A DNA stretch of 64,000 bases from Limnohabitans sp. Rim8 (lineage in GTDB: Bacteria; Pseudomonadota; Gammaproteobacteria; Burkholderiales; Burkholderiaceae_C). Below, piece after piece: positions 1 to 64,000 of the stretch. Position 1 is the first letter of the stretch, and the number at the start of each line of letters is the position of its first letter. Location of the stretch: the NCBI GenBank assembly GCA_945897465.1, contig CAMDFK010000002.1, forward strand, positions 1 to 64,000, read 5' to 3'. The notes beneath the pieces are model-generated. The model did no database searches. It was not told the origin of the DNA and saw only the letters and a list, made by a program, of their open reading frames with translations. A program made the position numbers and the translations under genes.

Positions 1-1
1 G

Positions 2-826
2 ACCTTTTTGGCCACCATCCAGTGCTTCCGTTTGTACGGCGCAGAACTCATCAGCGCCCCGGTGGACGGCCATGGCGTCAAAACCGACGAACTGGAAAAA
101 CTGATCGCCGAGCACAAGCCGAAATTCGTCTACCTGATCCCCACCTTTGGCAACCCCAGCGGCGCCTTGCTCAGCGCCGAGCGCCGCAAGCAGGTGCTGG
201 AGATGGCCGTCAAGCACCAGACCCTGATCGTCGAAGACGACCCTTATGGCGATCTGTACTTTGGCGAAGCACCACCGCCCAGCCTGCTGGCCATGAGCCC
301 CTTGGTGCCCGGCAGCCGTGAGCTGCTGGTGCATTGCGGGTCGCTGTCCAAAGTCCTTTCGCCCGGCCTGCGCGTGGGCTGGATGATCGCGCCTGCCGAA
401 TTGCTGGCCCGTGCCACCATGTGCAAGCAGTTCAGCGACGCGCACACCAGCACCTTTGCCCAGGCCACGGCCGCGCAATACCTGTTGGCGGGTCGCATGC
501 CTGCAACCTTGGACAAAGTGCGTGCTGTGTATGCCCAACGTGCTCAGACCATGGGCGACGCCTTGCGCCGTGAGCTGGGTGATGCGGTGGAATTTGTGCA
601 GCCCCAAGGCGGTCTGTTTGTCTGGGCGCGTCTCACGGGCGCTGGCGGCAAGGTGAACGACGGCAACGCTTTCGCCAAACGTGCCATCGACAACGGTGTC
701 GCCTTTGTACCGGGCACGCCGTTCTTCTGCACCAACCCCGACCACGCCACCTTCCGCCTGAGCTTCGCGACGGTGGGCGAAGACAAAATTCTTGAAGGCG
801 TCTCTCGCCTGGCCAAGGCGCTCTGA
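2..826 (+). CDS. PLP-dependent aminotransferase, class I/II fold (5' end cut by window)
   Basis: The reading frame is open to the left edge, so the N-terminal part lies outside the window; about 274 residues remain. The visible part holds the fold-type I aminotransferase core: an asparagine-proline pair (FGNPSG), a DDPYGDL segment that holds the cofactor-ring aspartate, the PLP lysine in SLSKVLSPGLRVGW, and a C-terminal FRLSFA arginine that usually binds the substrate carboxylate. The sequence resembles the 2-aminoadipate/LysN and MocR-domain group of aminotransferases rather than aspartate aminotransferase. Its substrate cannot be set from this fragment. The following gene starts 138 bases downstream behind a hairpin repeat, so the two are probably separate units. 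Confidence 0.85.
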   Translation, partial: TFLATIQCFRLYGAELISAPVDGHGVKTDELEKLIAEHKPKFVYLIPTFGNPSGALLSAERRKQVLEMAVKHQTLIVEDDPYGDLYFGEAPPPSLLAMSPLVPGSRELLVHCGSLSKVLSPGLRVGWMIAPAELLARATMCKQFSDAHTSTFAQATAAQYLLAGRMPATLDKVRAVYAQRAQTMGDALRRELGDAVEFVQPQGGLFVWARLTGAGGKVNDGNAFAKRAIDNGVAFVPGTPFFCTNPDHATFRLSFATVGEDKILEGVSRLAKAL

Positions 827-856
827 TTTCATGAGCCGCGGTGTGGGCGAGTTCTC

Positions 857-931
857 TGTGGGAGCGAGCCCCCGCTCGCGAATGCTCGCCATGCCATTAA
901 AAGCATTCGGCTGCAGGGGCAGCCTCCCACA
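857..931. repeat. REP-like palindromic element with nested hairpins
   Basis: An outer inverted repeat (TGTGGGAG at 857-864 with CTCCCACA at 924-931) encloses two perfect small hairpins: GCGAGC/GCTCGC at 864-879 and GGCTGC/GCAGCC at 909-924. A short AATGC/GCATT pair (881-885 with 903-907) lies between them. The left half resembles REP sequences of fluorescent Pseudomonas, which carry a similar GTGGGAGCGAGC core. It has no U-tract, so it does not look like a simple terminator. It lies between two genes on the same strand. Mobility or function is inferred, not shown. Confidence 0.55.
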
Positions 932-964
932 ACACCCAAGCCATGGCTTTAAATTGAGGCCAAC

Positions 965-1762
965 ATGAACCAAGAACGCTGCACCACCATCAACGGCACC
1001 GAAGTCTGGCTGCAAGGGGAGGGTGACGAGTTCATCCTCATGCTGCACGGTTGGCCGGACACCCGTGCCCTGTGGGACGGCACTGTGGCTGCCCTGCAAG
1101 ACCGCGCCACCTGTGCACGCTTGACGCTGCCGGGCTTTGAATCCGGCCCCTCGGCCACCAGCTTGGACGACATGTGCCAGCTGTTGCGCCAGATCGTGGA
1201 CCGCATCAGCCCAGGCAAACCCGTGACCCTGATGCTGCATGACTGGGGCTGCATTTTTGGCTATCAATTCGCCATGCGTCACGCCGAGCGGGTGGCCCGC
1301 GTGGTGGCGGTGGACGTGGGCGACCACAACTCGGGGGCCTTGTTGCGCAGTTGGGGCGTCAAGGAAAAACTTTCTGTGATGGGCTATCAGGTCTGGCTGG
1401 CCTTGGCCTGGAAAATCGGCGGCAGTCTGGGCACCCGCATGACCCGTGCCATGGCGCGTTGGCTGCGCTGCCCGACCGAGCCAGAGCGCATCACCCACAA
1501 GATGAACTACCCCTACGCCATGCAGTGGTTCGGCACGGCGGGTGGGTTCCAGAGCGCGGCGCAAATCCAGTTGCCCATGCCCCTCTTGTTTGTTTATGGC
1601 GAGCGCAAACCCTTTATATTCCATTCGGCACAATGGCTGGAAAAAGTCGCCGCCATGTCCGGCAGTGCGGTGCAGGGCCTGCCCTGTGGGCATTGGGTCA
1701 TGATCTCGCGCCCTGAAGCTTTTCATGCGCTGGTGCGCAGCTGGCTGTGGAGTGATGCGTGA
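965..1762 (+). CDS. Alpha/beta hydrolase with an Asp nucleophile (epoxide hydrolase-like)
   Basis: A 265-residue alpha/beta-hydrolase fold protein. HGWPDTRALW near residue 28 supplies the oxyanion HGxP-type loop. The nucleophile elbow reads LHDWGC with Asp93, not serine, which is the pattern of epoxide hydrolases and haloalkane dehalogenases rather than esterases. A late CGHWVMISRPEAF supplies the catalytic histidine. No signal peptide is visible, so it is probably cytosolic. The ATG at 965 is the first reasonable start after the upstream palindromic element. The substrate is unknown; a role in xenobiotic or epoxide detoxification is inference from the nucleophile alone. Confidence 0.8.
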   Translation: MNQERCTTINGTEVWLQGEGDEFILMLHGWPDTRALWDGTVAALQDRATCARLTLPGFESGPSATSLDDMCQLLRQIVDRISPGKPVTLMLHDWGCIFGYQFAMRHAERVARVVAVDVGDHNSGALLRSWGVKEKLSVMGYQVWLALAWKIGGSLGTRMTRAMARWLRCPTEPERITHKMNYPYAMQWFGTAGGFQSAAQIQLPMPLLFVYGERKPFIFHSAQWLEKVAAMSGSAVQGLPCGHWVMISRPEAFHALVRSWLWSDA

Positions 1763-1772
1763 GGGCTGTGCC

Positions 1773-1988
1773 ATGAAGCCAGAAGACTTGGTCAAACTGG
1801 TCACCACGCCCATGCCCTATGGCAAACACAAGGGCCTGTTGATCGCAGACTTGCCTGGCAACTACCTCAACTGGTTCGCGCATGAGGGGTTCCCAAAAGG
1901 TGAAATCGGTCAGCTTTTGCAACTGATGCAAGAGATTGACCACAACGGCTTGAGTGATTTGCTCAAACCCTTGCGCCAGGCTCGGTGA
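1773..1988 (+). CDS. Small DUF3820 family protein
   Basis: A 71-residue protein starting MKPEDLVKLV and carrying the family pattern MPYGKHKG followed by DLPGNYLNWF and a short helical C-terminus. This matches the DUF3820 family, which Pfam describes as putative quorum-sensing-regulated virulence factor; that label comes from a few homologues and is not evidence of virulence here. The start at 1773 is chosen because the conserved block begins about 13 residues later; an in-frame upstream ATG at 1725 lies inside the preceding hydrolase gene. The gene starts 10 bases after that hydrolase ends, so they are probably cotranscribed. Its biochemical function is not known. Confidence 0.75.
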   Translation: MKPEDLVKLVTTPMPYGKHKGLLIADLPGNYLNWFAHEGFPKGEIGQLLQLMQEIDHNGLSDLLKPLRQAR

Positions 1989-2038
1989 GTTTCATCATCG
2001 CCTCACGAGCATTTTTGTCGTGGTTTGTGGTTGCTCGC

Positions 2039-2578
2039 TCAATCGTCCTCGGCCGCGCTGATCTCAGGAAACAGCACCTCGGTGAACCCAAAGCGGCTGA
2101 AGTCGCGCACCCGCATGGGATAGAGCTTGCCGATCAGGTGGTCACACTCATGTTGAACCACACGGGCATGAAAACCGTCCACCGTGCGGTCGATGCTTGT
2201 GCCTTTTTCGTCCAAGCCGGTGTAACGAATTCGTGACCAGCGTGGCACCACACCGCGCAGGCCCGGCACCGACAGGCAGCCTTCCCAATCGTCTTCTTCG
2301 GCCGCGCCCAGCGGGGTGATGACCGGGTTGATCAGCACGGTGCGCGGCACCAGAGGCCGCCCCGGGTAGCGCGGGTTGACGCTCGTGCTGCCAAAAATCA
2401 CCAGCTGCAGGTTCACGCCAATTTGGGGCGCAGCCAGGCCTGCACCGTTCACGGCCGCCATGGTGTCGTGCATGTCCGCAATCAGGGCGTGCAGCTCGGG
2501 TGTGTCAAAAGCGGTCACGGGCTCGGCCACGCGCAGCAGTCGGGCGTCGCCCATTTTGAGGATGTCTCGAACGGTCAT
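2039..2578 (-). CDS. def: Peptide deformylase
   Basis: Removes the formyl group from the N-terminal methionine of nascent proteins. All three family motifs are present in 179 residues: [10 protein letters not shown] at about 45-54, EGCLSVPG with metal ligand Cys101, and QHECDHL with His143, catalytic Glu144 and His147 (the HExxH of the family). It lies away from fmt, which is the usual partner, so this may be a second deformylase copy; many Burkholderiales carry more than one. The gene ends facing the small DUF3820 gene and follows the repeat protein on the same strand by 10 bases. Confidence 0.95.
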
Positions 2579-2588
2579 GCTGACCCTT

Positions 2589-2981
2589 TCACATGAAGAA
2601 ATAAAAGAACACGATCATCTGCATGCGCCGCAGCCTATCGGCGCGGCCAATTTGACGGCCAGAGCCGTCGTAGAGCCTGTCGCCATCGATGCGGCCCATG
2701 GCCGAGCCGGAGGCGCTGTACAAGCGGTCACCATCGATGCGCCCCATCTGGCTGCCCGAGGCGCTGTACACCCGGGTGCCATCGATGCGCCCTAACTGTC
2801 GCCCTGACGCGTCGAATACGCGCTCGCCATCGATGCGGCCGATTGGCTGACCCGAAGCGTTGTAAAACCGCTCGGCATCCACCCGTCCAATTTGCCGACC
2901 GCTGCCGTCATACATCCTCTGGGCAAAGGCCATGGGCATTAACAGGGTGGCCATCAGACAAGCAAGCATCCATTTTTTCAT
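2589..2981 (-). CDS. Secreted protein of six 16-residue repeats with an aromatic C-terminal tail
   Basis: A 130-residue protein. Residues 1-20 form a signal peptide ([10 protein letters not shown] start, cleavage expected after AFA). Residues 22-117 are exactly six tandem 16-residue repeats of the type RLYDASGRQIGRIDGD. The last residues are RRMQ followed by MIVFFYFFM, a strongly aromatic end. The start at 2981 is chosen because it begins the signal peptide and is preceded by a GAGG ribosome site; longer in-frame starts run into the acyl-CoA synthetase gene. The regular short repeats with glycine and aspartate turns suggest a small beta structure, like the beta-flower type repeats seen in other short bacterial proteins, but that link is a guess. 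It sits 7 bases after the synthetase and 10 bases before def. Function unknown. Confidence 0.8.
2631..2918 (-). repeat. Six tandem 48-bp repeats inside the secreted repeat gene
   Basis: The six protein repeats correspond to 288 bases in six in-frame 48-base units. Units share cores such as ATCGATGC on the plus strand. They are diverged at third positions, which suggests selection on the protein rather than a fresh expansion. Unit number could vary between strains by slippage. Confidence 0.8.
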
Positions 2982-2988
2982 GCGCGCC

Positions 2989-4689
2989 TCATGGGTTTTC
3001 TTCTCTGAACTCGCCCGCGTGGCGGCCGCCTTGGGTTGCACGCGCATTTTCCTGAGCGCGCAAATCCACCCGGCGGATTTTGCCCGAGATGGTTTTGGGC
3101 AGGTCGCTGAACTCGATGCTGCGCACCAATTTGTAGGCCGAGACCCGCTCTCGCATGAACTTGAAAATCGCCCCCGCCGTGACCGCATCGGGCGCGTGGC
3201 CCGGGGCCAAAATCACATAGGCCTTGGGCACCAGGCCCCGCACCGGATCGGGCGCGGGCACCACCGCCGCCTCGGCCACGGCCGGGTGTTCGATCAGTGC
3301 GCTCTCCAGCTCAAAGGGGCTGATCCGGTAACCGGACGACTTAAATACATCATCGGCCCGGCCCACATACGTGATGTAACCCTGCTCGTCGCGCTGGCCC
3401 ACGTCACCCGTGTGGTAGTAGCCATCGCGCATGGCCTCGGCGGTTTTGTCGGCGTCGTCGGCATAGCCATTCATCAATGCGGTGGGGCGGTGCGCCAGGT
3501 CGATGCAAATCTCGCCTTCGTCGGCGGGCTCTCCATCGGCATTGAGCAGCACCATCCGGTAGCCCGGCAAAGGCCGCCCCATCGATCCTGCCTTGAGCGG
3601 CGCACCCGGTGGGTTGCCAATTTGGGCGGTGGTCTCGGTTTGGCCATAGCCGTCGCGGATGGTGATTTGCCAAGCAGCCCGAACTTGATCAATGACTTCG
3701 GGGTTGAGCGGCTCGCCCGCCGAAATCAGCTCGCGCAACTGCACAGGCCAGGCCTTCAGGTCTTCTTGAATCAACATGCGCCACACCGTGGGCGGAGCAC
3801 ACAGGGTATTGACCCGGTGCTGCACCAAGGTGCCCAAAATGTCCGGTCCGTTGAAGCGCGTGTAGTTGTAAATGAACACACAGGCTTGCGCGTTGAGCGG
3901 CGCAAAAAAACAACTCCATGCGTGCTTGGCCCAGCCCGGCGAGCTGATGGTCCAGTGCACATCGCCTTTTTGCAAACCCAACCAATACAAGGTCGACAAA
4001 TGGCCCACCGGGTAGCTTTGCTGGGTGTGTTGCACCAACTTGGGTTTGGCTGTGGTGCCCGAGGTGAAATACTCCAGCAAGGGATCGGTCACGCGGGTCG
4101 GCTCGGGCGGGGTGAATGTGGTGCTGGTCTGGTGCGACTGCGCGAAATTGCGCCATCCTTCAGGCCAACCCGAGGCAGCGCCCGACACGCTGACCAGTGT
4201 CAGCCCGTGGGTCACAGCACTGGGTAAATCCATCACCTTGGCCAGACCCACAGCGTTGGTGATGATGCACTTGACCCGTCCACGTTCTAGACGGTCTTGC
4301 AAATCGTCACCCGACAGCATTGTGGTGGCAGGGATCAGAACGACGCCGAGTTTGATGGCCGCCAGCATGGTCTCCCAAAGCGGCACCTCGTTGCCCATCA
4401 TCAGCAAAATCCGGTCGCCCTTGCATACACCCAAATCCACCAGCCAATTGGCCACCTGGTTGGAGCGCTGCGACAGTTCGGCATAGCTCAGTCGAAACTG
4501 CTCGCCCGAGGCCTCCACGATGTGCAAAGCCGGTGCTGGGTTGTTCCGTGCGATGCTGTCAAAGTAGTCCAGCCCCCAGTTGAAATGCGTCAACTCAGGC
4601 CAGCGAAACGTCGCCACGGCGGCTTCATAGTCGGTACGGTGGGTCAGCAGCGCATCGCGGCTGGCCAAAAATTGTTCTAGTTCGCTCAT
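2989..4689 (-). CDS. AMP-dependent acyl-CoA synthetase (medium-chain/ACSM-like)
   Basis: A 566-residue ANL-superfamily ligase that activates a carboxylic acid with ATP and transfers it to CoA. Visible motifs in order: the phosphate loop TSGTTAKPK at 209-217, the GYGQTETT adenine loop, YHTGDVG with the ribose-binding aspartate, the hinge region KSSGYRISPFELE, and the C-terminal KTISGKIRR with the acylation lysine. Overall organisation resembles medium-chain acyl-CoA synthetases and bacterial benzoate/propionate ligases; the exact acid cannot be read from the motifs. No signal peptide. The downstream repeat gene starts 7 bases after its stop, so both are probably on one transcript, although they share no obvious function. 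Confidence 0.9.
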   Translation of the reverse strand: MSELEQFLASRDALLTHRTDYEAAVATFRWPELTHFNWGLDYFDSIARNNPAPALHIVEASGEQFRLSYAELSQRSNQVANWLVDLGVCKGDRILLMMGNEVPLWETMLAAIKLGVVLIPATTMLSGDDLQDRLERGRVKCIITNAVGLAKVMDLPSAVTHGLTLVSVSGAASGWPEGWRNFAQSHQTSTTFTPPEPTRVTDPLLEYFTSGTTAKPKLVQHTQQSYPVGHLSTLYWLGLQKGDVHWTISSPGWAKHAWSCFFAPLNAQACVFIYNYTRFNGPDILGTLVQHRVNTLCAPPTVWRMLIQEDLKAWPVQLRELISAGEPLNPEVIDQVRAAWQITIRDGYGQTETTAQIGNPPGAPLKAGSMGRPLPGYRMVLLNADGEPADEGEICIDLAHRPTALMNGYADDADKTAEAMRDGYYHTGDVGQRDEQGYITYVGRADDVFKSSGYRISPFELESALIEHPAVAEAAVVPAPDPVRGLVPKAYVILAPGHAPDAVTAGAIFKFMRERVSAYKLVRSIEFSDLPKTISGKIRRVDLRAQENARATQGGRHAGEFREENP

Positions 4690-4850
4690 AGGCTCCTCGT
4701 CTGGTATGGGGATTCCGGGCAGTTTAGCGCCTGCACAGGGGGCTCAATACGGTGATTGTTTGGACATATTGATCAATCTCTTGTTCCGATAAGCTGTTGT
4801 ATTGTCTTGAGACGGGTTCAATCTGACAATCAAGCATCACAGGAGAATGA

Positions 4851-6146
4851 ATGGCTTTGACATATCCAAAATGGGCTAAGGCCTTGGTCTGCATCGCTTT
4901 ATTTGGTCTGCACGCCACAGTCTGGGCCGACGTTCCCCAAACGCGGCCCGATGGCCTGAATGCCGATCGATTGGGCATGCAAAAAGGTTATCCGGTCTGC
5001 CCCCAAGCCTTGACCCGACCGGAGTGCCGGGTAGGCACTTGGTCAGCCAACGATCAAGTTGCCACCAGCTCTGTCGTGCGTCCATCTGCCGAGCCTCTGC
5101 CACTGCCGAGTTGGCAAGACGCACCAGACATCAGGTACCGCTGGGGTTTGTTCAGCAAGACCCTGGACGATTTCATGGCCGACACCCAAACCATGGGTCT
5201 GATGGTGATCAAGGATGGCCGCGTGGTCGCGGAGCGCTACCAGTACGGGCGACAACCCGAGATGCGGTTTCGCTCCTTTTCCATGGCCAAAACCTTCACA
5301 GCCATGCTGGTGGGCATGGCCCATGGCAAAGGCTTGATTCGCTCACTGGACGACAAAGCGGCCGACTACTGGCCCGAAATCGCGCCCTCTGCCTACGGCC
5401 AAACCACCATCCGCAACCTGCTGCGGATGTCGTCTGGCGTGCCTTTTCGGGAGCTGTACACCTGGACGCCGGACGACGACATCTGGCTTTGGGGCCGGGT
5501 TTTGTATTCGCCAGAAAACCGCATGCGGCCAGAAAAAATTGTGGAATACCTGAACACCAAAACCACGCGCGAAGCGGAGCAAGGCTTGCGCTTCAAATAC
5601 GCCACCATCGAGACAGAAATATTGGGCCGGGTCTTGAGCCGTGCCGCTGGCATGAGCATCACCCAAATGACCCAGGAATGGCTGTGGACACCCATGGGCG
5701 CAGAAGCCGAGGCGCGATGGTTGCTGGCAGGTACTGACCAAGGCGAAGGCACAGGTGGAAGCTTCAACGCCACGCTGCGAGACTATGCCCGTTTTGGCGT
5801 GCTGCTGGCCAACGATGGCCGCAGAGGTGATGTACAGATCATCCCCCGCGATTACTTGCTGGATGCGACCGATGCGGCACGCCAGCCGGGGGCATTTCGG
5901 CCGCGCAGCGCAACACCCGGGATGGGCTACGGTTACCAGACATGGATCGCCCCTTTCAAAGAACGTACCTTTGCTTTACAAGGCATCCATGGCCAACACA
6001 TCATGGTGCAACCCAAATCGGGCATCGTGATGGTGCAGACCTCGGTCAATGAGCAGCCCAGCGGCCGGCAAGACCCACGGCCTTACCAAATGCGCGACGC
6101 CTTGTGGCTGGGCGTGCTCAAGAGCCTGGGTGGGTTCACCGACTGA
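4851..6146 (+). CDS. Periplasmic serine hydrolase, class C beta-lactamase/NylB family
   Basis: A 431-residue protein with an N-terminal hydrophobic signal (about residues 1-26, ending VWAD). The active-site SxxK is SMAK at 144-147 within FRSFSMAKTF. The usual third KTG box is replaced by an HGQH-type segment near the C-terminus, typical of the esterase and 6-aminohexanoate-dimer hydrolase branch of the family rather than true beta-lactamases. The start is fixed by AGGAG at 4841-4845. It is divergent from the acyl-CoA synthetase across a 161-base gap. Likely a periplasmic esterase or amidase of unknown substrate; antibiotic resistance should not be inferred from the family name. Confidence 0.88.
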   Translation: MALTYPKWAKALVCIALFGLHATVWADVPQTRPDGLNADRLGMQKGYPVCPQALTRPECRVGTWSANDQVATSSVVRPSAEPLPLPSWQDAPDIRYRWGLFSKTLDDFMADTQTMGLMVIKDGRVVAERYQYGRQPEMRFRSFSMAKTFTAMLVGMAHGKGLIRSLDDKAADYWPEIAPSAYGQTTIRNLLRMSSGVPFRELYTWTPDDDIWLWGRVLYSPENRMRPEKIVEYLNTKTTREAEQGLRFKYATIETEILGRVLSRAAGMSITQMTQEWLWTPMGAEAEARWLLAGTDQGEGTGGSFNATLRDYARFGVLLANDGRRGDVQIIPRDYLLDATDAARQPGAFRPRSATPGMGYGYQTWIAPFKERTFALQGIHGQHIMVQPKSGIVMVQTSVNEQPSGRQDPRPYQMRDALWLGVLKSLGGFTD

Positions 6147-6240
6147 ATCACCGACCGTCAATTAAAAATCTGCAGGGCGGCGGTCTCGCTTGAAAGCCCA
6201 CAAACTTTGTTCCGATCTGCCCAGCCTGTGGATTCGAGGA

Positions 6241-7299
6241 TCAAAGGCGTTTGGCGCAGACCGCTTCTTGCGCTTGCTGAGGGCTTTGCCGCCGACTCAA
6301 TGGCTTTTGCTGCAGCCAGTGATGCAGGTCTTGCAGCACTTCGCGCGTTTGCAGTTGGCGTGTCAAAAGGTGCCAGCCTTCGGGGTAGACCACCCAATCG
6401 AGCGTTGTCCCAGCAGGGCGAGCAGCGCTCAGGTGGGTCAACCAGTCGCAAACGGGTGAGGGTGGAATGATGCGGTCGCGCAGGCCATACAGCACCAGGC
6501 TGCGCTGTGGCGGCAGGGTGTTCAGGTTTTGAGCGCGGCCCATCAAAGAAGTCACCCCGGCCAAGCTGCTGACACGTGTGGCTTTGATGAACAGCGGGTC
6601 AAGTCCGAGATCGCGCGAGACATCGGGGTCGTTGGTGGGGGTGATGCCCAGCGATTGCACCCCTCGCCCCGTGAAAACCATGTCTGGGGCGACGGTGTTC
6701 ATGAGTTGCAGGCTGAACCGCTGGTACCAGGGCATGCTGTTTGAACCCCAGACGGCGGGGGCTTTGAGCACAATCTGGTCCGCCAACAAACCGGGCGATT
6801 CGGCCGCTGCCACCCACACCAGAGCGCCGCCCATGCTCTCGCCCACCACGGTGAGCGGCACGCCGGGGTGCCTTTGGCGCAATTGAGAGGCGATGTGGCG
6901 CAAGTCGGCCAAGAGCGTGTTTTCTCCACCCCAAATACCAGGCTGTGGGTTGGCGCCAAAGCCGCGCTGGTCGTAGGCATACACCGTGGCACCGATTTCA
7001 GCCATCAGATGTTGTGCCATGGGCTCAAAAGCCTTGCTGTAGTCGTTGAAGCCGTGGACGCCCAGCACAATGTGCCGGGGTGAAGTCGTGGAAGACCAAA
7101 CGCGCGCAGCCAGTCTGTCGCCACCGGGCATGTCGAAGTGCATGGGGGCGGGCGGGATCACTTTGGCGTGGGCAATTTTGTCAGCGGCCGTGGGGGGATG
7201 CTTGGGCGGTGTGGGTGCGCTGCAGCCTGTCAGCAGCATCAGGCTCCATGCGCATATGAGGTGTTGAGCATGAAGCAAGCGAGGGCGGACGGTGGTCAT
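6241..7299 (-). CDS. Alpha/beta hydrolase lipoprotein, monoacylglycerol lipase-like
   Basis: A 352-residue protein. The N-terminus carries a lipoprotein signal with the lipobox LLTGC, so it is predicted to be anchored to a membrane on the periplasmic side. Residues after it show the Hydrolase_4/monoglyceride lipase pattern: GVHGFNDYSKAF oxyanion loop, GESMGG nucleophile elbow, a DRIIPP acid segment and EGWHLLTR with the histidine. It lies on the same strand 59 bases after the YbdL-like aminotransferase. The end overlaps no other gene; 94 bases separate it from the convergent serine hydrolase. Probable lysophospholipase or monoglyceride lipase; substrate untested. Confidence 0.85.
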   Translation of the reverse strand: MTTVRPRLLHAQHLICAWSLMLLTGCSAPTPPKHPPTAADKIAHAKVIPPAPMHFDMPGGDRLAARVWSSTTSPRHIVLGVHGFNDYSKAFEPMAQHLMAEIGATVYAYDQRGFGANPQPGIWGGENTLLADLRHIASQLRQRHPGVPLTVVGESMGGALVWVAAAESPGLLADQIVLKAPAVWGSNSMPWYQRFSLQLMNTVAPDMVFTGRGVQSLGITPTNDPDVSRDLGLDPLFIKATRVSSLAGVTSLMGRAQNLNTLPPQRSLVLYGLRDRIIPPSPVCDWLTHLSAARPAGTTLDWVVYPEGWHLLTRQLQTREVLQDLHHWLQQKPLSRRQSPQQAQEAVCAKRL

Positions 7300-7358
7300 G
7301 GGCAGATTTGGCGGGCTTGGGTGTTCGGGTGGTGTCAGCGGCCCTGGCCTTCACGTTT

Positions 7359-8528
7359 TCAAAGGTCTTTGAGTTTGTCCAGCGCTGCGTGCAGGGTGTC
7401 GTCTTTTTTGGCAAAGCAAAAGCGGATGACTTTTTGGTCAAAACCCTCACCATAAAAAGCAGACAGGGGAATGGCAGCCACGCCAATTTCCGACGTGAGC
7501 CATTGGCAGAACTCGGCTTCGCTCAGGTTTTTCTCGGGCACCTGCAAGCCCGAGATGTCCGCACACTGAAAATAGGTGCCTTCGCCGGGCAACAGCTTGA
7601 AGTGGGTTTGTGCCAGGCCATCGCGAAACAGGTCGCGCTTGCGCTGGTAAAACGCAGGCAATTCCAGGTAGGGTGCAGGGTCGGCCATGTAGCGGGCCAA
7701 GGCGTGTTGCATGGGGGTGTTCACGGTGAACACCATGAACTGGTGTACCTTGCGAAGTTCAGCCGTGTAGTCGGCGGGGGCAGCCACGGTGCCGATTTTC
7801 CAGCCGGTCACATGGTAGGTTTTGCCAAAGCTGGAGACGATGAAGGCCCGTGCGGCCAAGCCGTCAAAATGTGCAGCGCTCCAGTGCTGCAGCGGTGCAT
7901 AGACCATGTGCTCGTAGACCTCGTCGCTTATCAGCACCACGTTGGTGGGGGCCAAAATCTCTTGCAGGGTGAGCATTTCCTCGCGCGTCCAAACCATGCC
8001 GCTCGGGTTGTGCGGGGTGTTGATCAGGATGGCGCGGGTGCGCGGGTTGATGGCCGCGCGGATGCGATCAAAGTCGGGGCGAAAGCGGCCGGGGGTCAGG
8101 GGCACACGCACCACGCGGCCACCGGCCAATTCGATGTTGGGCACGTAGCTGTCATAGCAGGGTTCGAGCACGATGACTTCATCGCCCGGGTGCACGATGG
8201 CCAAGATGATGGCCAAAATGGCCTGCGTCGCCCCAGCGGTGACGGTGATTTCTGTCGCTGGGTTGTAGCGTCGGCCGTACAGGGCTTTGATTTTGACGGC
8301 CACGGCTTCGCGCAGTGGGGCGACGCCGGGCATGGGTGGGTACTGGTTGTGGCCCTCGCGCATGGCGGCGCTCACCAGGTCGCTCAGGTGCGGGTCGCAA
8401 GGAAAGTCCGGAAAACCCTGTCCTAGGTTGACGGCTTTTTTCTCTGCGGCCAGTGCCGACATGACGGTGAAGATGGTGGTGCCCATCTGGGGCGCCTTGG
8501 AGATGATGGTGGGGCCGCTGGTGTTCAT
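7359..8528 (-). CDS. PLP-dependent aminotransferase, YbdL/methionine aminotransferase-like
   Basis: A 389-residue class I aminotransferase. The N-terminal LGQGFPDF, the NTPHNPSG block, the SDEVYEH segment and the PLP lysine in SSFGKTYHVTGWKIG follow E. coli YbdL closely, including the EFCQWLT and AAIPLSAFY stretches near the C-terminus. YbdL prefers methionine and other bulky amino acids and belongs to the kynurenine aminotransferase/glutamine transaminase K group. The neighbouring cysB-like regulator lies only 23 bases upstream on the same strand, which makes a sulfur-amino-acid role attractive but still an inference. Confidence 0.9.
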   Translation of the reverse strand: MNTSGPTIISKAPQMGTTIFTVMSALAAEKKAVNLGQGFPDFPCDPHLSDLVSAAMREGHNQYPPMPGVAPLREAVAVKIKALYGRRYNPATEITVTAGATQAILAIILAIVHPGDEVIVLEPCYDSYVPNIELAGGRVVRVPLTPGRFRPDFDRIRAAINPRTRAILINTPHNPSGMVWTREEMLTLQEILAPTNVVLISDEVYEHMVYAPLQHWSAAHFDGLAARAFIVSSFGKTYHVTGWKIGTVAAPADYTAELRKVHQFMVFTVNTPMQHALARYMADPAPYLELPAFYQRKRDLFRDGLAQTHFKLLPGEGTYFQCADISGLQVPEKNLSEAEFCQWLTSEIGVAAIPLSAFYGEGFDQKVIRFCFAKKDDTLHAALDKLKDL

Positions 8529-8551
8529 GAATTCAGGAAGAGAGGCTGGGT

Positions 8552-9493
8552 TCAGAGTTCGTAATCGGTGACATGGCCAGTCATGGCGTGGGCGATCAAA
8601 GGGGCCGTGAGGCGATCGCTCAGCAATTCGGCAAAGTGGTAGACAAACTGGCGCAAGTAGGCCCCGCGTTTGAAGGCGACGCGGGCCAAGTTCATGCCCA
8701 GCAGCTGGCCCAAAGGGCGCACGGCCAAGTCTTTGACCGGGTCGTCTTGGACAGCCATCTCAGCCACGATGCCAATGCCCAGACCCAAGCGCACATAGGT
8801 TTTGATCACATCCGAGTCGATGGCTTCCAAAGCAATCCGGGGGGTGATTTTTTTGGCGGCAAAGGCCTGGTCAATTCGGCTGCGCCCCGTGAAAGAGGGG
8901 TGGTAGGTGATGAGCGGTTCGCTGGCAATGTCATCCAAAGACAGAGTAGTTTTTGCAGCAAGTGGATGGTCCAGCGGCAGCACCAGCACGTGTTGCCATT
9001 CATAGCAAGGCAGGGTCACCAAGTCTTCGAAGGCCGACAGGGATTCGGTGGCGATGCCGATTTCGGCCGTGTCGTCGAGCAGCATTTTGGCGACCTGATC
9101 GGGTGCACCTTGGTGCAGACTGATGTTGACCTTGGGGTATTTGTCGCGCAGTTTGGCCACGGGCACGGGCAGCACATAGCGGGCCTGGGTGTGGGTGGTG
9201 GCGATCGACAAGGTGCCGCTGTCCTGGGCGCTGTATTGCTCGCCAATTTTTTTCAGGTTACCCACTTCGCGCAGGATTTGCTCGATGCTGTGCAGCACAT
9301 GCTGACCGGGCTCGGTGATGCGCTTGAGGCGCTTGCCGTGGCGGGCGAAAATTTCGATGCCCAGTTCTTCTTCCAACTCGATGATGGCCTTGGACACGCC
9401 GGGCTGCGAAGTGTGCAGGGCCTTGGCGGTTTCGGTCAGGTTGAGATTGCGGCGGGCGGCTTCCTGAACGAAGCGGAATTGGTGCAGGTTCAT
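8552..9493 (-). CDS. cysB: CysB-type LysR family regulator of sulfur assimilation
   Basis: A 313-residue LysR-type activator. Residues 1-60 form the winged helix-turn-helix (MNLHQFRFVQEAARRNLNLT, then TSQPGVSKAI). The ligand-binding half carries the CysB/Cbl signature in TTHTQARYVLP, HQGAPDQVA and the YHPSFTGRSRID loop that binds sulfate or O-/N-acetylserine in family members. Paralogues Cbl and SsuR have the same layout, so the exact effector is uncertain. It follows the sirohydrochlorin chelatase gene by 45 bases, and siroheme is the cofactor of sulfite reductase, which supports a sulfur role. The 45-base gap is AT-rich (around TTATATGGATATA) and may hold its own promoter. Confidence 0.9.
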   Translation of the reverse strand: MNLHQFRFVQEAARRNLNLTETAKALHTSQPGVSKAIIELEEELGIEIFARHGKRLKRITEPGQHVLHSIEQILREVGNLKKIGEQYSAQDSGTLSIATTHTQARYVLPVPVAKLRDKYPKVNISLHQGAPDQVAKMLLDDTAEIGIATESLSAFEDLVTLPCYEWQHVLVLPLDHPLAAKTTLSLDDIASEPLITYHPSFTGRSRIDQAFAAKKITPRIALEAIDSDVIKTYVRLGLGIGIVAEMAVQDDPVKDLAVRPLGQLLGMNLARVAFKRGAYLRQFVYHFAELLSDRLTAPLIAHAMTGHVTDYEL

Positions 9494-9538
9494 ACGCTTA
9501 TCGTTATATGGATATAGCGCATTATGCTTTGGATCTTA

Positions 9539-9922
9539 TTAAGCCGTTCCAGCCGCGATATCGGCCATGAGTGCGGTCATCGCGGGATGCTCTCCAATGG
9601 CGGGCAAAAGCTCGAAAGACATTTGTGGGTAGGCTTGCGTCAGGCGGTGCACCAGTTCGGGCAGGTCCTCGCGGGCGTGGCGGCCCACGCCCAAAAACAT
9701 GGGCACGATGCGCACATGGGTCACGTCGTGTTTCATCAGCACCTCCACAGTGCTGGGCAGGTCAGGCTCGGTCAGCTCCAAAAAAGCCACTGCAACGGGC
9801 AGACCCGCTTGTTTTGTCCGAATGCGCTCAGCCACCGCGTCGATGGGCAAACGCCAAAGGGGGTCGCGCGAGCCGTGGGCGAACAAAATCACGCCGCTGG
9901 CTGCAGTCATGGGCTGTGTCAT
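9539..9922 (-). CDS. cbiX: Small CbiX/SirB-type sirohydrochlorin chelatase
   Basis: A 127-residue single-domain chelatase. The first metal-binding histidine is His16 in FAHGSRDPLW and the second is in VGRHAREDLPEL, as in CbiX-S and SirB proteins, which insert cobalt or iron into sirohydrochlorin. The start at 9922 is chosen because its ATG overlaps the lptG stop as ATGA; a start seven codons earlier is possible. With cysB directly downstream, a role in siroheme synthesis for sulfite reductase fits best. No cobalamin pathway genes are in view. Confidence 0.85.
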   Translation of the reverse strand: MTQPMTAASGVILFAHGSRDPLWRLPIDAVAERIRTKQAGLPVAVAFLELTEPDLPSTVEVLMKHDVTHVRIVPMFLGVGRHAREDLPELVHRLTQAYPQMSFELLPAIGEHPAMTALMADIAAGTA

Positions 9923-11025
9923 CGTCTTAAAACCATCCACCAAAAGGCGGCCAAAGAGACCGCGCTGTAAATGAGCGCAGGAGCAGCCGAGGTCAACAGA
10001 GGCTGCCAGTTTTGCAGGTTGCCAATGAAGCTGAACACATTGTTGAGTAAGGAAAAGCTGATGCCTGCGAGCACACCCGCGAATACGTGCCCGGCGATCT
10101 GGCCCGAGCGGAAGTGCAAATAAGCAAAGGGCAGAGCCAACACCAGCATGACCAGGCAGCTCAAGGGGTAGAACACCTTGCGCCAGAACTCGATTTCATA
10201 GCGCTGGGCATTTTGGTTGTTCGCAGACAGGTGGGTCATGTACGCGAACAACTCCCAAGTGCTCATGCGGTCGGGGCTGAGTAAGGCCGCAGCCACCATG
10301 TCGGCGCTGATGCCCGTAGGCCAAGTTTTGCGGACGAGTTTGACAGCAGCGAACTGCGTCGTGTTGGTGGTGTTGGAGATGGAGAGGCCTTTCTCTTCCA
10401 CATCGCTCAGCTGCCAGTGACCGGGCTCAATCAGAGCCTGCCGGGCTGTGGTGATGGTCAGGAGTTGACCTTTGTCGTTGAATGCATGAATTCGCACTTC
10501 TTCCATCTGACGAATGCCGTCAAATCGTCGAACGTTCACCGCGTATTGCTGGTTACCTTGTTTTTCGCGTAACCAAGCGCCTGTTTGACCGATCGTCAAT
10601 TGACCCAAAAAGGGGGCTTTGAGTTGCTGGGCTTGGCGTTCGGCCCAGGGGGCGGCATAGTCACCTAAAAAGAAAGTGATGCCCACAAACACCAAACCCA
10701 ATTTGAGCAAAGACGACAGCGCCATCCATGGCTCAAGCCCCCCAGTGCGCAAGATGGTGAATTCTGAGCTCTGAGCCAGCCGCGCCATCACAAAAATACT
10801 GCCAATGAGCACCGAGATGGGGAGTAGTTCGTAAAAATGATCGGGCGTTTTGAGCGCAATGAACAACAAGGCGTGCTGCAATTGATAACCCAGTGCAGCA
10901 TGTCGCGACAAGGACTGCAGCTCGTCCACAAGGTCAAAAAATAAAAACAATGCCAAAAATACCAGGGCTACGAAAACCACAGCGCGGATGATTTCGCTGT
11001 ACAGCAGATGGCGCACGGTTTTCAT
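9919..11025 (-). CDS. lptG: LPS export ABC transporter permease LptG
   Basis: Inner-membrane permease of the LptB2FG complex, which extracts lipopolysaccharide and passes it to the Lpt bridge. The 368-residue protein has three N-terminal membrane segments (ALVFLALFLFF first), a periplasmic beta-jellyroll domain at about 130-260, and three C-terminal segments. The FTILRTGG coupling helix is characteristic of the family. The start at 11025 overlaps the lptF stop as ATGA, so the two are translationally coupled. The gene also overlaps cbiX by four bases, extending this coupled series. Confidence 0.93.
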   Translation of the reverse strand: MKTVRHLLYSEIIRAVVFVALVFLALFLFFDLVDELQSLSRHAALGYQLQHALLFIALKTPDHFYELLPISVLIGSIFVMARLAQSSEFTILRTGGLEPWMALSSLLKLGLVFVGITFFLGDYAAPWAERQAQQLKAPFLGQLTIGQTGAWLREKQGNQQYAVNVRRFDGIRQMEEVRIHAFNDKGQLLTITTARQALIEPGHWQLSDVEEKGLSISNTTNTTQFAAVKLVRKTWPTGISADMVAAALLSPDRMSTWELFAYMTHLSANNQNAQRYEIEFWRKVFYPLSCLVMLVLALPFAYLHFRSGQIAGHVFAGVLAGISFSLLNNVFSFIGNLQNWQPLLTSAAPALIYSAVSLAAFWWMVLRR

Positions 11026-12131
11026 GGGGCAAGCTCCCTTGGAGAGCGCGTGACCAAGATCAGGTGCCGCCAGCTCCAGTTCATGTGACGCAGCCCCAGC
11101 CAAGCCAAGGCCAGGGACAACACACCGCCGTGCAGCATCAGCATGTAAGGCAAGGCGCCGATGCGGCCTGCGCCGATCCAGCTTTGACCCACCGTGAGCA
11201 GGTTGTAGTACGCCACGAATACAAACAAAGCCAAGCCCAGGTGGTAACTGCGTCCCACCCGTGGGTTGACCGCGGACAGCGCCAAGGCCAACAAGACCAT
11301 GTTGATGGCGGTGAAAAGCAAGCCGAAGCGCCAAGCCAGTTCCGCATTATTGGCGGGTGAACGTTGATCGATCAAAAGCCAGGTTGTGCTTTGGCGGCTG
11401 TTGCGCACCGAGTTGGGCGGCACATAATTGGCATCGATCAAGAGCTGATAACGGTCAAATTGGGTCAGCCGGGATTCGCCTGTGGCAAGGTCTGTGAGCC
11501 ATTGCTGACCATTTTCCAAAAACAAAAACCGATCGTTGCCTACAAATTCAACCCGTCCGCGAGACGCGGTGGTCACGCTTTCGAGCTGGCCATCACGGCT
11601 GGAGACGAACACGTTGTTGCCGGTGCGCTCACCCGGGCTGTCCTTGTCAATGAAAAACACCCGATTGCCCCCTGACGATTCCTGAAACTGACCCGGCGCG
11701 ATGCGCTCGACATCGTTGCGTTTTTCAAAGCGTTGGCGAAGGTCTTGGAGTTGTTGTTGGCTCCATGGCGAAACTAACAAAGACAACATTGCAATCACCA
11801 GCAAGATGGGCCAAGCAAATCGAAACAGCGGCTGGATGAACTGCCCAAGCCCCTGTCCGCTGGAAAACCAGATCACCATTTCACTTTCTCCATACATGCG
11901 CGATAAAGTGGCCACGCAGGCAATGAACAGGCTCAAAGTGATGATGGTGGTCATCTGCCCCAGCACGCTGAAACCCATGACCAACATCACTTCGGACGGG
12001 TTCACACTGCCTCGACTGGCCTGACCCAAGGTGCGAATCAGAGTGATGGTCATCACGATGGTCACCAAAATCACCAACGTGGCGCCGAAATTTCGGGCCA
12101 AATCTTTGCGTAATGAGGAATGGAATAACAT
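11022..12131 (-). CDS. lptF: LPS export ABC transporter permease LptF
   Basis: Partner permease of LptG. Begins MLFHSSLRKDLARNF, then a membrane segment, a second pair around MGFSVLGQMTT and FIACVATLSRMYGESE (coupling helix), a periplasmic domain at roughly 130-255, and three C-terminal helices. Length 369 residues matches the family. It is divergent from pepA with only 24 bases between the start codons, the arrangement found across many proteobacteria. Any promoters for both genes must therefore lie partly inside coding sequence. Confidence 0.93.
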   Translation of the reverse strand: MLFHSSLRKDLARNFGATLVILVTIVMTITLIRTLGQASRGSVNPSEVMLVMGFSVLGQMTTIITLSLFIACVATLSRMYGESEMVIWFSSGQGLGQFIQPLFRFAWPILLVIAMLSLLVSPWSQQQLQDLRQRFEKRNDVERIAPGQFQESSGGNRVFFIDKDSPGERTGNNVFVSSRDGQLESVTTASRGRVEFVGNDRFLFLENGQQWLTDLATGESRLTQFDRYQLLIDANYVPPNSVRNSRQSTTWLLIDQRSPANNAELAWRFGLLFTAINMVLLALALSAVNPRVGRSYHLGLALFVFVAYYNLLTVGQSWIGAGRIGALPYMLMLHGGVLSLALAWLGLRHMNWSWRHLILVTRSPRELAP

Positions 12132-12155
12132 TGGGCAAACAGGAAAACCCTAATT

Positions 12156-13700
12156 ATGAACTTCGAATATCAAAAGCTTTCGCTCTCCCACGCCATGACC
12201 GCTTCGGTGGATGCTCTGGTGGTGCTTTGGCCCAGCCAAGTGCTGCCCGATGCCAAAGCGGTCGAGCCGGTCTCACGCCTGCTCGCCCAAGCCATCGCCC
12301 ACGGTGATTTTGAACTCAAGGCTGGGTCAGTTTTATCTTTGTACAGCCAGCCCGGCATGGCGACACGGCATGTGGTGGTGTCATGTAGCGCAGACAACCA
12401 GCCCGGGCAAATTCGCAGCGCGATGCTGGCGGCCTGGGCCGCACTCAAAGCCAGCAAAATCAAGCGTTTGGGCGTGCATTTTGTTGGTGAAGCCGCAGCC
12501 CAAGACCTGCAAATGGCGCTTTGCACCTTGGCTGATGCCAGCTACAGCTACACCACCACCTTGAGCAAACCCAAGGCCCGTTCGCTTAAAAACGTGCGGG
12601 TCAGTGCCACCCATGAAAGCCCTGAGTTGCGGCAGTCGGTGACGCATACCCAAGCCTTGGTGGCTGGGGTCGAGTTGGCCAAGGAATGGGCCAACCGACC
12701 CGCCAACCATGCCACGCCCACGCATTTGGCCCATGCCGCCAAAAGCATCGCTGCTGGCCGCCACTTCAAATGCGAGGTGTTGGGCCCCAAGGAGGTGGCC
12801 AAGTTGGGCATGGGTGCTTTCATGGCGGTGGCCCAGGGGGCGGCAGAGCCTTTGCGTTTCATTGTCATGCGCTACAACGGTGCAGCGCCCTCACAAGCCC
12901 CGGTGGTGCTGGTCGGCAAAGGCATCACCTTTGACACGGGGGGTATCTCGATCAAGCCTGCTGGCGAAATGGACGAAATGAAATACGACATGGGCGGTGC
13001 TGCCAGTGTCTTGGGTGTGTTCAAGGCGCTGGGTGAACTCAAGCTCGCCATCAATGTGGTCGGACTGATTCCGGCCACCGAAAACATGCCCGATGGCCTG
13101 GCTGTGAAGCCGGGCGATGTGGTCACCAGCATGAGCGGTCAAACCATTGAAATTTTGAACACAGATGCCGAGGGACGTTTGGTGCTGTGCGATGCACTCA
13201 CCTATGCTGAGCGCTTTCAGCCGAGCGCCGTGATCGACATTGCCACTTTAACGGGGGCCTGCGTCATTGCGCTTGGCGCCGTCCGCTCAGGGCTTTTCTC
13301 GAGCGATGACACATTGGCTGCGCAATTGCACCAAGCAGGTGAGACCTCTGGTGACCCTTGCTGGCGCATGCCCTTGGACGACGATTACGCCGACGGACTG
13401 AAATCTCGATTTGCCGATGTGGCCAACGTGGCCGGGCGGGCCGCGGGTTCCGTCACCGCAGCCAAGTTTTTGCAGCGTTTCACCAAAAGCTTTGCTTGGG
13501 CGCATTTGGACATTGCAGGCACAGCCTGGCGCAGTGGCGCGGCCAAGGGGGCCACAGGTCGTCCCGTGGGATTGCTGCTGCAGTATCTGCTCAATTTTGC
13601 ACAGGCAAATGGAGCTGCAAAAATCAACACCAAGCCCAAAGCCCTGGATGCATTGCGAACCGAGGTCAAATCCAAGTCACGCGCGAAGGGCAAGGCTTGA
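12156..13700 (+). CDS. pepA: Leucyl aminopeptidase (M17)
   Basis: Cytosolic dizinc aminopeptidase of 514 residues that removes N-terminal residues from peptides; E. coli PepA is also a DNA-binding protein. The catalytic half shows VGKGITFDTGGISIKP with the active-site lysine, MKYDMGGAASV, and the M17 signature NTDAEGRLVL with two metal ligands. The N-terminal half is the usual poorly conserved macro-like domain. A C-terminal tail rich in lysine and arginine after about residue 490 is longer than in E. coli. Divergent from lptF, as in most relatives. Confidence 0.95.
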   Translation: MNFEYQKLSLSHAMTASVDALVVLWPSQVLPDAKAVEPVSRLLAQAIAHGDFELKAGSVLSLYSQPGMATRHVVVSCSADNQPGQIRSAMLAAWAALKASKIKRLGVHFVGEAAAQDLQMALCTLADASYSYTTTLSKPKARSLKNVRVSATHESPELRQSVTHTQALVAGVELAKEWANRPANHATPTHLAHAAKSIAAGRHFKCEVLGPKEVAKLGMGAFMAVAQGAAEPLRFIVMRYNGAAPSQAPVVLVGKGITFDTGGISIKPAGEMDEMKYDMGGAASVLGVFKALGELKLAINVVGLIPATENMPDGLAVKPGDVVTSMSGQTIEILNTDAEGRLVLCDALTYAERFQPSAVIDIATLTGACVIALGAVRSGLFSSDDTLAAQLHQAGETSGDPCWRMPLDDDYADGLKSRFADVANVAGRAAGSVTAAKFLQRFTKSFAWAHLDIAGTAWRSGAAKGATGRPVGLLLQYLLNFAQANGAAKINTKPKALDALRTEVKSKSRAKGKA

Positions 13701-13730
13701 GTTGCGCGCCTGCTTGAAGCTTTTGCATCC

Positions 13731-14165
13731 ATGACCCGCATCGAATTCCATTTCAACACCAGCGAGCGGCTGCTGCACACCTGTCGCTTGGTGCGCAAGG
13801 CGCGAGCACAAAATTTGCGCATTGCCGTGGTGGGTGCCCCCGCTACGCTCAAACAACTCGATGCCGAGTTGTGGCGCTTTCAGGATGTGTCCTTTTTAGC
13901 GCATTGCACTGCGCAAGATCCGCCTGAAATACAACGCGCATCCCCTGTAGCCCTCGGGCCTGATCCTCACGCCCGGGGCATCAACGAAGTGCTGTTGAAC
14001 CTGGGTGATGAGGTGCCGGATGACTTTGAGCGTTTTGCCCGTCTGATCGAAATCGTCTCCAGCGATGACCACGGCCGTTTTCAGGCACGGGTGCGTTGGA
14101 AGCATTACAAAAGCCTCGGCTTTGAAATTCTTCAACACGATTTGTCCAAGGTGCCCGAAACATGA
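13731..14165 (+). CDS. holC: DNA polymerase III chi subunit
   Basis: A 144-residue homologue of HolC, the clamp-loader accessory subunit that links polymerase III holoenzyme to SSB. It starts MTRIEFHFN, contains the pattern LWRFQDVSFLAHC and ends with a conserved helix-turn around HYKSLGFEILQHDL. Position directly after pepA, 30 bases downstream, is the standard place for holC in proteobacteria and strongly supports the call. The stop overlaps the next start as ATGA. Confidence 0.88.
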   Translation: MTRIEFHFNTSERLLHTCRLVRKARAQNLRIAVVGAPATLKQLDAELWRFQDVSFLAHCTAQDPPEIQRASPVALGPDPHARGINEVLLNLGDEVPDDFERFARLIEIVSSDDHGRFQARVRWKHYKSLGFEILQHDLSKVPET

Positions 14166-14431
14166 CTCAAGATTCTCCCACCCATGCGGGTCAGCCCGCC
14201 GCTCCCGGCCCCATCCCAACACTGACCCAGGACATGGTGGTGGACCATGTGCCTGAGGCTGTGTCTTTGGCGATGGATTTGCGCGTCGCAGAAAAACAGG
14301 CCTTGATGGGCTTGTCTGATGAATTGGTGCAGAACCTGCGCCCGGAAATCGAGCGTTTGACGACCGATTTGGTTCACAGGACCCTGCAAAGCGTTTGGAA
14401 TCAACGCGCCAAAAACGACATGGATGTTTGA
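14162..14431 (+). CDS. Small conserved protein of unknown function next to holC
   Basis: An 89-residue acidic protein with a proline-rich N-terminus and one predicted amphipathic helix (about 45-80, containing LSDELVQNLRPEIERL). It is coupled to holC by an ATGA overlap, which argues that it is a real translated gene. No known domain, signal peptide or membrane segment is recognised. Burkholderiales often carry a short protein in this position (a DUF2486-like gene), and this may be that gene; a role with the polymerase III chi subunit is only guilt by position. Confidence 0.6.
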   Translation: MTQDSPTHAGQPAAPGPIPTLTQDMVVDHVPEAVSLAMDLRVAEKQALMGLSDELVQNLRPEIERLTTDLVHRTLQSVWNQRAKNDMDV

Positions 14432-14544
14432 GCTTTGATCCCCCTTTTTATGTGAATTTTGGTTTTCCCTGAGCCCCAAGAGCTTGTTTTTGCAGTATCT
14501 TTATGGCTTGCTTGATTGAAGCAAATTTATTCTTCGGAGTTTCT

Positions 14545-15711
14545 ATGAAATTTTCTGGTTCACGTTCCTTGACCGTGGTTTCCGTAGCCGTTGCCGCAGT
14601 CGTGTTGGCCGCATGTGGCAAAAAAGAAGTCGCATCGACCGAGTTGGTCGTCAAAATTGGTCACGTGGGTCCTGTCAGTGGTGCCATTGCCCACTTGGGC
14701 AAGGACAATGAAAACGGTGCCCGCATGGCCATCGAAGAGCTCAATGCAGCTGGCCTGAAGATTGGCGACAAGACGGCCAAGTTCGAGTTGTTGGCTGAAG
14801 ACGACGCGGCCGACCCCAAGCAGGGCACCGCTGCTGCGCAAAAACTGGTCGACGCCAAAGTCAACGGTGTGATCGGTCACCTGAACTCGGGCACCACCAT
14901 CCCCGCTTCGCAGCTGTACAACGGCGCTGGCATTCCCCAGATCTCGCCATCTGCCACCAACCCCAAGTACACCCGTCAAGGCTATGCAGGTGCTTTCCGC
15001 GTGGTGGCTGACGACGTGCACTTGGGTGGCACGCTCGGCAAATACGCTGTCGAGACGCTCAAAGGCAAGAGCATTGCCGTGATTGACGACCGTACTGCTT
15101 ACGGCCAAGGTGTTGCCGAGGAGTTCAAAAAGGCCGTCGCCACTGCAGGGGGGACCGTTGTGGGCCACGAGTTCACCACCGACAAAGCCTCTGATTTCAA
15201 CGCCATTTTGACCACCTTGAAGGCCAAGAAACCCGATGTCGTGTTCTTCGGTGGCATGGACGCTGTTGCTGGCCCCATGCTGCGCCAGATGAAATCACTC
15301 GGTATCGATGCCAAGTTCATGGGTGGCGACGGCATTTGCACCACCGAGTTGGCAAAACTCGCTGGCGATGCACTCAAGGACGAAGGCGTGATCTGCGCTG
15401 AAGCCGGTGGTGTGGAAGGTGATCAAAAAGTGGGCATGGACAAGTTCCGTGCAGACTTCAAGGCCAAGTACAACGCCGATGTGCAAGTTTATGCGCCTTA
15501 CGTTTACGACGCCGTCAAAGTCATGGCCACTGCCATGGTCAATGCCGGTTCCTCCGACCCCGCCAAGTACTTGCCTGCTTTGAAGAGCATCACTTACAAA
15601 GGCGTGACCGGGGACATCGCTTTTGACGAAAAAGGCGACATCAAAAACGGCGCTTTGACTTTGTTCACCTACAAAGGTGGCGAGCGTTCACAAATCGCTG
15701 TGGTTCGCTGA
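14545..15711 (+). CDS. Branched-chain amino-acid type ABC transporter substrate-binding lipoprotein
   Basis: A 388-residue LivJ/LivK-type binding protein (periplasmic binding protein fold, type I). The start at 14545 is set by CGGAG at 14534-14538 and by a lipoprotein signal ending VLAAC with Cys24. The mature protein shows IGHVGPVSG, LAEDDAADP, the GHLNSGTTIPAS substrate loop, and ISPSATNP, all typical of the HAAT family. No permease or ATPase genes are adjacent, so it must use a transporter encoded elsewhere or act alone. Downstream is a strong terminator and a tRNA gene. The ligand may be leucine, valine or another amide or amino acid. Confidence 0.9.
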   Translation: MKFSGSRSLTVVSVAVAAVVLAACGKKEVASTELVVKIGHVGPVSGAIAHLGKDNENGARMAIEELNAAGLKIGDKTAKFELLAEDDAADPKQGTAAAQKLVDAKVNGVIGHLNSGTTIPASQLYNGAGIPQISPSATNPKYTRQGYAGAFRVVADDVHLGGTLGKYAVETLKGKSIAVIDDRTAYGQGVAEEFKKAVATAGGTVVGHEFTTDKASDFNAILTTLKAKKPDVVFFGGMDAVAGPMLRQMKSLGIDAKFMGGDGICTTELAKLAGDALKDEGVICAEAGGVEGDQKVGMDKFRADFKAKYNADVQVYAPYVYDAVKVMATAMVNAGSSDPAKYLPALKSITYKGVTGDIAFDEKGDIKNGALTLFTYKGGERSQIAVVR

Positions 15712-15782
15712 TCATTGGCCCCTCCTGTCAAGGAGGGGCGAGTCACTTCAACAGCGAGTTATTGCTGTTGAAAACATCCAAC

Positions 15783-15813
15783 AAAAAAGCCTGCACAATG
15801 TGCAGGCTTTTTT
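15783..15813. terminator. Bidirectional intrinsic terminator between the binding protein and tRNA-Ser
   Basis: A perfect 14-base-pair inverted repeat (AAAAAAGCCTGCAC with GTGCAGGCTTTTTT) around a three-base loop. It has A-runs and T-runs on both sides, so it can stop transcription from either direction: the binding-protein gene on the plus strand and tRNA-Ser on the minus strand. A second, shorter GC-rich hairpin (CCCCTCC/GGAGGGG near 15719-15737) lies just before it. Confidence 0.85.
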
Positions 15814-15817
15814 CATC

Positions 15818-15908
15818 TGGCGGAGCAGGCGGGATTCGAACCCGCGGTGGGCTATTAACCCACACACGCTTTCCAGGCGTGCGACTTAAACCACTCATCC
15901 ACCGCTCC
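15818..15908 (-). tRNA. tRNA-Ser(GGA)
   Basis: Read on the minus strand the 91-base gene begins GGAGCGG and ends CTGCTCC-G-CCA, giving a seven-pair acceptor stem, a discriminator G and an encoded CCA. The anticodon loop CTGGAAA carries GGA, which reads UCC and UCU serine codons. The long variable arm (GTGGG...CCCAC) is typical of class II serine tRNAs, and the T-arm GCGGGTTCGAATCCCGC is perfect. It is transcribed away from the decarboxylase gene. Confidence 0.97.
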
Positions 15909-15918
15909 AGAGGAGGTG

Positions 15919-15924
15919 ATTGTA
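15919..15924 (-). promoter_or_regulatory. Candidate -10 box for tRNA-Ser
   Basis: On the minus strand TACAAT lies 11 bases upstream of the mature tRNA 5' end, the right distance for a short-leader tRNA transcript. No good -35 hexamer is found at 16-18 bases; TTGAGA is present but 24 bases away. The call rests on the -10 match and position only. Confidence 0.35.
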
Positions 15925-16103
15925 GCAGTGGAGTAACGTGTTTTCCCCTCTCAAGCGCAATTCTTATCAGAGGACGCACGCTCAACTCGTCTGATCTTTC
16001 TGAATTTCTGGTTTGTGTCACTCAGACTGGACTTTTTGTCCTTAAACTTTGTGCTTGTTTGAAAACCCTTTTGACCTTTACTTGGCGCACAGCCCATCAG
16101 CCT

Positions 16104-18377
16104 ATGAAATTCCGTTTTCCCATCGTCATCATTGACGAAGACTATCGCTCCGAAAATACTTCTGGCTTGGGTATTCGCGCATTGGCGGAGGCCATCGTTG
16201 CAGAGGGTTTTGAGGTCCTGGGGGTGACCAGTTACGGTGATCTTTCTCAGTTTGCCCAGCAGCAAAGCCGTGCCAGTGCTTTCATTTTGTCGATTGACGA
16301 CGAGGAATTTTCTCCAGGGCCTGATCTGGACCCTGCGGTGATCAACTTGCGTGCCTTCATTGACGAAGTGCGCCGCAAAAACGCCGATGTGCCGATTTAC
16401 ATCTATGGCGAGACCAAAACCTCTCGTCATTTGCCTAACGACATCCTGCGCGAGTTGCACGGCTTCATCCACATGTTTGAAGACACGCCCGAGTTTGTGG
16501 CGCGTCACATCATCCGCGAGGCCAAGAGTTATCTGGAGGGCGTGCAGCCGCCGTTTTTCAAGGCACTGCTCGATTACGCTGAAGACGGCTCTTATTCTTG
16601 GCATTGCCCCGGCCACTCCGGTGGCGTGGCTTTTTTGAAGAGCCCTGTGGGCCAGATGTACCACCAGTTTTACGGTGAGAACATGCTGCGTGCCGATGTG
16701 TGCAACGCGGTGGAAGAGCTGGGCCAGTTGCTAGACCACAACGGCGCCATTGGCGAGAGCGAACGCAACGCCGCCCGCATATTCAACGCCGACCACTGCT
16801 TCTTTGTCACCAACGGCACCAGCACCTCCAACAAAATCGTTTGGCACCATACTGTGGCCCCAGGTGACGTGGTGGTGGTGGACCGCAACTGCCACAAGTC
16901 GATCTTGCACGCGATCATCATGACCGGCGCAGTGCCCGTGTTCATGAAGCCCACACGCAACCACTTTGGCATCATCGGCCCTATTCCCAAAAGTGAGTTC
17001 GAGCCAGCCGCCATCATGGCCAAGATCAAGGCCAACCCTTTGCTCAAAGGCGTGGACCCCAAAAAGGTCAAGCCCCGTGTGATGACCTTGACCCAGTCCA
17101 CTTACGACGGTGTGCTGTACAACACCGAAACCATCAAGGGCATGCTCGACGGTTACGTGGACAACCTGCACTTTGACGAGGCTTGGTTGCCTCATGCGGC
17201 TTTCCACCCGTTCTATGGCCCTTACCACGCCATGGGCAAAAAGCGGGCTCGCCCCAAAGAGTCCATGGTCTATGCCACGCAATCGATTCACAAGCTTTTG
17301 GCTGGTATCAGCCAAGCCAGCCATGTTTTGGTGCAAGACGCGCAAAGCGTCAAACTCGACAGGCCACTGTTCAACGAGGCCTACCTGATGCACACCTCGA
17401 CCAGCCCGCAGTACAGCATCATTGCCAGCTGCGACGTGGCCGCCGCCATGATGGAGCCGCCCAGCGGCACCGCTTTGGTCGAAGAAAGCATTGCCGAAGC
17501 CCTGGACTTCCGCCGCGCCATGCGCAAGGTGGATGAGGATTACGGCAAGGACTGGTGGTTCAAGGTCTGGGGGCCAGAGAAGTTTGCAGACGAAGGCATT
17601 GGCCGCGCCGACGATTGGATTTTGCGCAATGACCCGCGCAAAAAGGCCAGCAAGTGGCACGGATTCGGTCAGCAACTGGCCGATGGCTTCAACATGCTCG
17701 ACCCCATCAAGTCGACCATCGTGACGCCAGGCTTGAACCTGGACGGCAAGTTCGACAAGACCGGCATTCCTGCCTCCATCGTCAGCAAATTTCTGACGGA
17801 GCATGGGGTGGTGGTGGAGAAGACTGGCCTTTACAGCTTCTTCATCATGTTCACCATAGGCATCACCAAGGGCCGATGGAACAGTTTGCTCACGGCCTTG
17901 CAGCAGTTCAAGGATGAGTACGCCAAGAACCAACCGATGTGGAAAATCATGCCGGAGTTCTGCCAGAAATTCCCGCGCTACGAGCGCATGGGTTTGCGTG
18001 ATCTGTGCCAGCACGTGCACGAGATGTACGCCAAATACGACATCGCACGCCTGACCACCGACATGTATTTGTCGGACTTGGCCCCAGCCATGCGCCCCTC
18101 TGATGCGTATGCCCACATTGCGCACCGCAAGACCGAGCGGGTAGAAATTGACCATTTGGAAGGCCGCATCACTGTGGGTTTGGTCACACCCTATCCACCG
18201 GGCATTCCGCTGTTGATTCCAGGCGAGGTCTTCAACAGAAAGATTGTTGATTACCTCAAGTTCGCGCGTGAGTTCAACGAGAAGTGCCCGGGCTTCGAAA
18301 CCGACATCCATGGTCTGGTCGAGATCAAAGACGATGTCGGCAAGAAGCGTTACTTTGCGGATTGCGTGAAAGTTTGA
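16104..18377 (+). CDS. Orn/Lys/Arg decarboxylase, class I (biodegradative type)
   Basis: A 757-residue fold-type I PLP decarboxylase that would make a polyamine or diamine from a basic amino acid. Residues 1-130 form the response-regulator-like N-terminal wing (FPIVIIDEDYRSENT); the core has CPGHSGGVAF, DRNCHKSIL and the PLP lysine in ATQSIHKLLAGISQASH. The C-terminal domain follows with PYPPGIPLLIPGE. The length is closest to AdiA (about 755) but substrate cannot be separated from lysine or ornithine forms by eye. The start at 16104 begins the conserved wing; the frame upstream runs through the tRNA region and is not coding. A terminator and two long hairpins follow. Confidence 0.92.
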   Translation: MKFRFPIVIIDEDYRSENTSGLGIRALAEAIVAEGFEVLGVTSYGDLSQFAQQQSRASAFILSIDDEEFSPGPDLDPAVINLRAFIDEVRRKNADVPIYIYGETKTSRHLPNDILRELHGFIHMFEDTPEFVARHIIREAKSYLEGVQPPFFKALLDYAEDGSYSWHCPGHSGGVAFLKSPVGQMYHQFYGENMLRADVCNAVEELGQLLDHNGAIGESERNAARIFNADHCFFVTNGTSTSNKIVWHHTVAPGDVVVVDRNCHKSILHAIIMTGAVPVFMKPTRNHFGIIGPIPKSEFEPAAIMAKIKANPLLKGVDPKKVKPRVMTLTQSTYDGVLYNTETIKGMLDGYVDNLHFDEAWLPHAAFHPFYGPYHAMGKKRARPKESMVYATQSIHKLLAGISQASHVLVQDAQSVKLDRPLFNEAYLMHTSTSPQYSIIASCDVAAAMMEPPSGTALVEESIAEALDFRRAMRKVDEDYGKDWWFKVWGPEKFADEGIGRADDWILRNDPRKKASKWHGFGQQLADGFNMLDPIKSTIVTPGLNLDGKFDKTGIPASIVSKFLTEHGVVVEKTGLYSFFIMFTIGITKGRWNSLLTALQQFKDEYAKNQPMWKIMPEFCQKFPRYERMGLRDLCQHVHEMYAKYDIARLTTDMYLSDLAPAMRPSDAYAHIAHRKTERVEIDHLEGRITVGLVTPYPPGIPLLIPGEVFNRKIVDYLKFAREFNEKCPGFETDIHGLVEIKDDVGKKRYFADCVKV

Positions 18378-18422
18378 TATGTAACGGGGGTGTTGCCTTG
18401 AAATTTCGGTTTCAAGGGGAGG

Positions 18423-18506
18423 GCAGGTGAGTTGGGGCCCTGCGCGGGGGCTCAGAGGCGCTTCGCTTTGCCACATCGCCCCCGCACAGGGCCCCGACTC
18501 ACCTGC
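18423..18506 (-). repeat. Long hairpin element, copy A (inverted relative to copy B)
   Basis: Two 29-base arms (18423-18451 and 18478-18506) pair with only two wobble-type differences around a 26-base loop. On the minus strand the inner part reads GGCGATGTGGC, then AGCGAAGCG, then TGAGCC. Copy B at 18676-18758 has almost the same inner part but differently sequenced arms that still pair. It lies just after the decarboxylase stop and before a separate terminator, so it is not simply that gene's terminator. Confidence 0.75.
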
Positions 18507-18512
18507 GGGGGA

Positions 18513-18550
18513 GAATTGAAAAAAGCGGCTTTCGCCGCTTTTTTCAATTC
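18513..18550. terminator. Bidirectional intrinsic terminator
   Basis: A perfect 17-base-pair stem (GAATTGAAAAAAGCGGC with GCCGCTTTTTTCAATTC) around a TTTC loop. The GC-rich core flanked by A and T runs works on both strands. It most likely ends the decarboxylase transcript and may also stop read-through from fabI. Confidence 0.85.
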
Positions 18551-18675
18551 CAAAATCTCTTTCTGGTGTCATTTTTTGTAGGCAAGACGCCAACCGTGCA
18601 TGATTGAATCAGTCTGCGCTCGCGATCATTTCCGCCACGTTCATTTGGTCAATTACCACACGAACTTCAATTCAG

Positions 18676-18758
18676 CCTGAGGTGAGGTGGGCGCTGAACC
18701 GGGCGATTTGGCGAGCGAAGCGAGTTATGAGCCCGGGCAGCGCCCGCCTCACCTCAGG
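18676..18758 (+). repeat. Long hairpin element, copy B
   Basis: Arms of 21 bases (18676-18696 and 18738-18758) pair with a single wobble difference; CCGGGC at 18699-18704 pairs further with GCCCGG at 18731-18736. The inner part reads GGCGATTTGGC, then AGCGAAGCG, then TGAGCC, matching copy A on the other strand. The rest of the gene-free interval 18378-18815 (between the elements, about 18551-18675) shows no gene. A weaker CTGAAGC/GCTTCAG hairpin at 18774-18799 may end fabI transcription. Confidence 0.75.
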
Positions 18759-18815
18759 CGGTCTTTGCAAAAGCTGAAGCCCATCTTCGCAAGCTTCAGA
18801 AGCATGGACACCGCA

Positions 18816-19631
18816 TCAAGCCGCAGCCGCTGGCTCCGCAATGCCACCGACCACCTGGCTGAAACCGCCATCGACATAGATGATCTCGGCCGTCACGCCC
18901 GCGGCCAAATCGCTCAACATGAACGCCGCGACATTGCCCACATCCTCAATGGTCACGTTGCGGCGAATGGGCGAAGCCTCGGCCACCACCGACAAAATCT
19001 TGCCGAAACCCTTGATGCCACTGGCCGCCAGCGTCTTGATGGGACCGGCCGAAATGCCGTTGGCCCGCAAGCCACGGTTCTGACTGCCCAGCGACTCGGC
19101 CAGGTAACGCACCGATGCCTCCAGGCTGGCTTTGGCCAGACCCATGGTGTTGTAGTTGGGCACGGTACGGATTGCGCCCAGGTAAGTCAGGGTCAGCACT
19201 GCCGACTTGTCGTTCAGGTAAGGCAGGGCCGCTTTGACCATGGCGGGGAAGCTGTAGGCGCTGATGTCGTGGGCGATCTTGAAACCTTCACGCGACAAAC
19301 CGTCCAGAAAATCGCCAGCAATCGCTTCGCGAGGCGCGTAGCCAATCGCGTGGACAAAACCGTCGAACTTGGGCCAAGTGGCTGAAAGGTCGGTGAAGAG
19401 CTTCTCAATCTGTTCGTCGCTGCCCACGTCGCAATCAAAAATCAATTTGGAATCGAAATCGGCCGCGAATTCGGTGATGCGGTCCTTGAAACGCTCGCCC
19501 ACGTAGCTGAAAGCCAGCTCGGCGCCTTGGGCGTGGCAAGCCTTGGCAATGCCGTAAGCGATCGAGCGGTTCGACAACACACCGGTGATCAGCAGCTTTT
19601 TGCCCGACAGAAATCCTGTTTTTGTGGTCAT
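18816..19631 (-). CDS. fabI: Enoyl-[acyl-carrier-protein] reductase (NADH)
   Basis: Catalyses the last reduction of each fatty-acid elongation cycle. The 271-residue SDR-type protein has the FabI N-terminus [20 protein letters not shown], and the catalytic tyrosine and lysine spaced as Y-x6-K in [10 protein letters not shown], then [14 protein letters not shown]. The start at 19631 matches the family N-terminus; the frame continues upstream without support. It is divergent from yejA across 37 bases. The C-terminus ends in alanines, a common variation. Confidence 0.96.
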
Positions 19632-19668
19632 GTCTTCAACTCCTGGAAAATGTGGGCAGAATTGTCGC

Positions 19669-21549
19669 ATGCGAACCCCCATGGCCCGCTTATGGACACA
19701 CTGCTGCTTGGCCCTCGGGCTTGCGGTGGCTGGCAACGCCTGGGCCGCACACGCTTACGCACAATTTGGGGACATTCGATACCCGGTCGGCTTTACCCAC
19801 TTTGCTTATGTGAACCCTGCCGCACCCAAAGGCGGCGAGATCAGTCTGGTGCCGCCTACACGGCAGTCCAACTTCGACAAATACAACCCCTTCACCTTGA
19901 AGGGCAGCGCACCGCCTTCTATGCTGGGCATGATGTTCGACACCTTGTTGGTGGGCAACATGGACGAGCCGACCACGGCCTATGGCTTACTGGCTTCGGA
20001 TGTGGCGGTGGCCAGCGACCGCTTGTCGGTCACCTTCCAGATCCACCCGCAAGCCCGTTTTCACAACGGTGACCCGGTGCTGGCGGCCGATGTTCGCCAC
20101 TCTTTTGAGCGCTTGACCAGCAAGCAAGCCGCGCCCCAGTACCGCACGTATTTCGGCGAGGTCAAAGGCGCAACCGTGTTGGCTGAGCGCAGCATCCGCT
20201 TTGATTTTGTGCGGCCCAACAGCGAACTACCCCTGATCGTGGGCAGCTTGCCCGTGTTCAGCCAAAAGTGGGGGCTGGAAGGCGGCGCCCATCAACCGCT
20301 GGACCAAATGGTGATGGACATCCCGATCGCGTCCGGCCCCTACCGCATTGGCCGTGTGCAGTTTGGCAAAGACATCACCTATGAGCGCGACCCGGCCTAT
20401 TGGGCCCGGGACCTGAATGTCCGCAAAGGTCAATTCAATTTCGACCGCGTCACTTACAAAATCTACAAAGACCCCACGGCCCAGCTCGAAGCCTTCAAGG
20501 CAGGCGAGTTCGATTACATGCAGTCTTTCATCGCACGGGAGTGGGCCCGGGCCTTCACTGGCCGAGCCTTTGAGCGCGGTGATTTGATCAAGTCCGAGTT
20601 GCCGCATGGCAACGCGGGCGACCTTCAAGGTTTTTTGTTCAACACACGCCGAGACAAATTTCAGGATGTACGGGTGCGCCAAGCCATTGCGCTGGCCATG
20701 GATTTTGAGTGGCTGAACCGCCAACTTTTTTACAACGCCTACAGCCGAGTGCGTGGCTATTTTGTGGCCAGCGATTTCGAAGCCAAAGGAAAACCCGGTC
20801 CCGACGAGTTGGCCTTGCTCACCCCTTTGCGGGCCAAGCTGCCTGCCGCTGTGTTCGAGCAGGATGTGCCACAACCGCCCCAAACTGCGCTCGACCCCGC
20901 ATCGGGCCGCACCTTGCGTGACCATTTGCGCCAAGCGCGTGATTTGCTCCAAGCCGCAGGATGGACCTACAAAGAGGGTGCTTTGCGTAATGCCAAGGGA
21001 CAAGCCTTCACCATTGAGTTTCTGGACAGTTCGGGCTCTATGGGGCGTGTGGTCACACCCTTTGCCAAAAACCTCGAAAAACTGGGCATGCAGGTGCGGT
21101 ACAAGGTGATCGACTTTGCGCTGCTGCAAAAACGCATGGACGTGTTCGACTTTGACATCATCAGCAACCGCACCGTGGGCAGCGAAGCGCCGGGCACCGA
21201 GTTGCTCGAGCGTTATGGCAGCCGATCGGCCGATGTAGAGGGCTCGGGCAACGTGATTGGCCTCAAAGACCCGGCAGTGGACACGCTGCTGGACAAGGTG
21301 GTGAGCGCCACATCAAGGCCAGAGTTGGTGACCAGCCTGCGAGCGCTCGACCGGGTGCTGCGCCACGGCCATTACGTGGTGCCCCACTGGTATGGCGCGG
21401 TGCACCGGGTGTCCTGGCGTGCCAAAGCGTTTGCGCGGCCCGCCGACTTGCCCCGTTTTTACCAGCCTGAGAGACTGGTCACCACCGTGTGGTGGTCGCC
21501 TGATGCGCCAGGCTCAACAGCGGCTCCAACCGCCCCAAAGGCCCCCTGA
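19669..21549 (+). CDS. yejA: Oligopeptide/microcin C ABC transporter substrate-binding protein
   Basis: A 626-residue SBP_bac_5 family periplasmic protein, with signal peptide at about 1-26 (MRTPMARLW start, ending AWAAHA). The order and content ([19 protein letters not shown] near the N-terminus, then [12 protein letters not shown], then a long opp-type domain) fit YejA, which binds peptides for the YejBEF permease and is used by microcin C in E. coli. The ATG at 19669 is chosen because it begins the signal peptide. It begins a four-gene operon, with yejB starting three bases after its stop. Confidence 0.9.
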
Positions 21550-21552
21550 CCC

Positions 21553-22590
21553 ATGCTGGCCTACATTTTCAAACGCATGCTGCTGATGATCCCGACTTTG
21601 TTCGGGGTTTTGTTGATGACCTTTGTGGTGATCCAGTTTGTACCCGGTGGTCCAGTCGAGCAAATGGTGGCTCAGCTGCAAGGCCGTGACACAGGCGGGG
21701 AGGGCGCTGCCGCTGCGGGCAGCGGCTATCGGGGTCGTCAGGGCGTGGATGCCGCCCGTATTGAAGAAATCAAAACGCTTTACGGCTTTGACAAGCCACC
21801 TGTAGAGCGTTTCTGGATGATGCTCAAGCAGTTTGCGCAGTTTGACTTGGGCAAGAGCTTTTTCTACCCCAAAGACGTCTGGAGCTTGATCAAAGAGAAG
21901 CTGCCGGTGTCCATCAGTTTGGGTTTGTGGACGTTTTTCCTGAGTTATTTGGTGTCGGTGCCCTTGGGCATTGCCAAGGCGGTGCGTGCTGGCACGCGCT
22001 TTGACACGCTCACCAGTTTGCTGGTGCTGGTGGGCTATGCCATCCCTGGCTTTGTGCTCGGCGTAGCCTTGCTGGTGATCTTTGGTGGCCAACTGCAGTG
22101 GTTTCCGCTGCGTGGTTTGACGTCGTCCAATTGGGAGCAGCTGAGCTGGGGCGCCAAGGTGGTGGACTATTTGTGGCACATCGCTTTGCCGGTCACGGCC
22201 AGTGTGCTCGGCTCGTTTGCCGTCATCACCATGCTGACCAAGAACGCGTTTTTGGAAGAAATCCGTAAGCAGTATGTGCTCACGGCCCGTGCCAAAGGTC
22301 TGAGTGAGAACCGCGTGCTGTACCGCCATGTCATGCGCAACGCGCTGATTCCGCTGGTCACGGGTTTTCCAGCGGCGTTCATCGGCGCGTTTTTCACGGG
22401 CTCCTTGCTCATCGAAACCCTGTTCTCGCTCGACGGCCTGGGGCTGCTCAGTTACGAGGCGGTGATCCGGCGCGACTACCCGGTGGTGCTGGGCACTTTG
22501 TATTTGTTCACCTTGATCGGTCTGGTCACCAAGCTGATCAGTGACCTGTGCTACCTGTGGGTGGACCCTCGCGTGAAGTTCGACAAATGA
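21553..22590 (+). CDS. yejB: Peptide ABC transporter permease YejB
   Basis: A 345-residue inner-membrane permease (DppB/OppB family). The first helix is MLAYIFKRMLLMIPTLFGVL, followed by VQFVPGGPVEQM, which is the usual family N-terminus. A glycine-rich insert (GGEGAAAAGSGYRG) lies at about 50-63. The cytoplasmic EAA loop reads EIRKQYVLTARAKGLSENRV and contacts the ATPase. The stop overlaps yejE as ATGA. Confidence 0.93.
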   Translation: MLAYIFKRMLLMIPTLFGVLLMTFVVIQFVPGGPVEQMVAQLQGRDTGGEGAAAAGSGYRGRQGVDAARIEEIKTLYGFDKPPVERFWMMLKQFAQFDLGKSFFYPKDVWSLIKEKLPVSISLGLWTFFLSYLVSVPLGIAKAVRAGTRFDTLTSLLVLVGYAIPGFVLGVALLVIFGGQLQWFPLRGLTSSNWEQLSWGAKVVDYLWHIALPVTASVLGSFAVITMLTKNAFLEEIRKQYVLTARAKGLSENRVLYRHVMRNALIPLVTGFPAAFIGAFFTGSLLIETLFSLDGLGLLSYEAVIRRDYPVVLGTLYLFTLIGLVTKLISDLCYLWVDPRVKFDK

Positions 22591-23642
22591 CCGCCGCCAA
22601 CCCCACCGCATTCCCGCAGCAGTTGTCGCCTTCGGCCCGGGCATGGCAGCGTTTCCGGCGCAACCGCTTGGGCTTTGGCAGCCTGGTCATTTTTGTGATT
22701 TTGTTCATCTTGAGTCTGGGGGCCGAGTTCTTGTCCAACGACAAACCCTTGGTGGTTCGTTTCGAAGGCCAGTGGTATTACCCGGTGGTGCAGACCTTGC
22801 CTGAAAAAGTGTTTGGGGGTGACTTTGAGACACCCGCAGACTACTTGGACCCATTCATTCAGCAGCAGCTCCAAAAGGGCGACAACTGGGCTTTGCAAGC
22901 CTTCAACCCTTACCACCACAGCACACTGGACTATTTTGCTCCGCTGCCTAACCCAGCCCCACCCACTGCTCACAACTGGCTGGGGACAGATGACCGCGGT
23001 CGCGATGTGCTGGCCCGTTTGATCTATGGTTTCAGGGTATCGGTGCTCTTTGCTTTGGCCCTGACTTTGTTTGGGGTGTTTTTGGGCGTGTTGACCGGCG
23101 CAGTGCAGGGCTTTTTTGTGGGCAAGACCGACCTGGTGTTTCAGCGCTTCATCGAAGTGTGGAGCGCCATGCCCGAGCTGTATTTGCTGATCATCTTCTC
23201 AGCCGTGTTTGAGCCCAGTGTGGGTTTGCTGCTCTTGCTGCTGGGCCTTTTTGGCTGGATGGGTTTGTCCGACTATGTGCGGGCCGAGTTTTTGCGCAAC
23301 CGCCAGCTCGATTACGTCAAATCTGCACGGGCGCTGGGCCTTGGGCATTGGCAGATCATGTGGCGGCATGTCTTGCCCAACAGCATGACCCCGGTGGTGA
23401 CCTTTTTGCCGTTTCGCATGAGCGGGGCCATTTTGGCCCTGACCTCGCTGGACTTCTTGGGTTTGGGCGTGCCACCCGGGACCCCCTCCTTGGGAGAGTT
23501 GTTGGCCCAAGGCAAAAACAACATCGACGCTTGGTGGATATCGATGTCCACTTTTGTGGTGCTGGTGGTGACCTTGTTGCTCTTGACCTTCATGGGCGAC
23601 GCTTTGCGCGACGCGCTCGACCCACGAAAGGTGGACGCATGA
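22587..23642 (+). CDS. yejE: Peptide ABC transporter permease YejE
   Basis: The second permease (351 residues, DppC/OppC type). A cytoplasmic start is followed by a helix GFGSLVIFVILFILSLG, then the typical YejE periplasmic stretch including YYPVVQTLPEKVFGG, then LGTDDRGRDVLARLIYGFRVS and the EAA loop LDYVKSARALGLGHWQ. The start at 22587 is set by the ATGA overlap with yejB. It overlaps yejF in the same way. Confidence 0.93.
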   Translation: MTAANPTAFPQQLSPSARAWQRFRRNRLGFGSLVIFVILFILSLGAEFLSNDKPLVVRFEGQWYYPVVQTLPEKVFGGDFETPADYLDPFIQQQLQKGDNWALQAFNPYHHSTLDYFAPLPNPAPPTAHNWLGTDDRGRDVLARLIYGFRVSVLFALALTLFGVFLGVLTGAVQGFFVGKTDLVFQRFIEVWSAMPELYLLIIFSAVFEPSVGLLLLLLGLFGWMGLSDYVRAEFLRNRQLDYVKSARALGLGHWQIMWRHVLPNSMTPVVTFLPFRMSGAILALTSLDFLGLGVPPGTPSLGELLAQGKNNIDAWWISMSTFVVLVVTLLLLTFMGDALRDALDPRKVDA

Positions 23643-25246
23643 GCACGCCGCAAGCTTTGCTGGAGTTGAAAGACCTGCGCATCGCCTTTGGTGGACAGGC
23701 GGTGGTGCATGGCGTGAATCTGTGCATCCAGCCTGGCGAGCGGGTGGCTTTGGTGGGCGAGTCGGGATCGGGCAAATCGGTCACAGCGCTGTCGGTGCTG
23801 CGTTTGCTCGAGTCTGCCGAACTGTCGGGTCAAGTGCTCTGGCAAGGTCGGGACTTGTTGCGGCAAACGCCCGCTGAAATGCAACGCATTCGTGGCGACG
23901 AGATCGCCATGATTTTCCAGGAGCCGATGACGGCGCTCAACCCTTTGATGACGGTGGGTCAGCAAATTTCAGAAGTGCTGCAAGTTAAAAAGCTCTTACC
24001 AAGGCGAGATGCCGATGAACGGGGCGTCCATTTATTGTCCGAAACCGGCATCGATGATCCTGCTCGTCGTTTTGGGGCGTACCCGCACCAGTTGTCGGGC
24101 GGCCAACGGCAACGCGCCATGATGGCCATGGCGCTGGCGTCTGAGCCCAAACTGCTGCTGGCCGATGAACCCACCACGGCACTCGACGCCAGCTTGCGCC
24201 TGCAGATGATGCAGCTCTTGGCGGATTTGCAGACCAAGACCGGCATGGCCGTGCTCCTGATCACGCACGACCTGGGCCTGGTGCGTCACTTTGCCGACCG
24301 CGTGGCGGTCATGGAAAAAGGTCACTTGGTCGAGCAGGGTACTTTGCGCGACGTGTTCGAGCGCCCCCAGCACACTTACACCCTGCGTTTGTTGTCCAGT
24401 CAACCCAGCCGAACCGGCTTGGCCACTGCACCATCACCTGACACAGCACCCCTCTTGCAAGTCAAGCAACTGCAGGTACGCTACCCTAAGGCTGTGCCCG
24501 GCTTCAAGGCCTGGTTTCAAAAACACCATTTCATGGCCTTGCATGGGGCCGACTTTTCGATCGCATCGGGCAGCACATTGGGGGTGATGGGCGAGTCGGG
24601 TTCTGGCAAGTCCAGTCTGGCGCAGGCCGTGTTGGGTTTGATTCCTTTTGAGGGTGATTTGTCATTGGATGGTCAAACTTGGCTGGGCAGCCCTGCGCGT
24701 GACAAAGCTTTGCGCAGGCAGGTGCAGGTGGTGTTTCAGGATCCCTATGGCAGCTTGTCGCCGCGCATGACGGTGGGTGAAATCGTTTCTGAAGGCCTGC
24801 GCTTGCACCATCCGCACTGGACGCCAGATCAAACAGAGGCACGAGTTCGTGCGACTTTGGCCGAAGTTGGCCTGGTGGGTGACGGCTTTAGCGATGTACT
24901 CAACCGTTACCCACACACCTTTTCGGGTGGGCAGCGCCAGCGCATCGCCCTGGCCAGGGCCTTGGTTGTGGAGCCAGACCTGTTGGTGCTGGATGAGCCC
25001 ACCAGTGCATTGGATGTGACGGTGCAAAAGCAGATACTTGAATTGCTTAAAAAATTGCAAATCGAACGCAATATGGCGTATTTGCTGATTACCCACGATG
25101 TGGATGTGTTGCGGGCCATGGCCCACCATGTTTTGGTGCTCCGCTCGGGACAGGTGCTGGAGCATGGTATGGCCGAGCAGGTACTCGGCGAACCACAACA
25201 CCCCTACACTCGCAGCTTGGTCCAAGCATCTTCCTCGACAATATGA
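23639..25246 (+). CDS. yejF: Peptide ABC transporter ATP-binding protein YejF (two ATPase domains)
   Basis: A 535-residue protein with two complete ABC ATPase domains in tandem. Each has Walker A GESGSGKS, a Q-loop, a signature (LSGGQRQR and FSGGQRQR) and Walker B ending in DEPT. The linker between the halves is around residues 255-275. Two fused domains mean the YejBE permease needs no other ATPase. The start at 23639 overlaps the yejE stop as ATGA; the longer frame upstream is antisense-free shadow inside yejE. This is the last gene of the operon. Confidence 0.94.
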   Translation: MSTPQALLELKDLRIAFGGQAVVHGVNLCIQPGERVALVGESGSGKSVTALSVLRLLESAELSGQVLWQGRDLLRQTPAEMQRIRGDEIAMIFQEPMTALNPLMTVGQQISEVLQVKKLLPRRDADERGVHLLSETGIDDPARRFGAYPHQLSGGQRQRAMMAMALASEPKLLLADEPTTALDASLRLQMMQLLADLQTKTGMAVLLITHDLGLVRHFADRVAVMEKGHLVEQGTLRDVFERPQHTYTLRLLSSQPSRTGLATAPSPDTAPLLQVKQLQVRYPKAVPGFKAWFQKHHFMALHGADFSIASGSTLGVMGESGSGKSSLAQAVLGLIPFEGDLSLDGQTWLGSPARDKALRRQVQVVFQDPYGSLSPRMTVGEIVSEGLRLHHPHWTPDQTEARVRATLAEVGLVGDGFSDVLNRYPHTFSGGQRQRIALARALVVEPDLLVLDEPTSALDVTVQKQILELLKKLQIERNMAYLLITHDVDVLRAMAHHVLVLRSGQVLEHGMAEQVLGEPQHPYTRSLVQASSSTI

Positions 25247-25334
25247 CCCGATGGCATTTGTCGCCAGCATCTTTTTTCCTTGAAAAATCACACACTTAGC
25301 GTGATTTCTAGGCTAGAATATTGGCTTCACGACC

Positions 25335-25368
25335 AAACGGGCGGGTTTTCACCGCCCGTTTTTTTTGG
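25335..25368 (+). terminator. Terminator-like hairpin in the leader of rimP
   Basis: AAACGGGCGG at 25335-25344 pairs with CCGCCCGTTT at 25352-25361 and is followed by a run of T, a classic intrinsic terminator. It stands only about 35-70 bases before the rimP start. It could end the yej transcript, but a -10-like TAGAAT at 25314-25319 places a possible start site before the hairpin, so an attenuator for the rimP-nusA-infB operon is at least as likely. A gammaproteobacterial rimP leader with a terminator is known. Confidence 0.7.
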
Positions 25369-25403
25369 TTGTTACTTTTTTAACGTTGACATTTCGAAGC
25401 TCT

Positions 25404-25967
25404 GTGGCCCTGCAGCAAATTGTTCAAGAAACCGTCACCGGCCTGGGCTATGACCTGGTTGAGATTGACCGCACAGTGGGCGGTTTGTTGCGCATCACCA
25501 TCGACTGGCCCTGGCAGCCGGGTACAGAGCTCTTCATCAATGTAGAAGATTGCGAAAAAGTCAATCGGCAACTGCAATTTGCGCTGGAAGTGGATGGCGT
25601 GACCTACAACCGATTAGAGGTGTCCTCCCCCGGCATCGATCGACCTTTGCGCAACGAACAAGATTTCGAGCGTTTTGCAGGCGAGTTGATTGACATCACG
25701 CTCAAGGCCCCCATGGGTGAGAGCGCAGCGGGCATGGTCAACCCGACCCGAAAAAAATTCCGTGGCACGCTCGAGCGTGACGCGTCCGGCCATGGTTGGC
25801 AAATCGTCTGGAGCGATGCACCTGCCTTGAAGCCCGGACAAAAGATCAGTAAAAAGCGGATTCCCGCGCCTTTGCATGCGCTGGGTTTCATGCTGGACGA
25901 GTTGCGCGAAGCGCGGCTCGCACCTGTGGTGGATTTCAAAGGGCGCAAGCCCAAGCAGGAAGCCTGA
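25404..25967 (+). CDS. rimP: Ribosome maturation factor RimP
   Basis: Cytosolic factor for 30S subunit maturation. The 187-residue product begins VALQQIVQETVTGLGYDLVEI, the usual RimP start in this group, so the GTG at 25404 is preferred over an upstream GTG near 25365 that would fall in the terminator T-run. The central VSSPGIDRPL block is the family's most conserved stretch. It is longer than E. coli RimP (about 150 residues) because of a loop and C-terminal extension typical of Burkholderiales. Confidence 0.9.
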   Translation: MALQQIVQETVTGLGYDLVEIDRTVGGLLRITIDWPWQPGTELFINVEDCEKVNRQLQFALEVDGVTYNRLEVSSPGIDRPLRNEQDFERFAGELIDITLKAPMGESAAGMVNPTRKKFRGTLERDASGHGWQIVWSDAPALKPGQKISKKRIPAPLHALGFMLDELREARLAPVVDFKGRKPKQEA

Positions 25968-26039
25968 AGGCAACCCCCATTTTTTTGAGCAAACTTTCGG
26001 GTCGCATTTAGCAGCCCGGTGGAACAGGAGAGTCAATTC

Positions 26040-27524
26040 ATGAATCGCGAAATGTTGATGTTGGTCGAAGCCATCTCACGTGAAAAGAACGTTGAGCGCG
26101 ACGTGGTGTTTGGTGCAGTCGAAGCCGCTTTGGCGCAAGCTACCAAAAAGTTGTACGAAGGCGAAGTGGACATCCGTGTGGTGGTGGACCGCGACAACGG
26201 CAATTACGAGAGTTTCCGTCGCTGGCATGTGGTGCCCGATGAAGCCGGTCTGCAATTGCCCGAGCAAGAAATTCTGTTGTTTGAGGCCAAAGAGCAAATC
26301 CCCGACATTGAAGTCGACGAATACATTGAAGAAGCCATCGAGTCGGTGCCGATTGGCCGAATTGGCGCCATGGCGGCCAAGCAGGTCATTTTGCAAAAAA
26401 TCCGCGATGCCGAGCGCGAGATGCTGCTCAACGATTTCATGTCGCGGGGCGAGAAGATTTTTGTGGGCACCGTCAAACGCATGGACAAGGGTGACATCAT
26501 CTGCGAGTCCGGACGCATTGAAGGCCGCTTGAAGCGCAGCGAGATGATTCCCAAGGAAAATCTGCGCAGCGGCGACCGAGTGCGCGCCATGATCATGGAG
26601 GTGGACTTGACGCTGCGTGGCGCTCCGATTTTGTTGTCGCGCTCGGCCCCCGAGTTCATGATTGAGCTGTTCCGTCAGGAAGTGCCTGAAATCGAGCAAG
26701 GCATGTTGGAAATCAAGACTTGCGCCCGCGACCCTGGCTCCCGCGCCAAAATTGCGGTCTTGTCTCATGACAAGCGAGTGGACCCCATTGGCACCTGTGT
26801 TGGCGTGCGTGGCACCCGTGTTAATGCCGTGACCAACGAGTTGGCAGGCGAGCGTGTCGATATCGTCTTGTGGAGTGAAGACCCCGCCCAGTTCGTGATC
26901 GGCGCTTTGGCCCCTGCCAACGTGCAGTCGATTGTGGTCGACGAAGAAAAACACGCCATGGACGTGGTGGTGGACGAAGAAAACCTGGCCATCGCCATCG
27001 GCCGTGGTGGCCAAAATGTGCGTTTGGCTTCTGACTTGACAGGCTGGAAAATCAACATCATGGATGCTGCCGAGTCTGCTCAAAAGCAGGCTGAAGAAAC
27101 GACCGGCATTCGCCAGTTGTTCATGGAAAAGCTCGATGTAGACCAAGAGATTGCCGACATCCTGATCGGTGAAGGTTTTACCAGCCTCGAAGAAGTGGCT
27201 TATGTGCCCATCCAGGAAATGCTGGAAATTGAAAGCTTCGACGAAGACACCATCAACGAGTTGCGCTCGCGTGCCAAAGATGCGCTGTTGACCCTTGAAA
27301 TTGCGCGTGAAGAGAGCGTCGAAGACGTGTCTCAAGACCTGCGCGACTTGCCAGGCTTGACGCCTGAGCTGATTTCCAAGCTGGTCGAAGCGGGGATTCA
27401 TACCCGTGACGATTTGGCTGACCTGGCCACCGACGAACTGACTGACATCACTGCGCAGACAGCCGAAGAGGCGACCACCCTGATCATGAAAGCCCGCGAA
27501 CATTGGTTCGCTGGCCAGGCCTGA
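26040..27524 (+). CDS. nusA: Transcription termination/antitermination factor NusA
   Basis: A 494-residue NusA. The N-terminal RNA polymerase-binding domain ([18 protein letters not shown]) is followed by an S1 domain near 135-200, two KH domains (with [11 protein letters not shown] and [13 protein letters not shown]) and two C-terminal acidic repeats that end in HhH-like units ([25 protein letters not shown]). The length matches E. coli NusA. It follows rimP by 72 bases, with GGAG before the ATG, and precedes infB in the usual order. Confidence 0.97.
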
Positions 27525-27550
27525 AGTCTGATGGAGGCTTGAACCAAATT

Positions 27551-30526
27551 ATGTCCAGTACCACTGTTGCCGAGTTCGCCAATGAACTCAAAAAATCTGC
27601 CGATGTCCTGTTGGACCAATTGCGGTCTGCGGGGGTGAGCAAAGCCTCTGAGGATGATGCATTGACCGATGCCGACAAGCAAAAACTGCTCAGCTATTTG
27701 CAAGCGAGCCACGGTACCGTGTCCGCTGATCGCAAAAAGATCACGCTGGTCAAAAAATCAACCAGCGAGATCAAGCAAGCCGACGCCTCTGGCAAAGCCC
27801 GCACCATCCAGGTGGAAGTTCGCAAAAAAAGAACGCTGATCAAACGCGATGATGAACCCGTGGCGCCTGCAGAAGATGCGGTAGAGCCACAGTTTGACCA
27901 TGCCGAGTTGGCCCGTCGTGAAGAAGATGCGCGTCGACAAGCTGAGTTGATCCGTCGTCAGGAAGAGGATTTGGCTGAAAAGCGCCGTTTGCGCGAGGCA
28001 CAAGAAGCTCTACAACGCGCCGAATTGGCCGCTCAGGAAGCACAAGCTTTGGCCCAAGCTCAGTCCACGTCCACTGACCAAGACGACGTGCCGTCTTTGA
28101 CCATCAAACCGCAACTCAGCCGCGAAGAACGCGAGCAATTGGCGCGGGCAGAAGCTGCCAGCATCAATGCGGCCTCGCAGGCCAAACCTGTTGCGGCTGC
28201 CTCTGAATCGGTACCATCCTCAGCCGATGCCAAAGCTGTGACGACTGCACAAGCTGCCAGCTCAAAGTCTGAAGCCGACAAGCTTGCGCGCGCAGCCCAG
28301 GTGCAAAAAGCGGCAGTCGAATCCAAGGCCAAAGCCGATGAAGACACGGCTCGCGCCAAGGATTTGGATGCACGACGTCGCAAAGCCCTGGCGGAAGCCG
28401 AGGCCATCCGTGCCATGATGAGTGGCCCCAAAAAACTGCTGGTAGCCAAGAAGGAAGAGCCTAAGCCCGAGCCCAAGGCGACGGTCAAGGGCACCTTGCA
28501 TAAGCCTGCGGGTACACCCGCTCCCGGTGCACGAGCCGCGGCTGCCCAGGCTGCCGCAACTGCCGCACCTGCTGCCAACAAAGAAGTCAAATCCGCCAAG
28601 CTGTCGTCCAGCTGGGCAGGCGATCCCGCCAAGAAAAAGGCCATTCCCACCCGCGGTGACACCAGTGGTGGTGTGGGTCGTAACAATTGGCGCACAGGCC
28701 CTCGCGGTCGTCGTGGTAATGAACGAGGCCGTGATGATGGGCAAAACCAGCAGTCTCAGGCCGAAGTTCGCGTGCTGGAGGTGCATGTCCCTGAGACCAT
28801 CACCGTGGCCGAGTTGGCCCACAAGATGGCGATCAAGGCTTCCGAAGTCATCAAACACTTGATGAAGCTGGGCCAAATGGCCACCATGAACCAACCCCTG
28901 GACCAAGACACCGCCATGATCGTGGTGGAAGAGATGGGTCACAAAGCGGTGGTCGCGGCGCTGGACGATCCAGAAGCCTTCACCGACGACGAAGTGTCTG
29001 ATCAACACGCCGAGTTGCTGCCTCGTGCGCCTGTGGTGACCGTCATGGGTCACGTGGACCACGGTAAAACTTCGCTGCTGGACTACATTCGCCGGGCCAA
29101 GGTGGCCTCGGGTGAAGCGGGCGGCATCACGCAGCACATTGGCGCTTACCACGTCGAAACGCCTCGCGGCATGATCTCTTTCCTGGACACACCCGGTCAC
29201 GAGGCCTTCACGGCCATGCGTGCCCGTGGCGCACAAGCCACCGACATCGTCATCTTGGTGGTGGCGGGTGACGACGGCGTCATGCCCCAGACCAAAGAAG
29301 CCATCAAACACGCCAAAGCGGCCGGAGTGCCCATCGTGGTGGCCATCAACAAGATGGACAAGCCCGATTCGAACATCGAGCGCGTGCGTGCCGAGCTGAT
29401 TTCTGAAGAAGTTGTGCCCGAAGAGTTCGGCGGCGAATCTCCTTTTGTGTCTGTGTCCGCCAAAACCGGTATGGGCATTGACGACTTGCTGGAGCAAGTG
29501 CTCTTGCAAGCCGAAGTGCTGGAACTCAAAGCCCCGGTGCAAGCCGCTGCCAAGGGCCTGGTCATCGAAGCACGCTTGGACAAGGGCCGCGGCCCTGTGG
29601 CCACCATCCTGGTGCAATCGGGTACTTTGAACACGGGCGATGTGGTGTTGGCAGGCCAGACCTTTGGCCGCGTGCGTGCCATGCTGGACGAAAACGGCGC
29701 CACCATCAAGTCGGCTGGCCCCTCGATTCCGGTCGAGATCCAAGGCTTGACCGAAGTGCCGCAAGCGGGTGACGAATTCATGGTCATGGGCGACGAGCGC
29801 CGTGCGCGCGAAATCGCCACTTACCGCGCCGGCAAGTTCCGCAATACCAAGCTCGCCAAGCAACAAGCCGCCAAGCTCGAAAACATGTTCACCGACATGT
29901 CTGCGGGCGAAGTCAAGACGTTGCCCATCATCATCAAGGCCGACGTGCAAGGTTCGCAAGAAGCCTTGGGCGCATCCTTGCTCAAGCTGTCCAACGAAGA
30001 AGTCAAAGTCCAGCTGGTTTATTCCGGCGTGGGCGGCATCAGCGAGTCGGACATCAACTTGGCGATCGCCTCCAAGGCCATCGTGATCGGTTTCAACGTG
30101 CGAGCCGATGCTGGCGCCCGCAAATTGGCCGAAGGCAATGGCGTTGACCTGCACTACTACAACATCATTTACGACGCGGTCGATGAGCTCAAAGCCGCCA
30201 TGTCGGGCATGCTGGCCCCCGAGCAGCGCGAAGAAATCATGGGCATGGCCGAAATCCGGACCGTGTTCGTGGCCTCCAAAATCGGTACGGTGGCTGGTTG
30301 TATGGTCACCTCGGGTCAAGTCACCCGCAGTGCCAAGTTCCGTTTGCTGCGCGACAACGTGGTCATCTACACGGGTGAACTCGACTCGCTCAAACGCCTC
30401 AAGGACGACGTGCGCGAAGTCAAAGAAGGCTTTGAGTGCGGTATCAAGCTCAAGAATTACAACGACATCAAAGAAGGCGATCAACTCGAATTTTTCGACG
30501 TCAAGGAAATTGCGAGAACGCTGTAA
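27551..30526 (+). CDS. infB: Translation initiation factor IF-2
   Basis: A 991-residue IF-2 that places initiator tRNA on the 30S subunit. The long N-terminal half is alanine, lysine and glutamate rich and probably helical or disordered, with the small IF2_N domain at residues 1-50. The GTPase centre carries GHVDHGKT at 500-507, DTPGHEAF and NKMD. The C-terminal domains follow to residue 991. A possible internal start, as in E. coli, has not been resolved. rbfA starts immediately at the next base. Confidence 0.97.
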
Positions 30527-30901
30527 ATGGTGCGTCGAAAGCAGTCCTCTGTACCCAACCGCGGTTTCCGCGTGGCCGACCAGATCCAGCGTGATCTGGC
30601 CGAGTTGATTGCGCGTGAGCTCAAAGATCCGCGTGTGGGCATGATCACTCTTAACGCCATTGAGGTCACGCCCGATTACGCGCACGCCAAGGTGTTCTTC
30701 AGTGTCTTGACGGGCAACCCCGATGAGGCGACTGAAGGCTTGAATGCGGCCGCAGGTTTCTTGCGCAACGGTTTGTTCAAGCGTTTGCACATCCACACCG
30801 TGCCGACACTGCATTTCTTGTTTGACCGCACCACCGAGCGTGCCTCTGACATGAACGCTTTGATCGCCAAGGCCGTGTCGTCTCGCGCCCAGGAGGACTG
30901 A
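30527..30901 (+). CDS. rbfA: 30S ribosome-binding factor RbfA
   Basis: A 124-residue KH-type protein that helps mature the 30S subunit. It contains [14 protein letters not shown] at the N-terminus, then [23 protein letters not shown], the family core. The start codon follows the infB stop with no gap, so translation is probably coupled. truB begins two bases after its stop. Confidence 0.95.
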
Positions 30902-30903
30902 GC

Positions 30904-31884
30904 ATGAACGCGCCACGCACCAGGGTGCAGCGGCGCCCTGTGCACGGGGTGCTGCTGCTCGACAAACCGCTGGGTCTGTCCAGCAACCAGGCTTTGCAAA
31001 AAGCCAAATGGTTGTTGCGGGCCGAAAAAGCAGGCCACACGGGCACGCTGGACCCTTTGGCAACAGGGGTTTTGCCCTTGTGTTTCGGTGCGGCCACCAA
31101 ATTCAGCCAGCAGCATCTGGATGCGGACAAGACTTATGAGACCACGGTTCGACTCGGCATCAAAACCAGCACGGCTGACGCCGAAGGCGAGTTGATCTCT
31201 GTCCGAGAAGTGTCATGTTCAGCGGGTATGGTGGTAGAAGTTCTGGACAGTTTCATGGGGCCCATCAGCCAAGTGCCGCCGATGCACAGTGCCTTGAAAA
31301 AGGACGGCAAGGCCTTGTACGAATATGCCCGCGAGGGCGAAACCGTGGAGCGCGAAGCACGCAACGTGGTGATTCACGACCTGGATTTGCTGGACATGCA
31401 ACTGCAAGGCGATGGGCCCTTTTTGCGTTTGCGTGTTCGGTGCAGCAAAGGCACATACATCCGCACCCTGGGCGAGGACATCGCTGAGGCGTTGGGCTGT
31501 GGCGGCCATTTGAGCGCTTTGCGCCGTGTGGTCACTGGGCCTTTTGAGGAAGCCCAGTGTGTGACGCTGTCTGCACTGGAGAACATGGACGAAAGTGATC
31601 GGCTGGCGGCGCTGCAGCCGGTCGATGTTCTGCTGCCGGGCTACACCGAAGTGTGTCTGGACAGCGAGAACGCAGGGAAATTTTTGAGTGGGGTGCGCCG
31701 TCGCGGCCCTTGGAATGATTGTGATCAAGTCGTGGTGTATGGAGATCATCCTCGTGCCTTGCTGGGAACAGCGCATGTGCACGGCGGCGAATTGATTCCG
31801 GGTCGATTGTTGAGCCCGATCGAAATTCAACAGATTTTGGAAAAATCACCTGTCAACGCGCCATTACTGGCCGAGCAGGTTTAA
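30904..31884 (+). CDS. truB: tRNA pseudouridine(55) synthase
   Basis: A 326-residue TruB that makes pseudouridine 55 in tRNA. The catalytic aspartate is Asp50 in HTGTLDPLATGVLPL. Other family blocks are YEYAREG, the binding loop CSKGTYIRTLGED and a C-terminal PUA-like portion. It lies in its usual place after rbfA, and typA follows 13 bases later. Confidence 0.96.
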   Translation: MNAPRTRVQRRPVHGVLLLDKPLGLSSNQALQKAKWLLRAEKAGHTGTLDPLATGVLPLCFGAATKFSQQHLDADKTYETTVRLGIKTSTADAEGELISVREVSCSAGMVVEVLDSFMGPISQVPPMHSALKKDGKALYEYAREGETVEREARNVVIHDLDLLDMQLQGDGPFLRLRVRCSKGTYIRTLGEDIAEALGCGGHLSALRRVVTGPFEEAQCVTLSALENMDESDRLAALQPVDVLLPGYTEVCLDSENAGKFLSGVRRRGPWNDCDQVVVYGDHPRALLGTAHVHGGELIPGRLLSPIEIQQILEKSPVNAPLLAEQV

Positions 31885-31897
31885 AGGAAGAGAAAGC

Positions 31898-33715
31898 ATG
31901 AGCAAGCAAATTCGCAACATCGCCATCATCGCGCACGTTGACCACGGTAAAACCACCATGGTGGACCAGCTGCTGCGTCAGTCCGGTACGTTTGCCGAAC
32001 ACGAAAAAATCGTGGACACCGTGATGGACAACAACGCCATCGAACGCGAGCGCGGCATCACCATCCTGGCCAAGAACTGCGCTGTCAGCTGGGAAGGCAC
32101 CCACATCAACATCGTGGACACCCCTGGTCACGCGGACTTCGGCGGTGAAGTCGAACGCGCTTTGTCCATGGTCGACGGCGTGGTGTTGTTGATCGACGCG
32201 CAAGAAGGCCCCATGCCACAGACCCGCTTTGTGACCAAAAAGGCCCTGGCTTTGGGCCTCAAGCCCATTGTCGTGGTCAACAAGGTCGACAAGCCCGGTG
32301 CCAACCCCGACAAAGTGGTCAACGCCGCTTTTGACCTGTTTGACAAACTCGGTGCGAACGACGAGCAGTTGGACTTCCCCGTGGTCTACGCGTCAGGCAT
32401 CAACGGCTGGACCTCGATGGATGAGGGCGCACCCGGTGAGCAGTGGGGCCCCGACATGTCGGCCCTGTTCAACACCGTGCTCAAGCACGTCAAACCCAAC
32501 TCGGGCGACCCTGCAGCCCCTTTGCAATTGCAAATCTCCGCACTCGACTTTTCGACTTTTGTGGGCCGCATCGGTGTCGGCCGCATCAGCCAAGGCACCA
32601 TCAAGCCCAACATGGACGTGGTGGTGATGGAAGGCCCAGATGGCTCGACCATCAAAGGCCGCGTCAACCAGGTGCTGACCTTCCAAGGCTTGGACCGTGT
32701 GCAAGTGACCGAAGCAGGTCCTGGCGACATCGTCTTGATCAACGGCATTGCCGACCTGAACATTGGCGTGACGGTGACCGACCCGATCACCCCCACGCCA
32801 TTGCCCATGCTCAAGGTGGACGAGCCCACGCTGACCATGAACTTCTGCGTGAACACCTCTCCTTTGGCCGGTCGTGAAGGCAAATACGTGACCAGCCGCC
32901 AGATCTGGGACCGTCTGCAAAAAGAGCTGCAACACAACGTGGCCCTGCGCGTGAAGGAAACCGACGAAGACGGTATCTTTGAAGTGGCGGGTCGCGGCGA
33001 ATTGCACCTGACCATCTTGCTTGAAAACATGCGCCGTGAAGGCTACGAGTTGGCGGTTTCCAAGCCTCGCGTGCTGTTCCGCGACATCAACGGTGATCGC
33101 CATGAGCCCATCGAATTGGTCACCGCCGACATCGAAGAAAACCACCAAGGCGGCGTCATGCAGGCGCTGGGCGAGCGCAAGGGCGAGCTGGTCAACATGG
33201 AACCCGATGGCCGTGGTCGTGTCCGTTTGGAATACCGCATCCCGGCCCGTGGCCTGATCGGTTTCACCAACGAATTCCTGAACTTGACCCGTGGTTCCGG
33301 CCTGATCTCCAACATCTTTGACGGCTACGAGCCTCACAAAGGCGAAATCGGCGGCCGTAAAAACGGCGTGCTGATCTCCATGGACGACGGTGAAATCTTC
33401 ACCTACGCCCTGGGCAAGTTGGACGACCGTGGCCGCATGTTCGTCAAGGCCAACGACCCTGTGTACGAGGGCATGATTGTGGGCATCCACAGCCGTGACA
33501 ACGACCTGGTGGTCAACGCCACACGCACCAAGCAGCTGACCAACTTCCGTGTGTCCGGCAAGGAAGACGCGATCAAGATCACGCCCCCGATCGACCTGAC
33601 CCTTGAATACGGCGTCGAATTCATTGAGGACGACGAGCTGGTCGAAATCACGCCAAAGAGCGTGCGTCTGCGCAAGCGTTTCCTGAAGGAAAGCGAACGC
33701 AAGCGCAACAAGTGA
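31898..33715 (+). CDS. typA: Ribosome-associated GTPase TypA/BipA
   Basis: A 605-residue translational GTPase of the EF-G family. The P-loop AHVDHGKT is at 12-19, switch II is [14 protein letters not shown] and the specificity loop NKVDKPGA. The C-terminal BipA domain with the GGRKNGVL segment is also present. BipA supports 50S assembly and stress or cold responses. It follows truB by 13 bases, so it may be the tail of the rimP operon; no terminator is visible between them. Confidence 0.95.
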
Positions 33716-33728
33716 TCGGACCCAGTCC

Positions 33729-34613
33729 ATGCGCATGACACACGGTTTGGCCGTTTGGACCATGGTGGGCTGTACCGCCCTGTGGTCCATGGCCGGGGTG
33801 GTGACACGGCATCTGGAGGAAGCCCGAAGCTTCGAAGTGACCTTCTGGCGCAGCTTCTTCACCGTGGTGTCCTTGCTGATCATCCTGCCTTTGTGGCAGG
33901 GCAGGGGCGTGTGGTCTCGCATGCCCTGGCGCAATCGGTATTTCTGGCTGTCCGGCTTGTGCTGGAGCGTCATGTTCACCGCCTTCATGGTGGCCCTGAC
34001 GCTCACGGCCGTGGCCAATGTGCTGATCACCATGGCCGTGGGGCCATTGTTCACGGCCCTGTTCACGCGTGTGTTTTTGCGCCACGAATTGCCTGTGCGC
34101 ACATGGGTGGCCATTGTGCTGGCTGGTATCGGAATTGGCTGGATGTATGGCACGCAATTGAGCTTGGGCGACCCGAACTTTCTGGTGGGCTCCTTGGTGG
34201 CCTTGTGTGTGCCCATTGCCGGGGCCGTGCAATGGACCGTGGCACAAAAAAGCCAAGGCGATGGCCACAGCCTCGACCTGGTGCCCTCGGTGTTGCTAGG
34301 GGCCGTTTTTTCCACCTTGCTGACCCTTCCCTTGGCCATGCCGTTTCAGGCTTCGGTCCATGACGTGGGCTTGCTCGCCATTTTGGGTTTGTTCCAGTTG
34401 GCCATCCCCTGCGTGTTGTCGGTGGTGTGTGTGCGTGTGCTCAAAGCACCTGAAGTGTCTTTGCTGTGTCTGCTTGAGATCGTGTTTGGCATCGCATTGG
34501 CTTGGTGGGGGGCGAACGAAGCCCCGCAAATGAGCGTATTGTTGGGCGGGTCCCTGGTCTTGGGGGCATTGCTCATGAACCAATGGTTAGGGTGGAGGCA
34601 AAACAATGTCTGA
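33729..34613 (+). CDS. EamA/DMT family transporter
   Basis: A 294-residue integral membrane protein with about ten transmembrane helices in two EamA repeats. The first repeat starts GLAVWTMVGCTALWSMAGVV and contains the conserved FWRSFF loop. The family exports amino acids, metabolites or drugs; substrate unknown. It follows typA by 13 bases and overlaps the crotonase gene by eight bases, so a joint transcript is probable. Confidence 0.85.
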   Translation: MRMTHGLAVWTMVGCTALWSMAGVVTRHLEEARSFEVTFWRSFFTVVSLLIILPLWQGRGVWSRMPWRNRYFWLSGLCWSVMFTAFMVALTLTAVANVLITMAVGPLFTALFTRVFLRHELPVRTWVAIVLAGIGIGWMYGTQLSLGDPNFLVGSLVALCVPIAGAVQWTVAQKSQGDGHSLDLVPSVLLGAVFSTLLTLPLAMPFQASVHDVGLLAILGLFQLAIPCVLSVVCVRVLKAPEVSLLCLLEIVFGIALAWWGANEAPQMSVLLGGSLVLGALLMNQWLGWRQNNV

Positions 34614-35688
34614 TGTCATCGCGCAGATTGAAGGCCGCATTGGCTGCATCACCCTCAACCGCCCCAAAGCTCTGAACGCTTTGTCGCTGGAGATGGTGCG
34701 GGTATTGACCCGGGCTTTGCTCGATTGGCAAGCCAACCCGCAAGTGTTGGCCGTGGCCGTGCGCGGCACGGGCAAAGAAGGCCCGTTTGGCGCTTTCTGC
34801 GCAGGCGGCGACATCCGATTTTTTCATCAGGCAGCCACTGCAGGTGATGCTTCTTTGGGTGATTTTTTCACCGAAGAGTACCGCCTCAACCACCTGATCC
34901 ACACTTACAGCAAACCCTATATTGCTTTGATGGACGGCATTGTCATGGGCGGCGGCATGGGCATCAGTCAAGGCGCCAGCGTGCGTGTGGTGACCGAGCG
35001 CACCAAGATGGCCATGCCCGAAACCAACATCGGCCTGTTCCCAGATGTGGGGGGAGGCTACTTCCTCAGCAGATGCCCCGGGCGACTGGGTGAGTACTTG
35101 GGCCTCACGGGCCACATGCTCAGCGGTCCACAAGCCGTGGCCGCTAAGTTGGCCGACATTGCCCTGCCCAGCGGCATGCTCGAGCCCATTTGGCAAACCT
35201 TGATCAGCAGCCCCTTTGAGAACGCCGAATCGGTGGAACGCTGGGTGTTGGCCCAGGCGGGTGCCCTGCCGCCAGAAAAGCTCGCACCGCAGCCGCTCAT
35301 CGACCAAGTATTTGGCTTGCCCACGGTCGCTGACATGTTGACCCGATTGGAGTCAGCCAACGACGAATGGAGCCAAAAAACCGCCCATGCTTTGCGACAC
35401 CGCTCGCCCTTGATGCTGCATGTGGTGCTGGAGCAAATTCGCCGTGCCCGCCAAATGAGCTTGGCAGACGACTTGCGCATGGAGCGCGACATGGTGCACC
35501 ACTGCTTCCACCTGCGCTCGGTGGCCGACAGTGAAACGGTAGAAGGCATCCGCGCCTTGGCGGTGGACAAAGACCACAGCCCTCAGTGGAAACCGGCCCG
35601 GGTGGAAGAGGTAGATTTGTCAGAGGCCGCGCGTTTCTTTGTCAGCCCCTGGCCCTCAGACCACCACCCCCTGCGCGGTTTGAGCTGA
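34606..35688 (+). CDS. Enoyl-CoA hydratase/isomerase family, 3-hydroxyisobutyryl-CoA hydrolase-like
   Basis: A 360-residue crotonase-fold protein. The oxyanion-hole regions are GAFCAGGDIRFF and DGIVMGGGMGISQ, and PETNIGLFPDVGGGYFLSR is the pattern of 3-hydroxyisobutyryl-CoA hydrolases of valine breakdown, where the glutamate and aspartate do hydrolysis. The length is also that of the HIBCH branch rather than a 260-residue hydratase. Other valine genes are not in view, so the substrate is an inference. The stop lies in a hairpin shared with the convergent smpB. Confidence 0.85.
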   Translation: MSDVIAQIEGRIGCITLNRPKALNALSLEMVRVLTRALLDWQANPQVLAVAVRGTGKEGPFGAFCAGGDIRFFHQAATAGDASLGDFFTEEYRLNHLIHTYSKPYIALMDGIVMGGGMGISQGASVRVVTERTKMAMPETNIGLFPDVGGGYFLSRCPGRLGEYLGLTGHMLSGPQAVAAKLADIALPSGMLEPIWQTLISSPFENAESVERWVLAQAGALPPEKLAPQPLIDQVFGLPTVADMLTRLESANDEWSQKTAHALRHRSPLMLHVVLEQIRRARQMSLADDLRMERDMVHHCFHLRSVADSETVEGIRALAVDKDHSPQWKPARVEEVDLSEAARFFVSPWPSDHHPLRGLS

Positions 35689-35724
35689 ACGCCAGCGCCT
35701 GGCATTGGCGCTTTGCCGTTCAGC
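35684..35724. terminator. Possible hairpin between convergent genes
   Basis: GCTGAACG at 35684-35691 pairs with CGTTCAGC at 35717-35724, with an inner GCGCC/GGCGC pairing. It contains the stop codons of both the crotonase gene and smpB. There is no T-run, so terminator activity is uncertain. Confidence 0.35.
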
Positions 35725-36214
35725 GGTCGCGGTGGCGGCTTTTCATGGCGCGTTCCACTTCGCGCTTGCCTTCACGGTCCTTGATGGTGTCGCGTTTGTC
35801 GTGCTCGGCCTTGCCCTTGGCCAAGGCGATGTCGCATTTGACCTTGCCCGATTTCCAGTGCAAATTGATCGGCACCAGGGTGTAGCCCTTTTGCTCGATC
35901 TTGCCGATCAACCGCTTGATCTCTTCCTTGTTCAGCAGCAGCTTGCGTGTGCGTGCGGCTTCGGGGTTGATGTGGGTGGACGCGGTTTTGAGTGGGTTGA
36001 TCAGGCAGCCGATGATGAACAGCTCGCCATTGCGAATGACCACGTAGCCATCGGTCAGCTGCACCTTGCCTTCGCGGATCGCCTTGACTTCCCAGCCTTC
36101 CAGCACCATGCCGGCCTCGTAGCGTTCCTCAAAAAAATAGTCGAATGACGCTTTTTTGTTCTCGGCAATCTTGGCAAAAACGGGAGCAGCAGAGGTCTTT
36201 TTGGTGGTGGCCAT
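35720..36214 (-). CDS. smpB: SsrA-binding protein SmpB
   Basis: A 164-residue partner of tmRNA in ribosome rescue. The core has [21 protein letters not shown] and [14 protein letters not shown]. The C-terminal tail ends with basic residues ([13 protein letters not shown]), which insert in the mRNA channel. The start at 36214 is preferred to a longer frame because conserved sequence begins near it. It is divergent from ratA-rnfH, a conserved neighbourhood in beta- and gammaproteobacteria. Confidence 0.95.
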
Positions 36215-36308
36215 GAAGAGCAAATAAGGACGGCACAGCCGTTCACAAGGGTGTGCAGCCGGGCGATGCGCCCGCAGGCATGTCGAAAAACTACAATCGG
36301 TGCATTGT

Positions 36309-36749
36309 ATGAAGAATATCCACAAGTCCGTTCTCATCTGGTACTCGCCAGAGGAAATGTTTCGCCTCGTAACCGACGTGGCGCATTACCCCGAGTTTTT
36401 GCCATGGTGTGACCGCGCCAGCGTGCTCGAAACCGATGCCCAAGGCATGGTGGCCGAGGTTGGCATCAGCCTAGGCGGCCTCCAACAAACCTTCACCACC
36501 CGCAATGAACACGAGGTGGGCCGTGCTGTGCGCATCAGCTTGGTCAAGGGGCCGTTTTCCAATCTCAGCGGTCATTGGCGCTTCACACCTGTGGGTGACG
36601 GCATGCAACGCGCCTGTAAAGTTGAGTTGGACTTGCAATACGGTTTTGCGAGCAAAACACTCGCCGCCTTGGTTGGCCCGGTATTTGACAAAATCGCCGC
36701 CAGTTTGGTCGATGCCTTTGTGAAACGGGCTGAAGTGGTTTATGGCTGA
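36309..36749 (+). CDS. ratA: RatA/COQ10-like START domain protein
   Basis: A 146-residue protein of the polyketide cyclase/START fold. It begins [21 protein letters not shown], with the conserved YPEFLPWC block and a C-terminal helix [15 protein letters not shown]. coli RatA was reported to block 70S formation and is paired with RatB (RnfH); homologues also bind ubiquinone as COQ10. Which function applies is not clear. TACAAT at 36292-36297 would give a leader of only a few bases. It overlaps rnfH by eight bases. Confidence 0.88.
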
Positions 36750-37110
36750 GACCGGGTTGCACATCACGCTCTGCTGGAGCCTTGAACCACGGCATGTTCA
36801 TGAGATGAGCCTGCAAGTAACCAAGGGAAGCACTTTGCAAGATGTGCTGGAGCAGGGCGTGGCCTTGTGCCTTCACGCGAAGGGTTCGAGCGACAGCGCC
36901 TCTTTGTCATCTTTGCAGTGTCAGCAACCTGGCATCTGGGGCAAAAAAGTGCCCTGGACGCAGGTGGTGCAAGCGGGTGACCGCATCGAGTTGTACCGCC
37001 CCCTCAAGGTGGACCCCAAAGTCGCACGCCGCCAGCGCTTCAAGCGCCAAGGCAAAGGGCGCACGGGCCTCTTCGCCAATCGCAAGAGCGGCTCGGCTGC
37101 CGGGTATTGA
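36742..37110 (+). CDS. rnfH: RnfH family ubiquitin-like protein
   Basis: A 122-residue UPF0125/RnfH protein with a beta-grasp core. Characteristic parts are GLHITLCWS, the IWGKKVPWTQVVQAGDRIELYRPL block and VDPKVARRQRF. It overlaps ratA by eight bases and matches the known ratA-rnfH pairing beside smpB. It lacks an rnf cluster here, so the RnfH name is historical. Confidence 0.9.
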   Translation: MAETGLHITLCWSLEPRHVHEMSLQVTKGSTLQDVLEQGVALCLHAKGSSDSASLSSLQCQQPGIWGKKVPWTQVVQAGDRIELYRPLKVDPKVARRQRFKRQGKGRTGLFANRKSGSAAGY

Positions 37111-37117
37111 AGCCACC

Positions 37118-38026
37118 ATGCAAGCCCTTTTGAGCGCCATCGCCCAGATGGACAACACCACCGACGCGCACCGGGTGTTCCACGGCCGTAGCGGCCTTTA
37201 TTCCGACTGCGAGCATTGGACTCTGGATTGGTTTGCACCTGTGTGGGTCTTGACCAGCTTCAAAGCTGTGAGTGAAGAGGAACTGGCCTTGTGCCACCAG
37301 GCCTTGGCGCAGCGTTGGGAAACCCTTGCGCCCGGCGAGCCGCTGAACTGGGTGTTCCAGTGCAGAGCGCAGGGCGAAGCACAAACTCGCCTCATGGCGG
37401 GCAAGGTGCCCGAACCGCATGTAGTAACCGAGCCGGGTGCCAAGTACCTGGTGCATGTGCTGCGCGGTCAAAACCACGGCTTGTTTTTGGACATGGCCAA
37501 CGGCCGAGCATGGCTCAAGCAGCACGCCCTGCATGAAAACGTGCTCAACCTGTTCGCCTACACCTGCGCGTTTTCGGTGGTGGCCTTGCAGGGTGGGGCG
37601 GCGCAGGTGGTCAACCTCGACATGAGCCAGGGCGCTCTGGCGGTGGGCCAGCAAAACCACCGCCTGAATGAATTGCCCGCCAAAGCCCGCTTTTTGGGGC
37701 ACGACATCTTCAAGACCTGGGGAAAGATCAACAAAATGGGGCCTTATGGCGTGATCGTGATCGATCCGCCCAGCTACCAAAAGGGCAGCTTCATCGCCTC
37801 TAAGGACTACATCAAACTCATCCGCCGCTTGCCGGATTTGTTGGAGCCTCAAGGCCATGTGTTGCTGTGCCTGAACGCGCCCGAGTTGAACACGGCTTTT
37901 TTGCATGCCAAGGTGGCCGAAGCCGCGCCCGGCCTGCGATTTGTCAAGCGCTTACCCAACCCTGAGGCTTTTGCCGACATCGACTCTGAAAAGTCGCTCA
38001 AGGTGCTGCATTATCAAAACGCCTGA
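37118..38026 (+). CDS. Class I SAM-dependent methyltransferase (RlmI/RlmK-like), no PUA domain
   Basis: A 302-residue methyltransferase. Conserved parts include FLDMANGRAWL, VLNLFAYTCAFSVVAL (SAM-binding motif I), VNLDMS (acidic end of strand 2) and IVIDPPSYQKGSF (motif IV DPPS). This is the COG1092 pattern of 23S rRNA cytosine methyltransferases. The N-terminal PUA domain of E. coli RlmI (about 70 residues) is absent, and the region upstream is occupied by rnfH in a different frame. The start at 37118 is seven bases after rnfH. The RNA target is inferred from family only. Confidence 0.85.
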   Translation: MQALLSAIAQMDNTTDAHRVFHGRSGLYSDCEHWTLDWFAPVWVLTSFKAVSEEELALCHQALAQRWETLAPGEPLNWVFQCRAQGEAQTRLMAGKVPEPHVVTEPGAKYLVHVLRGQNHGLFLDMANGRAWLKQHALHENVLNLFAYTCAFSVVALQGGAAQVVNLDMSQGALAVGQQNHRLNELPAKARFLGHDIFKTWGKINKMGPYGVIVIDPPSYQKGSFIASKDYIKLIRRLPDLLEPQGHVLLCLNAPELNTAFLHAKVAEAAPGLRFVKRLPNPEAFADIDSEKSLKVLHYQNA

Positions 38027-38083
38027 GCCTTCTGAGCCTTGACTTGGGAGGGCAGATCAGGGAAATCCCTTGGCCCGCACGGG

Positions 38084-38089
38084 TACAAT
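38084..38089 (+). promoter_or_regulatory. Candidate -10 box upstream of guaB
   Basis: TACAAT lies 22 bases before the guaB start. A TTGACT at 38039-38044 is too far upstream to be its -35, and no better hexamer is visible at the right spacing. The position fits a short-leader guaB transcript; low confidence. Confidence 0.3.
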
Positions 38090-38108
38090 CCATTTTTTGG
38101 AGCCTTAG

Positions 38109-39581
<1,473 letters not shown>

Positions 39582-39638
39582 TGTTTGCCGCATTTTCGTG
39601 CTTTGCGTCAAAATTATGAACATTGAAGGAAACTTGTC

Positions 39639-39929
39639 ATGTTGCTCGACCAACTTCGCCAGATGAACACCAGCCTGAACAGCATTGCTGCGCAGTTTGG
39701 CGCTTCTCGTCTGCGCGTGTTCGGTTCTGTGGCTCGTGGTGAAGAGACTCCTGAAAGCGATATAGATTTTCTGGTTGACTTTCCCCGTGGATACGATTTG
39801 TTCACCCAGCGCATTCCTTTGGCTCAAGGGCTGGGTGATTTGTTGCATCGCAAGGTGGATCTGGTCCCAGAGCATGAGTTGAACCCTCACATCAAAGCGC
39901 AAGTCCTTGCTGAAGCGGTTGCGCTATGA
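39639..39929 (+). CDS. mntA: MNT-type minimal nucleotidyltransferase antitoxin (MntA-like)
   Basis: A 96-residue nucleotidyltransferase of the DNA polymerase beta superfamily. The signature GSVARGEETPESDIDFLVDF runs from residue 29, with catalytic Asp41 and Asp43. MNT proteins paired with HEPN partners act as antitoxins; in studied HepT-MntA systems the MNT adds AMP units to a tyrosine of the HEPN toxin. It overlaps the HEPN gene as ATGA, confirming the pair. It starts 57 bases after guaB. Confidence 0.9.
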   Translation: MLLDQLRQMNTSLNSIAAQFGASRLRVFGSVARGEETPESDIDFLVDFPRGYDLFTQRIPLAQGLGDLLHRKVDLVPEHELNPHIKAQVLAEAVAL

Positions 39930-40273
39930 GCAAGTCGTGGCATGCGTATGCACACCATATTCTGGATGTGGCTGCCAAAATAGACCGCATTCAGGCTCGT
40001 GGAGATTTGACGCAAGACGAAGTTCTTTATGACGCAGCACTTCGGAATTTGCAGACGCTATCCGAGGCGACACAATTGCCGCCGAATAATCTCAAACTGA
40101 AGTTTCCAACCATTCCTTGGCGTGAAATCAGTGGTTTTCGCAACATTCTGGTTCACAACTACTTGGGTGACATCGACGCACTGACCGTTCAGTCCGTGAT
40201 TGACTGCCATCTGCCTCCGCTGATTGTCTGTGTGCATGACATGCTTGCAGCCGACGACTCTTCTGACACTTAA
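39926..40273 (+). CDS. hepT: HEPN domain toxin (HepT-like, DUF86)
   Basis: A 115-residue HEPN protein. The ribonuclease motif Rx4HxY is seen as RNILVHNY with Arg72, His77 and Tyr79; Tyr79 is the equivalent of the tyrosine modified by the cognate MNT. DEVLYDAALRNLQTLSEA and FPTIPWREISGFRN are typical DUF86 blocks. It is predicted to cleave RNA when free of antitoxin. The gene ends 12 bases before guaA. Confidence 0.9.
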   Translation: MSKSWHAYAHHILDVAAKIDRIQARGDLTQDEVLYDAALRNLQTLSEATQLPPNNLKLKFPTIPWREISGFRNILVHNYLGDIDALTVQSVIDCHLPPLIVCVHDMLAADDSSDT

Positions 40274-40285
40274 AGCGCTTTTTCG

Positions 40286-41926
40286 ATGTCCCATTCCAAG
40301 ATCCTGATCCTCGACTTCGGCTCGCAAGTCACCCAGCTGATTGCCCGCCGCGTGCGCGAAGCGCATGTTTTTTGCGAGGTGCATCCTTGTGATGTGAGCA
40401 GCGACTGGGTGCGCGAGTACGCCAAGGACGGTCACCTCAAAGGCATCATCTTGTCGGGTTCGCACGCCAGCGTGTACGAGGTCGATGACCGTGCGCCCGA
40501 CGCCGTGTTCGAACTGGGTTTGCCGGTTTTGGGCATTTGTTACGGCATGCAGACCATGGCCGAACAATTGGGCGGCAAAGTGGAGGCGGGCACGACCCGC
40601 GAATTTGGCTATGCCGAAGTCCGCGCCCACGGCCACACTGAACTGCTCAAAGGCATTGAAGACTTCGCCACGCCTGAAGGCCACGGCATTCTCAAGGTCT
40701 GGATGAGCCATGGCGACAAGGTCACCCAAATGCCCGAAGGCTTCAAGGTCATGGCCTCGACCCCGGCTTGCCCGATTGCTGGCATGGCCGATGAATCTCG
40801 CCATTTTTATGCGGTGCAGTTTCACCCCGAAGTCACGCACACCGTGCAGGGCCAGGCGCTGCTCAAGCGCTTTGTGCTGGACATTTGCAAAGCCCGCCAA
40901 GACTGGATCATGGGCGACTACATCGAAGAAGCGGTGGCCAAGATCCGTGAGCAAGTCGGTGACGAAGAAGTCATCTTGGGCTTGTCTGGCGGTGTCGATT
41001 CGTCGGTGGCTGCGGCCTTGATCCACCGCGCCATTGGCGACAAGCTAACCTGCGTGTTTGTGGACCACGGCCTGCTGCGCCTGAATGAAGGCGATATGGT
41101 CATGGAGATGTTCGTCGGCAAATTGCATGCGAAAGTCATCCGCGTGGACGCCAGCGATTTGTTCCTCGGCAAATTGGCAGGTGTGAGCGAGCCTGAAGCC
41201 AAACGCAAAATTATTGGCGGTTTGTTTGTGGATGTGTTCAAAGAACAAGCCGCCAAACTCAAGGCAGGCGACGGCGGCAAAGATGGGAATGACGGCCGAC
41301 CAGCCGTCAAAGGCGCGACCTTCCTGGCCCAAGGCACGATTTACCCCGATGTGATTGAAAGTGGCGGCGCCAAGAGCAAGAAGGCTGTGACCATCAAGAG
41401 CCACCACAACGTGGGCGGCTTGCCCGAGCAGCTGGGCCTAAAACTGCTGGAGCCGCTGCGCGAACTCTTCAAAGACGAGGTGCGCGAACTGGGCGTGGCG
41501 CTCGGTTTGCCGCGTGAAATGGTCTACCGCCACCCCTTCCCCGGCCCTGGCCTGGGCGTGCGGATTTTGGGCGAAGTCAAAAAAGAATATGCCGACCTGC
41601 TGCGCCGTGCGGATGCCATCTTCATCGAAGAGTTGCGCAACTTCACGGATGAATCGGGCAAGACCTGGTACGACCTGACCAGCCAGGCCTTCACCGTGTT
41701 CCTGCCCGTGAAAAGCGTGGGCGTGATGGGCGACGGACGCACTTACGACTACGTGGTGGCCCTGCGTGCGGTGCAAACCAGCGACTTCATGACAGCAGAC
41801 TGGGCTGAGCTGCCCTATGCGCTGCTCAAAAAAGTGTCTGGACGCATCATCAACGAGGTGCGCGGCATCAACAGAGTGACATACGACGTGTCGAGCAAGC
41901 CGCCTGCGACGATTGAGTGGGAGTAA
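40286..41926 (+). CDS. guaA: GMP synthase (glutamine-hydrolysing)
   Basis: A 546-residue bifunctional enzyme that makes GMP from XMP. The class I glutaminase half has Cys85 in LGICYGMQ and HPEVTHT; the ATP pyrophosphatase half has [13 protein letters not shown]. The C-terminal dimerisation part ends with the usual PPATIEWE. A glycine-rich insert of about 17-19 residues ([12 protein letters not shown] within it) follows FKEQAAKL, near residue 330. The early SGSHASV replaces the more frequent SGGPESV. The short distance from hepT makes transcription through the toxin-antitoxin pair likely. Confidence 0.96.
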
Positions 41927-41955
41927 GCTACTGAATCCATGACTGGAGGTTGACC

Positions 41956-43101
41956 GTGAAAGTTCAAGTTTTTCGAGGCCTCAACCTCCTGCTCTTGAGC
42001 ATGGCGGCTATGACGCCTTTGTCGGCTCAAGACAGGTCCTCGCTCATTACCTCCGAAAAGCACACTTTCCGTCTGGCCACTTTGGTGACCGGGCTGGAGA
42101 ACCCTTGGTCTGTGGCTTTTTTGCCTGATGGGCGGATGCTGGTGACCGAACGTGCAGGGCGTTTGCGTTTGGTGGGTTCAGATTTTCGATTGGATCCCAA
42201 ACCCATTGAAGGCTTGCCCGAATCCCTAGAGCGTGGGCAGGGCGGTTTGTTGGATGTGGTGCTCCATCCCCAATACGCTCAAAACGGCTGGATTTATTGG
42301 GCTTACAACGCGCCCGGCCCAGGCGGTTGGGGGACGGCTTTGGCCCGGGGCAAGCTCCAAGGCCAGCGCATGACGTCGGTTCAGGTGCTTTTCAGCATGT
42401 TGCCCAAAACCCGTTCAAGTCAGCATTTTGGTGGGCGCATCGTTTTTGACAAATCCGGGATGCTTTACCTCACCTTGGGGGACCGAGGTGACAAAGACCG
42501 CGCTCAAAAGCTGGATGACCATGCCGGTTCGGTGATCCGCTTGCATGACGATGGCCGCGTGCCTGCTGACAACCCATTTGTCAGCCGAGCCGGGGCCTTG
42601 CCTGAAAAATGGACCTTCGGCAACCGCAATATGCAAGGCGCGGCCCTGCACCCCCAAACCGGAGAACTGTGGACGCACGAGCACGGGCCGCAAGGCGGTG
42701 ACGAGGTGAATGTCATGCGCCCGGGCCTCAATTACGGCTGGCCCGTGATCACCTACGGTGTGAATTATGGTTTGGGCACCCGCATTGGTGAAGGCCAGGC
42801 CAAGCCCGGCATGGTGCAACCCATATATAAGTGGGTGCCTTCGATTGCGCCTTCGGGCATGGCGTTTGTCAGTGGCTCGCAGTTTCCCCAATGGCAAGGC
42901 GATTTGTTGATGGGGGCCTTGCGCGGACAAATTTTGGTTCGGCTGGTGCTTGATGGTGAAAAAGTACTGCGCGAAGAGCGTTTGCTGCAAGGCCGTGCAG
43001 GTCGCATCCGCGATGTGCGCATGGGGCCAGATGGTTTGGTTTACCTGTTGAGCGATGGCCCCGACGGCGCCTTGATGCGCTTGGAGCCCGTTCGGCCTTG
43101 A
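41956..43101 (+). CDS. PQQ-dependent aldose sugar dehydrogenase-like protein
   Basis: A 381-residue soluble six-bladed propeller of the glucose/sorbosone dehydrogenase family, related to E. coli YliI. A signal peptide ends near LSAQD. Family blocks include GLENPWSVAFLPDGRMLVTER, GQGGLLDVVLHP and the EHGPQGGDEVN loop. The GTG at 41956 is chosen because GGAGG lies six bases before it; a TTG at 41950 has no spacing from that site. The cofactor and substrate are inferred from the family. It does not overlap guaA and may have its own promoter. Confidence 0.85.
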   Translation: MKVQVFRGLNLLLLSMAAMTPLSAQDRSSLITSEKHTFRLATLVTGLENPWSVAFLPDGRMLVTERAGRLRLVGSDFRLDPKPIEGLPESLERGQGGLLDVVLHPQYAQNGWIYWAYNAPGPGGWGTALARGKLQGQRMTSVQVLFSMLPKTRSSQHFGGRIVFDKSGMLYLTLGDRGDKDRAQKLDDHAGSVIRLHDDGRVPADNPFVSRAGALPEKWTFGNRNMQGAALHPQTGELWTHEHGPQGGDEVNVMRPGLNYGWPVITYGVNYGLGTRIGEGQAKPGMVQPIYKWVPSIAPSGMAFVSGSQFPQWQGDLLMGALRGQILVRLVLDGEKVLREERLLQGRAGRIRDVRMGPDGLVYLLSDGPDGALMRLEPVRP

Positions 43102-43144
43102 GCTGCGCGATGGATGCCCTGATTTTTGGTAATCTTACGGCACC

Positions 43145-45192
<2,048 letters not shown>

Positions 45193-45206
45193 TCAAGTAC
45201 GCCCGC

Positions 45207-46118
45207 ATGGCCCACATTTACATTTTTTCCCCCTCGAGCGCCGTGCGCGACAAAGCGGCTTTCCGCCGGGGCCTTAAACGCCTGAAAGCGCAAGGTCATG
45301 ATGTGGAAGTCGACGAAGCGGCGCTGGCCAGCCACATGCGTTTTGCGGGCGACGACGCCACACGCATTGCGTCCATTGCCCGAGCTGCGGCCAGTGGTGC
45401 CCATGTGGCCCTCATTTCGCGTGGTGGCTATGGCCTCACGCGCATACTGCCCGCCTTGCCCTACAAACAGATTGCCAAAGCCATTGATGGCGGCATGCAG
45501 TTTGTGGGTCTGAGCGATTTCACGGCTTTCAACCAGGCGGTGTTGGCCAAAACCAGTCGCATCAGTTGGCAAGGCCCGGCGCTGGGTGAAGACTTTGGTT
45601 CGGAGCAGGAACCGGATGACATCATGCAGGCCTGCTTTGATGACTTGCTGCAAGAGCAGGGCGAGGGTACAGGTTGGCAACTGCCCAAGCCGGAAGCCGA
45701 TCGCCGCGTGTTGGTGAAAAATGCACCGCTCTGGGGCGGCAATTTGACGGTGTTGACCTCTTTGCTCGGCACGCCGTATTTTCCGCAAATCAAAGGTGGT
45801 GTGCTGTTTCTTGAAGACGTGGGCGAGCACCCTTACCGCGTGGAGCGCATGCTCACACAGCTTTTGCATGCGGGTGTTTTGGGTCAGCAGAAGGCGATCT
45901 TGCTCGGGCAGTTCACGAACTTCAAACTTGTTCCAGGTCACGATCTGGGTTTCAAGTTATCAACGGTGCTTGGATGGTTGCGCAGTCAGATCAAGGTACC
46001 TGTTTTGACGGGCTTGCCTTTTGGCCATGTGCAGACCAAGGTGCTTTTGCCCATTGGGGCCAAAATTGATCTTGCCACTGAAAACCGTGATGCCTTGATG
46101 GTTTGGGGGCACATTTAA
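45207..46118 (+). CDS. ldcA: LD-carboxypeptidase (muramoyltetrapeptide carboxypeptidase)
   Basis: A 303-residue S66 family serine peptidase that removes the terminal D-alanine from recycled muropeptides. The substrate-loop SRGGYGLTR lies at 71-79 and the nucleophile is Ser103 in VGLSDFTAFN. A late catalytic glutamate and histidine are expected in FLEDVGEHPYR and LPFGHVQTK. No signal peptide, as expected for a cytosolic recycling enzyme. It follows the tadA fusion by 14 bases. Confidence 0.9.
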   Translation: MAHIYIFSPSSAVRDKAAFRRGLKRLKAQGHDVEVDEAALASHMRFAGDDATRIASIARAAASGAHVALISRGGYGLTRILPALPYKQIAKAIDGGMQFVGLSDFTAFNQAVLAKTSRISWQGPALGEDFGSEQEPDDIMQACFDDLLQEQGEGTGWQLPKPEADRRVLVKNAPLWGGNLTVLTSLLGTPYFPQIKGGVLFLEDVGEHPYRVERMLTQLLHAGVLGQQKAILLGQFTNFKLVPGHDLGFKLSTVLGWLRSQIKVPVLTGLPFGHVQTKVLLPIGAKIDLATENRDALMVWGHI

Positions 46119-46154
46119 TCTCAAGGCCTTTTTTAAGGTCAACAATCCATCTTC

Positions 46155-46183
46155 TTGACTTTACATAATACACATCGTATGAA
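46155..46183 (+). promoter_or_regulatory. Candidate promoter facing the 3' end of the ankyrin gene
   Basis: TTGACT at 46155-46160 and TATGAA at 46178-46183 are separated by exactly 17 bases. The promoter points right, into the end of the convergent ankyrin gene, with no plus-strand gene after it. A 12-codon open frame from 46179 is too short to support. It may be chance in an AT-rich gap or start an antisense RNA. Confidence 0.35.
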
Positions 46184-46263
46184 GCCACAGTTGCCATCAA
46201 ACCCATCACTTCCTTGAAGCATCAGCAGAAAACCCAGAAAGCCTATGGTCTGAATGGATGACA

Positions 46264-46929
46264 TTATTTTGTCCGAGCAGCCCATCGGGCCAAGCCGGCG
46301 TGCATCAATTCAATGGCATTGGGTCGTTGACCGCGAACCGCGAAATCCAAAGCACTCAAACCCAATTGGTTTTTCAATGTGGGGTCAGCACCCGCTTGAA
46401 TGAGTGTTTTTACAGACTCAGGACTGCCATACATGGCTGCCATCATCAATGGCGTTGTGCCGTTGGGCGATTCGGCGTCAATGTAAGCACTGTTCTCCAG
46501 CAGATAATCGATCACCGGAACATGACCACCTGAAGCGGCGTAATGCAATGGGGTCCACCCAGTTTTGTTCACATCGGCATCGTTTTCAACGAGTTTTTGC
46601 ACCAGATTCAAATGCCCTTTGAGTGCCGCAAGCATGAGAGCACTTTCGTCCTTGTCATTGCGAACCTCGGCCATGGTCTGAGGGTGTGCTGCCAGCAATT
46701 CTGCCACCTTCAAGGAGGACTCACGCACAGCCAGCATGAGGGCTGGCACCCCATCAGGGTTGACGGTGTTGGGGTCAAATCCCCGCTGAAGCAAACGCTG
46801 AACAACGCGAAGATCGTCGAACTTTACAGCTTTGAAAAAGTCATCGTAGGAACCCGCCGTCCCCAGCGAAGTTGAAAAAATAAATGCAATAAAAACAACA
46901 ATCTTTTTTGGAAAATTAAAGTTTTTCAT
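46264..46929 (-). CDS. Secreted ankyrin-repeat protein
   Basis: A 221-residue protein with a signal peptide (MKNFNFPKK, then a hydrophobic run ending GTAGS) followed by about five ankyrin repeats from residue 30 to 210, including TPLHYAASGGHVPVIDYLL and TPLMMAAMYGSPESVKTLI. Predicted to be periplasmic and to bind a protein partner; none is identified. It is the upstream neighbour of nothing on its strand until tatD, which precedes it by 18 bases. Such ankyrin genes after tatD are common in Burkholderiales. Confidence 0.85.
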   Translation of the reverse strand: MKNFNFPKKIVVFIAFIFSTSLGTAGSYDDFFKAVKFDDLRVVQRLLQRGFDPNTVNPDGVPALMLAVRESSLKVAELLAAHPQTMAEVRNDKDESALMLAALKGHLNLVQKLVENDADVNKTGWTPLHYAASGGHVPVIDYLLENSAYIDAESPNGTTPLMMAAMYGSPESVKTLIQAGADPTLKNQLGLSALDFAVRGQRPNAIELMHAGLARWAARTK

Positions 46930-46947
46930 AAAGTTTGAATGGGATCA

Positions 46948-47754
46948 TTAGAAGCCAATTTTGGAGAACAACTGCTTGAAATTATGGCTTGTCAACTCTC
47001 CCACGGCCTCCGATGTAGACCCGCGCAACTCGCCCAACAACTTGGCCACATATGGCACATACGAAGGGTTATTGATCTTGCCGCGGTAAGGGACAGGTGC
47101 CAAATAGGGGCTGTCGGTTTCAATGAGCAGCCGGTCATCGGGCACAAATTTGGCCACTTCACGCAAGTCGGCCGCCGTTTTGAAGGTCAGGATGCCGGAA
47201 AAGGAGATGTAAAAACCCAAGTCCAATGCGGCTCGGGCTACTTGTTGGCTTTCGGTGAAGCAATGAAAAACCCCGCCCGCACACCCTGCCGCCCCGGTTT
47301 CGCCCTCTTCTTTCAAGATGGCGATGGTGTCGTCTGATGCTTGGCGGGTGTGGATCACCAGCGGGAGTTGGGTTTGCCTGCCTGCCCGGATGTGGGTGCG
47401 AAAACGCTCGCGCTGCCATTCCATGTCGGCCACGGTGCGCCCGCCTTTGCGCTCGTCCATTTGGTAGTAATCCAAGCCGGTCTCGCCAATCGCCACCACT
47501 TTGGGGCGGGCAGCGCCGTCCAGCAAGTCCTGCAGGCTGGGCTCGCGCACGCCTTCATTGTCAGGATGAACACCCACCGTGGCCCACATGTTGTCATGGG
47601 CCATGGCCAGGCCATGCACTTCGTCGAATTTCTCCAGGGTGGTGCAAATGACCAAGGCGCGGGTCACTTGGGCGGCCACCATGGCCTGCTGGATGTTGTC
47701 GAGCTCACTCATCAGCTCGGGGAAATTCAGGTGGCAATGGGAATCGGTGTACAT
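46948..47754 (-). CDS. TatD family metal-dependent hydrolase
   Basis: A 268-residue TIM-barrel DNase/hydrolase. Metal ligands His6 and His8 are in the N-terminal DSHCHL; GETGLDYY, VIHTRQASDD, FHCFTES and ETDSPYLAP are the remaining family blocks. Related E. coli YcfH/TatD proteins are 3'-5' exonucleases. It follows holB by three bases and is in the holB-tmk-mltG cluster, as ycfH is in E. coli. Confidence 0.93.
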   Translation of the reverse strand: MYTDSHCHLNFPELMSELDNIQQAMVAAQVTRALVICTTLEKFDEVHGLAMAHDNMWATVGVHPDNEGVREPSLQDLLDGAARPKVVAIGETGLDYYQMDERKGGRTVADMEWQRERFRTHIRAGRQTQLPLVIHTRQASDDTIAILKEEGETGAAGCAGGVFHCFTESQQVARAALDLGFYISFSGILTFKTAADLREVAKFVPDDRLLIETDSPYLAPVPYRGKINNPSYVPYVAKLLGELRGSTSEAVGELTSHNFKQLFSKIGF

Positions 47755-47757
47755 GGC

Positions 47758-48762
47758 TCAGCGCTTGGACATCAGGGTTTGGTGGGCATCAGCGGTCAGG
47801 GCTTCCAGCATCAGACCGGCGTTAAAAGGGTGTTCGGCCGTGCGGGCCGACTGCATCAGGCGTTTGTGCCAGTCTGTCAGCTCGCCCACTGAAGCGGCAG
47901 AAGCAGGCAAATGCGATGCCTCAAAAAACCTCGGTACAGCGCCTGTTTGGCGAAGCACCAAGTCGTGGCAAAGCTTTTGCAAAGCGTCGATGGCCTGGGC
48001 CGGGCTCAAATCGGCCAAGTGCCGGGCATCGCCTTGGCGCATGGCTTTGGGCAAATGCGCCCACCAATCGGGTGACAAACCGGATTCGGCCTGGCGCAGC
48101 ACATCGGCAGGACGGCCGCCCGCACTGCGCAGCCAATCTTGCGCCACAGCGGTCGGCACGCCCTGCCCTGTGAGCCATGGCAGCGCCTCATCAGCCTCGG
48201 GCCACTTCATGGTGTGGGCCAAGCAGCGGCTGCGGATGGTGGGCAACAGCATGTGGCTCGCCTCGGTGGCCAACACAAAACGCACATCGCCGGGCGGCTC
48301 TTCCAGTGTTTTGAGCAGCGCGTTGGCCGTGATGGTGTTCATGCGTTCAGCCGGAAAGACCAACACCGCCTTGCCCCGCCCGCGGGCGTTGGTGCGCTGC
48401 GAAAACTCCACCGCATCGCGCATCGCGTCCACCCGAATCTCTTTGCTGGGTTTTCGGGTTTTTTTGTCGATTTCGTCCTGGGCTTTTTCAGACAAAGGCC
48501 AGCCCAGCTCGATCATCACCGTTTCGGGCATCAATACGGCCAGATCGGCGTGGGTGTGCACGGCCATCGCGTGGCAGCTCGGGCAGTCGCCGCAGGAGCC
48601 TTGCGTGGTGGGTTTTTCGCACAGCCAGGCCAACACCAAAGCCAAAGCCAACTCGTACTGGCCGAGGCCCGATGGGCCTTGCAGCAACCATGCGTGACCA
48701 CGCTGTGCCAGCAAATCGGTGGCCTGCCGGGCAATCCAAGGGGCTGTCAAGACGGCACTCAT
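47758..48762 (-). CDS. holB: DNA polymerase III delta' subunit
   Basis: A 334-residue clamp-loader subunit. It has the degenerate phosphate loop [12 protein letters not shown] (no lysine), expected for delta', and a four-cysteine zinc module [16 protein letters not shown]. Sensor region blocks such as LLKTLEEPP and TIRSRCL follow. The start overlaps the tmk stop as ATGA, so the pair is coupled. Confidence 0.94.
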
Positions 48763-49400
48763 TCGGCACTCCCTTCAAGCCAAGAGCGCACGATTCGAGA
48801 AACATCAGCGCCGACTGCTTCCATGGTTTGGGAAGCGTCAATGCGGGCAAAACGGCTGGGCTTGTCGACTTGGCGGCGGGCATAACCGGCACGCACAGCG
48901 GCAAAAAAGTCCGCCGGTTGGGACTCGAACTTGTCCGGCAACCGGGCCGAAGCCAGCCGCTCAGCCGCGATCAGCGGATCCAGGTCGAACCAAACGGTGT
49001 GGTCGGGTTGGCGCAAAGAGCCGTCAGGCAAAGCCTGCACCATGCGCTCAAGCTCACCCAAGACCTGCCAATCAAAGCCACGGCCACCGCCTTGGTAGGC
49101 GAAGGTGGCGTCGGTGAACCGGTCGCACAAAACCACTTCGCCCCTGGCCAGCGCGGGTTCGATCACCTGAACCAAGTGCTCGCGGCGGGCCGCGAACATC
49201 AACAGCGCCTCGGTCAGTGGGTCCATGGGCTCGTGCAGCACCAATTCGCGCAGCTTTTCAGAAACGGGCGTGCCGCCAGGCTCGCGGGTCAGCACCACCG
49301 CCTTGCCCGCTTGGCGAAACAATTCGGCCACACGGGCGATGTGCGTGGACTTACCCGCACCGTCGATGCCTTCAAAACTGATGAACAAACCGCGTGTCAT
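48759..49400 (-). CDS. tmk: Thymidylate kinase
   Basis: A 213-residue kinase that makes dTDP. The P-loop is [11 protein letters not shown], followed by the DRX motif in [16 protein letters not shown] and [17 protein letters not shown]. The start at 49400 is chosen because the family N-terminus begins there; the frame upstream is not supported. It lies 89 bases after mltG. Confidence 0.95.
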
Positions 49401-49489
49401 TTTGGGTGATGATGAAAAAGCCCATTGTCGCAGGAGTCGCCTCCTCACAGGCGTGGTCTCAAACCACGCTGCGATTGGCAAACCAAGAC

Positions 49490-50494
49490 CTACTTTTGGC
49501 CTCTTTGGTAACGGTTCACGGCCCGGTTGTGCTCGTCCAGCGTGGCACTGAAGTGGCTGCTGCCATCGCCCTTGGCCACAAAATAAATCGCGGGTGTTTT
49601 GGCAGGTTGCACCGCAGCCAGCAAAGATGCTTTGCCCGGCATGGCGATGGGCGTGGGCGGCAGACCGGCCCGGGTGTAGGTGTTCCAGGGGTTGTCGGTG
49701 GTGAGGTGCACTCGCCGCAAATTGCCGTCAAAAGCCTCGCCCAGACCATAAATCACCGTCGGGTCGGTTTGCAGGCGCATGCCGATGCGCAAGCGGTTGT
49801 TGAACACCCCCGAAATCTGTGCTCGGTCTTGCGCCTTGCCGGTTTCCTTTTCGACAATGCTCGCCAAAATCAGCGCCTGCTCTGGGGACTGCAAAGCAGT
49901 GTCCGGTTGCCGAGCTTCCCATGCCAGCTGCAGGTGTTTGTCCATCGCTTTCATGGCCCGCAGCAACACCGCCAGATCGCTGGTGCCTTTGGCATAGGAG
50001 TAGGTGTCTGGGTAAAAACGCCCTTCCGGGGCCACACCGGGGCGGCCCAGTTTCGCCATCAAGGCCTCATCCGTCAAAGCGCGGCTGTCGGGTTTCAGGT
50101 TTTCGGCTTTGGCCAAGGCCTGACGCACTTGTCGCCAGTTCCAGCCCTCCACCACCGTCACGGTTCTCAGGCTTTCCTCGCCCCGCACCAGCATGCGCAG
50201 CAAGCGCTGAGGGCTGGTGCCCGGCGGGATTTCATAACTGCCCGCCCGCATCTGGCGGGACTGACCCGATAGGCGGAACCAGGCATACAGCAGCGATGGC
50301 GAAGTATCACCACCCGCATCGGCCACAGCTTGGGCAATGGCTTTGGCCGAGGTGCCCGGCTCGATCGACAGATCCAGCGTGGCCTGGCGTGTGTCAATGG
50401 GGTGGTGCAACCACCAGTAAGCGCCCCCCAGAAGACCCAAAGCCACGAGCACAAGGCTGGCCAACCACTTCATCAAGCCTTTGAGCACGGCCAT
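49490..50494 (-). CDS. mltG: Endolytic peptidoglycan transglycosylase MltG
   Basis: A 334-residue YceG family membrane protein. One N-terminal anchor ([19 protein letters not shown]) precedes a LysM-like region, and the catalytic glutamate is in [10 protein letters not shown] followed by [22 protein letters not shown]. It cuts nascent glycan strands in the periplasm. It is divergent from ygfZ, with 68 bases between the starts, as in many proteobacteria. Confidence 0.94.
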
Positions 50495-50562
50495 GTCCTT
50501 GTATGGGTGTTAAAACGTGGGGGGATGATAATTCACGCCTAGACAAACGACCGAGCCGCCAC

Positions 50563-51519
50563 ATGGACAGCCCTGCAGATTTCAGCCCTGAACTTCTAAA
50601 CCATTTGAATGGCAGCTGCCCCCTGCCCGATTGGGGCGTGATCCAGGCCCAAGGCGATGACGCTGCCAACTTCTTGCACAACCAACTGAGCAACGATGTG
50701 CTGCTCTTGCCTGTGGGCCGATCACGACTGGCGGCTTTTTGCTCGGCCAAGGGCCGCATGCAGGCCAGCTTCATCCTGGTCAAAACCGCACCCGACACCG
50801 TCTTGCTGGTCTTGAGCCTGGACTTGCTGGCCCAAACCCTCAAGCGCCTGTCCATGTTTGTGCTGCGGGCCAAAGTCAAAATGAGCGACGCCACCAGCCA
50901 GTGGCAGCTGCGCGGCTTTGTGGGCGACTCCGCCCGGGCTTTGGTGGGCTCATCGGTTCCTTGGCAAACTACGGTTCAGGATGGGGCGCACGCCGTGGCG
51001 CTATATCCCGCCGTGTTGGGCGAGTCCCAAATCCCCCGCGCTTTGTGGATCGCCCCGGCAGGCCATGCGCTGCCTGCAGGCGCCGATGTGTCCACAGATG
51101 TGTGGGTCTGGGCCGAAGTGATGAGCGGCGTGACCTTGGTTAGCCAAGCTGTGTTCGAGGCTTTTGTGCCCCAAATGCTCAATTACGAATCGGTGGGTGG
51201 CGTGAACTTCAAAAAAGGCTGCTACCCCGGCCAAGAAGTGGTCGCCCGCAGCCAATTTCGCGGCACGCTCAAGCGCCGCACAGCCCTTGTGCATAGCCCT
51301 GTGGCATTGGCCGCCGGGCAAGACATCTTCACGCCCACCGACCCCGAGCAGCCCTGCGCCACCGTGGTGCTGTGTGCTGCGCGTCCGGATGGTCAGGGTT
51401 TTGATGCACTGGTCAGTGGCACCACCGAGAGCCTCCAAACAGGCTGGCGCGTGGGCAGTTCAGAAGGCGAAGCCTTGGCTCTTTTGCCCCTGCCCTATCC
51501 GCTGCTGGCAGACATCTGA
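50563..51519 (+). CDS. ygfZ: Folate-binding Fe-S protein YgfZ
   Basis: A 318-residue GcvT-like protein that supports repair or synthesis of some Fe-S clusters such as MiaB. The family signature KGCYPGQE is present in FKKGCYPGQEVVARSQFRG, including the functional cysteine. The start at 50563 gives a normal length; a start at 50503 would add 20 basic residues without conservation. Confidence 0.92.
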   Translation: MDSPADFSPELLNHLNGSCPLPDWGVIQAQGDDAANFLHNQLSNDVLLLPVGRSRLAAFCSAKGRMQASFILVKTAPDTVLLVLSLDLLAQTLKRLSMFVLRAKVKMSDATSQWQLRGFVGDSARALVGSSVPWQTTVQDGAHAVALYPAVLGESQIPRALWIAPAGHALPAGADVSTDVWVWAEVMSGVTLVSQAVFEAFVPQMLNYESVGGVNFKKGCYPGQEVVARSQFRGTLKRRTALVHSPVALAAGQDIFTPTDPEQPCATVVLCAARPDGQGFDALVSGTTESLQTGWRVGSSEGEALALLPLPYPLLADI

Positions 51520-51546
51520 GCGACTGAAAGCGCCGCTTCAACAGGC

Positions 51547-52404
51547 TCAAAGCTGGCGCACCATCTCGATGTGCGCAATCCCCGCATCCTCAAAAATCCC
51601 CCCATGCGGGGTAAAGCCTGAGCGCTTGTAAAAACCCTCGGCGCTGAATTGGGCGTGCAAGATCACTTCTTTATCGCCACGGTGAGCTGCGGCATCCATC
51701 AGGGCGTGCAGCACGCGGCGGCCCAGGTCGCTGCCGCGCATCTGTTTTTTGACGGCCATTCGGCCAATGCGGGACACACCGGGCGCATGCTGAATCAAGC
51801 GGCCTGTGGCCAAACAAAAGCCCATGCGGTTCAGGGCCACGGCGTGCAAGGCGGTCTCGTCTTCGTGGTCCAACTCCAATTCAACCGGCACTTTTTGCTC
51901 GTGCACAAACACCTCGTGGCGCAGCGGGCTGGCCTGTTTTTGAAAGTCGTGCCAGGAACCCACATGCACCTGCACCATGTCTTCGCCGCGCTCAAAGCCT
52001 TCGAGCATGTCGCGCAAGGGCGCCGGAATGGGTTGGCTCTTTTTGGCCACCGGGTCGGCATACACATAGATCAGCTCGCTGGTGATCAGCATTTCATCGC
52101 CCCGGAAAATCGCGCCCGCAAACGTCATGGACGAATTGCCCACACGGTCACAGCGCATGCACACGTCCAGAAAATCGTCCATCTCGGCGCTGGCGTGATA
52201 CTCCAGGCTGGCCTTTTTGACAAACAAATCGCCGCCCCACTGGTGCATGGTCTCCGCATAGGGCATGGCCAACTGACGCCAGTAATCGGTCACGGCCGTG
52301 TCGAAGTACATCAGGTAATGACCGTTGAAGACGATTTTCTGCATGTCCACTTCGACCCAGCGCACGCGCATGCGGTGAGAAAAACGAAAATCTTGGCGTT
52401 TCAT
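51547..52404 (-). CDS. Acyl-CoA thioesterase (4HBT) fused to a GNAT acetyltransferase
   Basis: A 285-residue two-domain protein. Residues 8-130 are a hotdog thioesterase like YbgC, with MRVRWVEVDMQKIVFNGHYL holding the catalytic acid near Asp20. Residues 145-285 are a GNAT domain resembling ElaA, with the acetyl-CoA loop RIGRMAVKKQMRGSDLGRRVL at about 212-232 and HAQFSAEGFYKRSGF. The start at 52404 begins the thioesterase; a start seven codons earlier would overlap the next gene. It lies four bases after the esterase gene. Fusions of this type may act on the same acyl-CoA; this is inference. Confidence 0.85.
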   Translation of the reverse strand: MKRQDFRFSHRMRVRWVEVDMQKIVFNGHYLMYFDTAVTDYWRQLAMPYAETMHQWGGDLFVKKASLEYHASAEMDDFLDVCMRCDRVGNSSMTFAGAIFRGDEMLITSELIYVYADPVAKKSQPIPAPLRDMLEGFERGEDMVQVHVGSWHDFQKQASPLRHEVFVHEQKVPVELELDHEDETALHAVALNRMGFCLATGRLIQHAPGVSRIGRMAVKKQMRGSDLGRRVLHALMDAAAHRGDKEVILHAQFSAEGFYKRSGFTPHGGIFEDAGIAHIEMVRQL

Positions 52405-52408
52405 GAGT

Positions 52409-53371
52409 TCAACTTTCAAAAGCATTTTTCAAAGCCCGGCCCGCATCGTTATGCGCTTGCAAGGCATCAGGGATGGCGCGGCCCATGGTGATGAAGCCAT
52501 GCACCACGCCTTTGTAAATCTCCAGATTCACGGCCACACCCGCCATCCGCAGAGTGTCGGCGTACTGCACACCCTCGTCCACCAGCGGATCGCATTCAGC
52601 CAAGCCGATCCAAGCCGGAGCCAGGCCTGCGTGATCGCTTGCATTCATGGGGGCAAAGCGCCAGTCGTCGCGATCGGCTTGGTCGATGTAGTTGTTAAAA
52701 AACCAGTCCACTGTCGCTTTGTCGAGCATGAAGCCCTCGGCAAATGTGTGGTGCGAAGCGGTGTCTTGTCGGGCGATGCAGCCGGGGTAAAACAGCAGCT
52801 GCAGGCGCAGGTTAAGACCGGCATCACGGGCCATCAAGGCGCACACGGCGGCCAAAGTGCCGCCTGCACTGTCGCCGCCCACGGCCAATCTTGTGGTGTC
52901 CAGACCCAAGGTCTGCCCGTTCTGGTGCAGCCAGTTCAGCGCGTCCCAGCTGTCGTGCACAGCCGTTGGAAAGCGGTGCTCGGGCGCCAGCCGGTAGTCC
53001 AGCGACACCACGGCGCAATGCCCAAGGCGCGAGAGTTGGCGGCACAACACGTCGTGGGTCGTCAGGCTTCCGACCGAGAAACCACCGCCGTGGATGTACA
53101 ACAAGATCGGCAAAGCGGTCTCACATCGCGGGGCATACAGGCGGGCGGGCATGGTGTGGCCATCGCGGGCTCGCAAGCTGATGTCTTCCACCCGGTCCAC
53201 CTGGGGCGCGGGCTGCAGGTCCAGCATCGGCCCGCCGATGTCGTAAAACTCACGTGCTTGTGCGGGTGTCATGGCGGCCATGGGCGAGCGGCCTGCGCGA
53301 TGCACCCGCTCGATCAGGCTGCTAGTGGCAGCGTTCAACAGCGATCGGGGGTTGGTGTGGTGGCTGCTCAT
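52409..53371 (-). CDS. Hormone-sensitive-lipase family esterase
   Basis: A 320-residue alpha/beta hydrolase of the HSL branch. The oxyanion motif HGGGFSVGS, the nucleophile elbow GGDSAGG and a late VVHGFITMG with the histidine are all present. Acts on short acyl esters in related enzymes. It appears cytosolic. It is upstream of the thioesterase-GNAT gene on the same strand. The start at 53371 leaves a 358-base gap to the alcohol dehydrogenase gene, occupied by a repeat. Confidence 0.9.
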   Translation of the reverse strand: MSSHHTNPRSLLNAATSSLIERVHRAGRSPMAAMTPAQAREFYDIGGPMLDLQPAPQVDRVEDISLRARDGHTMPARLYAPRCETALPILLYIHGGGFSVGSLTTHDVLCRQLSRLGHCAVVSLDYRLAPEHRFPTAVHDSWDALNWLHQNGQTLGLDTTRLAVGGDSAGGTLAAVCALMARDAGLNLRLQLLFYPGCIARQDTASHHTFAEGFMLDKATVDWFFNNYIDQADRDDWRFAPMNASDHAGLAPAWIGLAECDPLVDEGVQYADTLRMAGVAVNLEIYKGVVHGFITMGRAIPDALQAHNDAGRALKNAFES

Positions 53372-53495
53372 GCGGGGCTCTGGATGTCTATAAAAAATGG
53401 GCGCAACCCGCGCTGAGCCTTGGATGCATGGGCGACAGGCGAAACCTTGGCCTCTGTGGGTTTTGCATCAGAATGTACCGTTATCGTACTGGTTT

Positions 53496-53685
53496 ATGGA
53501 TCGCTTCGTGCCACTCGACGACGGTTTGTCGCGGGTTGCCACTTGCCAAGCATCCCCGTCATGGCGAGGAGCGCAGCGACTTGGCCATCCATGGATCGCT
53601 TCGTGCCTCGCGATGACAGTTTGTCGCAGGTTGCCACCTGCTAAGCATCCCCGTCATGGCGAGGAGCGCAGCGACGCGGCCATCC
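53496..53685. repeat. Two tandem copies of a 95-bp intergenic repeat
   Basis: Two directly adjacent 95-base units (53496-53590 and 53591-53685) share most bases, both beginning ATGGATCGCTTCGTGCC and ending GGCCATCC. Each contains GTCATGGCGAGGAGCGCAGC, and the start of each unit pairs partly with its end, so each can fold. This resembles the widespread bacterial TCATTGCGAGGAGCGAAGCG intergenic palindrome. The remaining part of 53372-53729 has no gene apart from the ribosome site of the next gene. Confidence 0.85.
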
Positions 53686-53729
53686 AGAGTTGCCTTTGCT
53701 TTTTCGTAAAAATTAATGAGGAGTTTGAA

Positions 53730-54866
53730 ATGTCTTTCATCAATTACGTCACCCAAATCCAGATCGACTTTGGCGCTGTCAAGCTGCTGCAGGCCGAGTG
53801 CGAGCGCGTGGGCATCCGCAAACCCTTGATCGTGACCGATGCAGGCGTCAAAGCCGCAGGTGTGCTGCAAAAAGCGCTCGATGCCCTGACCGACCTGCCC
53901 GTGACCGTGTTTGACCAGACCCCCTCCAACCCGACCGAGGCGGCAGTGCGCGCCGCAGCGGCGATGTACCAACAGCACGGCTGCGACGGCCTGATCGCAG
54001 TGGGCGGCGGCTCGGCGATTGACTGCGCCAAAGGCGTGGCCATTGCCGTGAGCCACGAAGGCCCGCTCAAAACCTACGCCACCATCGAGGGTGGTTCACT
54101 CAAGATCACCGACCGCGTGGCCCCCATCATCGCCGTGCCCACCACCAGCGGCACGGGCAGCGAAGTGGCTCGGGGCGCGATTTTGATTCTGGACGACGGC
54201 CGCAAAGTCGGTTTCCACTCTTGGTTCATCGTGCCCAAAGCGGCCATTTGCGACCCCGAACTGACCTTCGGTTTACCACCCATCCTGACGGCCGCCACGG
54301 GCATGGACGCGGTGGCGCACTGCATGGAAACTTTCATGGCGGCGCCCTTCAACCCGCCCGCCGACGGCATCGCGCTCGATGGTTTGGCCCGAGGCTGGGC
54401 GCACATCGAACGCGCCACCGTCAATGGTCAAGACCGCGACGCACGCCTGAACATGATGAGCGCCAGCATGCAAGGCGCCATGGCTTTCCAAAAAGGCCTG
54501 GGCTGCGTGCACTCGCTCAGCCACAGCTTGGGCGGCGTGAACCCGCGCCTGCACCACGGCACCTTGAACGCCATGTTTTTGCCAGCGGTGGTGAAGTTCA
54601 ACGCATCGGCAGAAAGCGTGCAAAAAGAAAACCGCCTGAACCGCATGGCCCAAGCCATGGGTCTGCAAAGCGGCTCAGACATCCCCGACGCCATCCGCGA
54701 CATGTGCGCCCGACTGGGCCTACCCACCGGGCTGGGTGCAATGGGCGTGACCGAGGACCTGTTTGACGTCGTCATCACTGGGGCGCTGGCCGACCATTGC
54801 CACAAGACCAACCCACGCATCGCCTCGGCCGATGAATACCGGGACATGCTCCTGACCAGCTTGTAA
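53730..54866 (+). CDS. Iron-containing alcohol dehydrogenase
   Basis: A 378-residue group III alcohol dehydrogenase. NAD-binding GGGSAIDCAKG and TTSGTGSEV are clear, and metal ligands lie in DAVAHCMETF and GCVHSLSHSLGG with LHHGTLNA. Relatives reduce or oxidise 1,3-propanediol, butanol, lactaldehyde or maleylacetate; the substrate cannot be read. The ATG at 53730 has GAGGAG at 53718-53723. It is the first gene after the 95-bp repeat. Confidence 0.92.
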   Translation: MSFINYVTQIQIDFGAVKLLQAECERVGIRKPLIVTDAGVKAAGVLQKALDALTDLPVTVFDQTPSNPTEAAVRAAAAMYQQHGCDGLIAVGGGSAIDCAKGVAIAVSHEGPLKTYATIEGGSLKITDRVAPIIAVPTTSGTGSEVARGAILILDDGRKVGFHSWFIVPKAAICDPELTFGLPPILTAATGMDAVAHCMETFMAAPFNPPADGIALDGLARGWAHIERATVNGQDRDARLNMMSASMQGAMAFQKGLGCVHSLSHSLGGVNPRLHHGTLNAMFLPAVVKFNASAESVQKENRLNRMAQAMGLQSGSDIPDAIRDMCARLGLPTGLGAMGVTEDLFDVVITGALADHCHKTNPRIASADEYRDMLLTSL

Positions 54867-54914
54867 ACCTTGCGCGGTGACACCCGACGGGCTCAGATGT
54901 CACCCTTGCAAGCT

Positions 54915-55868
54915 TCAGGACGTCTCGTGGCTGGGCATCTTGGCGCCCACATGGATCTCACCTCGCGCCTCGGCCAGTTCCACCTGACGCTGGCGCTCGG
55001 CCAGTTTGACCTTTTGCTCGGGTGTGCGCTGATCGTGGCAGTGGTCGCAACTCACGCCCAACACATAGTTCGGCGACAGCTTGTCCTGCTCGCTCAAAGG
55101 CCAGCGGCAAGAACGGCACAGCTCGTGGTGCCCCAAACCCAGGCCGTGGCCCACGCTCACGCGCTCATCAAACACAAAGCACTCACCTTCCCAAGTGCTT
55201 TGCTCAGGCGGAATCTCTTCGAGGTATTTGAGAATGCCGCCTTCCAGGTGATACACCTCGTCAAAACCGCGCATTTTCATGAGCGCGGTGGACTTCTCGC
55301 AGCGGATGCCGCCGGTGCAAAACATGGCCACCTTGGTCTTTTTGGCGGCATCGCCCTGCAAATGGGGTTGCGCATCCAGCCAAGCGGGCAGCTGCACAAA
55401 GTTCTTGATGTTCGGGTTGACCGCGCCCTTGAAAGTGCCAATGGCCACCTCGTAGTCGTTGCGTGTGTCGATGACGACCACGTCCGGGTCGGCCAGCAAG
55501 GCATTCCAGTCGGCGGGTTTGACGTATTGACCCACTGTTTTGTTCGGGTCCAGCTCGGGCACGCGCAAGGTCACGATCTCTTTTTTGAGCTTGACCTTCA
55601 TGCGGGTGAACGGCGGCTTGGGGCTCCAGGACTCTTTGTGCAACAAGCTCGCCAGGCGCGGATCGACCCGCAAAAACGCCAAAACGGCGCGGATACCATC
55701 TTCAGGTCCGGCAATCGTCCCATTGATGCCTTCGTGCGCCAAAAGCAAGGTGCCCTTCACATCGTTGGCCTCGCAGCAGGCTTGCAAAGGGGCTTGGAGG
55801 GCCTCGAAATCGGGCAAATCGACGAATTTGTAGAGGGCGGCGGTGAGGTACAAGCGTTCGGTCAACAT
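54915..55868 (-). CDS. trhO: tRNA uridine(34) hydroxylase TrhO (rhodanese family)
   Basis: A 317-residue YceA-type protein that makes 5-hydroxyuridine 34 in some tRNAs. The N-terminal acylphosphatase-like part precedes a rhodanese domain with [16 protein letters not shown] and the catalytic cysteine in [10 protein letters not shown]. The C-terminal part has CRSCRWPL and CDHCHDQ, a paired zinc-type cysteine set. The start at 55868 is preferred because [15 protein letters not shown] is the conserved N-terminus. Confidence 0.93.
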
Positions 55869-55896
55869 GCTGTGATTATCCGCTTTAGCAGCAGGG

Positions 55897-56184
55897 TTAT
55901 GCTGCATAAGTGACCAAAACAACGTCTGCGGCCTCTTGGCGCAAAGGGATCAGGGCTTGGTAGGCTGCAGACCCATGCCAGCCCTCGGCCTCTTGCACTG
56001 AGGGAAAACGAATCACCACAATGTCGGGGTGTGGGCAAATACCAGAAAAGGCCTTGACCTGCGCCCCCCGAAAGACCAGTTCCCCCGCAAAGGGTTGCAA
56101 GGTCGACAAGACCTGCGATCGGTATTGGGCCAATTTTTCGGGATTTTTCACAGTCATTTGACCGACGACATAGGCTTGAGACAT
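55897..56184 (-). CDS. DUF1330 family protein
   Basis: A 95-residue ferredoxin-like fold protein. It starts [22 protein letters not shown] and includes [26 protein letters not shown], the DUF1330 pattern. The family has no firm function. It lies between patatin and trhO genes on the same strand, nine bases after patatin. Confidence 0.85.
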
Positions 56185-56193
56185 GCGCCATCC

Positions 56194-57291
56194 TTACAGA
56201 GGCTGAACGATTGAAGAGACAGGATTTTGCAGCCAGCGGCTGAACTCATCCGTCATCTGCTGCGCCGCGCTGGCAGCCGCATTCCACACCCTCACGCGCC
56301 CCGCCAAATCGCGGTCATAGGTCATGAAGTCTTTTCGGTCGGGCAGTTTGCCGTTCGGCAGGGTTTTGACCCATTCGGGGTTGGGGGCCAACACGATGGT
56401 GCTGTCCAAAAACGGCGTTGCGCCGTGCCGCCACTTGAGTACTTTGTCGAGCCAGCCGGGCACCACGTTTTGCTGGAAGTGCGGGTACAGCACGATGGCG
56501 CGTTCGGGACCTTTGCCTCCAACCTCATCCGGCACAGACCAGTTCAGGTGCAGGTGGTAGTCGGTGATGCCGCCGTCCCAATAGGCGCCTGCGGGTGCGC
56601 CTGGGATGCCGTGCACCGCTTTCAGGGCAAACGGAATCGAACAGCTCGCTTGCAGCGCGGGCATGAAGTTGCTCTCGGTCAGGACCACGGCGCGGGTGCA
56701 AAAGTCTTGGGCGTCAAACGGCAATGCCGCGCCCTGCCCTGAAAACACCACCCGCTCCAGCCAACCGCCCAAGGCCCGGCGGTGCACGGCGTTGCTCAAA
56801 AATGCCCCCGCATAGCCCAGTGGCGTGGCCAAAGGGTGTTCGCGGTGCAGGATGTGCCGCCCGCGCGAGGTGACGATGTGCAGCCGGTAACGCGGATGGC
56901 TCAGTGCCTCGTGGATACGACCGCCATAAAAGGCCTGCAGGCTTTGACCAAACGCCTCACTCACCTGCTCGGCGCTCACACGCTTTTTGCCGGGCAGCGG
57001 CTCGTAGTGCTGGTGTATGTAATCGTTCTCCAGCCGTTCAAACGCGTCCACTGAATCATTCAGGCAAGCGGTGGCCATGCGCCAGGCACCAATCGATGCA
57101 CCCACCAGGTCCACCGACTGCTGGCTTTGGCTCAACCACTCGCCAAAAATGAAGCGATCCAGAGACCCTAGGATCAGGCCTTTGGGGCCACCGGCAGCGC
57201 CCGGAATCACGCCAATGTGCTCGGGCTGCAGACCATGTTCTCGGATGTGGGCCAAAGCCTTGGGACCGGCGTGGATGTGAAGGGCTTGCAT
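56194..57291 (-). CDS. Patatin-like phospholipase
   Basis: A 365-residue patatin-fold serine hydrolase. The nucleophile is Ser66 in GASIGAW and the catalytic aspartate lies in the DGG of YWDGGITDYH, giving the Ser-Asp dyad of the family; an oxyanion stretch is GAAGGPKG at 31-38. No signal peptide is visible. Related proteins cleave phospholipids or act as lipid esterases. DUF1330 follows in the same orientation, probably on one transcript. Confidence 0.88.
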   Translation of the reverse strand: MQALHIHAGPKALAHIREHGLQPEHIGVIPGAAGGPKGLILGSLDRFIFGEWLSQSQQSVDLVGASIGAWRMATACLNDSVDAFERLENDYIHQHYEPLPGKKRVSAEQVSEAFGQSLQAFYGGRIHEALSHPRYRLHIVTSRGRHILHREHPLATPLGYAGAFLSNAVHRRALGGWLERVVFSGQGAALPFDAQDFCTRAVVLTESNFMPALQASCSIPFALKAVHGIPGAPAGAYWDGGITDYHLHLNWSVPDEVGGKGPERAIVLYPHFQQNVVPGWLDKVLKWRHGATPFLDSTIVLAPNPEWVKTLPNGKLPDRKDFMTYDRDLAGRVRVWNAAASAAQQMTDEFSRWLQNPVSSIVQPL

Positions 57292-57318
57292 GCTGGGGTC
57301 AGAAGCTCACGGTGGTTA

Positions 57319-57699
57319 TCAATGCACGGGGCTGCGGTAGGCGCGGCCTAAGCGGTCAGCCAGGGCTTGCAGACGCAGGTCCAGCGACCAAAGCACGGCC
57401 CCTTCGCTCAGGCAGGTGGCGGCTAACAGTTGCAAGTCAATCCAGCCGCAACCGTGCCCAAAAAGCTGATCGCGCTCGATGAAATCCAGCATCTCCGGCA
57501 AGCTGGCTTGTTGGGCAGCTTGCAGCGATGCCAGATCGGCCAGCGTTTGAGCACGCCGGGGTGGCGTGCCGCAAGCGATTTCGCCCAGGATGCAGGGATG
57601 GATCAGCACCCGATCCTGCTCCAGGAGCTGCACCAAGCTCTCATTGCCGCGCCTGAAGTGGTCCACCCACACCGAGGTGTCCACCAAAACAGGCGTCAT
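57319..57699 (-). CDS. vapC: VapC family PIN-domain toxin
   Basis: A 126-residue PIN ribonuclease. The acidic active-site set is visible: Asp7 in LVDTSVW, Glu40 in ILGEIACG, Asp88 in GWIDLQLL and Asp107 in WSLDLRL. It overlaps vapB by four bases as ATGA. VapC toxins cleave tRNA or rRNA; the target is unknown here. Confidence 0.92.
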
Positions 57700-57899
57700 G
57701 CGGGCAAGTCCTGCGCTCGTCGGGGAATGTCGGGCATATCGACTTGGGTACCGCCCAGTGCGGCCAGTCGTTTGGCCGCTTGGGTGCGGACAAAGGCCTT
57801 GATCGCCTCGCGAAACAAATCGGCCTTGTCCATGGACGGATCAGCCACTTCCAAAGCCCTTTGGTAGAGCTGGTCGTCAATGGTCACAGTAGTTCGCAT
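57696..57899 (-). CDS. vapB: VapB family antitoxin (ribbon-helix-helix)
   Basis: A 67-residue protein beginning [19 protein letters not shown], a ribbon-helix-helix DNA-binding N-terminus, with a C-terminal part that should wrap the toxin. The start at 57899 is preferred over four codons upstream because the beta strand RTTVTI begins there. A perfect inverted repeat 23 bases upstream is a likely operator. Confidence 0.9.
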
Positions 57900-57921
57900 C
57901 ACAGGCCCCAATCATCAAATA

Positions 57922-57939
57922 AGATGCAATTATGCATCT
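57922..57939. promoter_or_regulatory. Candidate VapB operator palindrome
   Basis: AGATGCA and TGCATCT form a perfect 7-base inverted repeat with a four-base ATTA spacer, 23 bases upstream of vapB. Ribbon-helix-helix antitoxins usually bind such repeats and repress their own operon. Confidence 0.6.
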
Positions 57940-57979
57940 CAAAGGATGGCATGGCGAGTTCCATGTCGTGTGAAGGCCC

Positions 57980-60343
57980 TTATTTCTTCAAGCCCTGCAG
58001 CTTGGCAAAGGCACTGGCCATGGCCGAGCCTGCCCCGGGAGCGGGAGGCGAGGCGTAGCCACCACCGCCGCCGCGCTGCCGGTTGTCCCGCCCTGCCCCT
58101 TCAAACTTATTGTCTCGGGGGCCATCACGCCGGGCATGCGCAGCGTCCAGCTTCATGGTCAAACTGATGCGTTTGCGAGCCACGTCGACTTCGAGCACCT
58201 TCACTTTGACGATGTCGCCGGTTTTGACCACTTCGCGGGCGTCGGTCACGAATTTGTTGGCCAGCTGGCTCACATGGACGAGTCCGTCCTGGTGCACGCC
58301 CAAGTCGACAAACGCGCCAAACTGGGCCACGTTGCTCACGGTGCCTTCCAAGGTCATGCCTTCTTTCAGGTCTTTGATGTCTTCCACGCCATCGGTCAGT
58401 CGTGCAACCTTGAAGTCAGGGCGCGGGTCACGGCCGGGTTTCTCCAGCTCGCCTAGGATGTCTTGGATGGTGATGGCACCGAATTTGTCATTAACAAACA
58501 GCTCGGGCTTGAGGGTTTTCAAAACGTCCGAGCGGCCCATGATCTCGTAGATTGGCTTGGCGGTTTTGACGAGGATCTGCTCGACAACCGGGTAAGTTTC
58601 GGGGTGCACGCCGGTCATGTCCAGAGGATTGTCGCCGCCGCGAATGCGCAAAAAGCCCGCGCTTTGCTCAAAGGTCTTGGCGCCCAAGCCGGTGACCTTG
58701 AGCAAGTCCTGACGGGTTTTGAACACACCGTTGGCATCGCGCCAGCGCACCACCGACTTGGCCACGCTGGCCGATAAACCCGACACGCGTGTGAGCAAAG
58801 GCACACTGGCCGTGTTCAGGTCCACGCCCACCGAGTTCACGCAGTCTTCCACCACCGCGTCCAGCGTTTTGGCCAGCTCGCTTGGGTTCACGTCGTGCTG
58901 GTACTGGCCCACGCCAATCGCTTTGGGGTCGATCTTGACCAGCTCCGCCAAGGGGTCTTGCAGGCGGCGGGCAATGGATGCCGCACCGCGCAGGCTCACG
59001 TCCACATCGGGCATTTCTTGCGAGGCAAATTCGCTGGCCGAATACACCGAAGCGCCCGCCTCGCTGACCACGGCTTTTTGAATTTCTACGCCATCACGAA
59101 GTCGGGCCAGTTGCTTGATCAGATCCCCCGCCAGCTTGTCGGTCTCGCGGCTGGCGGTGCCGTTGCCAATGGCGATCAGGTTGACGTTGTGCTTATCGCA
59201 GAGCTTGGCCAAGGTGAAGAGCGAGCCTTCCCAGTCCTTGCGCGGCTCGTGGGGATACACCGTGGCGGTGTCCACCAGCTTGCCGGTGGCGTCCACCACG
59301 GCCACTTTCACGCCCGTTCGGATGCCCGGGTCCAGCCCCATGACCACGCGGGGGCCTGCGGGCGCGGCCAGCAGCAGGTCGCGCAGGTTGTCGCTGAAGA
59401 CCTTGATAGCGACTTTTTCGGCTTCTTCGCGCAAGCGTGCAAACAAATCACGCTCGGTGGACAAGCTGAGTTTGACGCGCCAGGTCCAGGCCACGCATTT
59501 GCGGATCAGGTCGTCCGAGGGGCGGGCCGCATGGCTCCAGCCCAGGTGCATGGCGATCTTGCCTTCGGCAATGCTGGGTTTGCCGGTTTCGGGCTCTACG
59601 GGCAGCACCAGTTTGGCGTCGAGCATTTCCAGCGCCCTGCCCCTGAAAACCGCCAAGGCTCGGTGCGAAGGCACACGGCCAATCGGCTCGTCGTAGTCAA
59701 AGTAATCACGGAACTTGGCCACGTCGGTGTTGTTTTCGTCTTTGCCGTCGGCCAGTTTGCTTTTGAACAGGCCTTCGTTCCACAGCCATTCGCGCAGGGC
59801 TTGCACCAAGGATGCATCTTCGGCCCAGCGCTCGCTCAGCAAATCGCGCACACCATCCATCACGGCCACGGTGGTGGTGAAGTCGGCCCCTTCGATCGCG
59901 CCAGCAGGCAGCACAAAGGCAGCGGCTTCGTTATGCGGGTCAAGGCGTGGGTCGGTAAACAGCTTGTCGGCCAGCGGCTCCAGCCCGGCTTCGCGGGCGA
60001 TCATGCCTTTGGTTCGGCGCTTGGGCTTGAAGGGTAAGTAAAGGTCTTCCAGCTCTTGTTTGGTGGGCGCGGCATTGATGGCGGAGATCAGCTCGGGCGT
60101 CATCTTGCCCTGCTCTGTGATGCTCTTGATCACCGCAGCGCGACGGTCTTCCAGCTCGCGCAGGTAGCCCAAGCGGGATTCGAGCTCGCGCAACTGGATG
60201 TCGTCCAGGCCGCCCGTGACTTCTTTGCGGTAACGGGCAATAAAAGGGACTGTAGCGCCCCCATCGAGGAGCTCCACGGCGGTTTTGACCTGGTCTGAGC
60301 GGATACGGATTTCTATGGCCAGTTGGGCCAGGATTTTTTGCAT
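57980..60343 (-). CDS. tex: Tex family RNA-binding transcription accessory protein
   Basis: A 787-residue Tex. The N-terminal helical domain, a YqgF-like nuclease-fold domain (GLDPGIRTGVKVAVVD), helix-hairpin-helix elements (VGVDLNTASVPLLTRVSGLS) and a C-terminal S1 domain (GMTLEGTVSNVAQFGAFVDLGVHQDGLVH) are in the family order. The tail is glycine and arginine rich (RDNRQRGGGGGY). Tex affects transcription of some genes in several bacteria. It precedes vapBC on the same strand, 80 bases apart. Confidence 0.96.
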   Translation of the reverse strand: MQKILAQLAIEIRIRSDQVKTAVELLDGGATVPFIARYRKEVTGGLDDIQLRELESRLGYLRELEDRRAAVIKSITEQGKMTPELISAINAAPTKQELEDLYLPFKPKRRTKGMIAREAGLEPLADKLFTDPRLDPHNEAAAFVLPAGAIEGADFTTTVAVMDGVRDLLSERWAEDASLVQALREWLWNEGLFKSKLADGKDENNTDVAKFRDYFDYDEPIGRVPSHRALAVFRGRALEMLDAKLVLPVEPETGKPSIAEGKIAMHLGWSHAARPSDDLIRKCVAWTWRVKLSLSTERDLFARLREEAEKVAIKVFSDNLRDLLLAAPAGPRVVMGLDPGIRTGVKVAVVDATGKLVDTATVYPHEPRKDWEGSLFTLAKLCDKHNVNLIAIGNGTASRETDKLAGDLIKQLARLRDGVEIQKAVVSEAGASVYSASEFASQEMPDVDVSLRGAASIARRLQDPLAELVKIDPKAIGVGQYQHDVNPSELAKTLDAVVEDCVNSVGVDLNTASVPLLTRVSGLSASVAKSVVRWRDANGVFKTRQDLLKVTGLGAKTFEQSAGFLRIRGGDNPLDMTGVHPETYPVVEQILVKTAKPIYEIMGRSDVLKTLKPELFVNDKFGAITIQDILGELEKPGRDPRPDFKVARLTDGVEDIKDLKEGMTLEGTVSNVAQFGAFVDLGVHQDGLVHVSQLANKFVTDAREVVKTGDIVKVKVLEVDVARKRISLTMKLDAAHARRDGPRDNKFEGAGRDNRQRGGGGGYASPPAPGAGSAMASAFAKLQGLKK

Positions 60344-60673
60344 GTCTGAGTCGGCGCTTCACTGCGCCTCATGGGTCGAAGGCCGTGAGTGTGCCACAGC
60401 ACCTGAGTCGATAGAGACCACCCTGTCACGCCCTTAGGTGCGCCTTGCCAGCACCGCTGTTCAGGCTTGGCAAGGTGGCGCGTTATCTCCCATGGCCCCT
60501 TTATTGATGAGCAAAAACCCAAATAATGACAAATACAAACGGCGTTTTTTTGAATCATCAAAATTTTGCTTAAAAACAACTTTAATGACTCATTAATCTA
60601 TAAATTTGACACACAAATATCAAATACGTAAACTCCGACTCATTGATGTTTTTGGTGATTAAGGGAGTAAAAA
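60344..60673. other. Gene-free, AT-rich upstream region of tex and the lipoprotein pair
   Basis: This 330-base gap lies between divergent tex and the first lipoprotein gene. The left third is GC-normal; from about 60510 to 60670 it is markedly AT-rich. A promoter candidate is seen at 60606-60634. No RNA gene or other coding region is recognised. Confidence 0.6.
60606..60634 (+). promoter_or_regulatory. Candidate sigma-70 promoter of the lipoprotein genes
   Basis: TTGACA at 60606-60611 is a perfect -35; TAAACT at 60629-60634 is a 4 of 6 -10 at 17-base spacing. It lies about 40 bases before the ATG at 60674, which has GGGAG at 60663-60667. Confidence 0.45.
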
Positions 60674-61066
60674 ATGATGATCTTTGTTAAATGTGTGATG
60701 ACAAGTGCATTTCGTCGTGGCCTGGCTTGGGTTTCTACCGGTGTCTTGATGCTGTTGACCGGTTGTGCTTCGGTACAGGGCCCCACATTGCCCGTGTCGG
60801 AATTGGAATCCTTTGTCCCCATGCCACACCACGCGCGTGTGATGAACGATGTCAAAGTGCGATGGGAAGTTCGCGAGAACGTGGCAGAAGTTTGCGGTCG
60901 TGCGGCCAAACTCAGCAGCACCCAAGCCTGGATGACACCCCCTCTGGCCTGCGCCATATGGAATGTGGCCAGCAAAGAGTGCGTGATCATCACCGGTACC
61001 AAAGTCTCACATGTCGAGTTGGGTCACGAATTGCGACATTGTTTTGAAGGCAACTTCCACCGCTGA
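60674..61066 (+). CDS. Small lipoprotein with HExxH motif, first of a tandem pair
   Basis: A 130-residue protein with a lipoprotein signal (LLTGC, Cys31). The mature part has four cysteines at 74, 93, 103 and 123, a core ACAIW at 92-96, and the end GHELRHCFEGNFHR. HELRH at 118-122 matches the HExxH zinc-hydrolase motif, with Glu125 and His129 close by as possible ligands. The next gene is a paralogue with every one of these features in the same place. Family not recognised; a short periplasmic peptidase or metal-binding lipoprotein is possible, but HExxH alone is weak evidence. Confidence 0.75.
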   Translation: MMIFVKCVMTSAFRRGLAWVSTGVLMLLTGCASVQGPTLPVSELESFVPMPHHARVMNDVKVRWEVRENVAEVCGRAAKLSSTQAWMTPPLACAIWNVASKECVIITGTKVSHVELGHELRHCFEGNFHR

Positions 61067-61156
61067 CGCCACTTTCTTCAGGTGAACAAATGCCCATGTG
61101 TGCCAGTGCACAAGCGATGATTTAAAATTAGAATTTAATAATAAATAATTCAAAAA

Positions 61157-61549
61157 ATGAATTCGACGGCCTCAGAACTGAATATTGGTCTACCCGCATG
61201 GCTTCGCTGGCTGTGTATCGCGGCATCGGTTCTGAGCTTGGGTGCTTGCCATGGGGCTTCAAGACACCAGGTGTCCAGCTTGGAATTTGTGCCCTTCAGC
61301 CCAATGCCGCACAACTACCGGATCATGAATCAAGTACGCATCCATTGGGAAATGCGTGAAGACGTGGCACAGTTTTGCACGCAGTTCAAAAGCATGGGAA
61401 CGCAACAATCGTACCTCTCGCCCCCCATGGCTTGCGCCATTTGGGACATCCTCAAATCCGAATGCACCATCGTGACGGGCCCAGTCACCAGCCATGTCGC
61501 CTTGGGGCATGAATTTCGGCACTGCTTTGAAGGCCATTTTCACCGCTGA
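61157..61549 (+). CDS. Small lipoprotein with HExxH motif, second of a tandem pair
   Basis: A 130-residue paralogue of the gene 90 bases upstream. By eye about 47 of 100 residues after the lipid cysteine are identical with no gap. It keeps lipobox LGAC (Cys31), cysteines 74, 93, 103, 123, the ACAIW block and GHEFRHCFEG with HEFRH at 118-122. Its start has no clear ribosome site and follows a very AT-rich stretch. Function unknown, as for its neighbour. Confidence 0.72.
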   Translation: MNSTASELNIGLPAWLRWLCIAASVLSLGACHGASRHQVSSLEFVPFSPMPHNYRIMNQVRIHWEMREDVAQFCTQFKSMGTQQSYLSPPMACAIWDILKSECTIVTGPVTSHVALGHEFRHCFEGHFHR

Positions 61550-61599
61550 AGAGTAGCCGCTGTGAAAACAAGGGCTGCTGGTCCTTCCTCCGAATTCTC

Positions 61600-62505
61600 T
61601 CAGCTTGCTCTCAGCGCCCGGCGCAGTCCTTCACCCACTTCGGGGCGTGCCGCAAAGGGGTCTGGCGGGTTGGTGCCTTGCACAATCGCCTCCATGCGGC
61701 TTTGCACATTGCCCAGCGCTTGCGGGTGGCTGTAGATGTAAAACTGGCCTTGGGCCACGGCATCAAACACTTTTTGCGCCACATCGGCGGCCGAGACTTT
61801 GCCACTGCCCACGGCTTTGTCGCTTTGGGCTTGCCCGATCAACTGGCTGGCGGTAGGTTTGTCTGCAGCCAACTCGGATGGGCGGTTGCGGTGGCTCTGG
61901 CTGATGCCTGTTGGCACAAAGTAAGGACACAAGACACTGGCACTGACTTGGTCGCACACCAACTGCAGGTCTTGGTAGAGCGTTTCGGTCAATGACACTA
62001 CAGCGTGTTTGCTCACGTTGTAAATGCCCATATTGGGGGGCGTGAGCAAACCGGCCATGCTGGCAGTGTTGACGATGTGGCCTTGGTAGGCCGGGTCGGC
62101 CTTGGCGGCTTCGAGCATCATGGGGGTGAACAGGCGCACGCCGTGCACCACACCCCAGAGGTTGACACCCAGCACCCATTCCCAGTCAGCGACAGAGTTT
62201 TCCCAAACCAAGCCCCCAGCCCCCACGCCTGCGTTGTTGAACACAAAATGTGGTGCGCCAAAACGGGCTTTGACGTCTACGGCCAGTTGTTCCATGGCTT
62301 GGGCATTGGACACATCGACTTTGCGGGCCAGCACTTGCGCGCCTTGTGCCGTCATTTCTGCGGCGGCTTTGTCCAGCGCGTCTTGCTGCACATCGACCAG
62401 CACCAAGTTCATGCCCAGTTTGGCGCCAATGCGGGCGCACTCCAGACCGAAGCCCGAGCCTGCGCCCGTCAAGACAGCGGTTTTGCCTTGGAAGTTGCTG
62501 ATCAT
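61600..62505 (-). CDS. Short-chain dehydrogenase/reductase
   Basis: A 301-residue classical SDR. The NAD(P)-binding TGAGSGFG is near residue 14, NNAG follows, and the catalytic tyrosine and lysine are YNVSK in GIYNVSKHAVVS. The C-terminal extension is longer than in 250-residue SDRs. The start overlaps the GST gene stop as ATGA, so it is coupled to it. Substrate unknown. Confidence 0.92.
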   Translation of the reverse strand: MISNFQGKTAVLTGAGSGFGLECARIGAKLGMNLVLVDVQQDALDKAAAEMTAQGAQVLARKVDVSNAQAMEQLAVDVKARFGAPHFVFNNAGVGAGGLVWENSVADWEWVLGVNLWGVVHGVRLFTPMMLEAAKADPAYQGHIVNTASMAGLLTPPNMGIYNVSKHAVVSLTETLYQDLQLVCDQVSASVLCPYFVPTGISQSHRNRPSELAADKPTASQLIGQAQSDKAVGSGKVSAADVAQKVFDAVAQGQFYIYSHPQALGNVQSRMEAIVQGTNPPDPFAARPEVGEGLRRALRAS

Positions 62506-63437
62506 GGAGACACCTTTTTGAGTGTGAACCCGACACGCGGGAAATGGACATGGACAGTGCCCGAACGGTCACCTGTTCGGCGCAAGGTGTAGCGGCTGTG
62601 GGTGGCCGCCACCAGCTCACCCTCGGTGGGCTCCAGCCCAAAGTTGTCGGCAGCGATCACCACCTGGCTGCCCAGTGCGATGCCGTGCTCGTCTTGGAAC
62701 ACTTCGCCCTGCAGCACAGCAGGCGTGGCGTTGTGGGCCACCTGAAGGGCGCCATCGCCAGACAAGGGGCTGTGGCTGCCGTGGCCAATGGCGTGCATGC
62801 GGGCCATCCAAGCCTTGATTTCAGGCGTGGCGTCAAAAATGGTGGCCAGCGCAGGCGTGCGCTCTTGGGTGAACCACAGGGGGTGGAAAGCCGAAAAGTC
62901 GGCCACACAAGGCTGCGCACCGAACAAAAAGTCTTGCCCTTGCAGCATGTTGGCCAGGCGTTTCAGATAGCTTTTGTAGGTGGCGGCTGCGTCGGTGAAC
63001 GCCATGCGCGGCGCACCACCTCGCATGGCGGCGCGGTCGGCCACAAAGGCCTGAACCCCTTCGGCGGGCGTGTTTGCAAAGACCTGCGCCACACCTGCAG
63101 GCTGGAAGTTGTAAGCCATGGCCACTGGGAACAAGGCGTTGTCGGCCCATTGCGCCACGATCTGGGCAGCACCTTGTATGTCAATTGGGTAGAGCGTGGG
63201 CGCTGGGGCCAACTGCTCCAGCACATCACACATCAAGGCGGTGTCACAGTAGATGTCAGCCCCGATCTGCAGCACCGGCGTTTTGCGGTAACCGCCAGTG
63301 AGTGCCGTCAGGTCTGGCTTGGGCATGATCATCGGGATGAACACGCTCTTCCAAGGCAGCTGTTTGTAGCCCAAGATCAGACGGACCTTTTCGGCAAAAG
63401 GTGAGTTCGGGTAGTGGTGCAGGATCAGATCGGACAT
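62502..63437 (-). CDS. Glutathione S-transferase family protein
   Basis: A 311-residue protein with an N-terminal thioredoxin-like domain (LHHYPNSPFAEKVRLILGY) followed by an alpha-helical C-terminal domain. It is longer than normal GSTs, with an extra beta-rich end (residues about 220-311). Active-site serine or tyrosine is not certain: the SPF in the first helix is the likely site. It overlaps the SDR start and lies 10 bases after the MDR gene. Function may be detoxification, inferred from neighbours. Confidence 0.85.
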   Translation of the reverse strand: MSDLILHHYPNSPFAEKVRLILGYKQLPWKSVFIPMIMPKPDLTALTGGYRKTPVLQIGADIYCDTALMCDVLEQLAPAPTLYPIDIQGAAQIVAQWADNALFPVAMAYNFQPAGVAQVFANTPAEGVQAFVADRAAMRGGAPRMAFTDAAATYKSYLKRLANMLQGQDFLFGAQPCVADFSAFHPLWFTQERTPALATIFDATPEIKAWMARMHAIGHGSHSPLSGDGALQVAHNATPAVLQGEVFQDEHGIALGSQVVIAADNFGLEPTEGELVAATHSRYTLRRTGDRSGTVHVHFPRVGFTLKKVSP

Positions 63438-63447
63438 GCGCGGGACC

Positions 63448-64000
63448 TCAGATCAGCTTGACCAGCTGCTTGCCAAAGTTCTTGCCTTTGAGCAGACCCA
63501 AGAAAGCCTCGGGTGCAGCGGCCAGGCCCTGAGCCACGGATTCGCGGGGGCGCAGTTTGCCGGTGCCCACCATGGTGCCGAGCTCTTGCAGAGCTTCGGG
63601 CCAAATCTCCATGTGCTCGCTGACGATGAAGCCTTCAATCTTCATGCGGTTAACCAGAATCAAGGCGGGGTTGGCCATAGGCAGTGGCGCACCGTCGTAA
63701 CCTGCGATCATGCCGCACACCGCAATCCGGGCGAAGGCGTTGGTGCGCAGCATCACCGCGTCGAGCACCATGCCGCCCACGTTTTCAAAGTGGCCGTCGA
63801 TGCCGTTCGGGCAGGCTTCGCGCAGGGCTTTGGACAGACTCAGGTAGTCCTTGTGCTCTTTGTAGTCGATGCAGGCGTCAAAGCCCAACTCGTTGACGAC
63901 GTAGTCACACTTTTCTTTGCCACCGGCAATGCCCACCACGCGGCACCCACGGGCTTTGGCCAAAGCGCCATAAGCGCTGCCCACGGCACCGCTGGCCGCG
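63448..64000 (-). CDS. Medium-chain NADP-dependent oxidoreductase (3' part; 5' end cut by window)
   Basis: The frame is open to the right edge, so only the C-terminal part (about 184 residues) is visible. It shows the end of the MDR nucleotide-binding domain, beginning AASGAVGSAYGALAKARGCRVVGIAGG and then CIDYKEH and GHFENVGG. This fits the leukotriene B4 12-hydroxydehydrogenase/CurA-like branch, which reduces activated alkenes without zinc. It is the first of three co-directional genes with GST and SDR. Confidence 0.9.
   Translation of the reverse strand, partial: AASGAVGSAYGALAKARGCRVVGIAGGKEKCDYVVNELGFDACIDYKEHKDYLSLSKALREACPNGIDGHFENVGGMVLDAVMLRTNAFARIAVCGMIAGYDGAPLPMANPALILVNRMKIEGFIVSEHMEIWPEALQELGTMVGTGKLRPRESVAQGLAAAPEAFLGLLKGKNFGKQLVKLI

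Follow-up and report, generated by a model that had tools for sequence, protein, structure and literature searches.

Two inverted hairpins between convergent genes

In the window (the whole 64,000 nt stretch of Limnohabitans sp. Rim8 DNA analysed here), a gene for an Orn/Lys/Arg decarboxylase and a convergent gene for a FabI-like enoyl-ACP reductase are separated by a gap with two long hairpins in opposite orientation, copies A and B, both located downstream of the stop codons (Table 1). The FabI-like gene probably has its true start near 19632, and a tRNA gene (15821-15908, minus strand) overlaps the over-long open frame upstream of the decarboxylase. Both hairpins fold where the preliminary description had placed them, copy A at -72.8 kcal/mol (z -10.3) and copy B at -71.6 kcal/mol (z -10.2), with none of 200 shuffles equally good in either case. 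They share the conserved inner sequence described earlier (GGCGATGTGGCAAAGCGAAGCGCCTCTGAGCC in copy A, GGCGATTTGGCGAGCGAAGCGAGTTATGAGCC in copy B), while their outer arms are indeed unlike each other, yet paired in both. The gap had been reported as gene-free with a separate terminator; no open frame of at least 80 aa is wholly contained between the copies, and the terminator-like hairpin there was judged by eye, with a similar one in most of the homologous gaps inspected.

Table 1. Features of the decarboxylase-fabI gap in the window, and palindromes beside the Y1_Tnp genes of the same genome.
Feature	Position	Strand	Basis or remark
Left neighbour, Orn/Lys/Arg decarboxylase	15762-18377	plus	true start uncertain; stops 46 nt short of copy A
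Copy A, whole hairpin	18423-18506	minus	fold; R1 covariance-model match 18415-18514, 89.3 bits
Copy A, 5' arm	18478-18506	minus	
Copy A, 3' arm	18423-18451	minus	
Copy A, head, type 1, GATGTGGCAAAGCGAAGCGCCTCTGA	18452-18477	minus	identical 26 nt in 54/66 type-1 copies
Bidirectional terminator-like hairpin	18513-18550	none	between copies A and B, outside the element; by eye
Copy B, whole hairpin	18676-18758	plus	fold; R1 match 18668-18766, 77.8 bits
Copy B, 5' arm	18676-18704	plus	
Copy B, 3' arm	18731-18758	plus	
Copy B, head, type 2, GATTTGGCGAGCGAAGCGAGTTATGA	18705-18730	plus	
Right neighbour, enoyl-ACP reductase, FabI-like	18816-19736 (open frame)	minus	convergent with the decarboxylase
TTAATTGGGGTC/GATCCCAATTAA-type palindromes bracketing a Y1_Tnp gene, locus L021	1412-1438, 2201-2225		
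TTAATTGGGGTC/GATCCCAATTAA-type palindromes bracketing a Y1_Tnp gene, locus L022	1106-1130, 1890-1920		

Copy A is missing entirely or by half in several relatives, which can thus do without it. A single-arm allele of copy A (L172, L175, L181) was considered as a pre-insertion state and dropped; by eye it reads as a deletion between short TGCGGGGG repeats, as one relative (L190) retains only the opposite arm and others retain both. In genome G021 (L180) the same gap has G runs, Ns and C runs in place of copy A, probably because the assembly failed at the hairpin. Genome G048 (L179) carries one more long inverted repeat between copies A and B, different in kind (GTAGGTCGG...CCGACCTAC).

Anatomy of the hairpin

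The unit is a nearly constant head (GAT...GCGNAGC...TGA) carried on a stem of about 29 bp, the head being laid out as GAT, an inner hairpin mostly with a GC-GNA-GC loop, and then TGA. Anatomy was scored by script on fetched loci, where 283 head matches had at least 17 of 25 pairs and 221 were left after removal of identical contexts; head matches less than 40 nt from a locus end were left out. The inner loop was GCGAAGC in 204 of these 221 copies (GCGCAGC, n = 7; GCGTAGC, n = 1; GCGGAGC, n = 1; others, n = 8), a count that includes 115 loci collected with a pattern containing GCGAAGC. The DNA sequence d(GCGAAGC) forms an unusually stable mini-hairpin. Folded as DNA, the heads did not outperform shuffled sequences on the plus or the minus strand.

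Part of the head conservation follows from the way copies were collected, many loci having been picked through the head itself or with a model in which the head counts. Among 66 type-1 heads from loci gathered without exact-head selection (though many via covariance model R1, which scores the head), 54 were identical, 10 had one base change and two had two, or 0.8% change per nt. Copies from different sites differ by 1.7% in the head and share 45% identity in the arms; for the 5' arm the overall identity of 0.45 is made up of 64% over the inner 7 nt and 39% over the outer 20 nt, against 35% for one-arm shuffles. The heads of copies in valS are more relaxed.

The unlike stems end at the same length. 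In 33 non-redundant arms, ungapped pairing was 0.64 to 1.00 over positions 1 to 27, then fell to 0.61 and 0.45 at positions 28 and 29 and to 0.18 at 30 and 31, and stayed at 0.12-0.21 through position 34 (RNAfold stem extents above 31 nt include flanking pairs and were left out).

A dispersed family within one bacterial family

A DNA search of the Rim8 genome gave 22 matches, in many cases with the head at their centre, and reading of the loci identified 20 copies plus one in locus L019, with heads of two types. Folding energies lie between -61 and -76 kcal/mol for 19 of the 20 copies and at -41 for the remaining one. Further copies in the same genome and its relatives had been set beforehand as a test of the element, and both were present: covariance model R1 gave 24 matches in the Rim8 genome (E <= 0.001, one of 34 bits being doubtful), dispersed and with many inverted pairs. 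The searches of the genus, the family and a class-wide sample used stricter filters, by which weak matches are lost. They returned matches in 43 of 60 genomes of the freshwater genus Limnohabitans (Rim8 included, E <= 0.01), with up to 28 copies, in 40 of 299 genomes of the family (Rim8 included, E <= 1e-4), spread over 23 of 141 genera with its own genus included, and in two of 274 genomes across the class (E <= 1e-5), namely Rim8 and one genome of the same family. Within the genomes sampled, the hairpins were found only in one family of Burkholderiales. In other genera the heads vary, e.g. GATTTGGCGAGCGCAGCGAGTATGA and GATTTCAAAAAGCGAAGCGTATGA.

The exact head pattern occurred in at least 115 stretches of a named sequence collection. 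Titles among the matches listed (n = 80) were Limnohabitans, Comamonadaceae, Burkholderiaceae and Burkholderiales, with three of Akkermansia. The records titled Akkermansia muciniphila (CALQKH02; L057, L082, L087) belong to a metagenome-assembled genome with hairpins typical of Limnohabitans, which is probably a mislabelled bin. Viral contigs searched with two exact head patterns gave no match, and a search of plasmids gave nothing beyond chance (10 records, all with E of 1 or worse), which argues against a phage or plasmid element.

No named family had been recognised when the pair was first described, and this stands. Across the whole window only a tRNA reaches the Rfam gathering score, the sub-threshold Rfam matches on the hairpins being mostly microRNA precursor models, and no description of a constant-head hairpin family was recognised among the papers listed from the open-licence literature. 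The hairpins are apparently an undescribed relative of the known bacterial palindromic repeats.

Close neighbours are mostly inverted. Among 20 pairs less than 400 nt apart in four genomes, 16 were oriented (-,+), three (+,-) and one (+,+); 39 of 75 copies belong to close-neighbour groups.

Arms change while pairing is kept

Selection on structure had been proposed from copies A and B, although two copies are unable to prove compensation. It is the 21 Rim8 copies that show it: when aligned, each of the 30 long-stem pairs has at least one two-sided change, pairing holds in 75.9% of cells compared with 52.9% in shuffled alignments, and covariation scores 0.586, where shuffling gives 0.189 and sliding the partner no more than 0.336, the stem structure scored here being drawn from those same sequences. 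In 26 model-fitted copies, three of them from Limnohabitans, 93.6% of cells are paired (53.5% shuffled).

The Rim8 genome and three relatives have 75 matches, most of which occupy orthologous places whose flanks share about 77-97% identity, and these places display the range of arm evolution. Arms may be almost identical (L019/L254), altered with compensation (window/L246/L260), or dissimilar but still paired (L012 vs L233; L232 vs L250), and the 26-nt head is unchanged across the orthologous places compared. At one locus (L229), half of an old copy precedes a complete copy with other arms.

Within-site comparisons covered the 174 of 221 copies paired at 22 or more of 27 positions, in copy pairs that are not independent of one another. 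At an arm identity of 95-100% there were four two-sided compensated positions, 79 one-sided wobble changes and 77 pair-breaking changes, and at 60-65% identity these were 1277, 416 and 333, respectively. Compensation thus increases with divergence, and many arm changes still break pairs. Arms failing to pair in other copies had been named in advance as grounds for dropping the element; in the copies compared, pairing persists as the arms change. Grouping arms by single linkage at 0.68 chained 115 of 221 copies into one cluster owing to G+C bias, hence the family counts obtained in this way were discarded.

Mismatches favour one strand

A transition in a paired arm produces a G.T mismatch on one strand and an A.C mismatch on the other. 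Arm mismatches take the wobble form mainly when read on the GAT...TGA strand, where 162 distinct mismatches were G.T, 45 A.C and 120 others (binomial p 1e-16; 177 of 221 copies passing a symmetric filter). Taking 129 copies by the head alone, without a pairing model, gave 132 G.T and 44 A.C (p 2e-11). G.T exceeded A.C in all 14 sites with events (sign test p 1.2e-4), with the asymmetry near nil at sites 0 and 7 (10 vs 9 in each).

The asymmetry is carried in part by inner positions 5-8, and 108 of 262 G.T cells fall at positions 5-7. With positions 5-8 omitted, the counts were 104 G.T and 41 A.C (p 2e-7), with ten sites for, one against and one tie. Counting each site, position and pair once gave 126 and 43, or 91 and 40 without positions 5-8. 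At stem positions 26-27 there was no asymmetry (G.T 7, A.C 9). A structure serving on both strands, or mutation blind to the head, should give equality, hence the G.T excess suggests that one strand matters. Both this asymmetry and the pairing kept in changing arms support the selection on structure that was originally proposed.

Placement, probable gain of copies and in-frame copies

By gene context, as assigned with a home-made gene caller, the 75 copies lie between tandem (n = 38), convergent (n = 24) or divergent genes (n = 12), with one unknown and a few in-gene copies included, and this spread over intergenic types resembles that of intergenic DNA itself.

An earlier suggestion that the hairpin might be a mobile palindromic unit is supported, for present or former mobility, by three observations that also fit past gain of copies. 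The first is a filled and an empty allele in the gap between coaBC and pyrG, which has one copy in five genomes (Rim8 included) and an uninterrupted junction in three (G033, G035, G007); the flanks lie about 2 kb apart in G044 and G046 and were not found in G040. Filled alleles have 184-244 extra nt, of which the hairpin makes up about 95, so that the insert is larger than the hairpin. A target-site duplication, a mark of MITEs of DDE transposons, is by eye not visible above 2 nt, at flanks that have diverged. Secondly, sites 8 and 13 carry similar arms (L127 vs L084), matching at 27 of 30 positions in the 5' arm and 24 of 30 in the 3' arm.

Thirdly, a minority of copies are in frame within genes of three kinds. 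At one point in valS, the valyl-tRNA synthetase gene, the sequence resembles FSTMGWPEKTQDYDLYLP in most relatives that lack a long insert, and others have 44-122-residue versions of that 36-residue piece. Here translation of the head gives GDLASEASMS or a similar peptide in Rim8, G007, G013, G028 and G033, and also in seven other genera (G085, G086, G101, G107, G109, G175, G267, G274, G224), giving in-frame copies in eight genera in total. These come from a ValS query that matched 113 of 120 genomes, of which 20 with suspected inserts were fetched, two of them unparsed; the other inserts at this point include short ones, unrelated ones and ones without the head. Copies are likewise spanned by open frames for MmeI-like restriction-modification proteins (L221, L222 in both orientations, L223) and for a SpoU-type methylase (L226).

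The valS of another genus (L312, genome G172) has a different, foldable in-frame repeat at the same point (VRPEPFEG...STGSARTD), and a related-looking VRPELVEG stands beside the constant-head hairpin in L226. A third kind of insert, with the peptide SLPPEGA, occurs in the valS of G107, G146 and G061 (L300, L304, L311). This valyl-tRNA synthetase loop seems to be a hotspot for in-frame repeats.

Interpretation

We read these hairpins as a new, dispersed family of palindromic elements resembling REPs and RPEs, with selection acting on one strand in its folded form (probability roughly 0.65). The GAT...TGA strand, folded as a single strand of DNA or RNA, would be under selection, and a putative factor would read the head and need the long stem, with stem sequence largely free provided that pairing holds. 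Template switching in replication, as reported in published work (PMC8794818, PMC8604942), may supply the paired changes and could flip the head. We found no protein or transcript using the element.

The folded strand may instead be RNA, the plus strand being transcribed as a small RNA or untranslated region in which the head binds a protein and the stem is an RNA duplex. This we regard as possible, with the odds against it. Wobble tolerance is typical of RNA, and RNA folding of the type-2 head is better for the plus strand (z -2.85) than for the minus (z -1.08). The type-1 head, however, shows no strand difference (z -1.42 and -1.37), and G.T makes up 5.5% of arm cells (262/4779). Orientation relative to the neighbouring genes is mixed (same/opposite 23, opposite/opposite 18, same/same 17, opposite/same 12; 70 of 75 copies usable), and neither neighbouring gene reads the functional strand in 18 of 70 copies. 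At the pyrG site the hairpin stands upstream of a TATAAT that the empty allele also has. The flanks of 33 copies contain no conserved promoter and no promoter-like conservation upstream, which argues against an independent small-RNA gene with its own promoter. The lack of a conserved promoter and the mixed gene orientation thus give no support to an RNA role, and the results do not point to single-stranded DNA either.

Old, dead palindromes could in principle be kept perfect by mutation alone, template switching copying one arm onto the other with no function involved. Besides the compensated changes, this would account for site 5, where the head points one way in six copies and the other way in 15 (21 of 22 placeable), with arm types of the opposite orientations agreeing at 18 of 27 positions, as spacer inversion by template switching has been reported (PMC8604942). 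It would also suit the composition of the 5' arm (G 0.513 vs C 0.237; T 0.154 vs A 0.095), a bias of G over C and T over A that is attributed in PMC8794818 to intrastrand switching. A purely mutational origin is nevertheless unlikely, as it leaves unexplained both the near-unchanged head at orthologous and different sites and the excess of G.T over A.C.

Mobilisation as REP/REPIN elements by resident RAYT (Y1) transposases, which nick the folded strand at the hairpin, would match the palindromic, dispersed and mostly intergenic copies, the inversion of 19 of 20 close neighbours and the favouring of one strand, and the Rim8 genome does have two Y1_Tnp genes. Both of these RAYT-like genes are, however, flanked by a different palindrome (Table 1), and no constant-head hairpin occurs in their fetched loci. 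Y1_Tnp is also present in 58 of the 60 genus genomes, and of the 17 genomes that lack hairpins 16 have it. Stems of about 29 bp contrast with the 5-13 bp given for GTAG REPs in PMC3733652. This distribution and the different flanking palindrome argue against RAYT mobilisation as a simple answer, which we consider quite improbable. Ordinary bidirectional terminators or mRNA-stabilising hairpins at gene ends, as the position of copies A and B after stop codons might indicate, are the least credible reading and largely refuted as a terminator or 3' UTR role, since copies also occur between divergent genes (12/75) and inside genes, TTTT follows within 18 nt of the stem in none of 33 copies, and a terminator does not need a constant head.

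Returning to a dispersed family selected on one folded strand, we tentatively suggest, as a more specific possibility that may well be wrong, that the hairpins form a network serving the cell, in which a putative dedicated factor reads the GNA-looped head and measures the stem of about 29 bp on one strand, each site having a private stem that is kept paired by selection together with template switching. What makes the family unusual is a conserved tip on dozens of dissimilar stems, equal in length, that stay paired across the genus, even within genes such as valS. It thus offers a natural experiment on the shares of selection and template switching in stem maintenance, and the G.T/A.C asymmetry is a simple test for the functional strand that is applicable to other repeats. 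A head-binding factor, if one exists, would be a new reader of single-strand hairpins.

Comparison with known systems

In integron attC sites, structure is conserved while sequence varies, and one folded strand is recognised, the ends being constant and the middle free. The constant-head hairpins are similar in keeping structure under sequence change and in favouring one strand, but with the arrangement reversed, the middle being constant and the arms free.

Like REP, BIME and REPIN sequences (PMC3733652, PMC3116915), the hairpins are palindromic, with inverted dimers common, and many of those families also comprise 20-100 units. Inverted dimers are the one REP/RAYT mark that they share. REP stems are given as 5-13 bp for GTAG and 8-9 bp for CGTC types (PMC3733652), whereas here the stem is about 29 bp, its sequence is not conserved, and no RAYT gene flanked by the repeat was found in the Rim8 genome. 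At the stem base of 33 non-redundant copies, GTAG/CTAC occurred in two and CGTC/GACG in three.

BRE, the beta-proteobacterial repeat element, reported from Bordetella and Comamonadaceae as a well conserved, tandem element of about 90 bp (Hot et al. 2011, PMC3110155), is similar in length, copy number (up to 29, counted at > 70% identity), Comamonadaceae hosts and placement, which is intergenic and sometimes within coding sequences. Our hairpins differ in that their arms vary (5' arm 0.45, outer 20 nt 0.39) and their pairs are inverted, a separation made on the published description of BRE.

RPEs, the Rickettsia palindromic elements, are dispersed palindromes of about 150 bp, some of them in frame in unrelated genes (PMC10969869), and the constant-head hairpins resemble them in size, in dispersal and in having some copies in frame in protein-coding genes. 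RPEs are, however, described by family and by conserved peptide (PMC10969869), and here it is mainly the head that is conserved, with free arms, most copies intergenic and the hosts in a different bacterial class. The family is thus like REP and RPE in dispersal and placement, fails most of the REP marks tested and conserves mainly its head, whereas the palindromic repeats compared here are described by conserved stem sequences.
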